From: Methanorbis rubei
Lineage (GTDB): Archaea > Halobacteriota > Methanomicrobia > Methanomicrobiales > Methanocorpusculaceae
Assembly (NCBI RefSeq): GCF_032714495.1
Contig: NZ_JAWDKB010000003.1
Location: 186,001 to 250,000, forward strand
Direction of reading: 5' to 3'
DNA length: 64,000 nt
The position numbers were made by a program, and so were the translations under genes. Shown here piece after piece: positions 1 to 64,000 of the stretch (positions are counted from its first letter, which is position 1; the number at the start of each line of letters is the position of its first letter). The notes under the pieces are model-generated. The model searched no databases. It saw only the letters and a program-made list of their open reading frames with translations, and was not told the DNA's origin.

Positions 1-748
1 AGTAGGCGTCGGGCGTTGCAAAGTGGAACGGTACTGCTCCTGCTTTGGTGGCGAGTCCTGCAATGAAGAGGACGAGTGCCAGAATGTTTAAGGATGTCAG
101 CGATATCTGTGATGCAATCACCGCCATGTTCAGTGAGTTGTACTGGGCGTACAGCAGGCCGATTGCAAAGAGAATCATCAGTGCGCCAACCGTGTTGACG
201 ATCAAATACTTCAGTGCCCCTTCTGCGGCAAGTCCGCCGTTGCGGTGGTACGCAATCAAGGCGGACGCGGCAAGAGAGTTGATCTCAAGGAACACGAAGA
301 AGTTGAACATGTCGCCGGTTGAGACCATGCCAAAGATACCTGCGGTAAGCAGGAGGTAGAGGGCATAGAACTCTGAACGATAACTTCTCTTGCTCTGCGA
401 AAGGGTGAGGTAGAGAATCACTGCAAACGAAACGATTGCAGCAGATATCAGCATTAATGCGCCGAATCCGTCGATCGCAAACAGAATGCGGATCGGAATT
501 CCTCCTGAGTCGGCAGGAATCGTGCCGACGCCGGGAGCAGCACCAAACACGTAGACGATTGTGCCTTTGGCATACACCTGTGCTGCGAGAAGAATCGCAA
601 CGACTGACGAGACAAAGGATGCGAGAATCACCCATGCGTCACGGATGCTTGGCAGGAATCTGCCGATGACCGGCGTTAAGAATGCGCCAAACAAGGGAAT
701 CGCAATCAGCAGTGCCGGAAGGTTCGCAAGAAGAACGTCAGCGTTCAT
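1..748 (-). CDS. mnhD: Mrp/Mbh antiporter subunit D (MnhD/MbhH), partial
   Basis: Proton- or sodium-translocating membrane subunit of the NuoL/M/N family. The start at 748 overlaps the stop of the preceding mnhC gene as ATGA, and 249 codons are visible before the left window edge cuts off the C-terminus. The translation has several hydrophobic segments, the MFNFFVFLEI motif with the conserved membrane glutamate, and KAGAVPFHF with the Lys and His of the proton path, both typical of MrpD/NuoM. It is the last visible gene of an eight-gene overlapping operon. Whether hydrogenase genes (Mbh) or only antiporter genes (Mrp) follow lies outside the window. Confidence 0.9.
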   Translation of the reverse strand, partial: MNADVLLANLPALLIAIPLFGAFLTPVIGRFLPSIRDAWVILASFVSSVVAILLAAQVYAKGTIVYVFGAAPGVGTIPADSGGIPIRILFAIDGFGALMLISAAIVSFAVILYLTLSQSKRSYRSEFYALYLLLTAGIFGMVSTGDMFNFFVFLEINSLAASALIAYHRNGGLAAEGALKYLIVNTVGALMILFAIGLLYAQYNSLNMAVIASQISLTSLNILALVLFIAGLATKAGAVPFHFATPDAY

Positions 749-1092
749 TCTTTGAGCCTCCGCATCTCATCAGCATTCACAGTTCCGTACTTTTTGTAGA
801 TCAGCATCACGAACGAAAGCATGAGTGCAGTTGTCGCAACGCCGATAACGATGTTTGTGAGAGTCAGCGCCTGAACGGTTGGCATGACCATCTCAACGCC
901 CTCCGGAGCGCTGGTGAAGATCGGGGCAATGCCTCCTTCACGGTAGCCGAGGCTGACGAGGAAGAGGTTGACCGCTGCTTCAAGGATGCCAAGACCCATG
1001 ATCATTTTGATCATGTTGCGTTTGAGAAGAACCATCGCAAAGCCGATGCCGATAAGAACCGCGACCGCGATGAACGGAAGGTTTGCGATCAT
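745..1092 (-). CDS. mnhC: Mrp/Mbh antiporter subunit C (MnhC/MbhG, NuoK-like)
   Basis: Small membrane subunit of 115 residues, the normal length for MnhC/MbhG and homologous to NuoK of complex I. Three hydrophobic helices are visible, roughly residues 1-22, 27-48 and 72-95, with the NuoK-type stretch GLGILEAAVNLFLVSLGY containing the conserved membrane Glu. It probably forms part of the ion path beside MnhD. The start overlaps the stop of mnhB and its own stop overlaps the start of mnhD, both as ATGA, implying translational coupling. Confidence 0.92.
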   Translation of the reverse strand: MIANLPFIAVAVLIGIGFAMVLLKRNMIKMIMGLGILEAAVNLFLVSLGYREGGIAPIFTSAPEGVEMVMPTVQALTLTNIVIGVATTALMLSFVMLIYKKYGTVNADEMRRLKE

Positions 1093-1610
1093 GACTCATC
1101 CTCCGTCTGAGCGAAACTGACGGTTTCGGATTCATCCTCTTTCGCGGACGACTCTTTGAGTCCTGCAAACATGTAGAGGAGAACAACCGACAGACCGCCG
1201 AACACTTCGATACCAACTGCAAAGTTGAGTACCGGAATAATTCCTGCGGTGAAGAGGTCTCCTGCGTTCACACCGTACTCAACCGGGTTGCCGAAAAGTC
1301 CGCCGCTTGCGTTCAGCCAGTTGAAGAAGAACGAAGATGCGAGCACGAGTCCGGCAAGGGCTGTGCAGATGAAGAGGATGAGACCTGCTGATTCAATGAG
1401 TTTGAAGTTTTTGGCCTCGATGAAATTTTCCATACACTCGCGGTAGTAGTAACAGACAAGAACAAGGGCAACGCCTGTTGCAATTACTGCTCCTCCCTGG
1501 AATCCTCCGCCCGGAGAGATGTGGCCGTGAGCTACGACGTAGAAGCCGAAGATGAAGATGAACGGAATAAGCAGGCGTCCTGCTGATCTTCCGATAAGAC
1601 CTGTTACCAT
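1089..1610 (-). CDS. mnhB: Mrp/Mbh antiporter subunit B (MnhB/MbhF)
   Basis: Membrane protein of 173 residues carrying the MnhB domain: four hydrophobic segments and the signature HGHISPGGGFQGGAVIATG near residues 28-46. In Mrp and Mbh complexes this subunit lies in the sodium/proton antiporter module. The start at 1610 is one base beyond the stop of the MbhE-like gene. The C-terminal tail, rich in Glu and Ser, is probably cytoplasmic. Family assignment is clear; ion specificity cannot be read from the sequence. Confidence 0.92.
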   Translation of the reverse strand: MVTGLIGRSAGRLLIPFIFIFGFYVVAHGHISPGGGFQGGAVIATGVALVLVCYYYRECMENFIEAKNFKLIESAGLILFICTALAGLVLASSFFFNWLNASGGLFGNPVEYGVNAGDLFTAGIIPVLNFAVGIEVFGGLSVVLLYMFAGLKESSAKEDESETVSFAQTEDES

Positions 1611-1611
1611 G

Positions 1612-1887
1612 TTAGTGTCTCCTCCTGAAGAACATTGATACGCCTAAGACGGCGATGAAGAGAACGGTTGCTTCGCCAAGCGTGTCAAATCCACGGAAGT
1701 CGAAGACGATTGCGGTGACCGCATTGTTTGAACCTGTGTCAACCTGCGTGTGATCGATGTAGTACTGATCCGTGTTCGAAGTAAGCGGGTGGCCGAATGA
1801 GAGGCCGAACGCCGGCAGGAGCAGGATCAGTGTTACTGCGATGATGAGGAAGATGGTCAGCTTTGGAGGTACTGAACAACGTGCCAT
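1612..1887 (-). CDS. MbhE-like subunit (MrpA C-terminal segment)
   Basis: A 91-residue membrane protein with a first helix near residues 10-30 and a second near 64-85. The segment FDFRGFDTLGEATVLFIAVLG is the hallmark of the MrpA C-terminal/MbhE family. In bacterial Mrp this region belongs to the giant MrpA subunit; in archaeal Mbh and Mrp it is a separate gene, as here. The ATG at 1887 is chosen because it lies directly after the stop of the MbhD-like gene (1889). The longer open frame upstream overlaps that gene and reads as non-protein-like sequence. Confidence 0.85.
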   Translation of the reverse strand: MARCSVPPKLTIFLIIAVTLILLLPAFGLSFGHPLTSNTDQYYIDHTQVDTGSNNAVTAIVFDFRGFDTLGEATVLFIAVLGVSMFFRRRH

Positions 1888-1888
1888 G

Positions 1889-2155
1889 TTATTCACTCTC
1901 CTCACGGGTTGTTCCACGGATGGCGATGATGAGAATTGCAGTCGAGATTCCTGCACCAATGGCAGCTTCTGCGATTGCAACATCAGGTGCCTGCAGGATG
2001 AAGAACTCCAGAGCCAGAAGGAAACTGAATGCTGCAAATGCGATTGCTGCTGCGATGAGGTCTTTGAGGAAGAAGACGGCAACCGCACAGAGAATCATTG
2101 CTGCAAGGAAGAGAATGTGTAAGATGACGTAGCTTGCAGGGAAGAGTTCGATCAT
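1889..2155 (-). CDS. MbhD-like subunit (DUF4040)
   Basis: An 88-residue hydrophobic protein with three helices, containing the motif LQAPDVAIAEAAIGAG typical of the DUF4040/MbhD segment homologous to the middle of MrpA. The Asp and Glu of this motif are conserved membrane acidic residues. The start overlaps the mnhG stop as ATGA. Together with the next gene it supplies the MrpA-type portion of the complex as two small polypeptides, the arrangement known from archaeal Mbh and Mrp operons. Confidence 0.87.
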   Translation of the reverse strand: MIELFPASYVILHILFLAAMILCAVAVFFLKDLIAAAIAFAAFSFLLALEFFILQAPDVAIAEAAIGAGISTAILIIAIRGTTREESE

Positions 2156-2532
2156 TTGCGTGCCTCCTTTTGTGCGTTGAGTTTGGACTCGTCTTTCTTG
2201 AGTGCGTCAATCTGAAGGAGTTTCGGGGTGTTGCCCGAGCGGTATGCACTGCGGGCGATTGCATGAGTCGAGGTTGCTGCGGTGACAACAACGATGATTA
2301 AAGCAAGCAGTACGTGTGCTCCGTAGTTGAACCATGCGTCGTCTCCTGCGGCATACAAGGTGTATGCGTAGAGAAGTACGCCAAGTCCTGCGAAGAGGAG
2401 GCCGAAGCTTCCGACAAGGCCAGCAGCATGTATTCTTGTGTAGAAGTCGGGGAACCGGAAGAGTCCGATGACGCCAAGTACACTGAAGATTACGGATATT
2501 ACGACGAAGAGGATGATGAGTTCGTCAATCAT
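2152..2532 (-). CDS. mnhG: Mrp/Mbh antiporter subunit G (MnhG/MbhC)
   Basis: A 126-residue membrane protein with three predicted helices. The segment IGLFRFPDFYTRIHAAG near residues 21-37 is diagnostic of the MnhG/PhaG family. The C-terminal 30 residues are charged and probably cytoplasmic. The ATG at 2532 overlaps the mnhF stop as ATGA and is preceded by GAGGTGA, a plausible ribosome binding site. The gene order E-F-G matches both Mrp and Mbh operons. Confidence 0.92.
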   Translation of the reverse strand: MIDELIILFVVISVIFSVLGVIGLFRFPDFYTRIHAAGLVGSFGLLFAGLGVLLYAYTLYAAGDDAWFNYGAHVLLALIIVVVTAATSTHAIARSAYRSGNTPKLLQIDALKKDESKLNAQKEARK

Positions 2533-2795
2533 TCGAGGTCACCTCTGATGAGTTTTGCGACATAGAGTGTTCCAACAAAGGACAGCAGGGCATAGATGAT
2601 TGCAACGTCGATGAAGCCGGGCTGGGCGAACCGGATCGAGAGGATGATCATGATGATGACAACGAGTGCGTTGATGACGTCGAGGGCAAGCATCCGATCC
2701 GCGTTGGTCGGGCCGAGCCACATCCGGACTCCGCATGCGAAGATGAGGAGGACGAAGATGATAGCTGCTATCATGAAGATGTCAATGTCGATCAT
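2529..2795 (-). CDS. mnhF: Mrp/Mbh antiporter subunit F (MnhF/MbhB)
   Basis: An 88-residue three-helix membrane protein with the MnhF motif RMWLGPTNADRMLALDVIN near residues 24-42. I choose the ATG at 2795, which overlaps the mnhE stop as ATGA and follows GGAGGATC at good spacing. An in-frame ATG 21 bases upstream (2816) lies inside mnhE and lacks a ribosome binding site. The small size is normal for the family. Confidence 0.9.
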   Translation of the reverse strand: MIDIDIFMIAAIIFVLLIFACGVRMWLGPTNADRMLALDVINALVVIIMIILSIRFAQPGFIDVAIIYALLSFVGTLYVAKLIRGDLE

Positions 2796-3337
2796 TCGGT
2801 GATCCTCCGAATCCATTTGACGAGGTCGAGTTTGGCAAAGATTTTGCCGGGCTCGCGGGTTTCTTTTGCGTCGTCTCCGATGTCAAGGCAGTGAATGTAG
2901 AGTTCACGGGTTTCTTCGTTGACGTCAACCGTGGCGGTTCCGGGCTGGAAGGTGATGGAGGTTGAGAGCAGGAGTGCTCCGGCATCAGTGCTGAGTCCGG
3001 GAGTGAGTTTGACAATTCCGGGTCTGATGTTTCTGAGGGTGATGATCTTCCAGGCAACGGTGAGGTTGGCGATAATCAGTTCGATTACAAACGGAATGAT
3101 ATAGACTGCAAGCAGTAGCCAGCGAAGCGGGTTGGCCATGGCGTAGCGTTTGCCCTGCCATAGTTTGAGACATAGCAGCCCGGTAATAATCGAAAGAATT
3201 AGCCCGATGACAAGTTCGGGTACTGACCAGAGCAGGATTGAGTTGGTAGGGCCTGCGGAGCCGACAGATAGTACAAGATAGATGATAAACGCGGCGATAG
3301 TAGCCGAGATGAATGGGATGATGCTTTTTTTGGTCAC
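2792..3337 (-). CDS. mnhE: Mrp/Mbh antiporter subunit E (MnhE/MbhA)
   Basis: First gene of the operon, a membrane protein of about 181 residues with the MnhE domain: N-terminal helices, then a hydrophilic domain of about 90 residues containing LTPGLSTDAGALLLSTSITFQPGTATVDV-type sequence shared by the family. The GTG at 3337 follows GGAGGAGAT at ideal spacing. A GTG at 3385 would add 16 residues but has GGAGG almost touching it. A TATA-like stretch near 3437 and a small CCCCAT/ATGGGG hairpin at 3390-3404 lie upstream. MnhE is usually 160-190 residues, in line with the shorter form. Confidence 0.88.
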   Translation of the reverse strand: MTKKSIIPFISATIAAFIIYLVLSVGSAGPTNSILLWSVPELVIGLILSIITGLLCLKLWQGKRYAMANPLRWLLLAVYIIPFVIELIIANLTVAWKIITLRNIRPGIVKLTPGLSTDAGALLLSTSITFQPGTATVDVNEETRELYIHCLDIGDDAKETREPGKIFAKLDLVKWIRRITE

Positions 3338-3430
3338 GGGACTATCTCCTCCGTGAGGTTTGTGTTCAGCAATTTGTTCATACACACCTCCCCATACGAT
3401 GGGGTCTGGCAGGTCCGGTTTGGATCTGCA

Positions 3431-3444
3431 TCTATTATAATAGA
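3431..3444. promoter_or_regulatory. Palindromic TATA region of the antiporter operon
   Basis: TCTATTATAATAGA is a perfect 14-base palindrome that contains the only good TATA-like core upstream of mnhE. Read on the minus strand it would place transcription start near 3410, just before the small hairpin at 3390-3404. A symmetric sequence on the TATA box would suit a repressor that blocks TBP; this is inference. Confidence 0.45.
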
Positions 3445-3526
3445 ATGTTCATGCAATTAAGGTGTGTGCTCGCCGGGTGGCGAGGGATGGAGTCAATTGT
3501 GTTTGTATTTGGAAATTTTTGTGTGT

Positions 3527-3686
3527 GGTCTCGCTTGGAATAACCACGGAATGCACAGAATTACACGGAGCTTCACTGAATGCACGGAGAACGCCTGCGG
3601 CGCCGGAATGCACGGAAAGGCTAAGGAAACTGGGATCTCAAAGCGATGACCTATACCCATACCCATAACTCTTAGGCTTTTCATGA
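3527..3686. repeat. Family A palindromic element A1, half copy
   Basis: Part of the spacer between mnhE and the HxlR gene. It begins with the family A end GGTCTCGCTTGGAATAACCA and continues through CACGGAATGCACAGAA words, the GC module AACGCCTGCGGCGCC and the conserved loop (CTAAGGAAACTGGGATCTCA to ACTCTTAGGC). The right arm is lost: after CTTAGGC only a few bases remain. Open frames across it are not proteins. Confidence 0.8.
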
Positions 3687-3705
3687 AAAATAATGGGAAA
3701 TGCGT

Positions 3706-4074
3706 TCAACTACAGATGATCTCGATTTCTTCGGTGATGTTTTCTCCTCCCCAGGTACAGAGCTGGTCGAGGATGGGCATGATTGATCTGCCTTTGTCGG
3801 TGAGTGAGTATTCTACTTTGGGAGGGATCTCAGGGTAGACGGTTCTGGTGACAAGTCCGCTTTTTTCAAGGTCTCTGAGTTCTTTGGTGAGCATTCTCTG
3901 GGTGATTTTTCTTGGAAGGGCCGGCTGTATCTGGCTGTATCTGAGGGTTCCGTCCATTAGGGCGTAGAGTATGTGGGCTTTCCATTTCCCTCCGATGATG
4001 TCAAGGGCTGCGTCGATTCCACAGATGTATTTTTGTTTTTTGGCGTTTGGAGGGTTATGGTCCATTAGTATCAT
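3706..4074 (-). CDS. HxlR-family winged-helix regulator
   Basis: A 122-residue transcription regulator of the HxlR type. The core runs from CGIDAALDIIGGKWKAHILYAL (residues 18-39) through the recognition helix region RKITQRMLTKELRDLEKSGLV. The Cys before the first helix is the position used for redox or electrophile sensing in several HxlR proteins; another Cys lies in the C-terminal helix and one at residue 121. It is divergent from an iron-sulfur flavoprotein gene, its most likely target. ATG codons at 4074 and 4065 are both possible; a TATA-like CATATTTG about 25 bases upstream suits a leaderless start at 4074. Confidence 0.88.
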   Translation of the reverse strand: MILMDHNPPNAKKQKYICGIDAALDIIGGKWKAHILYALMDGTLRYSQIQPALPRKITQRMLTKELRDLEKSGLVTRTVYPEIPPKVEYSLTDKGRSIMPILDQLCTWGGENITEEIEIICS

Positions 4075-4095
4075 TTGTGTGTGAATAAGACAAAT
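4073..4095. promoter_or_regulatory. Inverted repeat in the HxlR/flavoprotein divergent promoter
   Basis: ATTTGT, 11 bases, ACAAAT form a 6-base inverted repeat overlapping the HxlR start and upstream of the flavoprotein promoter (TATA-like CTATATG near 4112). Its place in the shared intergenic region suggests an HxlR operator that would repress its own gene and control the flavoprotein. Inference from position and symmetry only. Confidence 0.4.
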
Positions 4096-4182
4096 ATGTT
4101 CCTACCATCTATATGTGACATACCTGCAAAAAGTATACTTCAGAAGATGCGCCGATTTTTTTGGTGCGTCGGAGCTGATGGT

Positions 4183-4719
4183 ATGAAACAGGTTCTGGTT
4201 ATTTCGGCAACTCCGCGGAAAGGCGGAAATTCGGATGTTTTGTGTGATGAGTTTGTTCGCGGTGCAAGAGAGGCTGGACATTCTGCAGAGAAGATCTTTT
4301 TGTGTGATAAAAAAATCGGGTTCTGTACTGCATGTGATTACTGCCAGACGAATGCGGGCGAGTGTATTCAGGATGATGATATGGCGGAGATTTTGGAGAA
4401 ACTTGTTTCTTCTGATGTGATTGTTCTTGCAAGTCCGGTCTACTTCTACACGCTGAATGCCCAGATGAAGACGCTGATCGATCGTGTGTATGCACGATTC
4501 ACTGAGGTTCGCGGGAAAGAGCTCTACTTTATGGTGACTGCTGCGGATACAGAGGTTGCAAATATGCAGCGGACGATTGAGTGCTTCCGCGGTTTTGCAG
4601 ACTGTCTGCCTGAGTCAAAGGAGATGGGTGTGATTTATGGTACCGGAGCATGGGAAGTTGGCGACATCAAGAAACTGCCGGCTATGGGGCAGGCGTACGA
4701 GATGGGCAAGGCAGTGTGA
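4183..4719 (+). CDS. Iron-sulfur flavoprotein (Isf-like NADPH-dependent FMN reductase)
   Basis: A 178-residue flavodoxin-fold protein. The N-terminus VLVISATPRKGGNSDVL is the FMN phosphate loop. At residues 47-58 the sequence CTACDYCQTNAGEC gives the compact CX2CX2CX6C cluster motif of the Isf family, which binds a 4Fe-4S cluster beside FMN. ASPVYFY is a further FMN contact. Known Isf proteins of methanogens accept electrons from ferredoxin and reduce oxygen or peroxide, so an oxidative-stress role is likely. The ATG at 4183 follows GGAG eight bases upstream; the open frame continues upstream without support. T-rich tracts after the stop (4720-4800) probably terminate it. Confidence 0.88.
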   Translation: MKQVLVISATPRKGGNSDVLCDEFVRGAREAGHSAEKIFLCDKKIGFCTACDYCQTNAGECIQDDDMAEILEKLVSSDVIVLASPVYFYTLNAQMKTLIDRVYARFTEVRGKELYFMVTAADTEVANMQRTIECFRGFADCLPESKEMGVIYGTGAWEVGDIKKLPAMGQAYEMGKAV

Positions 4720-4828
4720 GAGAAGGGATTTTTTGAAATATTTTTTATTGAAGATCTTTTTGCAAAATTATTTTTGGATGATTTTTTTTTCAAAAAAAAA
4801 AGAAACGGGTCAGAGTCCCCTTACAAAC

Positions 4829-6163
4829 TCAGACGACCGGTTTTATCATATCACTCTGCGGGGCTGGAACCATTCCTGCCGGATTCACCGTCTCTGCGAT
4901 GACCTTCATCAGCATCTCAAGGCCCTGAACAAGCTGCTCATCCTCGATAACCAGAGGTGGCATAATCTTCACCACCGTATCCTCGCGGCCTGACAGCTCA
5001 AGAATCAGACCATTCTCAAAGCATGCCTTTCTGATCTGCTGCGTGGTTCCGCACGGATATGACCCGAAATCAATACCCCACATCAGACCAAGACCGCGGA
5101 ACGTCAGAGAAGGATCAATCTGCCGCAGGCGTGCTGCCAGATACTCCTCAACAATTCTTCCCTTGCGAACCGTCTCGGCCTCAAGATTGTGCTCCATCAT
5201 GTACTCGATTGCTGCTTTTCCCGCAACAAACGCCAGCTGGAACCCGCGGAACGTCCCGTTGTGCTCGCCCGGCAGAAGAACATCATACTCAGGCTTCACG
5301 AGAGCAATCGAACACGGCATACCAATACCGCCGAGAGACTTCGCCATCACCACAATATCAGGGATAATATCTGCCCGCTCGAACGAGAAGAACGAACCTG
5401 TTCTGCCGCAGCCGGTCTGAATCTCATCAAGGATTAAGAGCATATCATGCTTATCGCACAGCGCCCGCATATCGCGGAGCCACTCGTTCGACACAATATT
5501 AATGCCGCCCTCTCCCTGCACCGACTCAACAATGATCGCAGCCGGCTTGTCCACACCGCTGTGGTCATCGCTCAGCAGCATATCGATGTAGGCGATCGTA
5601 TCAAATCCCGGCATCATCGACGGATGCGGAACATGCGTCACATTGCCGAGTGAGACACCGCAGGCATCACGTGCCGACCTCTCGGTCGTCAACGCAAGCG
5701 AGCCAAGCGACATACCATGGAAGCCGCCCATTAAGGCAAGCACATTTGATCTGCCTTTGACTTTCCTCGCAATCTTCAGTGCGACCTCGACAGCATTCGT
5801 GCCGGTCGGTCCCGGGAACAGAACCTTATAGTCAAATCCCCGCGGGATGAGAATCTCTCTCTCCAGACAGTCGATGAACTCGCCTTTTGCGATCGAGTAC
5901 ATATCAAGACCATGGAGAAGTCCGTCTCCCATTAAATATTCAACAACTTTTCCCTTGATATAGTCATTATTATGACCATAATTGCAGCTTCCTGCTCCAC
6001 AGAGGAAATCAATGTATTCTCTTCCACTCTGATCGATCAGTACTGACCCTTTGGCTTTCGAGAAAATAACCGGATATTTTCTGCAGTACGATCTCACGTT
6101 GCTTTCGAAGGTTTCGAATACCGTTGGTTCCATTAAGACGTCGTTTGTGTTTCTCTGACCCAT
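4829..6163 (-). CDS. ectB: EctB-like diaminobutyrate-2-oxoglutarate aminotransferase
   Basis: Class III PLP aminotransferase of 444 residues. The start of the protein (TVFETFESNVRSYCRKYPVIF), DFLCGAGSCNYGHNND, the PLP region FPGPTGTNAVE, LDEIQTGCGRTG and MAKSLGGIGMP with the Schiff-base Lys all match EctB, which makes L-2,4-diaminobutyrate from aspartate semialdehyde and glutamate. No ectA or ectC is beside it; the upstream gene encodes an amino-acid decarboxylase. ATG 6163 follows a G-rich GGGGGTG; ATG 6133 is an alternative. Substrate is inferred from the family. Confidence 0.85.
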   Translation of the reverse strand: MGQRNTNDVLMEPTVFETFESNVRSYCRKYPVIFSKAKGSVLIDQSGREYIDFLCGAGSCNYGHNNDYIKGKVVEYLMGDGLLHGLDMYSIAKGEFIDCLEREILIPRGFDYKVLFPGPTGTNAVEVALKIARKVKGRSNVLALMGGFHGMSLGSLALTTERSARDACGVSLGNVTHVPHPSMMPGFDTIAYIDMLLSDDHSGVDKPAAIIVESVQGEGGINIVSNEWLRDMRALCDKHDMLLILDEIQTGCGRTGSFFSFERADIIPDIVVMAKSLGGIGMPCSIALVKPEYDVLLPGEHNGTFRGFQLAFVAGKAAIEYMMEHNLEAETVRKGRIVEEYLAARLRQIDPSLTFRGLGLMWGIDFGSYPCGTTQQIRKACFENGLILELSGREDTVVKIMPPLVIEDEQLVQGLEMLMKVIAETVNPAGMVPAPQSDMIKPVV

Positions 6164-6278
6164 AGACCACACCCCCACTTGTTGTATAGGATAGTATGAA
6201 TTTACAGGCAATCTTACTCTGCAGAATTCACTGCGCCGAGATTACATTATCATGTTACCCCCCTCACGGCTTAAAGGT

Positions 6279-6316
6279 GTCCATTGAAATAAAGGCCTAT
6301 GGCCTGATTTATGGAC
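6279..6316 (-). promoter_or_regulatory. Strong hairpin between decarboxylase and ectB
   Basis: GTCCAT...ATGGAC enclose AAAT...ATTT and AGGCC-TAT-GGCCT, together a long stem-loop of 15 or more pairs in the 285-base spacer. No T-run follows on the minus strand, so a plain terminator is unlikely; an attenuator, processing site or operator before ectB is possible. A run of eight G (about 6381-6388) and other C/G tracts also lie in this spacer. Confidence 0.4.
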
Positions 6317-6448
6317 TTTCGGACGTTATTCTTGGACTTCAAATACCCCCCTGAAAACTCCAATTCCCCATCCATGACCCGGGGGGGGTTAAATGGTTTC
6401 CGGGGGAAAAAATTTTCAGATTTTTCTCGCGCATGAAAAAAAGAAAAA

Positions 6449-7888
6449 TTATTTTCCTACCATGACTTCGCCGAGTTCATTGACACCAATCACTTTTTCG
6501 CCGGACTCACGGAGGTTTTTGATGTAAATTATGACTTGTTCGGTGAGTTTTTCTCCGGGACAAACGAACGGGATGCCGGGCGGGTAGGGGATGATGGAGG
6601 AGGCACAGATTCTACCGGCACTTTTCTCGAGTGGAATGCGTTCTTTGTTTTGGGGAATTGGGAAGAGTTCGAGTTTTTCTTCGAACACAGCGTTCACGGA
6701 TTTTTTTGGCGTGCGGGCTGCGCCTGCATGTTCGCGGCTTATTGCCGCGAGAGCGGCAATAAGCCGTTCCATGTGTTGTCTGGTGTTGCCGATGCCGGTC
6801 ATGCACATGAGGATGTTGCCGGTAGTGAGTTCTGCGTAGATTCCTTTTTCGATGAGGAGCTGTTCGAGCTCTGCGGCATCGAGTCCTGCGTTGCTCATGT
6901 CAAGGTTGAGTTTGGTGATATCGAGGTTGATCGGTTCTTTGGTATCGAAGGGGTTGCCGATCACAACAAGCCCAGGAATTTTTCCTGCTTCTTGGTAGAA
7001 GTAGAGGAGGGCGTCATGCCACTCCTGCATCAGCTGATCTTTGTGCTGGTTGAGAATTGCGGCGTTGATGTCAAGCGAGGCCATGAGGAGGTAGGAGGGG
7101 CTGGTTGACTGGATCATCTGAAGTTTGTCTTCGAGGGTGTAGCGGTCAACGCGGTCTGAGTTGAGGTTGAGGACTGCACTCTGGGTGAAGGAGGCGAGCG
7201 TTTTGTGGACCGAGTTAATGACGATGTCTGCTCCTTCTTCTTCGGCAGATTTCGGCATGTCGGTGAAACCTGCGTCCTGGAAGAATTTGAGATGGGCGCC
7301 ATGCGCCTGATCGATAATGAGGATTTTTCCATGAGAGTAGACGACGTCTGCGATTGCACGGATGTCAGAGCAGATGCCGTAGTAGTTGGGGGAGGGGAGG
7401 ATGACTGCTTCTGCTTCAGGATTTTCTCTGATGCAGCGTTCGATCTCGTGTGCGGTGATTTCTCCTGAGATGCCGTACTCGTGAATGATTTCCGGGTATG
7501 CATATACCGGCTGGATGTCAGCAAGCACGAGTGCGTTGAAGATGGCTTTGTGGGAGTTTCTGGCCATGATCAGTTTTTTTCCTTTGGGAACTGATGCCAT
7601 GATGGCGGCGATTACGCCGCCGCTTGTTCCGTTTATGAGGAGGTAGGATCTTTTTACTCCGTAGAGGTTTGCGTAGTTTTTCTGTGCGGTTTTGAGGATT
7701 CCTTCGGTCTGAAAGAGGTTGTCTGCGCCAGGAATTTCGGTGATGTCGCAGTCCATGATTTTTTGAAGGAAGGGCTCAAAGCCGAATCGTTGGTAGATTG
7801 CGGAGCCTTTGTGCCCCGGCATGTGAAAGGATACGGTCTGTTTTTCAGCGTGATCGAGGAGGAAGTTGAGGATAGGAAGGTTAGTCAT
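6449..7888 (-). CDS. Orn/Lys/Arg-type PLP decarboxylase (fold type I)
   Basis: A 479-residue decarboxylase of the Orn/Lys/Arg major-domain family. Visible landmarks: FHMPGHKGS near residue 20, DITEIPGADNLF, the substrate/PLP region INGTSGGVIAAIMA, the cofactor Asp in IIDQAHGAHLKF and the Schiff-base Lys in NSVHKTLASFTQSA. The family decarboxylates arginine, lysine or ornithine for polyamine synthesis; the exact substrate cannot be read here. The start at 7888 is preceded by GGAGATGTC. The frame stays open for 200 bases upstream only because it runs into a family A repeat. The next gene downstream is ectB-like, making diaminobutyrate a candidate substrate. Confidence 0.88.
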   Translation of the reverse strand: MTNLPILNFLLDHAEKQTVSFHMPGHKGSAIYQRFGFEPFLQKIMDCDITEIPGADNLFQTEGILKTAQKNYANLYGVKRSYLLINGTSGGVIAAIMASVPKGKKLIMARNSHKAIFNALVLADIQPVYAYPEIIHEYGISGEITAHEIERCIRENPEAEAVILPSPNYYGICSDIRAIADVVYSHGKILIIDQAHGAHLKFFQDAGFTDMPKSAEEEGADIVINSVHKTLASFTQSAVLNLNSDRVDRYTLEDKLQMIQSTSPSYLLMASLDINAAILNQHKDQLMQEWHDALLYFYQEAGKIPGLVVIGNPFDTKEPINLDITKLNLDMSNAGLDAAELEQLLIEKGIYAELTTGNILMCMTGIGNTRQHMERLIAALAAISREHAGAARTPKKSVNAVFEEKLELFPIPQNKERIPLEKSAGRICASSIIPYPPGIPFVCPGEKLTEQVIIYIKNLRESGEKVIGVNELGEVMVGK

Positions 7889-7970
7889 GACATCTCCTTG
7901 TTGATAGAAACGTTGACGCGGGAGGGAGATTAGTATTGCGATGCCTGATATTTTTCTGTTCTTGGCCTCA

Positions 7971-8214
7971 CAAGGAGTAACCACGTGACGCATGCCTTTG
8001 GCCTGCTCACCGCTTCGCGGGAATGCACGGAATATATTTTTCATATTTTGAGAGAGTAAAAAGGAATTAATTTTCTCGGAAATCTTTCCGTGCATTCCGG
8101 CGCCGCAGGCGTTCTCCGTGCATTTTATTCAGTGAAGCTCTGTGTACTCCGTGCATTCTGTGGTTATTTCAAACAAAACCACATGTCACAGAACCACATC
8201 GCGTAAGTTTTATT
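7971..8214. repeat. Family A palindromic element A2
   Basis: Fills most of the 389-base spacer between the decarboxylase and the MutY-like gene. Left arm GGAGTAACCACG and ATGCACGGAA, right arm TTCCGTGCATTCCGG and GTGCATTCTGTGGTTAT, ending in CATCGCGTAAGTTTTATT, a degenerate form of the family end. The arms carry different GC modules: left has GCATGCC..GGCCTGCTCACCG (the family C module), right has GCGCCGCAGGCGTT. The AT-rich loop matches the loop of element A4. Confidence 0.8.
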
Positions 8215-8277
8215 GGAGCAAAATGACGTGTCGAAAATTTTTCTCAACAAAAATTATTTTTTTCATCAGAAATAATT

Positions 8278-9150
8278 TTACCGCCGCATCCGATACTCTC
8301 CGTTCTCTTCCCGAACAAAAAATCCTTCACCACACATCTCGTCAAGAATTTTTTCAACCCGCTCACCCGACTTTCCCACCGCACACGCAATCTCTTCAAT
8401 ATTTTTTCCATCGCCCGCAAGAAGCATTCGAAGAACCGCACCCCTCACCTGTCGGTCAGAGCCTTCAAAGGCTGACTGCTTCACGTACTGGCGACTCCTC
8501 CGGTTCGGATTCGGCACTGAGGATTTTAGGGCTGTTCCAAGATCCATCAATGCCCAGTACCACTCGCGGGAGCGATTCATCAGAAGGCATGCGGTAGCAA
8601 GCGGAAGAATATCTCGGTCATCCACGACCGCATCGTCAGCGAAGAAGTAGTGGATGAAGACACGGCGGATGTTGGTCTCGATAAACACCACCGGGCGGTT
8701 GAAGGCAAATGCCGCAATCGAGCAGGAGGTGGCAGGACCAATTCCCGGAAGTTTTTCCAGCAGTTCCGGATCCTCCGGCAAAACGCCGCCGTACTCATCT
8801 GTTACCTGACGTGCGAGTTTTTGCAGCCGCAGAGCACGGCTGTTGTAGCCCATTCCCTGCCATGCGGCAAGCAGCTCGGCCTGCGGAGCTGCTGCGAGTG
8901 CGGCGAAGTTTGGAAACCTCTCGATGAACTTCGGATACATCGTTTCAACTCGCGGCACCTGCGTCTGCTGGAGCATGACTTCAGATACCACAATTCGGTA
9001 CGGATCAAAATGCAGTCGCCACTCCATCTCATGGCGTCCCTTTGCCTCGTAGAACTCCATCACTTCGTCCTGAAAGTCGCGGACGAGATCAGGCGTCATG
9101 CCTGAACTGGCAAAACGCTGACGGAACTCGGAGATGAGATGAGGGGACAT
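8278..9150 (-). CDS. MutY-like adenine DNA glycosylase without iron-sulfur cluster
   Basis: A 290-residue HhH-GPD glycosylase. SEVMLQQTQV carries the catalytic Glu of MutY, and LEKLPGIGPATSCSIAAFAF is the helix-hairpin-helix. The position of the catalytic Asp reads IETNIRRV, i.e. Glu instead of Asp. The four-cysteine cluster loop normally following DLG is absent: the sequence continues LKSSVPNPNRRSRQYV without Cys. A winged-helix-like tail (residues about 230-290) replaces the usual C-terminal domain. From memory, a MutY subfamily with these changes exists in archaea and candidate bacteria. It would remove A opposite oxidised G. Start 9150 has no ribosome binding site and may be leaderless. 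Confidence 0.8.
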   Translation of the reverse strand: MSPHLISEFRQRFASSGMTPDLVRDFQDEVMEFYEAKGRHEMEWRLHFDPYRIVVSEVMLQQTQVPRVETMYPKFIERFPNFAALAAAPQAELLAAWQGMGYNSRALRLQKLARQVTDEYGGVLPEDPELLEKLPGIGPATSCSIAAFAFNRPVVFIETNIRRVFIHYFFADDAVVDDRDILPLATACLLMNRSREWYWALMDLGTALKSSVPNPNRRSRQYVKQSAFEGSDRQVRGAVLRMLLAGDGKNIEEIACAVGKSGERVEKILDEMCGEGFFVREENGEYRMRR

Positions 9151-9229
9151 AAATGCATCATATTGTGTGTCGAATCTTACGAAAATAATTTGGGAAAACT
9201 GCATTCAGACTACAACAAAAAATTCAATA

Positions 9230-11872
9230 CTATTTTTTCTGTGACGTATTTTTGCTCCGTGTCCCATGACATTCTGGATAGCGGCTGCAGCCATAAAATT
9301 CTCCAAATTTACCATGCCGGAGAGACATCAAGGAGCCACATTTCGGACAGAACACCTGTTGTTCGGCGGAGAATGTAGTCTTGGGACAAAAAATAATATT
9401 ATCTGTGTCCTGTTTTAGTAATTCGTTAACGAATATCGAAACTTTTGAGTTTTGCTCTGGTACTGGGAGATACACGTTGTTTCGTGTTCTGGTAAGAGCA
9501 ACATAAAACAACCTCCTCTCCTCCCCATACAGATATCCATCTTTCTGCGTGAGGACCAGTCGAAGAATCGGATCGTCTGCAATCTTATTTGGGAATCCTA
9601 ATATATTGTTTTCCAGATTCAGTATGATAACATTATCTGCCTCCAATCCCTTGGAACGATGAGCAGTTAAAAATTCCACAACAAGTTTAGGATACTTTTC
9701 AGAAACCACAAATACCTGATTATGATCAGAAGTTCTGATTTTTTTCAGGGAAAATCCTGTACCAAATATGCATAAACCATCGCGTTCAATGTCACTGTTT
9801 GTCCTTCCCAGAACCATTATCGTTGCCTCTTCACCAAACTTTGTGACAATATCTTTAACAATATCTTTCAGCGCCTCTGCTGGGGATTTTTGATATGACA
9901 CAATCCTGATTGGATGAACGTGATGGGATGCAGAGCGTAGATCCTTTTTCAACTGTTCAGGATTTGTCATCACAAATTTTCCGGCAGAATTTACTAACTC
10001 TTGGGAATTGCGGTAGGTCTTTTCAATTTTTAATGTAGCAGTATATCCAAAATATTTTGCAAAATTAGTAAAGAGCCCAATATCAGATCCAGCAAACCGA
10101 TAAATCGATTGCCAGTCATCCCCCACACAGACTACTTTTGCCTGTGTTTTGTCACGAATTGCCTGAATAAGTCTGAATCTACCAACTGAAATATCCTGAA
10201 ACTCATCAACTATGATGTATCGATAGGGGAGGGTAAGATGGCCTGATGTCACAGCAGCTGCAGCTTGATTGATCATATCCGCAAAATCAATCAGATTATC
10301 GGTTTTTAACTGATCCTGATATCTGGTAAATATCGGCGAAACAATATCAAGAAACAGTCTCTCTCTTTCACGAAGATAAGGGTTCGACGAAAGATCTTTT
10401 CTGAAGGTGGAGGATGGATTGTTGGTATATCCGTTGGATTTGTACAATGTAATAAATTCGGCAATCAGATTCAAAAAATCAAAATAACCGTGCATATACT
10501 TGTGTTCCAGCCATGCGGTGTACATTTTGGTAAGATCACATGTTTGGAATATGATATCATGAGAACAAAGCAACTCCTCCAGTTTTTCTAAAAGAATACC
10601 ATCCTTTTGATAATAGGAATATGTTTCAAGCAATATAGTGCCATGTTTTTTGTGAATCTCACGCTTCCAGTCAATTCCGAGTTTGTATTCTCTCTCTTTC
10701 TCCGGTGATAACCAAGGAACAGAACCATCAGCCGAGATACCAAAATGTTCAAGATACAGATCATAATCTGGCAAGTAAAAATCCGGCTGATAAGTTTTTT
10801 TCAGAGGATCATCTGTACTGAAGGGATATGGTCGCTCGTACTCATATCGTATCCCATGCAAAAACAGATAATTTGCAATTACCAACTCCTCAAAACTTTT
10901 CACTTTCTCGAAAGCGTGCGTAATGCGGTCTTCCTGCTGAACTTTGTCTATATAAGATTCAGCTTTAGATCGCAATGTTTCAAGTTGAAGATTTTGACAC
11001 ACGGCAGTTACATCCGACATGTTCTGACAGTCTTTGAATTCGGTAGGAATATTCAGATAACTACCGAAATATGTCATAATCGTTGCGATCTGTGAGGGAT
11101 TTTCTCCGAGTGATTTGAAATACTGCTGAATACATGATTTTAACAAATATTCTTCCGCAACACGGGGCTGATATCCTTTAGATGTAGTAATCAGACTCAA
11201 TCCCAGTTTATGAAAGGTTTTTGCGTCGATTGAAACATCCATTCCTCGAGATACACGATTCCTTAGCTCCTCCGTTGCTTTATTGGTATAGGATATGAGA
11301 AGAATTTCGTTAGGATTGATCTGTTTTTTCTCAATAAGATATCGTACTTTTCCGCAGATTGTAAGTGTTTTTCCAGTACCTGCACCGGCAATGACGAGGA
11401 TATTGTCTTCATCCGTTACGGCAACCGTACGTTGTTGAATATCCAAGGATTTTCCATCAATGTCATCAAAAAATATCTTCGTGGCATCCAATTCTTTTTT
11501 GATGAATTCTTGGTTCCAGTCGTCGACGTATGATTGTAAATGTGAGTAGGTATCAAGAAATGTTTTTTCATTTTTCTCAAATGAGTACCACTTCGGAAGA
11601 TGATCAAAATATGAGCAGACATTTTGAAATCTGTTCTGTAAATTTAGGACATCTTGGTGAGCAATGAAATTTTTCTTGAGAATATCCAGCTGAGAATAAA
11701 AATCAGCAGTGGATGTATGCATCTCGTGATAGATCACATCCTGTCGTATTTCTTTAGTTAGTCTCTCTCGTTCAGCTGACAATTTTCTTTTTCTGTGAAT
11801 AACAATCCAGATACAGCCACAGCTTATGAGAAGAAGAATGAGTAATACGATGAGTAATTCACCAAATATCAT
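9230..11872 (-). CDS. Membrane-anchored HelD-like UvrD helicase with nuclease-like insert and zinc finger
   Basis: An 880-residue superfamily 1 helicase. Order: hydrophobic anchor at residues 5-25, coiled region, Walker A in VIAGAGTGKTLT, motif Ia YTNKATEELRNRV, an insert with YQPDFYLPDYDLYLEHFG resembling a PD-(D/E)XK-type fold, DEFQDI (motif II), GDDWQSIYRF (motif III), TAHRSKGLEADNVI (motif V), ALTRTRNNVYL (motif VI), and a C-terminal topoisomerase-type zinc finger CPKCGSLM...YGCSRYPEC. The architecture fits helicase IV (HelD). The gene is clearly more AT-rich than its neighbours, which suggests transfer. Role in repair or defence is not resolved. Confidence 0.85.
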   Translation of the reverse strand: MIFGELLIVLLILLLISCGCIWIVIHRKRKLSAERERLTKEIRQDVIYHEMHTSTADFYSQLDILKKNFIAHQDVLNLQNRFQNVCSYFDHLPKWYSFEKNEKTFLDTYSHLQSYVDDWNQEFIKKELDATKIFFDDIDGKSLDIQQRTVAVTDEDNILVIAGAGTGKTLTICGKVRYLIEKKQINPNEILLISYTNKATEELRNRVSRGMDVSIDAKTFHKLGLSLITTSKGYQPRVAEEYLLKSCIQQYFKSLGENPSQIATIMTYFGSYLNIPTEFKDCQNMSDVTAVCQNLQLETLRSKAESYIDKVQQEDRITHAFEKVKSFEELVIANYLFLHGIRYEYERPYPFSTDDPLKKTYQPDFYLPDYDLYLEHFGISADGSVPWLSPEKEREYKLGIDWKREIHKKHGTILLETYSYYQKDGILLEKLEELLCSHDIIFQTCDLTKMYTAWLEHKYMHGYFDFLNLIAEFITLYKSNGYTNNPSSTFRKDLSSNPYLRERERLFLDIVSPIFTRYQDQLKTDNLIDFADMINQAAAAVTSGHLTLPYRYIIVDEFQDISVGRFRLIQAIRDKTQAKVVCVGDDWQSIYRFAGSDIGLFTNFAKYFGYTATLKIEKTYRNSQELVNSAGKFVMTNPEQLKKDLRSASHHVHPIRIVSYQKSPAEALKDIVKDIVTKFGEEATIMVLGRTNSDIERDGLCIFGTGFSLKKIRTSDHNQVFVVSEKYPKLVVEFLTAHRSKGLEADNVIILNLENNILGFPNKIADDPILRLVLTQKDGYLYGEERRLFYVALTRTRNNVYLPVPEQNSKVSIFVNELLKQDTDNIIFCPKTTFSAEQQVFCPKCGSLMSLRHGKFGEFYGCSRYPECHGTRSKNTSQKK

Positions 11873-11952
11873 TGATATATTGCCTCAGTATTTATAATGT
11901 AATTTTCTATTGGGATAATAATATCTAAAATTAGTGTGATAAAAATAGATTC

Positions 11953-11970
11953 GGGGATGTCCAAATCCCC
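11953..11970. terminator. Short GC hairpin after cbiN
   Basis: GGGGA-tgtccaaa-TCCCC is a 5-pair stem in the gap between the cbiN stop and the helicase start. It could terminate the cbiMN transcript, although no long T-run follows on the minus strand. It resembles a tRNA T-arm at first sight but no cloverleaf surrounds it. Confidence 0.3.
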
Positions 11971-12001
11971 ACAAGAACATAATGTCCACACGATTTTTTA
12001 C

Positions 12002-12304
12002 TTACTCATCATCTTTTCTGCCCTTCGCCCCTCTCCAGTATCCGAAGAAGTAGCCCACAATAACCGCTCCGATAGCCGCCTGCACACAGAAGAACAGCGA
12101 CTCAATCTCTCCGCTTGGCGGCTCCCAGATTGGATTGAACCAGGGCTCATACCCGCTCTCGTCAATCATATCCGCAGCTCCGCCGTCAGCTCCACCCCAG
12201 CCTTCTTCTCCTTCAGCGCCGGAAGGGATCAGCAGAAGAGTGCCGATAACAAAGATGACGATGACTGCAATGCCGAGAATAATTTCAATCGTCGCCCGGT
12301 TCAT
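12002..12304 (-). CDS. cbiN: Cobalt/nickel ECF transporter subunit CbiN
   Basis: A 100-residue protein with one hydrophobic segment at each end (about residues 8-27 and 70-90) and an acidic, Gly-rich extracytoplasmic loop, the CbiN architecture. CbiN works with CbiM to load and transport cobalt or nickel for cobalamin, F430 and hydrogenase cofactors. The ATG at 12304 overlaps the cbiM stop. The usual energising partners CbiQ and CbiO are not next to it in this window. Confidence 0.87.
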
Positions 12305-12993
12305 GCTGCCTCACCCTGAATCTTTGCTATCTCGTCATCACCAATGATGCCGAGCTTCTTCAGAATGTCAGGCTTCACGCGGACGATGTACTTTGCCACA
12401 AGACCGCAGATGATACCCTCAATGATTGCGAGCGGAATCTGCGTGACTGCAAAGATTGCCGCAAACGCAATGAATGCCGAAAGAATGCTGCCGTCAGCAG
12501 GGAACGCAAGGGCAAGCTGCAGAGAGGTAACCGTGTAGGTCACAAGGTTTGCAACAGCCGCGGTCACGAACACCGCAAGACCAAGACCGACTTTGCTTTT
12601 TCTCAAAGCCACGAACACGAGCCATGCAACAAACGGTCCTGCGATTGCCATCGAGAACACATTTGCGCCAAGCGTCGTAAGACCGCCGTGCGCGAGAAGA
12701 ATTGCCTGAAATACCAGTACGATGGTTCCAAGAACCGACGTGATCCATGGACCGAAGAATGCAGCGGACAGACCGGTTCCCGTTGGATGGGAACAGCTTC
12801 CGGTAACTGACGGAATCTTGAGTGCAGAGAGTACGAAAACAAATGCACCGCAGACCGCCATCAGAGGAAGAACGCGTCTGTCCTGCTGTATCATCTGTTT
12901 CATCCTCCACAGACCATAGATGACACAAGGTGCTGAGAGCACAGCCCACAGCACACACCATTCGATGGGGAGATACCCTTCCATAATGTGCAT
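12301..12993 (-). CDS. cbiM: Cobalt/nickel ECF transporter substrate component CbiM
   Basis: A 230-residue membrane protein starting MHIMEGYLP, the invariant N-terminus in which the amino group and His2 coordinate the metal; this fixes the start at 12993 rather than an in-frame codon 21 bases upstream. [10 protein letters not shown] supplies further metal ligands, and about seven hydrophobic helices follow. It binds Co2+ or Ni2+ and passes it through the membrane with CbiN and an ATPase module. cbiQO are absent nearby, so an ATPase encoded elsewhere must serve it, or it functions as a MN unit. Confidence 0.92.
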
Positions 12994-13383
12994 TAAAATT
13001 AATTGGTATAACAACTATTTATTTGTGTTCAATTCAAATCGAAATGAGTGTGAGTAATATTTATTGTGTTGCGGCGTGGGCGTCCGGGCATCTGAAAGGT
13101 GCATGAGATGATCCCGGAATCATTTTTCCAGTCAGTGCCGCACTACGGTTGTGTGATGCGGATATTTTCATAATTTGATGAAAATATCCGATTTATTGGC
13201 AGGATATATGTCGCATTTCATGGACCTTCATAGAGGGCAAATAAGGCTCTTAAAATTTCGGGAAGGGTATTTCATCGTCCGAAAAAACCCTGGCCGGATG
13301 AGGTGACCGGTTGGATCATATAATGACGCGGTATATGGGAGTATTTTTCCCTCCCTATCCGGCATTTTGAAAAAAAGGAGGGG
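12994..13383. other. Intergenic leader upstream of cbiM
   Basis: A 390-base spacer without a credible gene. It holds a perfect 11-pair hairpin at 13160-13189 (GGATATTTTCA / TGAAAATATCC) and imperfect GC-rich pairings around 13060-13150, all between the OB-HD gene and cbiM. I could not match it to a cobalamin or NiCo riboswitch. It is either the upstream terminator plus promoter, or a structured leader of cbiM. Confidence 0.35.
13160..13189 (-). terminator. Perfect 11-pair hairpin
   Basis: GGATATTTTCA, 8-base loop, TGAAAATATCC. It lies about 200 bases past the stop of the OB-HD gene and 170 bases before cbiM. No T-run follows directly, so the terminator label is tentative. Confidence 0.35.
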
Positions 13384-14325
13384 TTAGACTGCTTTCCAGA
13401 GGAACTTTTCACTGCGGAGACCTTTCTTTTTCTGGCCTTTCGGTGTTTCGGCGAGGTCGTCTACAATGCTCCTGAGCATGGAGCTTGCTCCGTCCGCCTG
13501 ATTGACGAGCCATGCTTCAGCAGTGAGCGGCACGACATCGCCGTAGATGCCGTGATGGGACTGGATGATGTGGCGGAGCTGTAAGAGCTGCGACTCGGAG
13601 ATGAGATTTTTGTACTCATCGATGAACATGATGCCCATGGTGATGTGTTCGATTAAGTTGTAGGTGTCGTTTGGCACGTAGCCGTAGCCGACTTTGTCGA
13701 AGCAGAATATTTTTCCGATGTCATGCAGAACCGCTCCGGCGATGACCATGTCGCGGTTGATCTCGGTTCTCGGCATTGTTTCAACCAGATTCAGGGCAAT
13801 CTTTGCGGTCTCAAGCGAGTGCTCGCAGAGTCCGCCGGTGTATTCATGATGGCGGCGGATTGCTGCGGGGCATTCGTAGAATCTCTGATCCAGACAGCAG
13901 GCGACGAAGAGTCTGAGGTCTCCGTTGATGATACTTGCGACCAGTTTCTGCAGCTCGGCTGCGTTGCCTTTGATGTCAGCCGGCGTAAAGATGAAGTCAG
14001 TTGCCTGTCCGTTCATCAGAGTAACCGGCTGGCCCGTGAGTGATTCCAGTGTCTGTGTTGATTCTGAGTGTACGTAAATATCGCCGGTCTGTTTTGCTTT
14101 ACCAACGCCGTTTACTGCGTAGACAGCTCCGGTTTTTACCGCACGTGCGGCTTCGACGACGTTTGTGCCATAGGCTTTGCACTCGATCGTTCCCGTCCGG
14201 TCAGCGAGTGTCATGTAGAGAAACTGTTCGCCGTGTTTGTTGCGGAGATCCGCCCGCTTAATCAGGAATAGCGATTTTACTTCGGTTCCGTCCGCGATAT
14301 TATTTATGTAGAGGGTTTTTTCCAT
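13384..14325 (-). CDS. OB-fold/HD-domain 3'-5' exonuclease (YhaM-like)
   Basis: A 313-residue protein with an N-terminal OB-fold (about residues 1-90, with FLYMTLADRTGTIECKAYG) and a metal-dependent HD domain (about 140-290) showing HHEYTGGLCEHSLETAKIAL, AVLHDIGKI and IIQSHHG. This is the YhaM arrangement; bacterial YhaM is a 3'-5' exoribonuclease that also cuts single-stranded DNA. The ATG at 14325 begins the OB domain (MEKTLYINN). The open frame extends 99 bases upstream, close to a family A repeat, without support. Function in archaea is inferred from domains. Confidence 0.82.
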   Translation of the reverse strand: MEKTLYINNIADGTEVKSLFLIKRADLRNKHGEQFLYMTLADRTGTIECKAYGTNVVEAARAVKTGAVYAVNGVGKAKQTGDIYVHSESTQTLESLTGQPVTLMNGQATDFIFTPADIKGNAAELQKLVASIINGDLRLFVACCLDQRFYECPAAIRRHHEYTGGLCEHSLETAKIALNLVETMPRTEINRDMVIAGAVLHDIGKIFCFDKVGYGYVPNDTYNLIEHITMGIMFIDEYKNLISESQLLQLRHIIQSHHGIYGDVVPLTAEAWLVNQADGASSMLRSIVDDLAETPKGQKKKGLRSEKFLWKAV

Positions 14326-14400
14326 GAATATTTCCGTGCTATGTAGTTGGGGGTCCGGCAATAAATGGTTGTTTGATTCGGTCTGCGGGAATTTTCTGTA

Positions 14401-14632
14401 GGTGGTTTTCCTTGGAGTAACCACGGAATTCCACGGAAAAAAACACGGAGAACGCCTGCGGCGCCGGAAAACACAGAAAGCCTAAGGAAGTTGGCGTCTC
14501 AAAACAGTGACCAACTACACATACCCGTACTCTTAGGCTTTCCGTGTTTTCCATAAGCGAAGCGGTATTCTGTGTTTTTTTCTGTGGTGCTCCGTGTGTT
14601 CAGTGTTTTCCGTGGTTACTCCAAACGAGACC
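14401..14632. repeat. Family A palindromic element A3
   Basis: Lies in the divergent spacer between the OB-HD gene and the ATP-grasp gene. Ends GGAGTAACCACGGAATTCC and CCGTGGTTACTCCAAACGAGACC-type sequence. The loop from CCTAAGGAAGTTGGCGTCTC to ACTCTTAGG is nearly the same as in A8 and A1. The left arm carries the GC module AACGCCTGCGGCGCC, while the right arm carries AAGCGAAGCGGTATT, so the arms do not pair in the middle: evidence of module exchange. Confidence 0.85.
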
Positions 14633-14688
14633 AAAATTTGAATTCCAAAAGAAATCCTTATGATTTGGGCGGGCATACAGAAGTGGCA

Positions 14689-15492
14689 ATGATTCATATA
14701 ATTCCCAAACCCACCGATACCCCGACCGATAACTCGACCGGCATGGTGATGGCGGAACTCAAGCGGATGAATGTCCCCTTTGAAGTTCTCAACCTTGCCT
14801 CGGTTGACCCCTTCAACTTGCCGGTCGACGGCGAAACCATCTGGGCATGCGGCATTAAGCAGGACGGCGTACAGTTTGAACTCCTCAAGGCGCTCGAACT
14901 CACCAACCGCGTCATCAACTCTCCTGAGGCAATCGCTACCTGTGCAAGCAAAGTAACTACAACCGCCATGCTGATCAATGCCGGAGCGCCAAGCCCTGAC
15001 ACCTGCTTCACGAACGACAAAAAAGTCGTCGCCGATTTTCTCGCGGCCCATGACGGCAAAGCAGTCTACAAACCAATTTACGGATTTGATGGAAACGGCA
15101 TCTATCTCTTCAACTCAGTTGATCAGATCACTGAGACAGCTCCCTACTATGTACAGGAGTACGTCAAAAACGACCGCGATTTCCGCATCTTCGTCATAGG
15201 AAACAAAGCTGTCGGCGCAATCAAACGCGAGTCCGATCACCTGACTCACAACATCCATCAGGGTGGTTGCGGCACAGCAGTAGAAATCCCAGTCGACATG
15301 CGTGCGGCAGCAGAAGCTGCCGCACGTGCTGTCGGCATCGACTACTGCGGCGTCGATCTTCTGCCGCTTGAAGACGGAGGCTACACCGTCCTCGAAGTCA
15401 ACGGAACCCCGAACTGGCACTGCATGACAGCCCCCATCCCCAGACTGCTTGCCGAGTATCTGGTCGAACAGGATAAACTCGGGAAGTGCTGA
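14689..15492 (+). CDS. ATP-grasp ligase of the RimK/CofF/MptN type
   Basis: A 267-residue ATP-grasp enzyme. VYKPIYGFDGNGIYLF is the Gly-rich ATP loop with its Lys, YVQEYVKNDRDFRIFVIG gives the nucleotide-binding strand and Arg, and LEVNGTPNWHCM has the metal-binding Glu and Asn. In methanogens this family adds glutamate to cofactors, for example tetrahydromethanopterin (MptN) or coenzyme F420 (CofF); which one cannot be decided here. The ATG at 14689 (MIHIIPKP) starts the fold; the frame upstream belongs to a repeat. No clear ribosome binding site, so possibly leaderless. Confidence 0.8.
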   Translation: MIHIIPKPTDTPTDNSTGMVMAELKRMNVPFEVLNLASVDPFNLPVDGETIWACGIKQDGVQFELLKALELTNRVINSPEAIATCASKVTTTAMLINAGAPSPDTCFTNDKKVVADFLAAHDGKAVYKPIYGFDGNGIYLFNSVDQITETAPYYVQEYVKNDRDFRIFVIGNKAVGAIKRESDHLTHNIHQGGCGTAVEIPVDMRAAAEAAARAVGIDYCGVDLLPLEDGGYTVLEVNGTPNWHCMTAPIPRLLAEYLVEQDKLGKC

Positions 15493-15499
15493 AAAATTT

Positions 15500-15693
15500 A
15501 AAACGCGAATCACACGCCGTTTCGTCGTGCTCATCGCTTCGCAGAATAAAAAATCGCCAATGGCGATTTTTGAGAATTTATTATAATTACTTATTTTTGG
15601 AAAAAAAATTTCCATTCCGAAATGCGATGACTATTTTTTTGAAAAATCGCCATTGGCGATTTTTTATTCGCGCTATTCGTGCTATTCGCGTTT
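15500..15693. repeat. Family C palindromic element C1
   Basis: Between convergent genes. Left arm AAACGCGAATCACACG and TCGCCAATGGCGATTTTT, right arm AAAAATCGCCATTGGCGA and CGCTATTCGTGCTATTCGCG. Each arm contains the self-complementary core CGCCATTGGCG/CGCCAATGGCG. The AT-rich loop (about 15566-15640) is not shared with other copies. The GC module in the left arm differs from the standard one and is missing from the right arm. Confidence 0.85.
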
Positions 15694-15703
15694 CAACACA
15701 TCA

Positions 15704-15997
15704 TTACGAATGTTCGCGTTCGGATTCCATCTCTTTCAACGTCTTCTCCGCAAGCTCCTTCATACGTGTTGGAATACCGCGGGAAGAAATCGTCTCAAAC
15801 TCCTTCATCGACGCCGCAAGTTCAGAACCAAGGATAAAAATTGCATATTTGTGCTCAAGCTTGCTGCGATTGATCTGGTCAGGCTGGATCTTCAGTGCAG
15901 TATATTGGGGGAATTTCAGATCCGGATTGATCGACTCAAAGTACTCCTTTATATCGAAAAATATCTGGTGCAGTTCGATAAGCTCTTCCTTATGCAT
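15704..15997 (-). CDS. UPF0058 family protein
   Basis: A 97-residue archaeal protein of unknown function. It begins MHKEELIELHQIFFDIKEYFE, the recognisable UPF0058 start, and is mainly helical and charged with no membrane segment or metal motif. The family is restricted to archaea and is normally 85-100 residues. The gene stands alone, with a family C repeat directly after its stop, so the context gives no hint of its job. Confidence 0.8.
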   Translation of the reverse strand: MHKEELIELHQIFFDIKEYFESINPDLKFPQYTALKIQPDQINRSKLEHKYAIFILGSELAASMKEFETISSRGIPTRMKELAEKTLKEMESEREHS

Positions 15998-16167
15998 GTG
16001 TCATACAAGTGAGAATTCAGACAACATAAGCATTTGTCAGAAACCATTTTTGGGGTATATGAACATTATGCGGAGAGGCAGTGCAGGCAACCTGCCGCGG
16101 GCACAATAACTATCACTGCTTCCGTTCAAATATATACCACAATTCCAATCACCAACAGGAGACAGCT

Positions 16168-17799
16168 GTGAAAACTGTGAAAACCATCTATGTAATCGGC
16201 CACCGACACCCTGACACCGACAGTATCTGCAGTGTTATAGGTTACGCCGCATATCTCAATACACTGGGCGGCGGCCAGTACATCGCCGCCCGCTGCGGTG
16301 ATCTCAACGCCGAGTCCAGGTTTGCCCTAGAGAAATTTGGCGTTGAGGCTCCGGAACTTATCCTGAATGTTGAGCCTTCTGTCGCTGACATTCCGGTCAC
16401 CTACTCCCAGAGTGCGACCGCGAACACACCGACAATCGACGTCATCGAAACAATGGACGCAAATGATCTGCGAAATCTGCCGATCACCGATGCCGCAGGA
16501 AAACTGATCGGTCTTGTCAGTGAGCACGGTCTTGCCCACGCTTATGTCAGCACAATCAAGCGGGAAAATCTGGTTATGTCGCCGATGCCAGTCGAGACTC
16601 TCGCACGGATTCTCTCAGCAGACATCCGCGTCCGCAAGCATGATGTCCTCGAAGGTTCGGTCTACATCTCAATCGATGCGCTGCATGTGATTCTCTCCCG
16701 CATCACTGCAAAAGATATCGCCATAGTCGGTGACGACGAGCCTACCCAGCTTGCTCTGGTATCCGCAGGAATCGCGGCTCTGATAATCGCTGACTCGGCA
16801 CCGGTCGGCGACCGTGTGCTTACGGCTGCCGAGGCCAGAGGAGTGACGGTCCTCTCGACCGATGTTGATGCGTTTGGTGTTGCAAAGACGATTCACCTGA
16901 CTCTCCCCGCAGAGATGATCATGGCGACCGATGTGCCAACCGTTCATATGGGCGACACGCTTGAGTATGTGAAGGAACTCGTTTCCAACTCGAAGTATCG
17001 CACGGCTTGTGTTCTGGATGAGAACGGCAAACTGATCAGCACGATCTCGCGCAACTCGTTGATGGATGATGTGGAGAAGTCGGTGATTCTTCTGGATCAC
17101 AATGAGTACAGCCAGGCGGTCGAGGGAATTGAGACTGCTGATATTATTGAGATCATTGATCATCACCGCCTTGGGGCAATGGCAACCTTGCAGCCGATCC
17201 GTTTTGATCTTGAGCCGGTTGGTTCAACCTCAACGATTGTGACCAGGAGATTTATGGAGTCAGGGATTGAGCCGGAGAAAGGGGTTGCGGGTGCTCTTCT
17301 GTCAGGAATTCTTTCTGATACCCTTGGGCTGAAGATGTCGACGTCGACGAAACTTGATGAGGATGCTGTCTCTTTCCTCGCAAAAATTGCTGATGTGGAT
17401 CCAACAGCTTATGCTCAGGAGCTGATTGCAGAAGGTATGTCGCTGTCGGGTGTGTCCCAAAACGAGCTGCTTGACCGCGATACGAAGGAGTACAGTCTTT
17501 CCGGCAAGCGGGTGATTGTTGCTCAGATTCTGACGCCTTCGTATGAGTATGCACAGAATCAGTCTGAGGAGATTTATGCGGCTCTGCAGATGAAGATGCA
17601 TGAGTCGAATGCTCCTGATATCTATATTGCGCTGTATACGAGTGTGTCAGAGATGGGTTCTGATATGTTTGCGGTTGCGGATGAGTCGACGATGATGAAG
17701 ATGCACTGGGGCAGAAAACCGATGCATCTTGAGGGCGTTGTGTCGCGGAAGAAGGATTTCGTTCCACGCTTCGGACGTGCTCTGGCAAATCTTTTGTAA
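16168..17799 (+). CDS. ppaC: Manganese-dependent inorganic pyrophosphatase with CBS and DRTGG domains
   Basis: A 543-residue family II pyrophosphatase. The DHH catalytic domain starts GHRHPDTDS and is split by a regulatory insert: CBS motifs (PTIDVIETMDANDLRNLPITD and DVPTVHMGDTLEYVKELVSN) flanking a DRTGG-like domain. It then resumes with DHHRLGAMATL and the C-terminal DHHA2 domain, where RKKDFVP binds substrate. In the family, AMP/ADP inhibit and ATP or diadenosine polyphosphates activate through the CBS pair. The GTG at 16168 follows AGGAG at proper spacing. T-tracts after the stop probably terminate transcription. Confidence 0.88.
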   Translation: MKTVKTIYVIGHRHPDTDSICSVIGYAAYLNTLGGGQYIAARCGDLNAESRFALEKFGVEAPELILNVEPSVADIPVTYSQSATANTPTIDVIETMDANDLRNLPITDAAGKLIGLVSEHGLAHAYVSTIKRENLVMSPMPVETLARILSADIRVRKHDVLEGSVYISIDALHVILSRITAKDIAIVGDDEPTQLALVSAGIAALIIADSAPVGDRVLTAAEARGVTVLSTDVDAFGVAKTIHLTLPAEMIMATDVPTVHMGDTLEYVKELVSNSKYRTACVLDENGKLISTISRNSLMDDVEKSVILLDHNEYSQAVEGIETADIIEIIDHHRLGAMATLQPIRFDLEPVGSTSTIVTRRFMESGIEPEKGVAGALLSGILSDTLGLKMSTSTKLDEDAVSFLAKIADVDPTAYAQELIAEGMSLSGVSQNELLDRDTKEYSLSGKRVIVAQILTPSYEYAQNQSEEIYAALQMKMHESNAPDIYIALYTSVSEMGSDMFAVADESTMMKMHWGRKPMHLEGVVSRKKDFVPRFGRALANLL

Positions 17800-17837
17800 A
17801 TATTTTTTTTCTTTTTTTGTGGGAATTTTTTTTGTCC

Positions 17838-18085
17838 ACGTCCTCGCTTTGAATAACCACGGAATGCACAGAACACACAGAGTTTCACTGAAAAATGCAC
17901 GGAGAACGCCTGCGGCGCCGGAATGCACGGAAATATATTTTTCATATTTTTAGAGTAAATAAAATAAATTATCTCGGAAATCTTTCCGTGCATTCCGGCG
18001 CCGCAGGCGTTCTCCGTGCATTTCATTTTTTTCCGTGAAGCTCCGTGACATTTCCGTGCATTCCGTGGTTACTCAAAATGAGACC
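17838..18085. repeat. Family A palindromic element A4
   Basis: Between the convergent pyrophosphatase and coiled-coil genes. Both arms carry the AACGCCTGCGGCGCCGG module in opposite orientation, so the hairpin is well matched (ATGCACGGAGAACGCC... against ...GGCGTTCTCCGTGCAT). The AT-rich loop (ATATATTTTTCATATTTT, then ATCTCGGAAATCTTTCC) matches A2. It ends CCGTGGTTACTCAAAATGAGACC-like. Confidence 0.85.
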
Positions 18086-18132
18086 AAGGATAGAAACAAA
18101 CAAAAAAAAGTGATTATGAGAGATGAATAGTA

Positions 18133-19632
18133 TTACTGTTCTTCTGCTTCTTCAGCATCTTCCGGAGCATCAACTGCATCGGCTGCTGCTCTGGCAAGCA
18201 TAGCCTTCTCAAGCTTCTGCACCTTCGCCGAAAGCGACGGAACCGTCAGGACAGTTGCGTCACGCTCTGCCGGCGGGTTCATCCGTGCGGTATGCTCGTA
18301 CTCGGCAATATCTGCTGCTACATCGGTCGGCAGATTCTCGGCCTTCTGCAGAAGCTCCAGCATCTCATTGCTGAAGTAAGTGTCAAGCACAATCTTTCTC
18401 TTCGCTGCATGGCTCAACTCACCGATAAACTGGCAGATCTGATTCAGCTCGAACGGAGTAATCTGGCGGGCGAACTCGTACTCCTCAATTCTGTGAAGTG
18501 TGCGAACAACCGCTTCAAGCGCCTCAGGCGTAACCACAAATACTGTGCAGCGTGTAGACTCATACACAAACTCGGTCAGCTTGGATGCAACAAGGTTCGG
18601 CACCACAAGATATGCCTCGCCGCGGACGCCGTCCTCTTTTGCTGACTCGAACAGCTCGGCAGCTTCTGCTGCAACACGTCCCTCAAAGGATGCAACCTCG
18701 TCAGGGGACGCAGGAGACACCGTGTTGAAGAACACAAAGCTGCTGTTGACCAGCACCGCAAAATCAGGGTGACCAGTGCCGTGATAGGTCGCCTCGGTCT
18801 TCAGACCAAGGTTCAGGTCAGCACAGACTTTTTCCAGAATGGTGCCGACATGTGCATGATGACCGTCAAAGACCTCCACCATATCCTGGCGTGCGGCTAA
18901 GTCAGCTGCTGCTCTCTCCTCGGAAAGTTTTGCCGAAAGTGCGTTCAGACGCTCAGCCTCGGTCGCAAGAGCCGCATACTTTGCATCGCGCTCGCTCACA
19001 TGTGTATTGATCTCTTCCTGGCGTGCAGAGTTTTCCTTCACCGCTGCATCGATTGCCTTCCTGAGAGCGTCCATCTCTGCCTCGCGGGAGAGGTACTGCT
19101 CGCGGAAGATTCGTGCCTGATCATTATCTGCCAGATGAGCATTGCGTTCTGCGGTAAGTTCAGTAGCAAGACTGTCGCGTTCGGAGACAACGCAGTTGTA
19201 GTTTCCGGTAAGTTCAGTGTACTGATCGTTCAAGGCCTGCAGTTCAGCCTGACGCGAACCTTCCGCAGCCCTCCACTGTTCGGCAGAGTTTGCATTCGCA
19301 GATGCAGTCTTCGTCATCTCGAACAGTTTGCTCTCCAGAACATCCTTCTCCTCTGAAAGAGCGTCTCCGTCGTTGTGGAGATCCTCGTTCATGGATTTTA
19401 TTTCTTCCAGACGAAGAGTCAGCGCATTGATCTCAGCCTCCTGATCTGCAGCAAGACACTCTGTCTCTGCAAGCCTCTCTTGTGTCTCCGAAAGAGTGCC
19501 GGTTACGGCCTTATACTCTTCCTCTGCGGTTGCCGCTGCCGCAGTGATCTTCTTCCAGGAGAAGAGGCGAGCCCCCACACCGGCATCGCGGACCTTTCCG
19601 AAGAATGTATCAAGATTTTCCGAATCGCTCAT
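18133..19632 (-). CDS. Coiled-coil protein with RmuC-like C-terminal domain (paralogue 1)
   Basis: A 499-residue protein. Residues 10-30 carry DAGVGARLFSWKKI, shared with the next gene upstream. Residues about 35-250 are a long heptad-rich coiled coil. Residues about 256-400 resemble the RmuC fold: GHPDFAVLV, SFVFFNTVSP, AYLVVPNLVASKLTEF and VFVVTPEALEAVVRTLHRI line up with the RmuC pattern PD-V, D-K, FIP-E and SP-TLL--LRT. The RmuC acidic and Lys residues are replaced (NTV), so nuclease activity is doubtful. The C-terminal tail is acidic. No signal peptide. Function unknown; the fold call is my reading of motifs. Confidence 0.6.
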   Translation of the reverse strand: MSDSENLDTFFGKVRDAGVGARLFSWKKITAAAATAEEEYKAVTGTLSETQERLAETECLAADQEAEINALTLRLEEIKSMNEDLHNDGDALSEEKDVLESKLFEMTKTASANANSAEQWRAAEGSRQAELQALNDQYTELTGNYNCVVSERDSLATELTAERNAHLADNDQARIFREQYLSREAEMDALRKAIDAAVKENSARQEEINTHVSERDAKYAALATEAERLNALSAKLSEERAAADLAARQDMVEVFDGHHAHVGTILEKVCADLNLGLKTEATYHGTGHPDFAVLVNSSFVFFNTVSPASPDEVASFEGRVAAEAAELFESAKEDGVRGEAYLVVPNLVASKLTEFVYESTRCTVFVVTPEALEAVVRTLHRIEEYEFARQITPFELNQICQFIGELSHAAKRKIVLDTYFSNEMLELLQKAENLPTDVAADIAEYEHTARMNPPAERDATVLTVPSLSAKVQKLEKAMLARAAADAVDAPEDAEEAEEQ

Positions 19633-19716
19633 AATCTAATCAAGAAAATATATGTGTGTCCTATCAGATAATACATTCGCATTTCCCAATAGAAAAACAA
19701 GCAGAAAAAAGGGGAG

Positions 19717-21123
19717 TTAGCGGGTCTGGGTCTTTTCATAGACCACAAACCGCGCAACCGTTCTGACCGCTGCGATCACTTGTGAAGGGGTGATCACTTC
19801 GACCGAACAGGCCGGAGATGCATACAAAGTCTTCGTAATATACATCATGCACTCGTCCGGGACAACGATGAACGCTTCTTTGCGGCAGTTTGCGGTGCCA
19901 AGGCCGGCTGCCAGTTTCTTTGCAGTCTCGCGGACTTTGGCGTCTGCACCACGCAGCTCTTCGTAGGACTTCGGGGCGAAGGGTGCGAACACGACATGGT
20001 GACCGCTGATTGTCGCGAGGAATCCGTACTTCTCTTCTGCCGGCGCTGTTCCTGCGGCATCAGTGATGGCGGACTTCGTGCGCAGGGGATGCTCCTTCCA
20101 TTCATCGAGAATTTCTGAAGTGATGGCAGAGTAGGTGGAGAGCGTATCCTTTTTTGCGCAAAGGTCAGACTCAAGCGAGTGTTTGGTCTGTTCGAGATGA
20201 CTGATCTCGCGGGAGAGTTTGGCCTGCTGTTCCTTGAGTTGTTCCTGCTTGGTTTGGTTTTCCAAGTTGGTCTTTACTGATGCAAATCCTATCCGGTTGA
20301 TGTCGTTGAGCATCTGCCTTTTGACGTCATGCAGTTCGCTGAGTTCTCTTTTGAGTTCCTCAGCCTCCGCACATTTTTCGTCAAGGTCAGTTTTGAGACG
20401 GTGAATTTCAGTTAAGTCGCACTCACGCTGGTACTTCCATGAGTCCACCGTCCGCGTGAGTTCGTGGATGGTCGGAACAAACAAGCGGCTTCGTTCGTTG
20501 AAGTCTGCGTTGAGTGTTTCGATCTCTTTTTCGTGGGTCAGAGTGAGGCGGGAAATATTTTCTTCGGAGGCTGCAACACTATCGTTTTTCTCGCAGACGA
20601 GTCCGGCGTAGTCCGAGGTTAAGACATGGTATTTGGCATCAATTTCCGCAAGTTCAGTTTTATTTTCGGCAAGCTGTGTTTCAAGTTCCTGATATCTTGT
20701 AAGAGAGCTCTCCAACTCTGCTTCGAGCCTGCTGATCTCACTCATTTTGGCTGCAAGTTCGATATGCTGATTATGAATCTCCAACTCTTTTATCTTTTCA
20801 TCATCAGACCAGTTTTGTGAGTTAGCTTCGTAGCTGTCCTTGAGAAGCTGGTGCGCGATTGTTTCGCCAGCAAGTTTCTCGGACAATTGGATGAATTGGA
20901 TGGTTGCCTGTTCATATTTTTCGGTGAGTGCTGCGTTCTCGCACTTGAGCTGATCGATATTTCTATTTGCCGAAGAAAGTGAGTTCGCAATTTCCAGATA
21001 TTCATTTTCCGCAGATACTATCTCGGATTGGACTTTTCCCCACGAAAATAATCGTTCCGAGACACCAGCGCCGGATAGTTTCCGGTATCGGTCTGAACCG
21101 CCAGTAGTATTATTGTCAACCAT
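19717..21123 (-). CDS. Coiled-coil protein with RmuC-like C-terminal domain (paralogue 2)
   Basis: A 468-residue paralogue of the downstream gene. The N-terminal motif GAGVSERLFSWGKV and following EY-containing helix match it, residues about 30-340 are coiled coil, and the last 105 residues (GFLATISGHHVVFAPFAP, EAFIVVPDECMMYITKTLY, VEVITPSQVIAAVRTVARF) align with the RmuC-like region of paralogue 1. The segment holding the first acidic residue (GHPDF in paralogue 1) is missing, so this copy is even less likely to be catalytic. The two genes are 84 bases apart and probably co-transcribed. They may form a heteromeric coiled-coil assembly; inference. Confidence 0.6.
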   Translation of the reverse strand: MVDNNTTGGSDRYRKLSGAGVSERLFSWGKVQSEIVSAENEYLEIANSLSSANRNIDQLKCENAALTEKYEQATIQFIQLSEKLAGETIAHQLLKDSYEANSQNWSDDEKIKELEIHNQHIELAAKMSEISRLEAELESSLTRYQELETQLAENKTELAEIDAKYHVLTSDYAGLVCEKNDSVAASEENISRLTLTHEKEIETLNADFNERSRLFVPTIHELTRTVDSWKYQRECDLTEIHRLKTDLDEKCAEAEELKRELSELHDVKRQMLNDINRIGFASVKTNLENQTKQEQLKEQQAKLSREISHLEQTKHSLESDLCAKKDTLSTYSAITSEILDEWKEHPLRTKSAITDAAGTAPAEEKYGFLATISGHHVVFAPFAPKSYEELRGADAKVRETAKKLAAGLGTANCRKEAFIVVPDECMMYITKTLYASPACSVEVITPSQVIAAVRTVARFVVYEKTQTR

Positions 21124-21692
21124 ACCTCTGATACCTACTATATTTATATCATCATCGGTATTTAAGATAAATGTTCGTTTTTTAGTATCGCTGAAATCGC
21201 CAGAAAAATATCAGAGTTTGGGGGCAGGAGTTTTTCGAGCGAAAAAATAATTTTTGTTTTGAGGAAAATACGAAAATATTTCGTTGATTTTTCTGAGAAA
21301 AAAGAGGTGACTCACCGGCGAGTGAACAGGATAGAGATCTCAAACACCTATAATTTTTTCAGGTAAATTTTTTCGGAAAAAAATCCGACCCAATCTTTTT
21401 TGTGGTGTCTGGGGTTTGTGTTTCCTTTCAAACAAAAATCCGCCCGCCACTCAGCAGACATCTTTCTTCAACTTCGATGGATGTTTCACGCGAGTACACG
21501 GGATGATATCACATCTATGAAATCATGATATGCGAGGTTATTTTTCAAATGTTAGGACATATATCGAGATATACTCTCAAATAGCCCCATATTGAGAGTG
21601 TTTTTACCAACAAAAGACGATTCGGTTTGCAGATAATTATATTATTTCTGAAATCCAAAATACCATACTAAAAGGGAGATAGGCGGTGAAAT
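21124..21692. other. Divergent spacer between coiled-coil and pilin genes
   Basis: A 569-base AT-rich spacer with no credible open frame. It contains a palindrome TATATCGAGATATA at 21560-21573, directly followed by a hairpin at 21573-21599 (ACTCTCAA / TTGAGAGT) and TTTTT on the plus strand, which looks like an intrinsic terminator. No gene precedes it on the plus strand, so a small plus-strand RNA ending near 21605 is possible. A TATA-like TTATATTATT near 21640 serves the pilin gene. Confidence 0.35.
21573..21605 (+). terminator. Orphan terminator-like hairpin
   Basis: ACTCTCAA, 11-base loop, TTGAGAGT followed by GTTTTTA. It has intrinsic-terminator form on the plus strand, yet no plus-strand gene lies within the preceding 3.7 kb, the nearest being the pyrophosphatase gene. 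Confidence 0.4.
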
Positions 21693-22571
21693 ATGGTGCT
21701 GATAAATGCCAAAAATAATGATAATGCGGTTTCGCCGGTGATTGGAACGATCTTACTCGTGATGATAACAGTGGTGCTCGTTGCTATTGTCGCAATCGCT
21801 GTGATGGGTATGGCAGGCAATCAGTCAGGGTATGTCGTCGGAGTTACGGTGGGTGCCGCAGATTCAGGGAATGATGCGGTCGTGACACTGTACAGCAGCA
21901 AAAATCTTCCTGAGTTGGTAAAGGTCGAGGTAATCGATGCCGGCTCTTCGCTTGGAGAGTTTGTTGAGGTATGGAACGGAACGGCAGGTTCTGCACCGGT
22001 CGGCGTTCCGTTCACGGCGAAGAAGGTTGCGAGGCCTGCTGAGGAGATGCAGTCATACTCGACGGAACTTTCGGTGCGGGGAACATTTGCTGACGGAACA
22101 GAGCAGGTGCTGCTTATGCAGGATGTGATTTTTTCGGGAGTAGAAGAGGTGGTGGAGGGGCCGACAATTGCTTTCGATAATAAAGTGGAGTGGGGTTATC
22201 AATATAGTATCGAACCCGAACAAGGTAGTCAAGTGCCAGTTTCTCAAGGGACATTATTGGACTTTGGAAATGGAGAGTATGTATATGTTAAGGATACTGG
22301 TGCAGGATATTGGAAAGGTAACGTGGAGGCAGGTTATAAGAGAAGTCAATTTATGAATACGGTTGGTAGTGGTGGTGCGTTCATCCCAGTGGATATTACA
22401 CCAGAGAAAATCCAGAGTGAACAATCACTGAATAGCGCAACCACATCCATTACAACATCTGATCCTATAGGGACAGTGTATCGTGATGGTAAGGGGACAT
22501 TATACATGATGATATCTCCTGCTAATTGGGGTACGAACAGGGTGATTAAAATAGGTTCAATAACCCCTTAA
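21693..22571 (+). CDS. Archaeal type IV pilin-like protein
   Basis: A 292-residue protein with the archaeal pilin N-terminus: a short basic leader, then DNAVSPVIGTILLVMITVVL, a class III signal in which the hydrophobic helix (residues 13-40) forms the pilus core after prepilin peptidase cleavage. The rest is a secreted beta-rich domain. GGTGAAAT precedes the start. The second half of the gene (from about 22170) is markedly more AT-rich and uses different codons than the first half, suggesting replacement of the surface-exposed domain. No pilus assembly genes are adjacent. Confidence 0.82.
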   Translation: MVLINAKNNDNAVSPVIGTILLVMITVVLVAIVAIAVMGMAGNQSGYVVGVTVGAADSGNDAVVTLYSSKNLPELVKVEVIDAGSSLGEFVEVWNGTAGSAPVGVPFTAKKVARPAEEMQSYSTELSVRGTFADGTEQVLLMQDVIFSGVEEVVEGPTIAFDNKVEWGYQYSIEPEQGSQVPVSQGTLLDFGNGEYVYVKDTGAGYWKGNVEAGYKRSQFMNTVGSGGAFIPVDITPEKIQSEQSLNSATTSITTSDPIGTVYRDGKGTLYMMISPANWGTNRVIKIGSITP

Positions 22572-22654
22572 TATTTATTCGATTGAACAGGATTTTTGCA
22601 AAGTCTTTGATCTCCATCACCAAGACTATCGCATTCACGCAATATTTTTCCCCA

Positions 22655-23095
22655 TCACCCTCTTTTCTTCTTCCCCTCCATCTTCAGCAGATCCCTCTTG
22701 ATCTGCAGATCAGGCGTGAAGCCGCCGAGCGTTCCGTCAGATGCGGTAACGCGGTGGCAGGGAACGATCAGTGAGGTAGGATTTCTCGCCATCGCATTGC
22801 CGACAACCCGTGGATGTGTATCAGCTACAAGAGCAACCTCGCGGTACGTCCGCGTCTCCCCGTAAGGAATTTTCGACACCGCCGCATACACGCGTGAATA
22901 CGCGTTATCTCCGGAAACCGCAGCGGACACAAGCGGATCAAACGAATCAACCCGGCCCGCGAGAAACTTCGTGAACTGCACGGGAACCGGACCCTCAGGT
23001 GCGGTTCTGACGAACTGCACCTGATACACAACATTTCCCTCCCATGAAACAATAACCTTCCACAGCCCGAAGCTACATGAACCTGTTTGCATCAT
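22655..23095 (-). CDS. ogt: Methylated-DNA-protein-cysteine methyltransferase
   Basis: A 146-residue O6-alkylguanine repair protein. IVPCHRV is the active-site motif with the acceptor Cys, TRTYREVA and HPRVVGNAMARNP form the helix-turn-helix and Asn hinge. It transfers the alkyl group irreversibly to its own Cys. The start at 23095 (a second ATG is at 23092) lies five bases past the stop of the XPD-like helicase gene, so the two repair genes form an operon. The C-terminus is basic (KKKRG). Confidence 0.9.
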   Translation of the reverse strand: MMQTGSCSFGLWKVIVSWEGNVVYQVQFVRTAPEGPVPVQFTKFLAGRVDSFDPLVSAAVSGDNAYSRVYAAVSKIPYGETRTYREVALVADTHPRVVGNAMARNPTSLIVPCHRVTASDGTLGGFTPDLQIKRDLLKMEGKKKRG

Positions 23096-23099
23096 CCCA

Positions 23100-25109
23100 T
23101 CACTTCCATTTCGCAAGAATTCCAGGCAACGTATCTGCGTCGCACTCTTTGAGCTCTGCCTTCATCCAGGGCGGAAGTCCGGAAAAGATCTCAGGATCCA
23201 AAAACCGTTCCTCGCCTAAGATAAGCACGCCGCGATCCGTCTCGGTTCGGAGAACGCGGCCGAGCGCCTGCAATGCCTTGTTCATCGCAGGAAGCGTATA
23301 GGCGATGAACTCTCCTTCGCTTCCAAACTTTCGCTTAAAGTAGCTGTTCACCATCCGCCTCACTTGTGTAAACGGTGCCAGAGGAAGACCAATCACCATC
23401 GCCGCAGTCAGTTGATCGCCGCGGTAGTCAAGCCCCTCGCTCCATTTTCCTCCGCAGACCGCAAACATCACGCCCGACTTTCGCTGACTCGGAAGGCTGA
23501 TGAACTCCTTGAGTGCTGCGTTCGCCTCCTCGGTCTCGCGTGGCTCGATGAACACCTGCTTTGACCGAATTTTTCCATCACAGAGCTTCGCAAACTGCGA
23601 CTGCAACTGGTACGAAGGGAAGTATATCGCAATGTTTCCGGGAAGCTTTGCGAACGCAAGAATGTAGGCGGTGATAGCCGCCGTATTTTCCGAGTTCTGC
23701 CGCCGCGAAAATGCAGTCGTGATATCACGGCTGCCGAGCACCAGACGATTCTCTTTTGGAAACGAGTTCGGCAGAGACAACGTCCCAACCGGCATCTCGC
23801 CGAAATAGTAACGCCGATAGGACTCTACCGGCGCAAGAGTTCCGCTGATAAGAACGGTCGCCGCATGCATCGAAACCATCTCCTGCAACCGGTTTGCCGG
23901 ATCGATGTTTCTCACCTCAAGATTTACCGCATCCCCGTCTTTCACATAAACCGTCAAAAATGCCGGGTCGGATGAAGACCGGTAAATCCTGAACAGAAAC
24001 TCGCACAGCCGTTCGATTGCCGTCTCGCGGTACTCAGCCTTCTGAATACTTGCCTCGCGAAGCGTCTCCTTAATCGACAAAAGATCATCTAAGATGTCGT
24101 CGAGTTTCGTGTAGAGCGAACCCTTGATTAACAATCTGTTAAAGATTGTCGGATCAAACCAGTCCTCCACCTCGTTCGACCGCCTCAGTCCATTCATGAA
24201 CTCAGCAATTCTCGGCAGAACATGACGGACCGCATCAGCCCCGCGAACCTTTCCGCGGATCGAGGCGAGCTCATGCGAAGCATTTTCGATATCAGTCTCG
24301 CTGAGACGGATGCTCTGAATGCCCTGCACCACATCGCCGAGATTGTGGGCTTCGTCAAGAAGCATCATCACGTCCGTTGGCTCGCATTGGAGAGTCACAT
24401 ACAGCTGTTCGCGAATATCGTCGTTGAAGAGGTGATGATAGTTGAGAATCACCACGTCAGCCCCGCGAGCCGCAGAAAGCATCAGATCGTACGGACAGAC
24501 GCTGCCGGCAAACTCATGCAGATCGGCTGGCATGACAACACCCTTCTGTGCCCGCTCGGCTTTGGTTCGCATCTCAGGAGACGGGATGAGTCTTCTCCCG
24601 CCGTCCTCTCCCTGCACAAATACACGGCTGTTCACAAAGTAGGGACAGATCATCGGATGATCGCGGTCCTGCTTTCGAATTTGTTCAAGGATCATCTTGT
24701 CCTTTGACGGAACCATCGAACCGCGGTCTGCCCGCTCCTGCATGAGAGCGGTCGAGAATGCTTTCACTCCCTCGCATCTGCGGTAGACATCGCCGTACCC
24801 GCCTAACGGACACATGTTTCCTTTGCCGATCAAGTAGACGAACTTGAGGTCACGCTTTTTCTTCTGCCTGATGAGTTCAAGTTCGCGGATGAAGATCTGC
24901 AGCTGCGAAATTGTTCTGACCGCAACAAAAATTTTTTTGCCGTTTGCCTCGGCAAGCAGGGGAGCGATCACGCTTGACTTGCCGCTTCCGGTTGGTGCAT
25001 CCACCATGAGAATGCCGCCTTCCCGAGCGGTCTTTGCTACCGCTTCCAGCATCTCTTTCTGGTTGTTGCGGTAGGACTGATAGGGGAAGTAGTCGGCGAT
25101 GGATGACAT
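23100..25109 (-). CDS. XPD/Rad3-like 5'-3' DNA helicase with iron-sulfur domain
   Basis: A 669-residue superfamily 2 helicase. DAPTGSGKSSVIAPLL is Walker A and LLDEAHNL the DEAH box. Four cysteines between them (GNMCPLGG, RRCEG, MICPYF, SVCPYD) form the 4Fe-4S domain that separates strands. GKWSEGLDYRG and the QALGRVLRTETDRG motif VI follow. XPD opens DNA 5' to 3' in repair. It is co-transcribed with the alkyltransferase gene. The start MSSIADYFPYQSYRNNQ matches the family, with the Q-motif near residue 16. Confidence 0.9.
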   Translation of the reverse strand: MSSIADYFPYQSYRNNQKEMLEAVAKTAREGGILMVDAPTGSGKSSVIAPLLAEANGKKIFVAVRTISQLQIFIRELELIRQKKKRDLKFVYLIGKGNMCPLGGYGDVYRRCEGVKAFSTALMQERADRGSMVPSKDKMILEQIRKQDRDHPMICPYFVNSRVFVQGEDGGRRLIPSPEMRTKAERAQKGVVMPADLHEFAGSVCPYDLMLSAARGADVVILNYHHLFNDDIREQLYVTLQCEPTDVMMLLDEAHNLGDVVQGIQSIRLSETDIENASHELASIRGKVRGADAVRHVLPRIAEFMNGLRRSNEVEDWFDPTIFNRLLIKGSLYTKLDDILDDLLSIKETLREASIQKAEYRETAIERLCEFLFRIYRSSSDPAFLTVYVKDGDAVNLEVRNIDPANRLQEMVSMHAATVLISGTLAPVESYRRYYFGEMPVGTLSLPNSFPKENRLVLGSRDITTAFSRRQNSENTAAITAYILAFAKLPGNIAIYFPSYQLQSQFAKLCDGKIRSKQVFIEPRETEEANAALKEFISLPSQRKSGVMFAVCGGKWSEGLDYRGDQLTAAMVIGLPLAPFTQVRRMVNSYFKRKFGSEGEFIAYTLPAMNKALQALGRVLRTETDRGVLILGEERFLDPEIFSGLPPWMKAELKECDADTLPGILAKWK

Positions 25110-25136
25110 TGATGAGTTAGTATTGGACCTCCAGTA

Positions 25137-25332
25137 ATAATGGAGTTACGCTTTGTCTGGTTTAACATCTTTCATCTTGAACCGCCCACGGAAAAACGGA
25201 ACACACTGAAAAAAAACATCACGGAGCAGACGTGAACAACACGGAATCCGAAAACAATTCATTTCTGTGATGTTCACGCCTCTCAGTGATATTTTTCGGT
25301 GAATTTCCGTGTGCTCCGCTTTTCTGTGGGAG
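25137..25332. repeat. Family A palindromic element A5, degenerate
   Basis: Begins with ATGGAGTTACGC, a form of the shared family end, then CCCACGGAAAAACGGAACAC opposite GTGTGCTCCGCTTTTCTGTGGG. Arms are diverged and the loop differs from other copies. It occupies the spacer upstream of the XPD-like gene. Confidence 0.65.
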
Positions 25333-25448
25333 AAAAACCATTGAAAAAAAGTATTGGGGTATCCGTTGTGTGTGGGGATTATCGGATACCGACTATGAAT
25401 GAATGCTTGTGTGTGGTGGTTGCTTGTGTGATGTTGCTTTTCTGTACA

Positions 25449-25505
25449 AATCACGACTCTGTAGCAGTCGTGATTCAATATTATTCAGACTTTGTAGCCG
25501 AATAA
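25449..25505. ncRNA. Two adjacent hairpins with the same loop word
   Basis: The first hairpin (AATCACGACT / AGTCGTGATT, 10 perfect pairs) has loop CTGTAGC; the second (TTATTC / GAATAA) has TTTGTAGC in its loop. They lie 5 bases apart in noncoding sequence between element A5 and the structured RNA. The repeated TGTAGC loop suggests a small RNA or a binding site, but no promoter is obvious. Confidence 0.3.
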
Positions 25506-25644
25506 CATTGTCTGTTGTGATCTTTTCAGGATTTTTCCCGAACTCTCACAACCATATACAAATAGAACTCCGCTGTATAAAACCTTTTACATAATGTGTT
25601 GGAAGCTCGTCATATTTTCAGACAAACTGAGAAAACAATTTTGA

Positions 25645-26003
25645 TACGAAAAGGTGAGGCACGCGATTAATGAGTCTTATCGCGTGCCATAGGTTCGGCT
25701 TGTGGAGAACCGTATACCCGTTTTTTGGAGAGTATGTGTGTGTGGTATGAATGTGTATGTAACTGTCCGAAGGCTGGAAGACTCTGCCGGTCTTTGGACA
25801 AACTGTAGCTGTGGTTGGGGCAAGGGTGTTTTGCCCTATTCTGGCCTGTTCCTTCTGGTGATTCACAGATCTTGCCACTATCACAAATCCTGCCGGCAGC
25901 TTTCAATTCGGGGGCAAAAGCTGCCTTCGGAACTGGAGAGTGCAGTTCTGTAACGAGTGCCGACCCCTCCCCGGAGTTCTCAGAGTCTGGAGCCTTCACT
26001 CGT
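25645..26003 (-). ncRNA. Candidate structured noncoding RNA, about 360 bases
   Basis: Minus-strand unit with its own signals. A TATA box (TTTATAGG, 26033-26026) sits about 25 bases before position 26003, where the first helix begins (ACGAGTG 26003-25997 with CACTCGT 25959-25953). Further helices: 25948-25943/25935-25930; 25925-25917/25903-25895 (nine pairs, AAAGCTGCC type); 25836-25831/25823-25818; 25800-25796/25768-25764 with an inner AAGAC/GTCTT; 25711-25707/25696-25692; and a perfect ten-pair terminal hairpin 25688-25679/25667-25658 (GGCACGCGAT) followed by TCACCTTTT. Motifs of RNase P RNA (GAGGAAAGTCC) and SRP RNA (GGAAG plus AGCAG) are absent. Identity unknown. Confidence 0.6.
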
Positions 26004-26025
26004 TGATAGTATAGTACGTCACAAT

Positions 26026-26033
26026 CCTATAAA
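26026..26033 (-). promoter_or_regulatory. TATA box of the structured RNA
   Basis: TTTATAGG on the minus strand, about 25 bases upstream of the first paired base of the RNA at 26003. The distance matches normal archaeal TATA-to-start spacing. Confidence 0.5.
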
Positions 26034-26110
26034 GGAGTATATTTAGTACCAAAATTTTTTCAGAAAAAGAGGGATATGTTGTATTTGAAGATTAAGATCT
26101 AACCAAAGGT

Positions 26111-27739
26111 TCACATCTTTTTTGTCTTGCGCACGCGGACGGCAACGCCGCGGGAAGAGCGAAGCATCTCATCAGCACTCATCGCAGCTTTTCCGGTCGC
26201 AAGATACCCCGAACCGGTCACATAGACCTCATCGCCTTCACGAATGTTTGGATCACAATTCAGAATACCGGGCGCAAGAATATCTCCCTGCGGCACAAAA
26301 CCATCGCTGATCGTAACGCGGTAACCGGAGATGAACTGCCAGCCTTCCATCGTCGGTCTGAGAAGGCCGGTCGAGCTGTCGATGGAAAATATCTGCTGTT
26401 TTTTGTCAAAGATCTTCTGTTCAGGATACCTGCCTTTCGTTATCCATCCTTTCGTATCGACAAGTTCGCCGAACTGCCAGGCAAGCGTTCCGCGAATGGG
26501 GTCGGAGCGGCGTTTGCGGCAGTCGTGCAGGGCATTGTTCAGCGCCCGCAACGAGTCTGGGGAAGAGGGGCGGTCGTCATTGCAGGTGTGTTCAAGAACA
26601 ACGCCCGCTTTTTCTGCAGCAGCAGTTGCCACGGCTTTTGCTCCTCCTTCGAGATGACAGATGACTTGTTCGTAACGATGCTTTGCAAGATATGCTGCAA
26701 CGTACTCGACAAGGATTGCCGACTCTTCGCGGTCCCAATATCCGGTTACCGGTACATCATAGTGGCCGGCAGGATAGAGAAGTTCAAGCTCGCGGGGCAC
26801 GACACCCAACGGCGAGGTGATGATGACCTCGTGTGCCCGACCTTCGACAACTCTCTGAAACTTTTGATGAGTTTTCGAAAGCGAGTAGGGTTTTCGTGCG
26901 GCGCAGGGCAGGAGGACGCAGACATCATTTCGCGAAGGAACAAATCTGTTCACCACGCGGTCTTCGAAGAATGCAATCTCCGGTCGCGTCATGGACTCGG
27001 CGGAGTTTGCCATGAAATGTGAGGACCGCACAGCAGGCAGAGCGGCTGAGGTGACTGGCGATCGGTCAAGATGACGGAGCAGGCCTACCTGTTCGGCATG
27101 AAGTCTGCATCGCTGCTCAATCAGCTCGCGAATCTGTCCTGACTCGATCCATGTTTTCACCACAGCAATCTCGCGGTCGAGAGCGAGTCTGTTATGCAGA
27201 GCAAGGTCGCCTGCCTTGCATCCTTCGCAGCCGCAGACGCCCTTCTCCATATAGGATGCATCGAACTCGCCTTCGGTCATGCAGAATTTTTTCTGGATGC
27301 TGGCGAGATCGACTGCGGTGTAATCAAAGAGATCAAAACCGGTCGCTATCAGCATCGCAACATTTGACGGAAGTGCGGATGCCGGAGAGTAGCGGGCAGT
27401 GTCTGGCGGAGTTCTTGCAAAAAGCGGAGAGAGATACTCCACATATCTGCGGGCGTTTCCGAGGACCGACCGCCAGCCGGGAACCATCACGACGTCGCCG
27501 GACTCTGCGGGGCAGTCTGCAAACGGATGGAAGGAGACCGGATCTTTACCAGCCACATAATATTTGTCTGCGTCAGACTTTGGTGCGGAAAGCGGGAGGT
27601 TGGTGAACGGCCGATTCAGCAGCGAGGGAAACAGCCTGAGTATGTCGACTGCTGCCGGAGTTTTTATCTCTTCGTCACCGACGCGGAGCATGCCGGTTCT
27701 GGCAAGGCCGTCGCGGACTCTCGCGTCAAAGACGCTCAT
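26111..27739 (-). CDS. arcS: Archaeosine synthase ArcS (alpha subunit)
   Basis: A 542-residue protein, TGT-paralogue fold with C-terminal PUA domain. The central [22 protein letters not shown] with its PC-ARKPYS-S-H motif is characteristic of ArcS, and the last 80 residues ([23 protein letters not shown]) form the PUA RNA-binding domain. CGCEGC near residue 168 is a Cys cluster. It converts preQ0 at tRNA position 15 to archaeosine, together with a radical-SAM partner in some archaea. The start overlaps the tgtA stop as ATGA, so both steps of the modification are translationally coupled. Confidence 0.9.
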
Positions 27740-29181
27740 ACAATGACCTCGCAGTCAGGGAATGCGGTTCTGAACTGAGGTGCCCACTTCTCTGTTGTGG
27801 AGATGGTGACTTTGGTGTCAGGGTTGGTGGCGAGAAGTGCGGCAAGACCTTTGATGCCATAGGCAACCATGACCTCATCCCAGGACGGGATTTCGCAGGG
27901 ACCGACCGGAAAAGTCTCGGCAAGCTCGTACGGCACCGGACCAAACGGTGGTTTGAATCCAATGACTTCGGCGAAGCGTGAGGGAATCGGTCCTCCGGCA
28001 TCAATCAAAGAGACCTCCGCGAGTTTTACTCGTGGAATCATCTCATGATACTTTTTGACCTCGGTTCTGTCGCAGGATTCTGAACCGCGATAGAAGAATC
28101 TGCGTTTGGTTGCACGGTCGAGGTGTTCGAGCTCTGCCGCACGGTCCAGCAGTCTGCGGTATCCGTCAAGAAGCCTCGGGTGTGCACGGCAACGTTCGTC
28201 GACGAGTTCCCAGAGGGTTCCTTCCTGAACCGCCGCACGAACGCGGGAGATCTCTGCCATGGTGACGGCGAGGTTGTGGTAGGCGAGGAGCTTCTGTTTG
28301 TCGGGAGATTTTCTGAGTTCGTCCGCGGTGTGCGAGCGGCAGACCGGGCAGGCGCAGGGAAGCTCGCTCATCTCTTCGAGTTTGAGGGTGCCGGACGGCG
28401 TGATGTAGCGTCCCTCTTTTGCGTAGAGTGCGTAGGCTGCCGAGTCGAAGACGTCACAGCCGAGAGCTACCGCGAGGGCAAACATGGACGGGTGTCCTGC
28501 GCCGAAGAGGTGGACGCATGCTCCCGGGTTGAGACCTTTTTTGGCGGCGATGATGACGTCGACGAGTTCGCGGTACCGGTAGGATTCCATTAACGGGACG
28601 ACCGCCCCAACCGGACAGTAGGCAAACTCCATCTCAGAAACCGCTCTGCCTGCGGACTCGCGGAGGTCTTCAAAGACTGCTCCCTGGACCGGTCCTGAGA
28701 GCGGTGCGTCGGGTCCGAAGATCTCTTTTGCCTCACGCATCCGGTCCATGGTGATCTGCATCTGGGCAATGACCTCTTCGCGGTCGGTGTCCGGATGCGT
28801 CGGAATGTCAAGAGGCACCCAGATGTCAGAGCCGATATCACGCTGGAAGGAGATCGTTTCCTCATTAGTGATGTCCACACTTCCGTAGACCGACATCTGA
28901 AATGATCCTGAGTCGGTCATGATGAGGCCGTCGAAGTCGAGGACATCATGCAGTCCGCGTTCGAGCGCCTGGTCACAGTACTCCTCGCTCTTGGAGAAGA
29001 TGTAGGCGTTGGTGATGATTCCTTCCACGCCCATCTTCTTCATCTCGGACGGCGGAATTATCTGCAGGTGGGGGTTGACGACCGGCAGGAGTGCCGGGGT
29101 TTTGATGGTTTTGTCGCCGACTTTGAGTTTGCCGACGCGTCCTGCGATGTCTTTGTGGATTACTTCAAAATATATGCCCAT
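27736..29181 (-). CDS. tgtA: tRNA-guanine(15) transglycosylase TgtA
   Basis: A 481-residue archaeal transglycosylase that exchanges guanine 15 of the D-arm for preQ0. [17 protein letters not shown] has the catalytic Asp region, [16 protein letters not shown] and [14 protein letters not shown] form the base pocket, and CACPVCRSH is the zinc site. Longer archaeal enzymes (about 580 residues) end with a PUA domain; here the protein stops after the intermediate domain, and the PUA function may be supplied by ArcS, whose gene overlaps it. Confidence 0.92.
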
Positions 29182-29321
29182 TTTTTGTATCTGCTCCCTT
29201 AGGAAAATGTCAGCGTTTGATTGGTATTTGTTTGGCGGGAGTCCTATTAAATCTGGGGCTTTGAAAGAATTTTTCGAACAAAAATTGATTTTCTTTCATG
29301 GGGATTTTTGTCTCCGGTTTA

Positions 29322-29400
29322 TTTGGAGCAACCATGAAACACGCGTAGCTCCGAGAAAAACACAGAATCTCGCTTTCCTTGGAAAAAACATGGAATATTC
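29322..29400. repeat. Family A remnant A6
   Basis: TTTGGAGCAACCATGAAACAC followed by AAAAACACAGAATCTCGC: a single diverged arm of the family A repeat. No matching second arm is present, so this looks like a decayed or truncated copy. Confidence 0.5.
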
Positions 29401-29454
29401 AAGAGAATAACTTCAGACAACAGAAATAATTTTTCTATCACTAACCCTGCAAAC

Positions 29455-29476
29455 TATTTAGAAAAATATCTAAATA
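29455..29476. promoter_or_regulatory. Putative SdpR operator
   Basis: TATTTAG, 8 bases, CTAAATA: a perfect 7-base inverted repeat 36 bases before the sdpR start. ArsR-fold autorepressors bind AT-rich inverted repeats of this kind at their own promoters, so autoregulation of sdpRI is likely. Confidence 0.5.
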
Positions 29477-29512
29477 CATTCCAGACAGAAAATATACCCA
29501 AGGCGGCACGCA

Positions 29513-29794
29513 ATGGGATTTCCGGAAACCTTCAAAGCTCTCTCTGATCCTGCGAGACGGAAAATTCTCGTCATGCTCAAATCCGGCCGGATGTCCGCCG
29601 GGGAGGTCGCCGCAAACTTTGCGATGACAAACGCCACCATCTCCTACCATCTCTCCCAACTCAAAAAAGCCGGTCTTGTACTGGAACACAAAGAAAAAAA
29701 TTTCGTGTACTATGAACTCAACATCTCAGTCTTTGAGGAACTGATGTTCTGGATTGCACAGTTCAAAGAGGAAAACCCGAATGAAAAATCTTGA
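29513..29794 (+). CDS. sdpR: ArsR-type autorepressor, SdpR family
   Basis: A 93-residue winged-helix regulator. FKALSDPARRKILVMLKSGRMSAGEVAANFAMTNATISYHLSQLKKAGLV covers the whole HTH core, and ELMFWIAQF is the dimer helix. No metal-binding Cys is seen, in line with the SdpR branch rather than metal-sensing ArsR. AAGGCGG precedes the start. The gene overlaps sdpI by 14 bases. In Bacillus, SdpI sequesters SdpR at the membrane when it detects the SdpC toxin; whether such signalling exists here is unknown. Confidence 0.88.
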   Translation: MGFPETFKALSDPARRKILVMLKSGRMSAGEVAANFAMTNATISYHLSQLKKAGLVLEHKEKNFVYYELNISVFEELMFWIAQFKEENPNEKS

Positions 29795-30419
29795 CCTGAC
29801 CCTGATCCTTACTTCAATCGTCTGCCTTCTGCCGATTATTCCTGGTCTTGTGCTCTACGACCAGCTGCCGGACCAGCTTATCATTCACTGGAACGCGTCA
29901 GGCCAGCCGGACGGTTACGCACCAAAAAATATCGTGCTCTTCGGCATGCCGCTGCTCTTCTGCGGTCTGAACATTTTTCTCCAGTTCGTGCTTCGGACGG
30001 ATCCGAAGATCAACAATGCTTCCGTGATGCTGGTCGCATTCAGCAAATGGATAATTCCCATCATTGGCATAATCGTGATGTCGCTCACGCTTCTTGCAGG
30101 ACTCGGCATGGATGTCCCGATCAATGTGGTGATCCCAATTGTTATCGGTATGATATTTGTGGTGATAGGAAATTTTCTGCCGAAATCAAAACAGAGTTAC
30201 ACTGTCGGCATTCGCCTGCCGTGGACACTGAACAGCGAGGAAAACTGGAACAGAACACATCGGCTTGCAGGATATCTCTGGATGGCAGGCGGAGTTGTGC
30301 TGATTTTGTCTGCGTTCCTCACGCCCGCGTGGATGTTTGCGGTACTGATGAGCGCAATTATCGTGATGGTTGCGATTCCGTTCGCCTACTCATACAGTCT
30401 GTATCGAAAAGGGGTATAA
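29781..30419 (+). CDS. sdpI: SdpI-family membrane protein
   Basis: A 212-residue integral membrane protein with six predicted helices. The N-terminal DUF1648-type segment (LPDQLIIHWNASGQPDGYAPK) and the SdpI signature IGNFLPKSKQSYTVGIRLPWTLNSEENWNRTHRLAG are clear. In Bacillus SdpI is both an immunity protein against the SdpC toxin and the receptor controlling SdpR. No sdpC-like gene is adjacent. The ATG at 29781 follows GAGG and overlaps sdpR, giving coupled synthesis. Confidence 0.9.
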   Translation: MKNLDLTLILTSIVCLLPIIPGLVLYDQLPDQLIIHWNASGQPDGYAPKNIVLFGMPLLFCGLNIFLQFVLRTDPKINNASVMLVAFSKWIIPIIGIIVMSLTLLAGLGMDVPINVVIPIVIGMIFVVIGNFLPKSKQSYTVGIRLPWTLNSEENWNRTHRLAGYLWMAGGVVLILSAFLTPAWMFAVLMSAIIVMVAIPFAYSYSLYRKGV

Positions 30420-30672
30420 ATCCCCTTTACTCTACTGCGATGTAGAGATAACAGTGAGTTATTCCATCTTTAGTGCGGACCAGATCATTTTCCATGTTTT
30501 TTCTCAACATCTCCTCCACCATATTTTTACAGAGTCAATTCTATTTACACAAGTCTCTCTAAAGGCATTGGGATGCACACACAACTTAAATAAAATAACT
30601 CATCACCAATCGTGATACGAATAAAAAAATACGTATGATACATTTATATCAATTTTGCACCAATGATTACAT

Positions 30673-31668
30673 ATGAAAAAACTGGTGGTTTTTCTTACAC
30701 TGCTCCTCGCCCTTGGTCTTCTTGTGCCTGGTGTTTCGGCAGTAAACATTGTAACAACCATGCCAAATCTCTGGGATGTGGCGGGGGAAATCGGCGGAGA
30801 CTCAGTCATCGTCATGTACGTTGCCCCACCCGCGGCAGTTCACGTCTCCAGTGATACTATTGATGCCCTGCTTCAGCAGAACAGCGAGTTCATCAGAACT
30901 GCCGACATCTTCCTTGGACAGGGTGGATCAATGGACGGAACAGTCATCACCAAAGTAACTGAGTTCCGCAAAAAAAATTTCGATGAAGACACTGACTGGC
31001 TTCTCTTAAGCAACGTCTCCAAAGATGCAGTTCCGAATGTAACCGTCGCCTACGACAATCCGAAAGTTCTCCAGGGATACAGCGAAACAATTACGTACCT
31101 CCTCTCTACCGCTGATTCTCTCAACGCATCGGTGTATCAGAAAAATCTCAATACCTATCTGAAGAAAATATCCGAAGAAACAAAACTTTCCGCAGACGAA
31201 CAAGATATCCTCTCAAACATTCCCATTATCTGCCACTTCCGGATCAAAAATCAGGCAGTCAACTGGCTTGGCATGGACTGCATTAACTCCTACCCTGATC
31301 CGACAACAGCAAAGGATTTGATCGATGATATCCATCAAAATCCGAACAAGTACAAATCCATTGCTGCAAACTCTTCTATTGGAAAAATAGTTGTCATCGA
31401 AAACATTGTCGCAGGATCTGACATGGGCATTGGAGTACACGAGGCACTCAAAGATACCGGAGTTCCCTGTGAAAGAATTATCTTCCTCAATCTTCCAAAA
31501 TCAGCTGAAAACGTTGATACCATTTTCGACTACTATGCGTACAACAAAAATCTCATCCTCTCTCTTGCATCCCCCTCTGAAACACCAACAACAACACAAT
31601 CTCCAGTTGGTCCCGGCCTTGCCTTTGTCGGTATTCTCGGTGCTGCCCTCCTTCTCAGGAGAAACTAA
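30673..31668 (+). CDS. Metal ABC transporter substrate-binding protein (TroA/ZnuA-like), surface-anchored
   Basis: A 331-residue secreted binding protein. Signal peptide at residues 1-23 ending GVSA, then a TroA-like fold (VNIVTTMPNLWDVAGEIGGD). Candidate metal ligands are His in AAVHVSS, His in PIICHFRIKN and acidic residues near ENIVAGSDMGIGVHE; the usual four-ligand set is not fully recognisable. The C-terminus TTTQSPVGPGLAFVGILGAALLLRRN is a Thr-rich linker, a short helix and a basic end, like archaeal PGF-CTERM-type anchors. TATA (TTTATATC) lies about 30 bases before the ATG, suggesting a nearly leaderless transcript. ATPase and permease genes follow after an FmdE-domain gene. Confidence 0.82.
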   Translation: MKKLVVFLTLLLALGLLVPGVSAVNIVTTMPNLWDVAGEIGGDSVIVMYVAPPAAVHVSSDTIDALLQQNSEFIRTADIFLGQGGSMDGTVITKVTEFRKKNFDEDTDWLLLSNVSKDAVPNVTVAYDNPKVLQGYSETITYLLSTADSLNASVYQKNLNTYLKKISEETKLSADEQDILSNIPIICHFRIKNQAVNWLGMDCINSYPDPTTAKDLIDDIHQNPNKYKSIAANSSIGKIVVIENIVAGSDMGIGVHEALKDTGVPCERIIFLNLPKSAENVDTIFDYYAYNKNLILSLASPSETPTTTQSPVGPGLAFVGILGAALLLRRN

Positions 31669-31706
31669 CTCTATTTTTTTACTACGAAAATATAATTTCT
31701 GCATAC

Positions 31707-31714
31707 TTTATATC
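31707..31714 (+). promoter_or_regulatory. TATA box for a leaderless FmdE-permease transcript
   Basis: TTTATATC centred about 26 bases before the ATG at 31737. This spacing puts transcription start at the start codon itself, so the FmdE-ATPase-permease genes can be made independently of the binding protein. Confidence 0.55.
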
Positions 31715-31730
31715 TCTCAAAAATAAAGTA

Positions 31731-31747
31731 TGCCATATGAAATGGCA
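31731..31747. promoter_or_regulatory. Palindrome over the leaderless start
   Basis: TGCCAT-ATGAA-ATGGCA, a perfect 6-base inverted repeat whose spacer contains the start codon of the FmdE-domain gene. A repressor bound here would cover the transcription start. The gene context points to a metal-responsive regulator; inference. Confidence 0.5.
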
Positions 31748-32186
31748 TGAGTCCTGCAGATACATGGAACTGTCCCGGGAATACACCGTTGAAGAGCTCG
31801 CAAAATTTCACGGACACCTCGGCCCCTTTATTGTCCTCGGATACCGAATGGGGAGGTTTGCTCTTCAACATTTTGATAACGATCCCTTTGCTCTGTTCGC
31901 AACCGTCTACTGTTCCGGCAAACCGCCGGAGTCATGTCTTATAGACGGCGTTCAGATTGGCTCAGGCTGCACGTTCGGCAAACGAAACATCGAACTCAGC
32001 GTGTCTCCGCATATCTCTGTTATGTTTCGCCACGCAGATGGTGGTGCGATTCTTTTGAAACAGGGATCATATCTCTCAAGGCGGTCAGAGTTTGATAATG
32101 TTGACAAAGAACTTGCTCTCGAAAACTTTGCCGAGGCAATGTACTCTATGCCGGACCAGGAATTGTTCAAGGTCGAGGAACTTTGA
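31737..32186 (+). CDS. FmdE-domain protein in a metal transport operon
   Basis: A 149-residue protein with the FmdE fold: HGHLGPFIVLGYRMG (conserved His), VYCSGKPPESCLIDGVQIGSGCTFGKRNIEL (conserved Cys residues) and a further His in SPHISVMF. The family was named after a subunit encoded with molybdenum formylmethanofuran dehydrogenase, and members are often found beside metal transporters. The C-terminal zinc ribbon of longer members is absent. It sits between binding protein and ATPase, touching the ATPase start with no gap. A role in handling the imported metal is inferred. ATG 31764 is an alternative start. Confidence 0.8.
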   Translation: MKWHESCRYMELSREYTVEELAKFHGHLGPFIVLGYRMGRFALQHFDNDPFALFATVYCSGKPPESCLIDGVQIGSGCTFGKRNIELSVSPHISVMFRHADGGAILLKQGSYLSRRSEFDNVDKELALENFAEAMYSMPDQELFKVEEL

Positions 32187-32927
32187 ATGGATGATCCGAT
32201 CATCCAGATGAACAGCGTCACGACAACGTACGAAGGTGCTGCCCATCCGGTGATTCATGATATCGATCTCGCCATAGGCAAAGGTGAGTTTGTAATCGTC
32301 GGAGGTCCGAATGGTGCGGGAAAAACGACACTGCTTGAAACCATCGCAGGGCTTCTGCCGATAATCTCAGGATCGGTTACTGTTTGCGGTCTTGATGTGA
32401 TGAAGAGTGGACCGGAGATGCGCAAAAAACTGGGATATGTTATTCAGAACTTTGATTTTGATCCATACACTCCCTTCACCGTTGAAGAGGTTCTTCTGAT
32501 AGGTCGCTATGGACTACTGGGATTTTTCAGACGACCGGGCACTGAGGATTTTGCAGCTGTCGACCGATCACTTGAACAAATGGGAATTACTGATCTGCGA
32601 AAGAAACATATCGGCAAATTATCCGGCGGTCAGCAGCAGAAAGTCCTAATAGCTCACAACCTGACAAAAAATCCTGATGTTCTGTTGTTAGACGAACCGT
32701 TCAGCAATCTGGATCTGGCAACACGTGAGCATGTTTGTGACATACTCTGTGATGTCGCGGATGCAGGAATTACTGTTGTGATAGTTTCCCATGCATTCGA
32801 TGCTTTGCCAAAACGAGACGTCCGCGTTGTGGTGATGAAAGGCGGATCAGTTGTGCTGAACAAAATTGTACCCTCGGAACAGGTTCAGGAAACTGTTCGC
32901 CAGAGCTCGGAGGATTCAAATGCTTGA
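32187..32927 (+). CDS. Metal ABC transporter ATPase (ZnuC/TroB-like)
   Basis: A 246-residue ABC ATPase: Walker A GGPNGAGKTTLL, Q-loop VIQNFDFDPYTPFT, signature LSGGQQQKVLIAHNL, Walker B VLLLDEPFSNLDL and the switch His in VIVSHAF. It energises uptake by the permease encoded next, whose start lies within its last codons. Closest in architecture to zinc/manganese/iron ATPases of the ZnuC/TroB type. The metal is not determined by the sequence. Confidence 0.92.
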   Translation: MDDPIIQMNSVTTTYEGAAHPVIHDIDLAIGKGEFVIVGGPNGAGKTTLLETIAGLLPIISGSVTVCGLDVMKSGPEMRKKLGYVIQNFDFDPYTPFTVEEVLLIGRYGLLGFFRRPGTEDFAAVDRSLEQMGITDLRKKHIGKLSGGQQQKVLIAHNLTKNPDVLLLDEPFSNLDLATREHVCDILCDVADAGITVVIVSHAFDALPKRDVRVVVMKGGSVVLNKIVPSEQVQETVRQSSEDSNA

Positions 32928-33753
32928 ATTTCTGATCCCCAACAATATGATCTGCCATGCAGTCGAGGCGATGCTTTTTGCTTCGGTTGGTTGTGCAATT
33001 CTTGCGGTACTCATAACGCAGATGAAGATATCCTCGATAGGATTTACGATGGCGCACGGGGCATTTGCGGGAGCTGCTGTCGGCATGTTTTTCGGCATTG
33101 ATATGACCATAGCAGCACTTATCGGAAGTGTTCTGCTTGCATTTATTCTCGGACCATTGTCTGAAAAATCCCGTATGCCAACCGATACAACGCTTGGAGT
33201 ATTGTTTGGATCGATGATGGCTGTTGCTATATTTTTCTATGCATGGATGCAGCAGCTTGGTATCAGCTACAATGCGACTGCTTTGATGTTCGGCAGTGTG
33301 ATCTCTCTGTATCGTGAGGAAATTTACGGACTGTTCATCATCATGCTGGTGGTGATTGTGTTTGTTATGATGTTTTATAAGGAGATCTCGGCAATGATCT
33401 TTAACAGAAAGATTGCTGAGGTTGCCGGAATTCGTACCAAACCAATGATGTATGCCCTGCTGTTTATGATTGCCCTGATGGTTGCTCTGACACTTCCGAT
33501 TGTCGGGGGTCTGCTTTTGTACGTGTGGGTGGTGACGCCAGCGGCAATTGCGTACCAGTTTTGCGGAACACTCAAACAGATGATGATTGTGTCACCAGTT
33601 ATTGCTGCAATCGTCAGTTTGTGCGGAACGTTTGTTTCTTTTTCGATGAATCTGCCGGTCGCACCATTTTCTGCGGTGCTGTTTGCCCTGGTATTTGCGG
33701 CAGCGGTGATTCTTTCACCAAAGCGCCGTATTGCAAAAACGATGATAAAATAA
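32920..33753 (+). CDS. Metal ABC transporter permease (ZnuB/TroC-like)
   Basis: A 277-residue membrane protein of the ABC-3 permease family with about eight helices. FTMAHGAFAGAAVGMFFGID, PTDTTLGVLFGSMMAVA and LPIVGGLLLYVWVVTPAAIAYQ are typical of ZnuB/TroC. The ATG at 32920 is preceded by GGAGG and overlaps the ATPase stop by eight bases. A shared hairpin (33761-33777) follows and probably terminates this operon and the opposing rubredoxin gene. Confidence 0.92.
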   Translation: MLEFLIPNNMICHAVEAMLFASVGCAILAVLITQMKISSIGFTMAHGAFAGAAVGMFFGIDMTIAALIGSVLLAFILGPLSEKSRMPTDTTLGVLFGSMMAVAIFFYAWMQQLGISYNATALMFGSVISLYREEIYGLFIIMLVVIVFVMMFYKEISAMIFNRKIAEVAGIRTKPMMYALLFMIALMVALTLPIVGGLLLYVWVVTPAAIAYQFCGTLKQMMIVSPVIAAIVSLCGTFVSFSMNLPVAPFSAVLFALVFAAAVILSPKRRIAKTMIK

Positions 33754-33760
33754 AAAGTGA

Positions 33761-33777
33761 AAAGAGTTATCCTCTTT
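33761..33777. terminator. Bidirectional terminator hairpin
   Basis: AAAGAG-TTATC-CTCTTT followed by T on the plus strand, between the convergent permease and rubredoxin genes. It covers the rubredoxin stop codon. Confidence 0.5.
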
Positions 33778-33925
33778 TTGCGAAATATTTTTTGGATGCT
33801 CCGCACATCGGGCATACCCAGGTGTAGGGAATTTTTTCAAAAGTAGTTCCCGCCGGAACTGCGGGTGGAGCTCCTTTGGTCTCATCATATATGTAGCCGC
33901 AGGTGACACAAACGTACTTTGCCAT
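33767..33925 (-). CDS. Rubredoxin 1
   Basis: A 52-residue rubredoxin beginning MAKYVCVTCGYIYDE, with the two CxxC(G) iron knuckles CVTCG and CPMCG that hold one iron. It shuttles electrons in the cytoplasm, typically to oxygen- or peroxide-reducing proteins in anaerobes. The ATG at 33925 is chosen because the protein then begins as all rubredoxins do; the open frame continues 16 codons upstream. A second rubredoxin gene lies 56 bases upstream. Confidence 0.93.
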   Translation of the reverse strand: MAKYVCVTCGYIYDETKGAPPAVPAGTTFEKIPYTWVCPMCGASKKYFAKRG

Positions 33926-33981
33926 GCTATCCCTTTTGTCGGTGATAATGGTAAAGTGTTTGCTTACCTGCATAAATTTTT

Positions 33982-34140
33982 TTATTCAACCTGCACAAAA
34001 GACTCTTTTCCGGCGCCGCAAACAGGACACTCCCATGTGTCAGGAATTTTTTCAAACGTTGTCTTTGGAGGAACATTTGGCACATCTCCGACCTCTTCAT
34101 CGTAAATGTAGCCGCAGGGTTTGCATTTGTACTTTGCCAT
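33982..34140 (-). CDS. Rubredoxin 2
   Basis: A 52-residue protein, MAKYKCKPCGYIYDEEVGD..., ending SFVQVE. Iron ligands are in CKPCG and CPVCG. It is a tandem paralogue of rubredoxin 1, with the middle (TTFEKIP.TW.CP.CGA) nearly unchanged. The duplicates may differ in redox partner: surface charge differs, this copy being more acidic. Both probably come from one promoter upstream of 34140. Confidence 0.93.
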   Translation of the reverse strand: MAKYKCKPCGYIYDEEVGDVPNVPPKTTFEKIPDTWECPVCGAGKESFVQVE

Positions 34141-34203
34141 ACATTCTCATTGTTCTGAGGATTGGTAAACCTTGAGATTGTTACATTTTTTGATTTTATG
34201 CAA

Positions 34204-34409
34204 AAAACGCGAATCGCATGCCTGCGGCCTGCTCACCGCTTCGCGGAATATCGCGAATAAAAAAAATCGTCAATGACGATTTTTCAAAAAGAAATTATCT
34301 GTGCCTTTCTGAACGGATAGATCTATTTAAAAATTACATAACATTATTAATCTCCTAAAAATCGCCATTGGCGATTTTTTTATTCGCGCTATTCGTGCTA
34401 TTCGCGTTT
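34204..34409. repeat. Family C palindromic element C2
   Basis: Fills the divergent spacer between rubredoxin 2 and the desulfurase gene. Left arm AACGCGAATCGCATGCCTG plus the GC module through CTCACCGCTTCGCGG, then ATCGTCAATGACGATTTTT; right arm AAAATCGCCATTGGCGAT and CGCTATTCGTGCTATTCGCG. The core is CGTCAATGACG on the left, a paired change from CGCCAATGGCG. The GC module is present in the left arm only. Confidence 0.85.
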
Positions 34410-34471
34410 ACCGAACAAAACATCCCGACGAAACAGTTATAGAGTTTCGGATACGATACTCTCCAAGAAAA

Positions 34472-35644
34472 ATGGCCGGAGATCCCAAACCACTCATCTA
34501 TCTCAACAATGCCGCAACCAGCTGGCCGAAACCTCCCGAAGTTCTCAAAGCGATGACTGACGCACTTTCTCTGCCGGTGTTCGGCTCAGGCCGGACGACC
34601 GGGACGCAAGGGAAGGATTACGTAACTCTTGCCAGAGAGAAGGTCTCAGGATTTTTGGGAACCAAAAATCCTGAGAACATCATCTTCACAGAGAACGCAA
34701 CAGCCTCCCTGAATATGCTGATAGCAGGATTTCTTGCTGGTCGGCAGGATACCTGCCGCGTCCTCACCACCGCCCTTGATCACAACTCAGTCCTTCGGCC
34801 GCTTCACGAATATCAGCAGGCAAACCGCATCAAACTCAACATTCTCCCGTTCACTGGCGGAGCAGTCAGCCCGAAAACTGTCGAAGACGCCCTCACACCT
34901 GACACAAAACTCATGGTCATGACCCATGGAAGCAATGTTCTCGGTTCCGTACAGAACATTCAGGCAATAGGCGAAGCACTCCAAGACCACGGAGTATTCT
35001 TCATCGTGGACGGAGCCCAGACAGCAGGCCACATTCCAATCTCACTCAGCAACCTGCCAATCGACGCGTTTGTGTTTACCGGCCACAAAGGACTTCTCGG
35101 CGTCTCGGGAACCGGAGGATTTTATCTGAAAAATCCTGACGAAGTTGCCCCGACAAAATTTGGCGGAACCGGCACAAACTCGCAGTCGCTCCTTCACCCA
35201 CGCACGATGCCGGAGAAGTTCGAGGCAGGAACCCACAACTATCCCGGCCTCGCCGCTCTCGCCGCAGGAGTGGCGTTCGTTGAACGGAAGGGTGTTGCCG
35301 CAATACAAGATCAGGCAAAAAAGCAGACATCATCCATCATCAAAGTACTTGCAAAGGAAGAGAACATCATCATCCACAATCATCACCCTGACCTGCCGGT
35401 AATTTCTCTCAACATCCGGGATGTTCCCAACGATGACGTGGGATTCATTCTTGCGAGAGCCTACAATATAATTGTGCGAACCGGACTCCACTGCGCCCCG
35501 CTCGTCCATAAGATCCTTGATGACGGACAGGGCTCTGTCCGCTTGAGTCTCTCCTGTTTCACCACTGATGAAGAATGCCGGACCGCGGCAGAGGCAATTC
35601 TGGAGGTCGCAGAGAATGCGAATTCAAAGATCCGTTCAGCATAA
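34472..35644 (+). CDS. Cysteine desulfurase-like class V aminotransferase
   Basis: A 390-residue PLP enzyme. YLNNAATSWPKPPEV at the N-terminus, VDGAQTAGHIPI, FTGHKGLLGVSGTGGFYL with the Schiff-base Lys, and RTGLHCAPLVHKIL with the candidate persulfide Cys are the marks of the cysteine desulfurase family. It would release sulfur from cysteine for Fe-S clusters or thio-modifications. The ATG follows a family C repeat. A small gene of unknown function overlaps its 3' end and is probably a partner. Confidence 0.85.
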   Translation: MAGDPKPLIYLNNAATSWPKPPEVLKAMTDALSLPVFGSGRTTGTQGKDYVTLAREKVSGFLGTKNPENIIFTENATASLNMLIAGFLAGRQDTCRVLTTALDHNSVLRPLHEYQQANRIKLNILPFTGGAVSPKTVEDALTPDTKLMVMTHGSNVLGSVQNIQAIGEALQDHGVFFIVDGAQTAGHIPISLSNLPIDAFVFTGHKGLLGVSGTGGFYLKNPDEVAPTKFGGTGTNSQSLLHPRTMPEKFEAGTHNYPGLAALAAGVAFVERKGVAAIQDQAKKQTSSIIKVLAKEENIIIHNHHPDLPVISLNIRDVPNDDVGFILARAYNIIVRTGLHCAPLVHKILDDGQGSVRLSLSCFTTDEECRTAAEAILEVAENANSKIRSA

Positions 35645-35990
35645 GTACTGTGCTGACGGCTCGTTCATGAAGGAGTATCAGCTGGACTCTCCGGTTACGG
35701 AAGGATTTTTCCAGTATCTGAAAAACTTCGGAAAAGTTGAGACGATACCCAACCTCGGCCAGGGATTTTACACGTTTGAGAAACCTGACTGGTTTTCGAT
35801 CAAAGGATTTGTCGGGGACACGACCGTTGAGGTGCGGTTCAGGACGCAGTCGATGGATCTGACGAGCGAGTTTCTGTATTTTCTGTTCTCGTCGTACCGG
35901 GAAGGGGAGACGATCGATCTCACGGTTCTGAAAAGAAGGGAGAGTTCGCTTTCTGAGCGGGTCAGAAAACATCTGTATGGAAACTCCTAA
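35616..35990 (+). CDS. Unknown small protein overlapping the desulfurase
   Basis: A 124-residue protein I cannot assign. It starts MRIQRSVQHKYCADGSFMKEYQLD if the ATG at 35616 (after GGAGGT) is used; ATG 35667 is an alternative. It contains one Cys near the N-terminus, the segment IPNLGQGFYTFEKPDWFSIKG and a beta-rich middle. No membrane or HTH segment. The 29-base overlap with the desulfurase gene suggests coupled translation, and a role as sulfur acceptor or partner is possible but unproven. Its 3' end overlaps the convergent asparagine-synthase-like gene. Confidence 0.65.
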   Translation: MRIQRSVQHKYCADGSFMKEYQLDSPVTEGFFQYLKNFGKVETIPNLGQGFYTFEKPDWFSIKGFVGDTTVEVRFRTQSMDLTSEFLYFLFSSYREGETIDLTVLKRRESSLSERVRKHLYGNS

Positions 35991-36957
35991 TTTTTTTGGC
36001 GTACTCGCCGATATCAGAGCATCCATTTTTCTTTGCGATGCGTTTGAGTGCTGCGGTCGTGCCGGTCCCATACTGCATGGCTTTCTTGTGTTTCCATGCG
36101 ATGTCTTTTGGAAGATATTTTTCAGCAACTTTTCGAAGGGCAATTTTTCTCTGGTCGCCACTCACTAATTCGTCGTCGGAAAATTTTCGTGAGACTTTGA
36201 TGACGCGTTCGTCCATGTACGGCATGGAGTACCAGACGCCAAAGCATCCGGCGGCAGCCGCGTCGCGGGCACGCTGAGACGCGAGTTCGAGAAAATCTTT
36301 GGCGAGATCAGACCGGAGGTCTGGACTTCTGCCGTAACGTGCGTAGCCGCCAAAGAGTTCGTCGGCTGCCTGGCCGGTGAGAATTTTTTCTGCGCCAAAA
36401 TTTTTTGCGGCGCGACCGATGAAGTATCCGGCGAGGCCTATCTCGATGTCCATTGCTGTTGCTGAGGGAAGGACAGAGAGAAGTTTTGGCAGGGCTTCTT
36501 CGATATCATCTTCAGCTATCTCGCAAACATTCAGTCGAAGGCCAAGTCTGTCAGCAGCGTCCGCAGCTGCGGCGAGGTCGTGCGAGTCAGAAAGACCGAC
36601 GGCGATGCAGGGGAGATCAGCAAGGACTGCTATCAGAGTTGAGTCGACGCCGCCCGAGAGGGTGACGACCGCGGCTTCGCCGCGGTTGTCAGCCCGAAGC
36701 CTGACCGCCTCGCATACTGCGTCCTCCAGAGAAAGATCCGGAACTTCGGGATGGATGTGGAGTTCCTCGTCCGAGAAACTGATCACTCCTTCCGCGACCG
36801 GAGCTGGCATGATGCCGTAACAGTCCCGAGCGGTGAAGAGATCGTTCCGCAGAAAAAATTCTCCGCCGCATTTTTGCAGAGACGCAGGAGTGATCGATTC
36901 TATCTCCGTGCGGGTGAGAATGTGCCCGTCTCTTTCGATCCAGCCGCGAAACTCCAT
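35962..36957 (-). CDS. Asparagine synthase-related protein lacking the glutaminase domain
   Basis: A 331-residue protein. VVTLSGGVDSTLIAVLADLP is the PP-loop for adenylation, and ILTGQAADELFGGYARYG is the second ATP/Asp motif of AsnB. The N-terminal 70 residues resemble a shortened remnant of the class II glutaminase domain but have no catalytic Cys at position 2 (it begins MEFRGW). It probably uses free ammonia or another amine, or acts on a substrate other than Asp. A 68-codon gene ends at the base before its start codon, so the two form a bicistronic unit. Confidence 0.8.
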   Translation of the reverse strand: MEFRGWIERDGHILTRTEIESITPASLQKCGGEFFLRNDLFTARDCYGIMPAPVAEGVISFSDEELHIHPEVPDLSLEDAVCEAVRLRADNRGEAAVVTLSGGVDSTLIAVLADLPCIAVGLSDSHDLAAAADAADRLGLRLNVCEIAEDDIEEALPKLLSVLPSATAMDIEIGLAGYFIGRAAKNFGAEKILTGQAADELFGGYARYGRSPDLRSDLAKDFLELASQRARDAAAAGCFGVWYSMPYMDERVIKVSRKFSDDELVSGDQRKIALRKVAEKYLPKDIAWKHKKAMQYGTGTTAALKRIAKKNGCSDIGEYAKKIRSFHTDVF

Positions 36958-37164
36958 TCAGTATCCCCGCGAAAGTACTTCGAGTTCATCACGAACGCAG
37001 GAGCGGATCATTTTTTCGAGTGCTTTCATATCGATTGATTTTGCAGATTGATCTATTTCCAAGAGTTTTGCTTCCATAGCGCGGATGCCTTCGCTGGGTG
37101 TTTTCCCATATTTGAGAGAGATGGCGATGGCGTCCTCGTCAAGGCGGATGACCTTTGTTGGCAT
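36958..37164 (-). CDS. Small VapB-like protein
   Basis: A 68-residue protein, MPTKVIRLDEDAIAISLKYGK..., whose first 15 residues look like the strand of a ribbon-helix-helix antitoxin; the rest is helical and charged. The ATG at 37164 lies about 28 bases from the TATATATG stretch at 37190-37197, suiting a leaderless start; an upstream ATG (37191) overlaps the TATA itself. It immediately precedes the asparagine-synthase-like gene and is divergent from fic. The three GTTAC operators lie behind its promoter. Family not certain. Confidence 0.55.
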   Translation of the reverse strand: MPTKVIRLDEDAIAISLKYGKTPSEGIRAMEAKLLEIDQSAKSIDMKALEKMIRSCVRDELEVLSRGY

Positions 37165-37196
37165 TGTGATAGAGATCAGCGGTGTTTCCATATATA

Positions 37197-37213
37197 TGTT
37201 ACAGATTGTAACA
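37197..37213. promoter_or_regulatory. Operator copy 1 (TGTTAC-N5-GTAACA)
   Basis: TGTTACAGATTGTAACA, a perfect 6-base inverted repeat touching the TATA of the VapB-like gene. First of three copies. Confidence 0.75.
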
Positions 37214-37228
37214 GAGAAATGTTGATGA

Positions 37229-37245
37229 TGTTACGATTTGTAACT
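37229..37245. promoter_or_regulatory. Operator copy 2 (TGTTAC-N5-GTAACT)
   Basis: TGTTACGATTTGTAACT, one mismatch in the outer base. Starts 32 bases after copy 1. Confidence 0.75.
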
Positions 37246-37259
37246 TAGCTTTCGCACAC

Positions 37260-37276
37260 TGTTACTAATTGTAACA
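37260..37276. promoter_or_regulatory. Operator copy 3 (TGTTAC-N5-GTAACA)
   Basis: TGTTACTAATTGTAACA, perfect arms. Starts 31 bases after copy 2, so all three lie on the same DNA face, three helical turns apart. Confidence 0.75.
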
Positions 37277-37402
37277 GTCATGATAGACAGGTGCGAGCGA
37301 CAAAGAACAGATGTCAATAAACGAATTTAAGCTTGAGATCACCAAAACCGAAACTCTCTTATTTTTCCATGCCAATTGGTAACATAATCATACATTCTTC
37401 CA

Positions 37403-38434
37403 ATGAAAATGTCTCCGTCTGTTTACACACCGCCCTTCACTATTACGAATGCGATGATCGATCGCATTGCAACCATCAGTGAGCTGGTTGGCACATTGTC
37501 CACAGCTGGGGCTGTGAACAAAAGTCCGTATCTTCGGAGAAATAATCGGATACGAACAATTCACTCATCACTGGCCATTGAAAACAACACGCTGACGCTT
37601 GCACAGGTTACTGCGATCATCAATGGACAACATGTTCTCGGTCCACCGAAGGAAATCCGTGAGGTCACGAATGCATACGAAGCATATGATCTGCTTCTGA
37701 CACTCAATCCTTATCGCGTGGAGGATCTGTTGAAGGCTCACAAAATTATGATGATGGATCTTGTTCATGAGTCGGGAATGTTTCGGACGACAAGTGTCGG
37801 AGTTTTTGCAGGAACACAAATCGTCCATATGGCTCCACCAGCAGAACTCGTTCCTGATCAGGTGGCAAATCTTTTGGCATGGTGTAAAAGTTCGGATGTT
37901 CATCCTCTGATAAAGAGTTGCGTCTTTCATGTGGAGTTTGAGTTCATCCATCCGTTTGTCGATGGAAACGGAAGGATGGGGAGAATGTGGCAGACGTTGA
38001 TCCTGAGTAAATGGAAACCCTTGTTTGCCTGGATACCGGTGGAATCCCTCATAGAAAAATATCAGGAACGTTACTACGCAGCTCTTGGTGATGCGGGAAA
38101 AACCGGAAACTGTACTGTATTTGTTGAGTTTATGCTTGAGGTCCTCGAACGTTCTCTAAAAGAGATCAGAAAAATGCGGATCTATGAGACTGTAAATGAT
38201 ACTGTATCTGACACCGTAAATGAGAATGTATTTGAGACTGTAAATCTTTCCGAGAAAGAGCGGTTTGTTCTGATGCATCTAAGAAATAACGAGAATATTA
38301 CTATTCAGGAACTGATGAAAAAGACCGGATACTCCCGTTCGACAATTACCCGTAGCCTTGCTTCCCTCAAGGAAAAAAATGTGGTGGCACGATACGGTTC
38401 AGATAAAACCGGTAAATGGGTTGTTCTCTCTTGA
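37403..38434 (+). CDS. Fic-domain protein with winged-helix C-terminus
   Basis: A 343-residue protein. The Fic core motif HPFVDGNGRMGRMW (near residues 185-198) has the catalytic His and Arg that transfer AMP or another nucleotide moiety. SLAIENN near residue 55 is the (S/T)xxxE(G/N) inhibitory helix, N-terminal as in class II Fic proteins. After the core, ETVNDTVSDTVNENVFETVN is five copies of a 4-residue (12-base) tandem repeat, then a winged helix (LSEKERFVLMHLRNNENITIQELMKKTGYSRSTITRSL). The DNA-binding end could bind the three GTTAC operators upstream. ATG 37403 or 37409. Confidence 0.88.
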   Translation: MKMSPSVYTPPFTITNAMIDRIATISELVGTLSTAGAVNKSPYLRRNNRIRTIHSSLAIENNTLTLAQVTAIINGQHVLGPPKEIREVTNAYEAYDLLLTLNPYRVEDLLKAHKIMMMDLVHESGMFRTTSVGVFAGTQIVHMAPPAELVPDQVANLLAWCKSSDVHPLIKSCVFHVEFEFIHPFVDGNGRMGRMWQTLILSKWKPLFAWIPVESLIEKYQERYYAALGDAGKTGNCTVFVEFMLEVLERSLKEIRKMRIYETVNDTVSDTVNENVFETVNLSEKERFVLMHLRNNENITIQELMKKTGYSRSTITRSLASLKEKNVVARYGSDKTGKWVVLS

Positions 38435-38445
38435 GCACAGAAAAA

Positions 38446-39057
38446 TTATCTGATAAATTTCTCCACCATTGCGTAGACCGGCATTTTCACCAGCTTGATG
38501 CAGACTCCGACAAGCACTGCCGCAATCAGTGTTCCTTCGCGGACACCATACACGGTTGAGAACATCAGCATCGACACAACGACCGACAGAATCACGAGCG
38601 TCACATCAAGCCCGATTTTTACCGTACCAAACTCCACCTTAAACCTGCGGGAGAATGCCGTAAGCATTCCTTCGCTTGCCATCACCAGAACATTTGGTGC
38701 GACTTCAAAGCAGATGCCGATAGCAAGCAGCACGCAGCTTATCACGACAAGCAGGAGCTGTTCGACATAACTTACAGGGACCAGCCAGGTAAATCCCCAC
38801 AGCGTCAGATCGATAAACACACCGAAGATCATTGCGGCAACGAGCTGAAGCAGCTGGATAAGCTCAAACTCTTTTCGCATCAGCAGATACTCGATCAAAA
38901 GAAAGCATGCATGCAGAAGAATCGTCAGCATTCCAACCGTCAAGGGCACACCGAGACTTATCACATACGGCAGACTTGAGATCGGGGTAATTCCCATGTT
39001 GGCCTTAATCGACAGAGAAATTCCCAAGGCCATAACAAACAGGCCCGCAACAAACAC
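38446..39057 (-). CDS. YczE/YitT-like integral membrane protein
   Basis: A 203-residue protein with five or six helices. LFVMALGISLSIKANMGITPISSLPYVISLG is the typical N-terminus of the YczE/YyaS/YitT group, and GICFEVAPNVLVMASEGM fits the middle. Family members are membrane proteins of unknown transport or accessory role. The start at 39057 is a GTG; the frame is open further upstream but has no other start codon. It is convergent with fic and stands alone. Confidence 0.75.
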   Translation of the reverse strand: MFVAGLFVMALGISLSIKANMGITPISSLPYVISLGVPLTVGMLTILLHACFLLIEYLLMRKEFELIQLLQLVAAMIFGVFIDLTLWGFTWLVPVSYVEQLLLVVISCVLLAIGICFEVAPNVLVMASEGMLTAFSRRFKVEFGTVKIGLDVTLVILSVVVSMLMFSTVYGVREGTLIAAVLVGVCIKLVKMPVYAMVEKFIR

Positions 39058-39260
39058 AAGGTATCTGCGGGCTAACTTATAATAAACAAATTTTGGTTGC
39101 GTGATAACTATATTGGCGAGAAAAGTATTTGGGAGTTGCCTTTAGAATGGCATTGCATCCAAAATTATTTGTTGACAATGCGATGCAGTGAAAATATTTC
39201 GTCACAATTTTTTTTTGGAAAAAATTTTCAGAAAAAAAATTCGCGGTGACGAATATTTCG

Positions 39261-39397
39261 AAACGCGAATAGCGCAAATAAAAAATTTCTATCTATCGTC
39301 CAAAAAAATAATTTTAGTAATTTCTGAAAAAATCGCCATTGGCGATTTTTTTATTCCGCGAAGTGGTGAGCAGGCCGCAGGCATGCGATTCGCGTTT
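39261..39397. repeat. Family C palindromic element C3
   Basis: Left arm AAACGCGAATAGCGC and AAATAAAAAAT, right arm AAATCGCCATTGGCGATTTT followed by TTCCGCGAAG, the GC module and GCATGCGATTCGCGTTT. Here the module is in the right arm only, and the left copy of the CGCCATTGGCG core is missing. Confidence 0.8.
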
Positions 39398-39421
39398 CAG
39401 AAAAATATTTTCACGCGCCCC

Positions 39422-40432
39422 TCACGTCGAATCAAAACCAACCATCTGATTGATCATAATCTCCGCAATATCAGAACTGTACTCACTCATCCGATGCATA
39501 CTGTTTGCAATCGTCGTCATCGCAACAGCCTCTTTTACCTTCATCTTCTGCGTGATCGCAGAAAGTGTATGATACTCAGGCTTCAGCTCATCCGCAGCAT
39601 CGATAATCGCGTTCGCCTCAGGAATACTGTTCGCATAAATTGCCTTGATACTCCGGTTAAAGATCTCAAGTGACGCCTCGCCCGCTTTTGTCACCTTCGC
39701 AACCACCGTGTGGTCAACACGCATATCGATTAGAACAAGAGCTGCCTCAGAAATCGCCACCGCGTGATCACCCACCCGTTCAATAATTCGCGAGATCTGA
39801 TAATAGGTCGCAGCTTTTGCAGGAGTAATCTCCATCCTCCGCGACAGAGCAGGGTTCGTTACAATCAAAGAAAACTGCCGGTGAACCAACCAGTGCAGCC
39901 GATCAACATCCGAATCACGTGCCGAAACATCCTCAGCAAGTTCGCGGCGTCCCTGCTCAAGAGCATACAAAGCGTCCTCATGCATCGCCTTCACGATTAC
40001 ATACATTCGCCGAATCGTATTCTCAAACGGCATCTCCGAGGGATTCAAAATATCCTTCAGAATAATACTGTTGTCGCTTTCTTCCGCAACCTCCTGGCCG
40101 ATCGTCATCTGCGTAAACTTCCGCACCACTTGCCGGACTTTCGGCGGAATCCGTCCCGCAGACGTTACACGAATCGTCGTAAAACCCGTAATATATGCAC
40201 CAATAAGAGACCGCAGAAGCATGTTTGGATCAGGATAATCTTTCAGGGAAAACTCCTTCACCCGCGTTGTATTATCATACATCAGATTCGGTGTGAGAAG
40301 CAGGGTCCCATCAGCCTGGGCAATCACACCTACCGGATCATTTTTCTCAATCTTCTGCTGGCGGACCCAACCTTTCGGCAGGGAAATCACATACGATGAC
40401 CCTCCCGTAACCTGCACTTTCCGAATTTCCAT
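39422..40432 (-). CDS. AbrB-PhoU phosphate uptake regulator
   Basis: A 336-residue fusion. Residues 1-50 (MEIRKVQVTGGSSYVISLPKGWV) form a SpoVT/AbrB DNA-binding domain, and residues about 110-330 two PhoU-type three-helix bundles (SDVDRLHWLVHRQF, QISRIIERVGDHAVAISE, MHRMSEYSSDIAEI). This archaeal class probably represses pst genes when phosphate is plentiful. It is divergent from pstS, which strongly supports that target. The start is at 40432; TATA-like AATAAATAG is about 35 bases upstream. Confidence 0.88.
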   Translation of the reverse strand: MEIRKVQVTGGSSYVISLPKGWVRQQKIEKNDPVGVIAQADGTLLLTPNLMYDNTTRVKEFSLKDYPDPNMLLRSLIGAYITGFTTIRVTSAGRIPPKVRQVVRKFTQMTIGQEVAEESDNSIILKDILNPSEMPFENTIRRMYVIVKAMHEDALYALEQGRRELAEDVSARDSDVDRLHWLVHRQFSLIVTNPALSRRMEITPAKAATYYQISRIIERVGDHAVAISEAALVLIDMRVDHTVVAKVTKAGEASLEIFNRSIKAIYANSIPEANAIIDAADELKPEYHTLSAITQKMKVKEAVAMTTIANSMHRMSEYSSDIAEIMINQMVGFDST

Positions 40433-40639
40433 TGTCTGAAGTAGTATATGATGCGGATGCTATTTATTGACATCCACATACTCTCTATAGACGCAATAGA
40501 AATATAGAAAAAACGATTGCCTCATGTCGAAACAGAGATTACTCAATCTATGTCGAGTATCACTATACCACATAGCTTCTAATCTTGTAATCGGAAAAGC
40601 AGCGGTCAAATTCGCTGAGTTTTCCGGGTGTAATTTCTT

Positions 40640-41488
40640 ATGCGTAGCTTCAAAAGCTCTCACAAATCTGGTCTTGCCGCTCTTCTTGCAGCAGCAGTTC
40701 TCGTTCTCGTGGTCCTCACCGCAGGATGTGTCAGCACACCTGCAGAGGATGATGTTTCCGGCACCATCTCACTTGCCGGCTCAACAACAGTTCTTCCGGT
40801 TGCCCAGGCGGTTGCCGAAGTTTACATGAACAATCACCAATCCGCAGACATTCAGATCAGCGGCGGAGGCTCTGGCGTCGGAGTAACCGCAATCACTGCA
40901 GGCACAGCCGATATCGGTATGCTTTCCCGTGACCTCAAAGAAACTGAAAAAACCGGAAACGACTTCAAAGAGTATGTCATCGGCCGTGATGGAATCGCCA
41001 TCATTGCAAACCCTGCAAACACCGTCTCTGAACTGACGATTGCTCAGGTGAAAGACATCTATCAGGGTAAGATCACCAACTGGAAAGAAGTTGGCGGAGC
41101 TGACGCGGTAATCGTTCTTGTCGGCCGCGACAGTGCATCAGGAACCCGGGAGTTCTTCACCGAGTTCGTCTTAAACAAAGAAGACTCCGCAAAAACCATG
41201 CAGGAACTCAACTCGAACGGAGCAGTACAGAAAAGCGTCGCCCAAACCCCTGGGGCAATCGGCTATGTATCTCTTGAGTACGTTGACGGCACGGTCAAAG
41301 CATTCACCATCGACGGAATAAAACCCTCAGTCGCAACCGTTATTGACGGAACCTACAAGATCAACCGCCCGCTCCTGATGATTACCAAAGGAGAGGCAAC
41401 TGGCCTTGCAAAAAGTTACCTCGACTTCATCCTCTCATCTGACGGACAAAAGATCTTAAGCGAGAACGGATTCGTTCCAATCGCATAA
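40640..41488 (+). CDS. pstS: Phosphate-binding lipoprotein PstS
   Basis: A 282-residue binding protein. A signal peptide ends in the lipobox LTAGC, then SLAGSTTVLPVAQAVAEVYM, GGGSGVGVTAITAGTADIGMLSRDLKETE and VGRDSASGTREFF give the phosphate-binding Ser, Asp and Arg of the PstS fold. It delivers phosphate to the fused permease encoded next. GGGTG lies nine bases before the ATG. First gene of the pstS-(CA)-B-phoU operon. Confidence 0.94.
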   Translation: MRSFKSSHKSGLAALLAAAVLVLVVLTAGCVSTPAEDDVSGTISLAGSTTVLPVAQAVAEVYMNNHQSADIQISGGGSGVGVTAITAGTADIGMLSRDLKETEKTGNDFKEYVIGRDGIAIIANPANTVSELTIAQVKDIYQGKITNWKEVGGADAVIVLVGRDSASGTREFFTEFVLNKEDSAKTMQELNSNGAVQKSVAQTPGAIGYVSLEYVDGTVKAFTIDGIKPSVATVIDGTYKINRPLLMITKGEATGLAKSYLDFILSSDGQKILSENGFVPIA

Positions 41489-41525
41489 TTCCTGTCACCA
41501 ATCTTTTTTTCGGGGGAAAAAAATC

Positions 41526-43442
41526 ATGACGGAACAAAACGACACCAAAGCAAGCAGCCGTGCAGTCCGGGAAAAAGCCATCAAATCTGTCTGGCTTGCT
41601 ACCGCTCTCATCTCTGCTGCTGCGGTTGTCTTCATTCTTGGATATCTGATCTACACAGCCCTTCCGGCCTTTGCCGAAGTGGGGATTTCAGGATTTTTAC
41701 TCAATACCGACTGGAACCCAACCGGCTCGACTCCTTCCTACGGTATTGCCGCACTTATTGTTGATACTCTACTGGTGACTCTTGGCGCACTGATCTTTGC
41801 CGTGCCGCTCGGGCTTGCCGCAGCAGTTTACTTATCGTACCTTGCACCGCCAAAAATCCGTGACACGGTAAAACCGATCATCGAACTCCTCGCAGGAATT
41901 CCTTCAGTGGTCTACGGATTTTTTGGTATGGTTGTACTCTGTAACTTTCTCAGAGTTGCCCTTGACATCCCGAGCGGATTCTGCTGGCTTGCAGCTTCCG
42001 TGATTCTCGGCATCATGGCACTTCCAACAATCGTCTCGGTCTCCGAAGACGCTCTCTTTGCAGTACCCAAAGATTACAAAGAAGCATCGCTCGGACTTGG
42101 GGCAACCTACTGGCACACCATCTCCCGCGTCCTTCTGCCGGCAGCGGCTTCGGGAATCTCCGCAGCCGTTGTGCTCGGCATGGGACGGGCAATTGGTGAG
42201 ACCATGGCGGTTATGATGGTTGCCGGAAACGCTGCGATCATTCCTGACCCGATCTGGAACGTTCTCTCGCCGGTCAGAACGCTTACCGCAACACTTGGAA
42301 TCGAGATGGCCGAAGTTGCGACCGGCAGTATGCACTACTATGCCCTCTTCGGTGTTGCGGTCGTGCTTCTTCTCATCACGCTCATCGTGAACCTCGCGTC
42401 TGCGTGGGTGATCAAACGAACACAGACCGGATCAAAAACCGGCTCACTCATCTCAAGCAAAACGAAAAGATATCTCAAACTCGCGGCAGCTACCGCAGCC
42501 GCAGTCATTTTCTTCTGCTTCCTTGTGGCATCACTTGGCATTCTCTGGGCGATTGGAATCTCAGCAACAGTTGCCGCCTGGTACTTTGGCAGAAAAAAAG
42601 TCTCGCACAAAATTGCAGAAAAAAGTTCCTTTCTTCTGATCTATGCCTGCACTGCTGGAGTCATTCTGATTCTCGCAATCATCCTCTGGGACATTTTTTC
42701 CAATGGTCTTCCGGTAATCTCCTGGGAGTTCCTCACCGAAAGTCCCAAAGATCTCGGCCGGGCAGGAGGAATTTATCCGGCAATTATTGGAACACTGCAA
42801 CTGGTTGCCGGAGCAATCATCATCGCATTGCCGGTGGGAATTGGTGCTGCGATCTACTTAATCGAGTACTCACGCGAAAACTTCCTGACCAAAGCGCTTC
42901 GAACCGGAAACGATCTTTTGAACGGCACGCCTTCCATCGTGTTTGGTCTCTTCGGCTTTGCCTTCTTCGTCATCTACCTCAACTGGGGAATCTGTATGCT
43001 GGCAGGTCAGATCTGTCTCGCTCTGATGATTCTTCCAACAATCGTTCGGACGACTGAAGAGGCGCTCAAAGCAGTGCCGAACGCACAGCGGGAAGCATCG
43101 CTCGGACTTGGAGCAACCAAATGGCAGACGATTAGAAAAGTCGTTCTCCCTTCAGCTGCTCCCGGAATATTAACCGGCGCAATTCTTTCGGTCGGCAGAG
43201 CCGCAGGAGAGACCGCCCCAATTATGTTCACAGCTGTTGTGTTCACCAAACGATTCGTCAGCATGAACGTATTTGATCCGGTCATGGCACTTCCCTTCCA
43301 CCTGTTCGTCCTCTCGACCAGTGTGCCGGGAGCGACCCCGCAGCAGTATGGAACCGCGGTCGTTTTGATCGTGATTGTCATGGCAATTTATCTTGCGGCA
43401 ATCTTCCTTCGCAGACACTACCAGAACAAACTTCTCAGATAA
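41526..43442 (+). CDS. Fused phosphate ABC permease PstC-PstA
   Basis: A 638-residue protein joining two permeases. The PstC half (about residues 1-300) has [25 protein letters not shown], the ATPase contact loop, and [16 protein letters not shown]. After a linker with extra helices (about 310-370), the PstA half has [27 protein letters not shown] and [14 protein letters not shown]. The two halves align with each other, showing ancient duplication; normally they are separate genes. A single chain therefore makes the whole channel. pstB follows after two bases. Confidence 0.92.
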
Positions 43443-43444
43443 TT

Positions 43445-44194
43445 ATGACAAGCGTTATTCAAACCAACAATCTCAATCTTTCGTACGGAACCAAACAGGC
43501 ACTGTTTGAAGTGAACTTCCCGTTTGCAGAAAAAAAAGTTACCGCACTAATCGGTCCTTCGGGCTGCGGGAAGTCAACACTTCTCCGTTGTCTCAACCGG
43601 ATGAATGATCTCATCCCGACGTGTAAGATCGGCGGAGAAATTTTGTTCAGAGATGAAAATATTCTGAACGCTGATCCTGTCGAGCTTCGCAAACATATCG
43701 GCATGGTGTTCCAGCGCCCGAACCCGTTTCCGAAGTCGATCTATGACAACATCGCGTATGGTCCCCGCGCTCACGGCGAGCATGATGCGTCAACGCTTGA
43801 CAAAATTGTCGAGACGAGTCTGAAAGGCGCAGCTCTCTGGGATGAGGTCAAAGACCGGCTTCATGACTCGGCTCTCGGACTTTCGGGCGGCCAACAGCAG
43901 CGTCTCTGTATTGCACGAACGCTTGCGGTAAGTCCTGAGATCATTCTCATGGACGAGCCGTGTTCGGCACTTGATCCAATCGCCACCTCAAAAATTGAGA
44001 CGCTGATAACAGATCTCAAGAAAAACTATACGGTCATTATTGTGACCCACAATATGCAGCAGGCAGCAAGAGTCAGCGACACGACCGGCTTTATGTACAT
44101 CGGCAAGCTTGTGGAAGTGAATGACACGAAAAAGATCTTTTCCAATCCCGCCGAAGAACTCACCGAACGTTATGTAACTGGAAGGTTTGGTTAA
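43445..44194 (+). CDS. pstB: Phosphate ABC transporter ATPase PstB
   Basis: A 249-residue ATPase with Walker [21 protein letters not shown] (the long PstB form), [19 protein letters not shown], signature [16 protein letters not shown], Walker [14 protein letters not shown] and [13 protein letters not shown]. These are standard PstB features. The phoU start codon lies two bases past its stop. Confidence 0.95.
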
Positions 44195-44195
44195 A

Positions 44196-44861
44196 ATGAA
44201 TGAATATTTCCATTTGGAGCTTGGGTCCTATAAGGAACAGGTAAACTGGTACGGCCGGTTTGCGCTTGGTATGCTGAAGAACTCGCTGATGGCGTTTGAG
44301 ACGATTGATCGCGAGGTCGCAGCAGACGTCGTCCGCCAGAAGGAGTATATCGCCAGCCAGTATGATCTCTTGAACGAGCGCGGTGTTCTGTTAATCGCTC
44401 TGAACCAGCCGATGGCAGCAGATCTCAGGCTGATCGCCTGTAGTCTGGATATGATTACGTCATCTGAGCGTGTCGGTCGTTACGGCAAAGATATCGGCGA
44501 GCTGCTTGTGCAGTTTGAGAACCGTGATCATGTTGCCCTGCTTGCAAAGCAGTTGACCGAGATGGGCAGCATTACTACGTCCATGCTTGATATTGTCTAC
44601 AACGCGTTTGCTACCGGAGATACGGAGACGCTTTCGCCGCTTTCTGATATGGAGGAGACGATTGATCAGATGTATGATGTCATCTATGCTGATTGTGTTG
44701 CGGCAATGGAGGCGAATGTTTCGGTTGTGCCCCAATGCAGTGCATATCATATGATCAACCGCTATCTTGAGCGGTCTGCGGATCATGCCTGCCGGATGGG
44801 AGAGAAGGTCTACTATATGCGGACCGGTAAACGGGTGGCTATCGATCACGTCAGCGAATGA
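44196..44861 (+). CDS. phoU: Phosphate signalling protein PhoU
   Basis: A 221-residue helical protein of two three-helix bundles with the PhoU metal-binding acidic repeats (DLRLIACSLDMITSSERVGRYGKDI and AYHMINRYLERSADHACRMGEKV). It reports transporter state and limits phosphate uptake. The ATG at 44196 is preceded by GGAAGG inside pstB. Unlike the AbrB-PhoU regulator divergent from pstS it has no DNA-binding domain. Confidence 0.92.
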   Translation: MNEYFHLELGSYKEQVNWYGRFALGMLKNSLMAFETIDREVAADVVRQKEYIASQYDLLNERGVLLIALNQPMAADLRLIACSLDMITSSERVGRYGKDIGELLVQFENRDHVALLAKQLTEMGSITTSMLDIVYNAFATGDTETLSPLSDMEETIDQMYDVIYADCVAAMEANVSVVPQCSAYHMINRYLERSADHACRMGEKVYYMRTGKRVAIDHVSE

Positions 44862-44892
44862 CGTGATCTTTTTTTTGGAACGCTTCGTGAGA

Positions 44893-45440
44893 AAACGCGA
44901 ATCGCATGCCTTCGGCCTGCTCACCGCTTCGCGGAATAAAAAAATATCAAAATAACTTATTTTTAGGCCCACCTACCAGTTCAAAAAAATATAAATGTTT
45001 TTTTTAAATAGGAGTTACGCGGTGTGATTTTTTAAACACGAACCACACGAAAAAACACGAATTATTTACCTCACGAAATATTTCGAAAAACACGAAATAG
45101 GATCTTGGATGTAGATGTAATCACTGAATACCTCCTAAGATCTGAAAATAAAGATGATGATCAGAAAGTGTTTCTGCTGGAATCAATCAACAATTACCGC
45201 ATCGAAAATCCTATTTCGTGTTTTTCGTACTATTTTGTGAGTTTATGTTTCGCGTTTTTTCGTGTGGTTCGTGTTTAAAAAATCACAATGGGAGTTGTGT
45301 TGAAAAACCATTCTTGGCAGTCTCCCCACTTCACAGAATTACACCGTGTAAGTCCTATTTGAAAAATCGCCATTGGCGATTTTTTTATTCCGCGAAGCGG
45401 TGAGCAGGCCGGAGGCATGCGATTCGCGTTATTCGCGTTT
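44893..45440. repeat. Family C element C4 interrupted by element B1
   Basis: Between convergent phoU and pyrI. Left C arm AAACGCGAATCGCATGCC, module, GCGGAATAAAAAAAT; right C arm AATCGCCATTGGCGATTTTT, TTCCGCGAAGCGG, module, GCGATTCGCGTTATTCGCG. The two arms are separated by the complete B element 45007-45359. Both arms carry the GC module, in opposite orientation. Confidence 0.85.
45007..45359. repeat. Family B palindromic element B1
   Basis: Ends AATAGGAGTTACGCGGTGT and ACACCGTGTAAGTCCTATT (two mismatches in 19 as inverted repeats). Long inner arms at 45034-45103 and 45208-45276 (CACGAACCACACGAAAAAAC opposite its complement). The 104-base loop (45104-45207) is conserved in B2 and has an open frame resembling ENKDDDQKVFLLESINNYRI. 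An extra 54 bases lie between the right arm and right end. Confidence 0.85.
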
Positions 45441-45471
45441 CAGATATTTATCCTGCCCATCCACCACTCAT

Positions 45472-45939
45472 TCAGATATAATCGCCGATATCCATCTCGC
45501 GGGAGATGACCGTGTCGCAGTAGCAGCAGCGGTATCCACGCGGGTGGGCAGTAAATCGGCTTTCAGCAGGCTCGCGGGTATTGGTGATGCAGTTCGGGTT
45601 CGGGCACTTGATAACGCCCGTGATATCAGTTGGCACTTCGACCGATTTTTTCTCGACCACTTTGGAGTCGCGAATAATACTGATCTTTGCGTCGGGCGCA
45701 ATGAGAGCAAGTTTGTCCACCTCGGACTTGACCAGTTCGCGGTTCTCGATCTTGACCATGTCCTTTCTGCCGCCGCGACTGCTGACGACATTGGTCGCAA
45801 CCGTGAACGTAATGTTTGTTCCATCCTGAATGCCAAGGATGCGGATCACCGTCAGGCCCTCTCCGGGCGTGATGTGATCGATTACCGTTCCGTTTTTGAT
45901 CGGGGAGATGACAATTCCTTGATCGCCGACCCGCTTCAT
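45472..45939 (-). CDS. pyrI: Aspartate carbamoyltransferase regulatory subunit PyrI
   Basis: A 155-residue protein. The N-terminal domain (IVISPIKNGTVIDHITPGEG) is the nucleotide-binding allosteric part, and the C-terminal domain holds the zinc site CPNPNC...CCYC, which contacts PyrB. It gives CTP/ATP control of pyrimidine synthesis. The start overlaps the pyrB stop as ATGA. Confidence 0.95.
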   Translation of the reverse strand: MKRVGDQGIVISPIKNGTVIDHITPGEGLTVIRILGIQDGTNITFTVATNVVSSRGGRKDMVKIENRELVKSEVDKLALIAPDAKISIIRDSKVVEKKSVEVPTDITGVIKCPNPNCITNTREPAESRFTAHPRGYRCCYCDTVISREMDIGDYI

Positions 45940-46850
45940 GATCGCATCACCTCATCTAACATTGCCATTCGGATGGGAACTCCGTAATGCGCCTGCTGGA
46001 AGTATTTTGCACACGGCAGATTATCAACTGACTGATCGATCTCATCCACTCTCGGCAGCGGATGCAGCACAATCATGGAGGGTTTTGCCCGCTCAAGAAG
46101 TTCGGGCGTGACCCGGTAGGTTGCAGCAAAGCTTGCGAATGCCGCAGGGTCAGGGAAACGTTCCCGCTGAAGTCTTGTCACATACAGGACGTCGAGTTCA
46201 GGAATTGTTTCTTCGATATTTTCATGCACGATTATTTCCATTCCGGCATCGGTGAGATCCTGCTTGAGATGGCTCGGCAGGTCAAGGCCTTCGGGGGCGA
46301 TGGTGTGCAGACGAATGTCATCGTATTTTGTTAAGGCAGCTGCGAGGGAGTGTACGGTTCTGCCGTACCGCAGGTCTCCTTGGAGGCCGATGTCGATGTT
46401 CTCCAGTTTCATGGATTTGCGAATCGTGAAGAGGTCCAACAGCGTCTGGGAGGGATGCTGGCCTGCGCCGTCACCGCCATTGATGACGGGAACAGATGCT
46501 ACTTCGCTCGCGAGTCGAGCGGCTCCCTCTTTTGGATGGCGGAGCACGATTGCGTCAGCGTAACCTGAGATGACGCGGATGGTGTCGGAGAGTGTTTCTC
46601 CTTTGACGATTGAGGATGCCTCGACACTTCCGAGGTTGAGAATTTTTCCGCCAAGTCGCATCATTGCGGAGGCAAATGACATTCTGGTTCTGGTACTTGG
46701 TTCAAAAAAGAGCACGGCAAGAATTTTTCCCTCAAGTTCATGTCCGGTGAACTTTTTTTGATCAAACTTTGCAGCAGCCGTGAGAAGAGCGTCGATCTCT
46801 TCACGGTCCATGTCCCGTACAGACAGGATATTTTTTTGATCATGTGTCAT
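45936..46850 (-). CDS. pyrB: Aspartate carbamoyltransferase catalytic subunit PyrB
   Basis: A 304-residue enzyme that joins carbamoyl phosphate and aspartate, the committed step of pyrimidine synthesis. FFEPSTRTRMSFASAM binds carbamoyl phosphate, HPSQTLLDLFTI and LQGDLRYGRTVHSL are further family motifs, and HPLPRVDEID is near the end. The ATG at 46850 (MTHDQKN) matches the family; an upstream in-frame ATG would add 35 poorly conserved residues. No ribosome binding site is visible, so it may be leaderless. Confidence 0.95.
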   Translation of the reverse strand: MTHDQKNILSVRDMDREEIDALLTAAAKFDQKKFTGHELEGKILAVLFFEPSTRTRMSFASAMMRLGGKILNLGSVEASSIVKGETLSDTIRVISGYADAIVLRHPKEGAARLASEVASVPVINGGDGAGQHPSQTLLDLFTIRKSMKLENIDIGLQGDLRYGRTVHSLAAALTKYDDIRLHTIAPEGLDLPSHLKQDLTDAGMEIIVHENIEETIPELDVLYVTRLQRERFPDPAAFASFAATYRVTPELLERAKPSMIVLHPLPRVDEIDQSVDNLPCAKYFQQAHYGVPIRMAMLDEVMRS

Positions 46851-46951
46851 GGGTTTTTGTCCAACTCTGATATCTGTATTTGGTGTGGGAGAGATAAATA
46901 ATGGTCGTCTTGGTTTCTTGATCAGAAAAAATATATTTGAAAAAAAATTAT

Positions 46952-47965
46952 TCAAGCCCCATTCTTTTCCAGATACGCCGCAGTTCGTTTCGCGACATTT
47001 TCCTTCAGATTTTCATAGAAGAAATTGTAATCGTCTACATGAAAGACCCCTTCAGCAAACAGTTCCGGAGTGGAATACACTGCCGGATCCGGCGAGTCCG
47101 CGATCAGAACAACTGAACCGTCAACCTCTGCAAGATATGCGCCGGTAAAGTTTGCCTCCCTTGAAGTCACAGTACCGTTTTCGAAAAATACCGCACCATA
47201 GTTCTCATCAGCAGACGCATACGTCCCGTCCGTCTTCCAGTTCAGCGGATTAATTGCGATTGATCCCGGAAGCACAACAATGTTTTTATCGGAAATCTCT
47301 GGTGCCTGTGTGTGATATGTGATAATAACGCCAGTATCAAGCTCGCCTGTTGCGGGCTTCAGCTGCTTGTACTGAGCAAGCTCAAACTCCGAGACCGTAT
47401 AGCCGATAAGATATGCGGCAACAAGTTTCTCCTGAAGCTCAGGATCAACAAACAGATCGATCATCAGCTGTTTGGCTCGGTATGACCCTTGCGAGTGTCC
47501 GGCAAGAATGAAGGGCTTTCCATCGTTGTAGTTGTCCAGATAATAGATAAACGCAGCCTTCGCATCCTCGTAGGCAAGTTTTCCGGAGACATACTGATTT
47601 TCTGTCCAGGTGCCGTTGCCCATCATCGAGTAGAGTCCGGTTTGCCGGTAGTATGGGGCGTAAACATTCGCCGTCTCTTCATAGACGCCTTTGTTCGTCA
47701 TCACATTTACCACTGCCCGATCCCGGGCTGCCGGATCACTCAGGTTCATGGAGTCAACATACAGGTTCGTGGCCAGAGTCGGGTAGAGATAGAAAACATC
47801 AACAGCCTTCTGCTCAGAAGACGCGTCTGGCACCATCACCCAGTTTTCCGCAAGTGAGTAGTCAAGCGGTTGATAGGGCGAGTCGCTCGCAGGCTCTGTA
47901 GTGACACAGCCTGCGGAGATGACCACAAGGAAAAGGAAAGGAATCAGAAAATATCGTTTATCCAT
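46952..47965 (-). CDS. DUF3089-type secreted alpha/beta-hydrolase lipoprotein
   Basis: A 337-residue protein with a signal peptide and lipobox (VISAGC) at the N-terminus, so it is anchored outside the membrane. AGHSQGSYRAKQLM contains the nucleophile Ser of the alpha/beta-hydrolase fold; DVFYLYPTLATN and the VNVMTNKGVYEETANVYAPYYRQ segment fit the DUF3089 family. Substrate unknown, possibly an ester or peptide. The gene stands alone between pyrB and a long repeat block. Confidence 0.8.
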   Translation of the reverse strand: MDKRYFLIPFLFLVVISAGCVTTEPASDSPYQPLDYSLAENWVMVPDASSEQKAVDVFYLYPTLATNLYVDSMNLSDPAARDRAVVNVMTNKGVYEETANVYAPYYRQTGLYSMMGNGTWTENQYVSGKLAYEDAKAAFIYYLDNYNDGKPFILAGHSQGSYRAKQLMIDLFVDPELQEKLVAAYLIGYTVSEFELAQYKQLKPATGELDTGVIITYHTQAPEISDKNIVVLPGSIAINPLNWKTDGTYASADENYGAVFFENGTVTSREANFTGAYLAEVDGSVVLIADSPDPAVYSTPELFAEGVFHVDDYNFFYENLKENVAKRTAAYLEKNGA

Positions 47966-48024
47966 ATAGAAGGTAATAGGAGTTTATTCTACATAAGTGA
48001 TGCTGGGTTTCTCATAGAGATCTG

Positions 48025-48649
48025 AAACGCGAAGATTTGAAACGCGAATAGCACGAATAGCGCGAATCGCATGCCTTCGGCCTGCTCACCGCTTCGCAGC
48101 TTCGCGGAATAAAAAAATCACCAATGGCGATTTTTAAGGAGTTACGCAGTTCGTGTTTCAAAAACGTATCACATAAATTCTATAGAACTTACGCGGTGCA
48201 ATTTTTGAAACACGAACCGCATGCCTTCGGCCTGCTTATCGCTTCGCGAAACCACACGAAAAAACACGAATAATTTAACTCACGAAATATTTCGAAAAAC
48301 ACGAAATCTGTTCTTGAGTTCAGAATCAGTCACGAAGTCTCTCGTAATATCCGAAAGTAAAGATGACGATCAGAAAATATCTCTGCCGAAATCAATCAAT
48401 AATTTCCGTATCGAATTTCCTATTTCGCGTTTTTCGTAATATTTCGTGAGTTAAATTATTCGCGTTTTTTCGTGTGGTTCGTGTTTTCAAAAAACGTATC
48501 GCATAAATTCTATTGGGAAAATCGCCATTGGTGATTTTTTATTCCGCGAAGCTGCGAAGCAGTGAGCACGACGGAACGACTCCTGATAGGAGGAGTTAAA
48601 CACGACGGAACGGCGTGTGGAAGGCATGCGATTCGCGCTATTCGCGTTT
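48025..48649. repeat. Family C element C5 interrupted by element B2
   Basis: Occupies almost the whole spacer between the DUF3089 and tatD-like genes. Left C arm (AAACGCGAATAGCACG, module, TCACCAATGGCGATTTTT) and right C arm (AAAATCGCCATTGGTGATTT, module variant, GCGATTCGCGCTATTCGCG) flank a B element. The right arm contains an extra 40-50 bases (ACGACTCC...GGAGTTAAACACGACGG). A small deleted B copy (48132-48174) precedes B2. Core changes CACCAATGG/CCATTGGTG are compensatory between arms. Confidence 0.85.
48175..48516. repeat. Family B palindromic element B2
   Basis: Ends TAGAACTTACGCGGTG and TCGCATAAATTCTATT. Arms CACACGAAAAAACACGAATA and complement. The left arm alone carries a 33-base GC module insertion at about 48218-48250 (GCATGCCTTCGGCCTGC..CTTCGCG), which is the module of family C. 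The loop is the B1 loop in diverged form (about three quarters identical), with the SESKDDDQK-type frame retained. Confidence 0.85.
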
Positions 48650-48651
48650 CA

Positions 48652-49476
48652 TCAAACAGAAAAAGAAGCCCGATAAATCTTCTCAGGCACCAGCGAATGC
48701 ACCCGCCACATATCCTCACTCGTCACGACTCCCTCCTGAATCATCCGCTGCATCTTGCGGGGAACCGACCGCGGACCATTCACCGCCCCAGGCCGTGAAA
48801 GATCATCCATATAATCACTCTCAAGCGTGAACTCGCGTTTCTCTAAAAACCAGTCCGCAAGAAACGGCTCCCTGACCGTCACTGACGGATGAAGCGGCGT
48901 ATCAGTAGTCGCAAAATGTTTCACCACACGAGAAGGATTCATCCCAACTGCTCTTGCCATATCAGGCACATCCAAACAAGGACCGCTCTCTGCATGAATC
49001 TGCAAAGAACAGTCCAGCTCCCTTGCAAGCATCAAAGCATGGGAAAGCACGCGGTTTGACGCATCCCACACATTCTGCTCGACCGGATAGTGAGGACGGC
49101 CTGACTTCAGACCAATCGCTTTCCCTTCCGCCACATACTCAGCCGCCACATCCAAAGCCCCGCACATCAAACGCTCCGCATCCACCAAACTCATCCGCTG
49201 AGTTAACCTCCCGATCTCAGCAGGATGCACACCGCACATCGCATAACAACCACAGCCCTCAGTTCGCACCGCGTCCGCAGTTGCTAACAGTTCATCAAAA
49301 ACAGATTTGAAATCCTCAGGCTTCGTTGGCGAAACCTCATGTGACCAGGAAGGCAGAGACACCAGAATAATATGCGTCCCTCCCGACCGCATAAACTCCC
49401 GAACAACCGACGGACCTACGCCAGCCCGGCGGTTGATATGAAAATGATCATCCAGAATCGGAAAAGACTCAGGCAT
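48652..49476 (-). CDS. TatD-related metal-dependent hydrolase
   Basis: A 274-residue TIM-barrel hydrolase. LDDHFHINRR gives the HxH metal motif, AMCGVHPAEIG, KAIGLKSGRPHY, LQIHAESGP, VVKHFATTD and LESDYMDD supply the remaining metal ligands of the archaeal TatD-related group. It is probably a nuclease or other phosphoesterase; the substrate is unknown. It starts two bases after the mptD stop, so it belongs to the mcm-mptD operon. Confidence 0.85.
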   Translation of the reverse strand: MPESFPILDDHFHINRRAGVGPSVVREFMRSGGTHIILVSLPSWSHEVSPTKPEDFKSVFDELLATADAVRTEGCGCYAMCGVHPAEIGRLTQRMSLVDAERLMCGALDVAAEYVAEGKAIGLKSGRPHYPVEQNVWDASNRVLSHALMLARELDCSLQIHAESGPCLDVPDMARAVGMNPSRVVKHFATTDTPLHPSVTVREPFLADWFLEKREFTLESDYMDDLSRPGAVNGPRSVPRKMQRMIQEGVVTSEDMWRVHSLVPEKIYRASFSV

Positions 49477-49478
49477 TT

Positions 49479-49802
49479 TCAGTCAAGAATTTTCATCATC
49501 GGGTAACCATTCTCGTACTTCAGCTGTGCCCGACAGACCGCGTCCCCGAACTTCGTCTCAATCACCGCATCATACATCGCACCGGTCAGCTCCGAGTAGC
49601 CGAACGGATTCTCATTCATCAGCGTTCGATCAAGACGCACCTCAATATGCGTCACATACGGCTGAAGAGAAACCGCACTCTCAATTGCCGCCTCAACCTT
49701 CTCAGCCGTTGACCTGCTGATGGGCGTCCCCACAAACTGGTGGTAAAGTGCACCAAGTTTAATCGCTGCTTCAAACACTGCATTTTCTCGATCAGTTGCC
49801 AT
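49479..49802 (-). CDS. mptD: Archaeal dihydroneopterin aldolase MptD
   Basis: A 107-residue protein. KLGALYHQFVGTPISRSTAEKVE and VEVRLDRTLM..FGYSELTG match, as I recall it, the archaeal MptD (formerly DUF381) family, which cleaves dihydroneopterin to the hydroxymethyl pterin on the way to tetrahydromethanopterin. It is unrelated to bacterial FolB. The ATG at 49802 follows GAGG at six bases; it lies nine bases after the mcm stop. Operon with mcm and the TatD-like gene. Confidence 0.75.
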   Translation of the reverse strand: MATDRENAVFEAAIKLGALYHQFVGTPISRSTAEKVEAAIESAVSLQPYVTHIEVRLDRTLMNENPFGYSELTGAMYDAVIETKFGDAVCRAQLKYENGYPMMKILD

Positions 49803-49810
49803 TTTTTTCC

Positions 49811-51943
49811 TCACAAAAGTTTTACCGTATCATTGCGCGGCGAAATAATATCGCCCGACCGCTTGAGTTTGTCCAGAAGTTTCTCAACCTCATCTTTACC
49901 ATATTTGTGCTGACTCACCATCGTATCAATCACATTGTCAATCTTTGCCGAACCCGCACCCTCAGCAAGAATCTTGATCGTCTCACGAAGGATGCGTGTC
50001 ATGTCGCGGCTGGATTTGGTGATGCCGGTCGCAACCCGATCGATATCAATCGCACCGGTAGCTGGGTCGTACGCGACCTGCTTTAAACAGGTGTCCACAA
50101 TTTTTACCACACGCGTCGCATCCTCGACAGTGATCTCATCAGCAAGTCTAACGCGGGCGCTCGCTTCTGCGAGCCTCACAAGTGCTTCTAACTGACGGGC
50201 GGTGACCGGTACGGGTTTGTCAGAATCAATTGCGACGCTGCGGAGATTCTGATAATACTGCACAAGAATCTGTTTGGCATCATCGGTCAGCATCGGGAAA
50301 CAGTTTCGTTTCGCATACGCGAGATATTTTCGAAGCAGCACGGCATCAATCTCAGGCATGACGGGAGCGAGCTCGCGTTTGAAGTACTCATCATCAGCGC
50401 CCGGAATCGGATGCTTCTTGTGATGCATAATCTTCTCGCCTGCCATGTGGGACTTTAAGATATGGTTCGCGATGTTTAAGTCGCGGACCGCATCAGGTTT
50501 GTCCTTCATGATGAAGATCAGATCAAAACGCGAGAGCAGCGAAGGCGGCATGTTGACTTGTTCAGAGATGTTGGAGAACTCGTCGAAGCGTCCGAGCTTC
50601 GGGTTTGCTGCGCCAAGAAGTGAACAACGGGTACGAAGCGTTGCGTTGATGCCGGCTTTTGCTACCGAGATGGACTGCTGTTCCATTGCTTCGTGCAGGG
50701 AGGAGCGGTCGTCCTTTTGCATTTTGTCCATTTCATCTACTGCGGCAATTCCTTTGTCGGCAAGTACGAGCGCTCCTGCTTCCAGCGTCCAGCGTCCGTC
50801 GCCGAGGTCGTCTTTGACTGCGGCGGCGGTGAGACCTGCGGAGGATGCGGACTTTCCTGAGGTGTAGATGCCGCGGGGAGCGAGTTTGATGACGTAACGG
50901 AGCAGCTGCGATTTTGCGATACCCGGGTCTCCGACAAGGAGGACGTGAATGTCTCCTCTGAGACTGCTGCCGTCAGGCATTTCTTTGGCAATCCCGCCAA
51001 ACATCTGAAGAGCGATTGCTTCTTTGACTTCGTCGTTTCCGTAGATGGTCGGGGCAATGGATCTGGCGATTTTTCCGTAGACTCCCGGGTCGGTCGCCAT
51101 GTCTTTGATGGACTCTTCGTCCTCTTCGCTGATGTTGACTTCTTCAAACTCTTTGATGGAGATCTCTATAGAATTACATTCAACGAAGAGGTCAAAGACG
51201 GTGCTTTTCTGTCCGGCAGTGATTCGCTGAACACTTCTGAGAATGCCGTTGACAATCACGCGGTCGCCGGGAGATACAATTCCACAGATGTCATCGACGA
51301 TGTCGATGTCGATGTTCTGCGGCTGTTCGCCGCCGCGGAGTCCTTCGGGGGTTTCCTGAATGCGGAGTTTCTGGGAGTCGATGAAGGTGGATCTGTTCTG
51401 GACGAGTTCGAGTTTTTTCTGGGTGCACTCTGCGTTGCCGCAGACGTCAGGTTCGGTGTAGGTGCCGTAATCCTGGGCTTTGTAGGTGAAGTGGCCTGCT
51501 GGACAGCGGAATGCACCGATTACGAGCCTTGGCCGAACTTCGGTGACACGGCGGATGATGCCGTCAACACTGACGAATTTGTTGATGTGTTCGGCACGGA
51601 TGTCTCGAATCTGGGTTTTTCTGGGGAGGTGAATGAATCTGATGTTGATTCCTGTGATGATATCTTCGGAGATGTCGTTTCCTTCGCGGTCTTTGCGGCT
51701 GATGAGGTGGCCGGTTCTGATTGCGTCGCGGATGTCTTCGAGTGTTTTGCCGGGGCGTTCGAGCAGTTCGTCAGCAAGGATGACACCGGTTTTGCCGTAG
51801 CCTTCGAGGACGTCGTAGCCGATAGTGAGGGATTTGGTGTACGGGTATTCGCGGGCGAGTTTGTTTAAGTCGGTTTTGTACTTCTTTTTCAGAAATACGC
51901 CCCACTCTTCCGATCTGTCGATGATTTCGAGTTCAGCTGCCAC
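49811..51943 (-). CDS. mcm: Replicative helicase MCM
   Basis: A 710-residue MCM protein. The N-terminal domain has the zinc site CPAGHFTY...CGNAEC, followed by the OB-fold (KFVSVDGIIRRV) and the AAA+ core with Walker A GDPGIAKSQLL, Walker B VDEMDKM, sensor LGAANPKLGRFD and the arginine finger PPSLLSRFDLIF. A C-terminal winged helix (about residues 630-710) ends the protein. The start is GTG preceded by AGGAGGGAG. It unwinds DNA 3' to 5' at replication forks. Confidence 0.95.
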   Translation of the reverse strand: MAAELEIIDRSEEWGVFLKKKYKTDLNKLAREYPYTKSLTIGYDVLEGYGKTGVILADELLERPGKTLEDIRDAIRTGHLISRKDREGNDISEDIITGINIRFIHLPRKTQIRDIRAEHINKFVSVDGIIRRVTEVRPRLVIGAFRCPAGHFTYKAQDYGTYTEPDVCGNAECTQKKLELVQNRSTFIDSQKLRIQETPEGLRGGEQPQNIDIDIVDDICGIVSPGDRVIVNGILRSVQRITAGQKSTVFDLFVECNSIEISIKEFEEVNISEEDEESIKDMATDPGVYGKIARSIAPTIYGNDEVKEAIALQMFGGIAKEMPDGSSLRGDIHVLLVGDPGIAKSQLLRYVIKLAPRGIYTSGKSASSAGLTAAAVKDDLGDGRWTLEAGALVLADKGIAAVDEMDKMQKDDRSSLHEAMEQQSISVAKAGINATLRTRCSLLGAANPKLGRFDEFSNISEQVNMPPSLLSRFDLIFIMKDKPDAVRDLNIANHILKSHMAGEKIMHHKKHPIPGADDEYFKRELAPVMPEIDAVLLRKYLAYAKRNCFPMLTDDAKQILVQYYQNLRSVAIDSDKPVPVTARQLEALVRLAEASARVRLADEITVEDATRVVKIVDTCLKQVAYDPATGAIDIDRVATGITKSSRDMTRILRETIKILAEGAGSAKIDNVIDTMVSQHKYGKDEVEKLLDKLKRSGDIISPRNDTVKLL

Positions 51944-52030
51944 GTTCTCCCTCCTGTTGTTTATGTGGTTTGGTGCGTGAGGGATTAAGGATTTGGAATG
52001 TCTGGGTGTGGGGGTGAGGGGTAGAAATTT

Positions 52031-52131
52031 TTCAGTAGGAGTTACGCAGGGTAGGTAGTTACTCCAAACGAGACCAAGGACAGAAAAATCTCAAATGATG
52101 AAATTCACCATCTCATAACTCCTGTTGAAAA
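52031..52131. repeat. Mini family A element A7
   Basis: TAGGAGTTACGCAGGG at the left, CATCTCATAACTCCTGTT at the right, and between them GTTACTCCAAACGAGACCAA, the right border of family A, without arms. A deletion derivative that keeps both element ends, in the divergent mcm/lipoprotein spacer. Confidence 0.7.
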
Positions 52132-52165
52132 AATTTCCAAAAATTTTCGTTCCGGCATCTGTTAT

Positions 52166-52181
52166 GTTCCAAACGGAACAG
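52166..52181. promoter_or_regulatory. Palindromic operator before the duplicated lipoprotein
   Basis: TGTTCC-AAAC-GGAACA, perfect 6-base arms, just upstream of a TATA-like TTATAC at about 52196. Position overlaps the TFB recognition region, so binding would affect initiation. Confidence 0.5.
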
Positions 52182-52224
52182 TTTGTACTTACCATTATAC
52201 GTTTTGAAGGAGTATGATATTTCT

Positions 52225-53052
52225 ATGAAAAGGTTCATTGTACCTGTTACTGTTATTCTTACCGTTCTGCTGCTGACAGCCGGATGTATCGGGACTGATA
52301 CTCCGGTACAACAATCGTTATCAGAAAAACCTCTTGGTACTTGGGTAGTGATGCTCCCTTCTGAAACAGTAAACGGCACTGAGAGATACGACAGCTATGA
52401 ACTGAAACTTTGGGAGAATGAGTTCGGCACCGTGATATATTCCCATACGGAAAAAGTGAATGACCAGACATCTACCACCACGTATCAGATGGAAGGACCA
52501 GTCATTAAAAACGAGAACAACTATACGGTTGTCACCGAAGATGCTGGTAACTTTACCCTGACATTCTCCACAGATACCAATTACTGGAGACCAGAGATTC
52601 TGACTCTGCCGGATGGAACAGAAGTAACGAATGAATTAATCTACACAGTGTACGAAACCTCCAGCATCGGCAGTGCGCCAAGCAGCGGGTGGGACTCGCC
52701 CAAAGAACCGGTCGGACTCTGGACAACAACCCTTCCCTCAAAAAATGTGAACGGAACAGAAGTTGTGGTTAATTACTCCCTGCTGTTCCTTGGAAACGAT
52801 AATGTCACCGTAACCTATGAAGAAACACAGATACAACATTATGAAACAACAACCCTTCTCCTTACAGAAGAAGGAACAATGATCAATGAAGGGGACAATT
52901 ACACCATTACCACCGAAAATCTCGGTAACTTTACCATGATCTGTTCCTTCACCGAAGACGGAGTATGGGAAGCGGGACCAGTGGTTTTGCCAGATGGAAC
53001 ACTTATCGAAGACTACTGGCATTTGATCACTTACAACAACGTCTACACCTGA
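52225..53052 (+). CDS. Secreted lipoprotein with two tandem homologous domains
   Basis: A 275-residue lipoprotein: signal peptide and lipobox LLTAGC, a short linker, then two repeats of about 110 residues. Repeat 1 (LGTWVVMLPSETVNGTE ... EDAGNFTLTFS ... LTLPDGTEV) and repeat 2 (VGLWTTTLPSKNVNGTE ... ENLGNFTMICS ... VVLPDGTLI) match over their length. No known family recognised; a beta-rich sensory or binding module is likely. N-glycosylation sequons (NGT, NYT, NFT) are abundant, consistent with an external location. The ATG at 52225 follows GGAG. Stands alone, with a palindromic operator upstream. Confidence 0.75.
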   Translation: MKRFIVPVTVILTVLLLTAGCIGTDTPVQQSLSEKPLGTWVVMLPSETVNGTERYDSYELKLWENEFGTVIYSHTEKVNDQTSTTTYQMEGPVIKNENNYTVVTEDAGNFTLTFSTDTNYWRPEILTLPDGTEVTNELIYTVYETSSIGSAPSSGWDSPKEPVGLWTTTLPSKNVNGTEVVVNYSLLFLGNDNVTVTYEETQIQHYETTTLLLTEEGTMINEGDNYTITTENLGNFTMICSFTEDGVWEAGPVVLPDGTLIEDYWHLITYNNVYT

Positions 53053-53117
53053 ATCACTCATCCCAATAAGAGGAAAATAATCTTCTCTTATCCCTTTTCT
53101 TACCCCCATTACACATC

Positions 53118-53126
53118 TATAAATTC
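53118..53126 (+). promoter_or_regulatory. TATA box of the leu operon
   Basis: CTATAAATT about 70 bases before the leuA start. The leader after the expected start contains a GAGGC/GCCTC pairing (about 53154-53178), weak evidence for a structured leader. Confidence 0.45.
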
Positions 53127-53191
53127 CCGCAACCCAAAATAGTACGTGTAAATTGAGGCTGGATTTTATCTCCCGCCTCTGGTGAAAAAAC

Positions 53192-54754
53192 ATGAAAAAC
53201 GATGACTCTACCGTATCCAGAGGATACCAGTCGGATCGTGTCTATATCTTTGACACAACGCTCCGTGACGGCGAACAATCTCCCGGCGCAACCATGACCC
53301 TACAGGAAAAGGTGCGCCTCGCCCGTCAACTTGAGCTACTCGGCGTAGATATTATCGAAGCAGGATTCCCTGCCGCAAGCCCTGGCGACTTTGAAGCAGT
53401 TCGTGCAGTCTCAAAGACCGTCACCAACTGTCAGGTCGCAGGACTCTGCCGGGCGGTTGCCGCAGACATCGACCGTGCATGGGAAGCCCTCAAACATGCA
53501 GCCAACCCGAGAATCCATGTGTTCCTGGCAACCAGCCCGATTCACATGGAACACAAACTCAGAAAAACTCCTGAACAAGTTCTTGAGATGGCAAAAACTG
53601 CCATCCTGCACGCAGCATCACTCACCAAAAACGTTGAGTTCTCTGCCGAAGACGCGTCCCGCAGCGAACTCCCGTTCCTTGCAAAAGTCGTCGAGACCGT
53701 CATTGACGCAGGAGCCACAACCGTCAACATCCCTGACACGGTAGGATACATCCAGCCTGAAGAGTATGGAAACATCATCCGCTACCTCACAGAAAACGTC
53801 AAAAATATCAACAAAGCAGTAATCTCTGTTCACTGCCATGACGACCTCGGCCTCGCCGTTGCAAACAGCCTTGCCGCAGTAAAAGCAGGCGCTCGTCAGA
53901 TCGAATGCACCATCAACGGCATTGGTGAACGTGCCGGCAACACCGCAATGGACGAAGTTGTCATGAACCTCAACGTCCGTCACGATTATTATCAGTGCAG
54001 TTGCGGCATCATCACCGAACAGATCTATCCAACCGCACGAACCCTTTCCCACATTATCGGAATGCCAATACCAGCAAACAAAGCAATTGTCGGTGCCAAC
54101 GCATTCGCTCACGAATCCGGCATTCATCAGGACGGCGTCCTCAAATGCCGCGAGACATATGAGATCATGGACGCAGCCGCTATTGGAAAAACCGGCAACG
54201 ACATGGTCTTAGGCAAACACTCAGGTCGTCACGCAATCAAAGCCAAAGTCGAAGAACTCGGCTACACCTTAAACGACGATCAGATAACAATCGTCTCAGA
54301 CGCAGTCAAAAAACTCGCAGACATCAAAAAAGAGATCTTCTCCGAAGACGTCGAAGCAATCGTCCTTGAAGAAATCTTCCGGATGCCTGACAAGTTCAAA
54401 CTCAAATACCTGCAGGTCCACGCAGGCAACGGCCCCATTCCACCGAATGCCAGCGTCATCATGGAAATAAACGGCGAAGACAAACAGCTGCACAACTTCG
54501 GTGTAGGACCAATCGACGCAGTCTTCAACACTATTGGTACCATCTCAGGATGTAAACCTGACCTCGAACAGTTCTCAGTAAATGCAATTACTGGCGGAAC
54601 CGATGCACAGGGAGAAGTAACCGTCCGCCTGAGAAGAAACAACTACACTGCAATCGGCAGAGGAGCAGACCCTGACATCCTCGTTGCCGCAGGAAAAGCC
54701 TACGTGAACGCACTCAACCGCCTCGCCAAAAAAGTGGAGGAAAACCATGCATAG
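53192..54754 (+). CDS. leuA: 2-Isopropylmalate synthase LeuA
   Basis: A 520-residue enzyme that condenses 2-oxoisovalerate and acetyl-CoA, first step of leucine synthesis. FDTTLRDGEQSPGATM is the catalytic start with the metal Asp, VHCHDDLGLAVANSLAA the metal His pair, GIGERAGNTAMDEVVM the acetyl-CoA loop. The C-terminal regulatory LeuA dimer domain (from about residue 390) is present, indicating leucine feedback. Methanogens have related AksA and CimA enzymes; the operon with leuCDB favours LeuA. GGTG lies seven bases before the ATG. Confidence 0.9.
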   Translation: MKNDDSTVSRGYQSDRVYIFDTTLRDGEQSPGATMTLQEKVRLARQLELLGVDIIEAGFPAASPGDFEAVRAVSKTVTNCQVAGLCRAVAADIDRAWEALKHAANPRIHVFLATSPIHMEHKLRKTPEQVLEMAKTAILHAASLTKNVEFSAEDASRSELPFLAKVVETVIDAGATTVNIPDTVGYIQPEEYGNIIRYLTENVKNINKAVISVHCHDDLGLAVANSLAAVKAGARQIECTINGIGERAGNTAMDEVVMNLNVRHDYYQCSCGIITEQIYPTARTLSHIIGMPIPANKAIVGANAFAHESGIHQDGVLKCRETYEIMDAAAIGKTGNDMVLGKHSGRHAIKAKVEELGYTLNDDQITIVSDAVKKLADIKKEIFSEDVEAIVLEEIFRMPDKFKLKYLQVHAGNGPIPPNASVIMEINGEDKQLHNFGVGPIDAVFNTIGTISGCKPDLEQFSVNAITGGTDAQGEVTVRLRRNNYTAIGRGADPDILVAAGKAYVNALNRLAKKVEENHA

Positions 54755-56003
54755 AACCATCGCAGAAAAAATTCTTCAGTCTAAAACCGACCAGAAGATC
54801 ACCGGCCCCGGCCAGATCGTCAGATGCAAACTCTCACTCGTTCTTGCAAATGACATCACTGCCCCCCTGGCAATCAAATCTTTCCGGGAAATGGGAGCAA
54901 ACAAAGTTTTTGACAAAGACAAAGTCGTCTTTGTCTGCGACCACTTCACCCCGAACAAAGACATCGACTCAGCCGAACAGGTCAGCGTGACCCGCAGTTT
55001 CGCTCAGGAGATGGGAATCACCCACTACTATGAAGGAGGCAACTGCGGAATTGAGCATGCCCTCCTTCCCGAAGAGGGACTCGTTGGTCCCTGGGACCTT
55101 GTTATCGGAGCTGACAGTCATACCTGTACGTATGGCGGTATCGGCGCATTCTCAACGGGAATGGGTTCAACCGATATCGCAGCCGGCATGGTTCTTGGTG
55201 AGAACTGGTTCAAAGTTCCGCCAAGCATCAAAGTTGATCTCCACGGCAAAATGGGAAAGTACGTACAAGGCAAAGACGTAATCCTGAAACTTATCGGAAC
55301 AATCGGCGTGTCCGGCGCTCTCTACAAGGCTCTTGAGTTTGGCGGATCCGGTGTTGACAAGATGTCGATCGAAAGCCGTCTCACAATTGCCAACATGGCA
55401 ATCGAAGCAGGTGCAAAAGCCGGACTCTTCCCAGCCGACAAGAAGACGCTGAAGTACACCCGCAAAGCCGGACGCAGTGATGAGGAGATCAAACCTGACA
55501 AGTTTGCGATGTACGAGTCAGAGATTGATATGGAGATCAAAGGGATGGCTCCACAGGTAGCTCTCCCGCACCTGCCGGAGAATGTGAAAGGAGTCGACGA
55601 AGTCGGCGAGCTGGAAATTCACCAAGCGGTTATCGGCAGCTGCACAAACGGAAGAATCGAGGATATGCGTCAGGCAGCAGATATTCTCCGCGGCAGAAAG
55701 GTGGACAAACATGTCCGCTGCATTATCATTCCGGCAACTCCCCGCGTATGGAGCGACTGCGTGCACGAAGGGCTGATGCAGGTGTTTATCGATGCGGGAG
55801 CGATCATCTCCCCGCCAACCTGTGGCCCTTGTCTGGGCGGCCACATGGGAATTCTCGCCAAAGGCGAGCGGGCAATCTCCACAACGAACCGCAACTTCCG
55901 CGGCAGGATGGGATCGCTTGATTCAGAAGTTATTCTGTCCAATCCTGCGGTCGCTGCGGCAAGTGCTGTTACCGGTCGGGTTACTGATCCAAGGAGTCTG
56001 TAA
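54747..56003 (+). CDS. leuC: 3-Isopropylmalate dehydratase large subunit LeuC
   Basis: A 418-residue aconitase-family subunit. [31 protein letters not shown] and [13 protein letters not shown] hold the three Cys of the 4Fe-4S cluster. Start overlaps the leuA stop by eight bases. With LeuD it isomerises 2- to 3-isopropylmalate. The size is that of the archaeal LeuC/HacA group, which also includes homoaconitase, so a broader role is possible. Confidence 0.9.
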
Positions 56004-56005
56004 AA

Positions 56006-56500
56006 ATGGAGTATAAAGGCAAAGCCCACGTTGTCGGGGAAAATATTGATACGGATGCAATTATTCCGGCACGGTTCCTGGTAACTACTGACGAGGCAGA
56101 GCTCGGCAGACACTGCATGTCCGGCCTTGAAGAGAACTGGGTCTCCCGCGTCTCGAAGGGAGATATTATGGTTGCGGGCGAGAACTTCGGCTGCGGTTCG
56201 TCCCGCGAACATGCGCCTGTCGCAATTAAAGGTGCGGGCATTCCGGTTGTGATCGCCCACAGTTTTGCGAGAATTTTCTACCGCAATGCGTTCAATACCG
56301 GACTGATTCTGCTTGAGGTCGGCGATGAGTATCAGAAGATCTCTGACGGCGAGATGCTGACTGTTGATACCGAGAAGGGAACGATCACAACAGCAGAAGG
56401 CGTTGTCATCTCCTGTTCTCCGGTTCCTTCATTTATGCAGGAGATTTTGGATGCCGGCGGGCTTGTTGGGTATGTGAGAAAACAGATCGGGGCTGAGTAA
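56006..56500 (+). CDS. leuD: 3-Isopropylmalate dehydratase small subunit LeuD
   Basis: A 164-residue subunit. [19 protein letters not shown] is the conserved substrate loop of aconitase swivelling domains, and [13 protein letters not shown] near the start binds the substrate. The loop YLVT/RFLVTTD between them is of the type that governs substrate choice between isopropylmalate and homoaconitate. Starts two bases after leuC. Confidence 0.92.
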
Positions 56501-56501
56501 G

Positions 56502-57581
56502 GTGGGAAGCTACAAAATTGCGGTTCTGCCGGGCGATGGTATCGGTCCTGAGGTTGTTGCTGAGGCGGTGAAGGTTCTTTCAATCGTTGGGAAGAAATTC
56601 CATCACTCGTTTGATCTGCGGTATGCGGACTTTGGCGGTGCGGCGATTGATTCATCCGGCGTTCCGTTTCCGCCTGCGACGCAGGAGGTCTGCATGAGTT
56701 CAGACGCGGTTCTTTTTGGTGCGGTTGGCGGACCGAAATGGGATACGCTTGATCCGGCTATCCGGCCGGAGAAGGGACTTCTTGCGCTGCGAAAAGCTGC
56801 CGGAGCGTTTGCGAACCTGCGTCCTGCGAAACTGTTTTCCGAGTTAGCGGATGCATGTTATCTGCGGCCTGATATTGTGGCGAACGGGATTGATATTCTG
56901 GTTGTCCGCGAGCTTATCGGGGATGTTTACTTCGGTGAGCCGTCAGGGATTGAGGTTCGTGACGGCGAGCGGGTCGGTTTTTCGAATATGATTTATGCGG
57001 AGCATGAGATCCGCCGTGTGGCTGAGGTCGCGTTTGAGACGGCGATGAAGCGAGGCAAGCGGTTGTGTTCGGTTGATAAGGCGAATGTGCTGGCGGTGTC
57101 ACGGCTCTGGCGCGAGGTGGTGACAGAAGTTGCCAAAGGGTATCCGGAAGTGGAGCTGTCCCATATGTATGTGGATAATGCGGCGATGCAGCTGGTGAGA
57201 AATCCTGCGGCGTTTGATGTGATTGTGACGGGTAATTTGTTCGGCGATATTTTGTCGGATGAGGCTGCGGCGATTACGGGATCGATTGGGATGCTGCCGT
57301 CCGCATCGGTTGGGGGAGCGAATACTCCGGGTCTTTACGAACCGGTTCACGGGTCTGCTCCTGATATTGCGGGGCAGAATCTTGCAAATCCGGTTGCAAC
57401 GATTCTGTCTCTTGCGATGCTTCTGCGGTATTCGCTGAATCTTTCAGCAGAGGCTGACGCGGTTGAGGCTGCGGTTGCTGCAGTTTTAGCGAAAGGTTAC
57501 CGGACAGGAGATATCTACCGCGATGGAATGAAGCGGGTAGGCTGCACTGAGATGGGGCAGCTGATCTGTGACGCGGTGTGA
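56502..57581 (+). CDS. leuB: 3-Isopropylmalate dehydrogenase LeuB
   Basis: A 359-residue beta-decarboxylating dehydrogenase. [15 protein letters not shown] at the start, [14 protein letters not shown] with the substrate Arg and Tyr, [32 protein letters not shown] with the metal Asp, and [20 protein letters not shown] for NAD. Oxidises 3-isopropylmalate to 2-oxoisocaproate. GTG start one base after the leuD stop, completing leuACDB. A T-rich tract follows at 57583-57600. Confidence 0.93.
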
Positions 57582-57600
57582 TATTTTTTTCTTTTTTTTC
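57582..57600 (+). terminator. T-rich terminator of the leu operon
   Basis: ATATTTTTTTCTTTTTTTTC directly after the leuB stop: the oligo-T type archaeal terminator without a hairpin. Confidence 0.6.
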
Positions 57601-57604
57601 TACG

Positions 57605-58218
57605 TTTGATTGTTACGTGATTGCTGATTGCTGATTGCGACGGTAGTTTGAGAAAAGGTGTCTGTCGTGGAAAAAATCCCGCACACTCCAAAAAGAGAAG
57701 AAGAGTGCTCCGTAAGTACTCTCGTGTTATCTATATTGTATTGATCATATATAAATGGGTGCTTTGTCTGGATTGATTTTTTTTCAAAATAGGACTTACG
57801 CGGTATGAAATAACATAAGGAAAAGAGATTCTCTGTCTTTGGTTTTATTTGGGGCAACCACGGAACACACTGAACACACGGAATTCCACGGAAAAAACAC
57901 AGAATACCGCTTCGCTTACGGAAAACACAGAAAGCCTAAGGAAGTTGGCATCTCAAAACGGTAACATATACTAATACCCGTACACTTAGGCTTTCCGTGT
58001 TTTCCGTAAGCGAAGCGGTATTCTGTGTTTTTTCCGTGGAATTCCGTGTGTTCAGTGTGTTCCGTGGTTACTCCAAGCGAGACCACCTACAGAAAAATCC
58101 GCAATGAAACTCATCACCGCGTAACTCCTATCAAAAAAAAACAAAAAAAATTCGAAGCCTCATCACCTTTTACCAAAAGAGGATGACATCAGCAATCAGC
58201 AATCACCTAACAATCAAA
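57605..58218. repeat. Outer inverted repeat enclosing element A8
   Basis: Two 31-base inverted repeats with a single mismatch, at 57605-57635 and 58188-58218, begin TTTGATTGTTA and contain GATTGCTGATTGCTGAT. They enclose about 550 bases including the complete A8 element and exactly fill the convergent leuB/hef spacer. The size and terminal repeats recall a MITE, or a bidirectional transcription barrier. Confidence 0.85.
57792..58128. repeat. Family A palindromic element A8 with 85-base arms
   Basis: The best preserved copy. Outer ends ATAGGACTTACGCGGT and ACCGCGTAACTCCTAT. Inner arms 57856-57940 and 57985-58069 are 85 bases long with one mismatch. The 44-base loop (57941-57984, GAAGTTGGCATCTCAAAACG...) is conserved in A3 and A1. 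Near identity of the arms implies recent origin or active homogenisation. Confidence 0.9.
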
Positions 58219-58225
58219 GAACCTC

Positions 58226-60490
58226 TCACTCATACTTCCGCTCAGCCGCACCCACAATACCGCCCGCAGTCTTTTCCCCGACCCCTTTCACCTGCATCAG
58301 CTCCCCAGCAGTTGCCGAAAACACCGCACGAAGCGTTCCAAACGCCGACAAAATATCGCGTGCAGATTTTGGTCCGACCTCAGGCACAGCCGTTAAAATA
58401 TACTCAAGCTCCTCTCTTCCGCTTCGTGCAGACTTGTGGCGGTGGAAACTCCGCTCAGACTTTGCCTCGCCCAGATCCCTGCGGGCAAACGCATACAGCA
58501 TGCCGGCAGTCTCCTCCGCATCCCGCGTAAACACGAGCGACACGTCAAAGTCCACCGCAATTGACGCAAGCGTGTTGCGGATCGCATTCGGATGAATATT
58601 TCTCAGCTCATACAGATCCGCAATCGAACCTCCCTCAACAATCAGAACCGGTCTGGACGCAGACTCCGCAAGACTTTTTACCTGACCAAACAGATCCCGG
58701 TCGACAAGCGTATCCACAAAATCCTGCGCAGTCTTTCGTTCAACAAGAACCCGGTCACCAATGGCGTAGTCTCCGACCGGCAAAGCCGCAAGCGTAATCT
58801 TTGCGCCGAGATTGCTGAGATGCTCGGCAACCTTGGAAGACATCTCCCGATTATCGATAACGATTGCAGGACGCTCAGCATCATCCGATTCCGCAGACGA
58901 TGCGGCTGCCCGAAGGACAGCGTCAGCAAGCGTCATCTGGGCTTTTGCAGGATCGGGTGTTGGAAGCGGAACATTTCCGCTGCGCATCGCCTTCACGCCT
59001 TTCTGCATCTGCTTCTCGCGGGTGCTGCTCACCCAACGGAAGGTTTCATCAGTCGTCCCTTTCGTGATCAGAACGATGATCTTTCCTGACGAGTTCCTGC
59101 CGGTCCGCCCCTTTCGCTGAATACTCCGCACCTCGGAAGGCACCGACTCGTAAAAGACGACGAGATCAGTGGACGGAATATCAAGACCCTCCTCACCAAC
59201 CGAGGTTGCGACCAGCACATGATACTTTCCTTCGCGGAACTGGCGGATCGCTTCGATCTGTTCCTTCTGCGACAGACCTTTCTCGGTGTCGCGGGATGCC
59301 TGGCCCACGAACCGGATCGCAGGAACTCCTGCTTCTGCCAGATGGTGCACCAGCATCGAGACTCCGTCGCGGTAGGTTGCGAACACAATCACTCTGGATT
59401 CAGCGTCCTCAACCAGTTGGTCGCGGACGATTCTCACCACTTCGTCAGCTTTGGGATGCAGTTCCTTCTTCCAGTTGTCTGCAAGGGCAAGCAGGCGCTG
59501 GAAGCGTTCGTCCGAACAGATGCGTTTGCTTGCTTTGCTTCCAGCCCCAGACGCTCCTTCGCTTTCGAGCCGCATCAGATACGCTTTCAACGCGGTTGTT
59601 CCCTGCGATTCAGCCATTGTTACGCCGTGCTTGAGCTTCATCAGCTCGGCATGCACTGACATTGCAGTGTAGGCTGTGCGGTCGCGTTCATGCATTCTGG
59701 TCTGAATCTGTGCCATGACGCCGTTTAGCGCTTTCATGGAAAGCGCTTCACGTCGGGGGACGCGGTAGTTGAGATCGGTGAGAGTTACGAGCCGGTCATC
59801 GATCATGCTGTTTAAAACGCTCAAGGCAAGCCAGAGGTCTTCGGGCAGATCAACCGACCGGTACTCGATCTCCCGTTCATGGACGTAAGCACGAACGTCT
59901 GCGTCAGTCTCAACACGGCTTTCAACGATGCTGACCGAGAGATGTCCGCAGATTTCAGCGACCATCTCAGGGTCAGAACCGGGAGACGCGGTCATGCCAA
60001 GGATAAGCGGCTGAGTTGCGGTTGCGGCGTAACGTTCGGCGATGAAGACGTAGGCATAGTTGCCGACAGTTCTGTGGCACTCGTCGACGATTAAGAGCGA
60101 GACGTCGCGGAGCGAGTAGCGTTCAGCGATGAGATCATTTTTGATGACTTCAGGCGTTGAGATACACAACTTCGCTGTTCCCCACATCTCGATTCGTTTT
60201 GCCGGCGAATTGCTGCCGGTAAACATGGCGACGTCGCCTTCTTCGAGGAGAAGATTTTTGGAGAAGTAGCGGTAGTGCTGCTCGACTAAGGGTTTGGTCG
60301 GGGCGAGCATGAGAATTTTGCCGATTGAGAGCCTCTCGGCAGCGACGCGAAGGGCGACTGCGGTTTTTCCCATTCCTGTCGGAAGAACGACCAGGGTGTT
60401 GCCGTCAAGTGCGTGTCTGGCGATGTTGGTCTGGTATGCACGCTCTTCGATGGTGTCCGGAGGGATATTGGGATGGCTGACGTAGGGCAT
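58226..60490 (-). CDS. hef: Hef helicase-nuclease (XPF/FANCM-like)
   Basis: A 754-residue protein for stalled fork processing. Helicase part: Walker A LPTGMGKTAVAL, DECHRTVGN, TASPGSDPEM, and QRKGRTGRNSSG motif VI. After a linker comes the XPF-type nuclease with GDYAIGDRVLVERKTAQDF, the intact GD-ERK-D active site, and a C-terminal double helix-hairpin-helix (VPEVGPKSARDILSAFG, VKGVGEKTAGGIVG). Full-length and apparently active. The ATG at 60490 begins MPYVSHPNIPPDTIEER; no ribosome binding site is seen. Confidence 0.93.
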   Translation of the reverse strand: MPYVSHPNIPPDTIEERAYQTNIARHALDGNTLVVLPTGMGKTAVALRVAAERLSIGKILMLAPTKPLVEQHYRYFSKNLLLEEGDVAMFTGSNSPAKRIEMWGTAKLCISTPEVIKNDLIAERYSLRDVSLLIVDECHRTVGNYAYVFIAERYAATATQPLILGMTASPGSDPEMVAEICGHLSVSIVESRVETDADVRAYVHEREIEYRSVDLPEDLWLALSVLNSMIDDRLVTLTDLNYRVPRREALSMKALNGVMAQIQTRMHERDRTAYTAMSVHAELMKLKHGVTMAESQGTTALKAYLMRLESEGASGAGSKASKRICSDERFQRLLALADNWKKELHPKADEVVRIVRDQLVEDAESRVIVFATYRDGVSMLVHHLAEAGVPAIRFVGQASRDTEKGLSQKEQIEAIRQFREGKYHVLVATSVGEEGLDIPSTDLVVFYESVPSEVRSIQRKGRTGRNSSGKIIVLITKGTTDETFRWVSSTREKQMQKGVKAMRSGNVPLPTPDPAKAQMTLADAVLRAAASSAESDDAERPAIVIDNREMSSKVAEHLSNLGAKITLAALPVGDYAIGDRVLVERKTAQDFVDTLVDRDLFGQVKSLAESASRPVLIVEGGSIADLYELRNIHPNAIRNTLASIAVDFDVSLVFTRDAEETAGMLYAFARRDLGEAKSERSFHRHKSARSGREELEYILTAVPEVGPKSARDILSAFGTLRAVFSATAGELMQVKGVGEKTAGGIVGAAERKYE

Positions 60491-60627
60491 TGGTATTGTA
60501 ATAATATTGGTTGGGAGGATAGAAGAAAGATGAGGTTTGTCAGGATTAACCAACATATGTACCCACGTAACTAAATTGAAGAGTGAACATCTATTTCGTT
60601 CAAATGAAATTAAGCCCTATGAAAATA

Positions 60628-61554
60628 TTATTTGTTCTTGAAAAAAATATGTCTGACGTAGTTCAGCATCACAGACATCAATTGTCGAATGCGAGAGATG
60701 GAAATATAATAATATTTTACAAAGAAATTTGGCTGAGGGAAATCACAAATATAGTTTTCATATTTTTTAAGATTATTATATATGGGTTCAGGAAATGTCG
60801 AGTCAATAGGTACAGACATATATCTATCGGGTCTGTTATAAAGATCTTTTCCCTCCTTTATTTTTCTCTCAAGAACGTTTTTCTCCAAATATTTGGTTTT
60901 GTTAAGCTCCTGATGAGAAAAAGATGTGATTTTATAGATAATTTTGTCAAGACCTCCCAAGTAAGAAAAATGCCATCCTGCTTCCCTGATCTTCAGGGAT
61001 GTTTGGTAATGTCTAATTTTAGTAGGAGTATTTCCTTCGTTTAATTCTTCCAATAGAAAGGAACTATACTGACAATCAATATCTTTTTTGAACTCATTAT
61101 ATCTTAACACCTTCACTGCAGACCAATTTGGATTGGTGTAGTTAAGATAATTCAAATAATAATAATACATCTTCATTTCAAGACATTTTATTCCAGGGGT
61201 TGCAGCAGCTTCCAAAATGCTATCTGGCCTTGGTATTTCATCTATATCAGAAATAATTACAATATCATCAGCATTACAGGTTTTTAGGCCTTCCATTATA
61301 CAATTTCGTTGATAGTTTTCATATGTCCATGAAGTCCTGTACTCCGGATACTCATTAACGATAATATGTATTATTTTATCATTCCATTTTTCGAACCGTT
61401 CTTTATTTTCATCAAAATAGAGAGGCTTATCTATATTTGAATGAGTTTTAGTCGCTTCAACAAGTACAAATTTGTCTATAATCTGATCAAGTGTTTCCAG
61501 ACGCAATTCCAATAAGTCTAATTCATTAAAGAAAGAAAAACAATCATAAATCAT
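60628..61554 (-). CDS. Glycosyltransferase family 17 protein
   Basis: A 308-residue cytoplasmic glycosyltransferase. MIYDCFSFFNELDLLELRLETL at the start, VLVEATKTHSN, IISDIDEIPRPDS (DxD-type metal site) and AGWHFSYLGG are features of GT17, the family of beta-1,4-GlcNAc transferases acting on mannose. The gene is very AT-rich and overlaps the preceding epimerase gene by four bases. It probably decorates a surface polysaccharide or glycoprotein. Acceptor unknown. Confidence 0.85.
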   Translation of the reverse strand: MIYDCFSFFNELDLLELRLETLDQIIDKFVLVEATKTHSNIDKPLYFDENKERFEKWNDKIIHIIVNEYPEYRTSWTYENYQRNCIMEGLKTCNADDIVIISDIDEIPRPDSILEAAATPGIKCLEMKMYYYYLNYLNYTNPNWSAVKVLRYNEFKKDIDCQYSSFLLEELNEGNTPTKIRHYQTSLKIREAGWHFSYLGGLDKIIYKITSFSHQELNKTKYLEKNVLERKIKEGKDLYNRPDRYMSVPIDSTFPEPIYNNLKKYENYICDFPQPNFFVKYYYISISRIRQLMSVMLNYVRHIFFKNK

Positions 61555-62552
61555 AATGTTTCAGTCCCATATACTAATAATCTTGAAATCCCGATCTCGG
61601 GTGTAACATCAGCCTTCCACCCCAACATATTTTCTGCTTTACTAACATCCGGCAGTCTCCGAGTCGGATCGTCCTGAGGCATCGGATGATAAGTAAGATT
61701 TTCCTCTTTATCACATATCGTATAAATCATTTTGGCAAGCTCCAGAATTGTCATCTCATGAGAACTGCCAATATTCACCACTTCCCCAGTACATCCGTCA
61801 TACGCTGCCAAACGCAACAGACCGACAACAGTATCTGTCACGTAACAGAAACACCGCGTTTGTGATCCATCACCAAATATCGTTACTGGTTGCTCATGCA
61901 CAATCTGATCCATAAAACGCGGGATAACCCGTCCATAGATACCATCCGCACGAATTCTCGGGCCATATGTGTTGAAAATTCGTGCAATCCTGACATCAAC
62001 ACCTTTCTGGCGAAGATATGCCATACACAATGCCTCTCCGCACCGCTTCGCTTCATCATAACATCCCCGAGGACCAACTGCATTCACATTCCCTCGGTAA
62101 GTTTCCGGTGTCGGAAAAACAGACGGTTCCCCATATGTTTCACTCGTTGATGTAAACAAAAACTTTGCATGATTTTTTGTGGCAATCTCAAGAGCATGCA
62201 TTGTCCCGATAGTATTCGATCGGATAATCTCAATAGGGAACTCAGCAAACTCAAATGGTCCAGCACGAGATGCGAGGTGGAACACATAATCAAATGGGTC
62301 ATCGAGAGATAAATCCTTAGAAACATCCTGCACTATCATAGTAAAGTTCGGATTGGATTGAAGATGAACTATATTTTCTTCGCGACCGCTGGAGTAGTTA
62401 TCAAGACAGACTACGTTTGCGCCAAGTGCCAAAAGGGACTCGCACATCCATGAGCCAAGAAAACCTGCACCTCCGGTTACCAGGGCTCTTTTTCCCTCAT
62501 AATATGAGGGAGTTATCTTTGAGATAATTTCGTTAATTTCATTAAAACTCAC
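61551..62552 (-). CDS. UDP-glucuronate decarboxylase-like SDR epimerase/dehydratase
   Basis: A 333-residue extended SDR enzyme. RALVTGGAGFLGSWMCESLL binds NAD, FTSTSETYGEP and GPRGCYDEAKRCGEALCMAY include the catalytic Tyr and Lys, and FNTYGPRIRADGIYGRVIPRF is typical of UDP-xylose synthase. Encoded after GalU and UDP-glucose dehydrogenase genes, so the three can carry glucose-1-phosphate to UDP-xylose. GTG 62552 follows AGGGTGG; GTG 62561 would add three residues. Other UDP-sugar specificity remains possible. Confidence 0.82.
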   Translation of the reverse strand: MSFNEINEIISKITPSYYEGKRALVTGGAGFLGSWMCESLLALGANVVCLDNYSSGREENIVHLQSNPNFTMIVQDVSKDLSLDDPFDYVFHLASRAGPFEFAEFPIEIIRSNTIGTMHALEIATKNHAKFLFTSTSETYGEPSVFPTPETYRGNVNAVGPRGCYDEAKRCGEALCMAYLRQKGVDVRIARIFNTYGPRIRADGIYGRVIPRFMDQIVHEQPVTIFGDGSQTRCFCYVTDTVVGLLRLAAYDGCTGEVVNIGSSHEMTILELAKMIYTICDKEENLTYHPMPQDDPTRRLPDVSKAENMLGWKADVTPEIGISRLLVYGTETL

Positions 62553-63423
62553 ATTGACCACCCTTCAGAAGTCCTTCTCGTAATATAGGACCAAACACAG
62601 AATGTTTCAAAGTCAATTCCAGATTGGATTTCATCCACCCAGGCTTGTCACCGATATCATATCTGGTACATGCCGTAACAAGTCCAATAGAAGCCTGAAA
62701 TTTTCGAAGAGCGTCCGTCAATTGAATTTCTCCTTTCTTTCCAGGTTTTGTTTCCTTCAATAGATCAAATATTTCGGGAGTCAGTAGATATCTGCCAATT
62801 GCTCCCAAATTCGACGGAGCATCTTCCGGTTCGGGTTTCTCCACAATATCAGTAATTCGATAATGGGTATCATCGATACGGTCACCTGCAATAATTCCGT
62901 AATCACGAATTTTTTCCATTGCCACTGGCTCAACGACGATGATCGGTTGGGTGTATCCAGTATAAGCGTCAGACATTTGAGCGGTACAGGGCTTCTGTCC
63001 TGCGTGAGGAACACAGATGGTGTCACCCAACAATACTGCAAACGGCTCGTCACCACAGTGATGCTCAGCGTAGAGAATCGCGTCACCAAGTCCACGTTGT
63101 TCCTTCTGTCGGATAAAATGTATATCTGCAAGTTCTGAGAGTTGCTTGTTTTCCAATAATAGCTTCTGATCTCCAGACTGTGTGAGATGATATTCCAACT
63201 CTAATGATGAATCAAAGTGATCTTCGATAGCTCGTTTGTTCCTTCCAGTAATAATAAGAATATCATCGCAACCGGATGCCACAGCCTCTTCCACAACATA
63301 CTGAATAACTGGTTTATCCACGACTGGTAACATTTCCTTTGGCTGAGCTTTGGTCATCGGAAAAAATCTGGTGCCCCATCCGGCAGCAGGAATCACAGCT
63401 TTCGTTACCTGTTTCACCAGCAT
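62542..63423 (-). CDS. galU: UTP-glucose-1-phosphate uridylyltransferase GalU
   Basis: A 293-residue nucleotidyltransferase. VTKAVIPAAGWGTRFFPMTKAQPKEMLPVVDKP is the GalU signature with the nucleotide loop and Lys, and the VEKPEPEDAPSNLGAIGRYLLTPEIF segment follows. Forms UDP-glucose for the downstream dehydrogenase and decarboxylase reactions. Start overlaps the stop of the dehydrogenase gene by ten bases. Confidence 0.93.
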   Translation of the reverse strand: MLVKQVTKAVIPAAGWGTRFFPMTKAQPKEMLPVVDKPVIQYVVEEAVASGCDDILIITGRNKRAIEDHFDSSLELEYHLTQSGDQKLLLENKQLSELADIHFIRQKEQRGLGDAILYAEHHCGDEPFAVLLGDTICVPHAGQKPCTAQMSDAYTGYTQPIIVVEPVAMEKIRDYGIIAGDRIDDTHYRITDIVEKPEPEDAPSNLGAIGRYLLTPEIFDLLKETKPGKKGEIQLTDALRKFQASIGLVTACTRYDIGDKPGWMKSNLELTLKHSVFGPILREGLLKGGQCEF

Positions 63424-64000
63424 ACACCTTCTGCATCAGAAATAGTAAGAATATGTCTTCCATCAATAATAATTCGGGATTTCATGCCGTCGAACTCTTC
63501 GCTTAGCTGTGAAAATTCAGACCATTCTGTCATTACAAGGCAGGCATCAGCATTTATCAATGCCTCTCTTGCGGAATTACAGTAGAGAACATTTGGGAAG
63601 ACATGTTTCATATTTTCTCCTGCCATTGGATCATAGCAGACAGGTACGGCGTTTTTGCCAAGCAGAGATGCAATAACTGGTATGGATCTGGATTCCCGAA
63701 TGTCATCAGTATTATCCTTGAAGGCAAGCCCAAGGACAGCAATTCGTTTTTCTTTCAGATCAGGAAGATGTCGCTCTAAAATTCGGATCATTTGCAGGGG
63801 CTGTGATTCATTCACAGCAAGTACAGCTTGAAGAAGAATTGGATGCACTCCCGCTGTTTCGGATAATGCAGCGAGTGCCGAAACATCTTTTGGGAAACAA
63901 CTGCCGCCGAAGCCTGCACCGGCATTCAGAAAGTGGGGTGAAATACGATGATCAAGACCAACGCCTTTCATCACTTCATAGACGTCCACATCTAACTGTT
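63414..64000 (-). CDS. UDP-glucose 6-dehydrogenase, partial
   Basis: C-terminal 195 codons of a UDP-glucose/GDP-mannose dehydrogenase; the N-terminal NAD-binding half lies beyond the right window edge. FLNAGAGFGGSCFPKD has the catalytic Cys, and LGLAFKDNTDDIRESRS the UDP-binding Arg region. It oxidises UDP-glucose to UDP-glucuronate. It is the first visible gene of the ugd-galU-uxs-GT17 group. The open frame runs to the last base of the window. Confidence 0.92.
   Translation of the reverse strand, partial: QLDVDVYEVMKGVGLDHRISPHFLNAGAGFGGSCFPKDVSALAALSETAGVHPILLQAVLAVNESQPLQMIRILERHLPDLKEKRIAVLGLAFKDNTDDIRESRSIPVIASLLGKNAVPVCYDPMAGENMKHVFPNVLYCNSAREALINADACLVMTEWSEFSQLSEEFDGMKSRIIIDGRHILTISDAEGVCW

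Follow-up and report, generated by a model that had tools for sequence, protein, structure and literature searches.

Bacterial sponge RNAs of the CsrB/CsrC type carry a short GGA motif that is repeated and exposed in loops and linkers, and the RsaE/RoxS RNAs of the Firmicutes are sRNAs with C-rich loops. The locus described here resembles the former in that a short motif recurs in exposed loops and linkers of paired RNAs; however, this motif is CA/CCACA and not GGA. With RsaE/RoxS it has in common unpaired C-rich motifs (CUCUCC, CCCC) that could pair with a Shine-Dalgarno sequence, but no enrichment of such pairing was found at start regions. To our knowledge, only a small number of trans-acting RNAs in archaea are understood, and a search of the literature yielded no description of such an RNA for Methanocorpusculum. 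The Methanosarcina RNA sRNA154 acts through two exposed loops, one of which is directed against a ribosome-binding site (PMC5867862). The first RNA of our locus, RNA1, resembles this and further archaeal intergenic sRNAs (PMC5867862) in being encoded independently between genes and in having stable hairpins and loops that are exposed. Unlike them, it is longer (about 320-430 nt, depending on the species), is part of a tandem, contains a CA-rich linker and has no match in Rfam.

The window analysed is a stretch of 64,000 nucleotides from a gut-type methanogen of the genus Methanocorpusculum, and all coordinates without a contig label refer to it. A gap of 1 kb lies between the end of arcS at 26111 (26111-27739, minus strand; DUF5591 and PUA domains, adjoining a TGT-domain gene) and the start of a DinG/XPD-like helicase gene at 25109 (23100-25109, minus strand), and it contains two small non-coding RNA genes. 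An earlier reading of the sequence without database searches (the sequence-only reading) had proposed one structured minus-strand RNA of about 360 bases in this gap, and this RNA was recovered as RNA1 (~358 nt, 25647-26004, minus strand) on the strength of its fold, its orthologues and covariation. The reading overlooked the second gene, RNA2 (25553-25344), as well as a copy of a dispersed inverted repeat (GTTCACGTCTGCTCCGTGATGTTTTT together with its reverse), which fills the window at about 25150-25340. This repeat is MITE- or REP-like and has 111 matches with up to three mismatches in 1.72 Mb of the genome; a second dispersed repeat, AAACACGAACCACACGAAAAA, has 29 matches, often as facing pairs (e.g. 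at G000 C3:231033 and C4:207545). Matches pointing to a phage or plasmid origin of the region were sought and none were found.

A DNA search of 100 relatives detected the RNA1 region in five genomes only, namely this genome (G000), G018, G008, G021 and M. petauri MG (G004), and in each of them it follows arcS. A covariance model of the RNA1 5' domain, run against 120 relatives and, with laxer settings, across the genus, returned the same five genomes and no others, weak antisense self-matches having been set aside.

The TATA box of RNA1, TTTATAGG, is located at 26026-26033 (minus strand) as previously proposed, and the predicted start at 26004 lies 21 bases past it; box and spacing are unchanged in all five species. 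The 359-base RNA1 stretch folds with -113.9 kcal/mol, whereas 100 dinucleotide shuffles gave -95.7 +/- 6.1 kcal/mol and were without exception less stable (z = -3.0). At the predicted 5' end begins the hairpin P1/P2 (AACGAGUG...CACUCGUU, 25952-26004, minus strand), so that a first helix at the start, followed by several others, is present as the sequence-only reading had it. P1 is invariant across the five species and is uninformative either way on pairing; P2 has undergone compensatory rewriting (GGCUCC/GGGGUC, GGACCC/GGGUUU, UUCCGG/CCGGAA) and is poorly paired in G004 (3/6). The long imperfect hairpin P3 (25865-25951, minus strand) has a conserved CACUCUCC internal loop, a C-rich apical loop and covarying pairs. 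Between P3 and P5 lies a variable stretch, which is absent from G004 and longer in G008 and G021. In P5 (25764-25800, minus strand) the letters are replaced and pairing is kept in all five species, the arms reading, for instance, UGUCC/GGACA, CUGCCGCAGACCGG/CCGGUCUGCGGCAG and GCUGCACUGAU/AUCAGUGCAGC in three of them.

The CA-rich single-stranded linker noted earlier is real. It reads ACACATTCATACCACACACACATACTCTCC (25727-25756, minus strand), is identical in three of the five species and differs by dinucleotide-repeat indels in the other two. It is followed by hairpin P6 (25696-25712, minus strand), with a covarying stem and a CUCCACA loop that is invariant in 5/5 species, and by the terminal hairpin P7 (25658-25688, minus strand), which precedes TCACCTTTTCG and is also kept in all five. 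The arms of P7 (25688-25679 with 25667-25658) form the perfect 10-bp stem of the sequence-only reading and show a G-C to A-U double change among species. The T-run that had been assigned to this hairpin is weak: it consists of TTTT, about 5 bases past the terminal stem.

RNA2, a structured non-coding RNA of ~210 nt (25344-25553, minus strand), is conserved in the same five species. Its TATA box TTTATACA (25574-25581, minus strand) is conserved in position in all of them, and upstream of this box lies a further element, ACACATTATGTAAAA (25585-25599, minus strand), that is near-invariant. The RNA begins at its predicted start with the hairpin GUUGUGA(G)/(C)UCACAAC, continues with two more helices and then a CA-rich linker, CAACCACCACACACAAGCATTCATTCATA (25394-25422, minus strand), whose 29 bases are identical in 5/5 species and which occurs in a single copy per genome. 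The terminal hairpin (25358-25390, minus strand) has the loop UCCCCACACACAA, of which CCCCACA is kept in 5/5 species, a stem that covaries (U-A to C-G), and a T7 run behind it. The consensus fold obtained with alifold gave a z-score of -4.6 (5' domain, -6.0), with 0/300 shuffles as low, and all four helices covary or persist across the species. The spacer between RNA1 and RNA2 is poorly conserved and contains large indels. The two RNAs have a common design, with a hairpin at the start, a linker rich in CA, and a terminal hairpin whose loop is C/A-rich.

For RNA1, alifold yielded a z-score of -7.6 for the 5' domain and again -7.6 for the 3' domain, and both beat 300/300 column shuffles. Standard pairs occupy 93.6% of the pair cells in the 5' domain, compared with 33-43% when one strand is slid, and nine double changes were counted there against 4.0 expected from shuffles. 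Upon inspection by hand, species by species, compensatory rewriting was seen in P2, P5, P6 and P7, and the homologues in four other species show compensatory changes in nearly every helix. The linkers are near-invariant while the RNAs drop to 56-65% identity. Promoters of their own, conserved structure, a 3' hairpin and no coding capacity, the features by which archaeal intergenic regulatory sRNAs are recognised, were all found here. We are highly confident that two conserved non-coding RNA genes exist at this locus, and we infer that RNA1 and RNA2 are transcribed from their own promoters. The earlier proposal of an independent, lineage-specific RNA is supported by the comparison, except that this RNA is not single and is the first of a tandem pair. 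At the level of sequence comparison, selection on the RNA, the promoters, the non-coding nature, the tandem arrangement and the related loci described next are established.

Genome-wide motif scans, which covered stretches of this genome totalling 1.72 Mb, revealed one 14/15 match elsewhere to the RNA2 upstream box ACACATTATGTAAAA, at C5:31121 on the minus strand. It heads a third RNA, RNA3 (G000:C5:30816-31120, minus strand), which has one hairpin at its 5' end, another at its terminus and a long CA-rich linker, and which lies upstream of a gene for a DUF2178 membrane protein. Throughout the clade RNA3 is conserved; M. labreanum (strain Z, G015) and its relatives have a shorter form, with CCCACACA as the loop of the terminal hairpin. 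Across the genus it measures 130-300 nt and retains a CUGAAG hairpin and the CA-rich linker; G014 has three tandem copies. Outside the genus, the RNA3 model gave weak matches (E 0.02-0.04) that are without the CA-rich design, look like chance and were rejected.

A fourth RNA, RNA4 (G000:C1:352958-353254, plus strand), was found by a scan for CA-rich stretches; it is conserved in the clade and has a UCCACAC loop. Between its TATA box and its start sits the palindrome TTACTATTAGTAA. Scanning both strands of the 1.72 Mb with one mismatch allowed gave just one other site for this rare element, which has one mismatch and is located before an hsp20-like gene, apart from a site of the one-mismatch class, C3:223274, that came up in one scan only. 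Matching sites in several relatives also precede hsp20-like genes. The hsp20-like protein of M. labreanum matches Pfam HSP20, and the short N-terminal piece of the protein from this genome gave no Pfam match. The predicted operator common to RNA4 and the hsp20-like genes suggests that RNA4 is controlled by heat shock. A further CA-rich candidate, G000:C6:4598-4777, was discarded, since none of the other genomes contains a match to it. Neither the RNA3 nor the RNA4 locus matched an Rfam family.

A 16-mer, CATTCATACCACACAC, is common to the linkers of RNA1 and RNA3 in M. petauri and G008, and 0/300 shuffles produced a word as long. Words common to RNA1 and RNA2, and most of those common to RNA2 and RNA3, are within chance. 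CCACA was present in 22/22 inspected loops (shuffled mean 2.9), but these loops were picked by hand, and the count is partly a matter of ascertainment since RNA4 was chosen for its CA content. Among hairpin loops genome-wide, CCACA was not enriched over permuted motifs. RNA1-RNA4 are thus likely to have a common origin as far as their design is concerned; descent from one ancestor would be a plausible reading of this design, which the hand-picked loops, the genome-wide frequency of CCACA and the chance-level words of RNA1 and RNA2 leave unproven. RNA1 itself probably belongs to a small family within the genus, and the resemblance of the RNA pair to these further genes therefore makes it look like a new archaeal RNA family.

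In a tree of ArcS, the carriers of the RNA pair fall within one clade of eight (support 100/100). Two genomes inside this clade, G016 and G013, are without the pair at the arcS locus, and in a third, G001, the contig ends just inside arcS. A gain of the pair in the ancestor of the clade with later losses is the simplest account, and the tree also permits other histories. In G016, the gap of ~220 bases after arcS contains an unrelated strong hairpin (GAGTTGCGGGG...CCCCGCC...CAACTC) where the RNA pair would be; this hairpin might represent a different RNA or a remnant. The neighbour downstream of the pair varies among species, being either the helicase or a permease gene, while the RNAs stay. 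The position beside the archaeosine operon, which the sequence-only reading had pointed out, therefore seems incidental.

Our preferred interpretation, in which we place somewhat better than even confidence, is that RNA1 and RNA2 are independently transcribed, structured tandem RNAs within a small genus family and most likely act in trans as regulators. The 5' hairpin would protect the end of each RNA, and the stable terminal hairpin would end it. The CA-rich linker and the C/A-rich loops (CUCCACA, CCCCACACA) would stay exposed as working parts; they are the likely contact surfaces because change is resisted most strongly in unpaired parts, namely these. Such surfaces could contact either the 5' regions of mRNAs or a dedicated RNA-binding protein. 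For the family as a whole, action in stress or environmental control is probable since it includes RNA3, which lies before the DUF2178 gene, and RNA4 with its predicted hsp20-type operator. A regulatory role of RNA1 and RNA2 is likely, and the mode of regulation is proposed from their conserved parts.

When linkers and loops were compared by duplex energy with 1,428 start regions, no enrichment over shuffled segments was found. The best hit was the start of an FMN-reductase-like (flavodoxin-like) gene (G000:C2:190938-191480, minus strand), where complementarity to the linker of RNA1 extends over 13 bases. It was rejected as a target because G018, a close relative, has no close orthologue and the checked orthologues do not have the site; it is probably due to chance. 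A locus with an apparent anti-Shine-Dalgarno match, taken up as a candidate 16S rRNA for comparison with the RNAs, proved not to be a 16S gene and was discarded. With the duplex search unenriched and its sole striking hit not conserved, a protein-binding role becomes a serious rival to mRNA pairing. The RNAs would then be decoys or RNP scaffolds, in which CA-rich/CCACA repeats titrate or assemble an RNA-binding protein without pairing to mRNA, as in CsrB. The recurrence of near-invariant unpaired elements in both tandem RNAs, RNA3 and RNA4 fits this explanation, but its partner protein is putative and the order of the linkers and the words flanking them differ between the RNAs, and we regard it as rather unlikely. 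We consider it very improbable that, instead of being genes in their own right, the RNAs form the 3' UTR of arcS or else a leader to the helicase or permease gene downstream. They do lie immediately between these neighbours and share their strand; however, each has its own conserved TATA box at normal distance and a terminal hairpin, and they persist when the downstream neighbour is exchanged.

Membership in a known class of stable RNA would be suggested by the size of RNA1 and by its multi-helix fold, which place it in the same size class as archaeal RNase P RNA (RF00373) and SRP RNA (RF01857), and by the UACAGA that follows hairpin 1. Archaeal H/ACA guide RNAs are marked by a pseudouridylation pocket, by a kink-turn or kink-loop and by an ANA box behind the stem. 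Rfam 15 gave no family at gathering score in the window, and permissive scans produced matches at chance level only. Intact RNase P RNA (G000:C3:59829-60142, 194 bits) and SRP RNA (G000:C7:18703-19014, 195.5 bits) are encoded at other loci, and neither model has a match in the window. RNA1 was thus rejected as either of them, in agreement with the sequence-only reading. The internal loop of hairpin 1 in this genome measures just 2 by 2 bases, which is not a pocket of pseudouridylation size, and RNA1 is absent from most of the genus, unlike what is expected of a housekeeping RNA. A diverged housekeeping RNA (RNase P, SRP, or an H/ACA or C/D guide) or a ribozyme is very unlikely, and for RNase P and SRP this explanation is largely refuted. 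It is also very unlikely that a short protein, or a DNA-level element such as the inverted repeats of a mobile element, has been mistaken for RNA. Frames of 107-143 codons are open over the RNA region in single species, some of them because RNA1 is poor in T, and dispersed repeats adjoin it. Against this, most of the RNA1 indels that separate the species have lengths other than multiples of three, and indels break every frame; mismatches are spread evenly over the three codon positions; and the ORFs have no Pfam match, among them the 110-aa ORF over RNA1, which is not conserved. A protein-coding gene was rejected on these grounds, and the gap is without a credible protein, as had been stated before. 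The RNAs are also single copy in each genome, and conservation extends beyond the arms to loops and linkers, which argues against a mobile element.

Independent tandem RNAs with a likely regulatory role thus remain our preferred reading, and two to four of these strongly conserved RNA genes are present in a genus of which strains are in culture; RNA1-RNA4 are carried by M. petauri MG and RNA3 by M. labreanum Z. Their function is directly testable because carriers can be grown, the ends of the RNAs are predicted precisely, there are candidates for the working parts, and RNA4 has a predicted heat-shock operator. The carrier clade holds an isolate from the marsupial gut (PMC10035134). As the pair is confined to this one clade of the genus, RNA1 and RNA2 may be part of an adaptation to the gut. 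More tentatively, and with clear doubt, RNA1-RNA4 could form a family of CA-linker RNAs that spans the genus, follows a single plan and serves one dedicated RNA-binding protein or set of targets. One member would be in the heat-shock regulon, and the RNA1-RNA2 pair would be an addition in a single clade, to which gut isolates belong. If true, archaea would have a kind of multi-copy global regulatory RNA system not previously seen in them.
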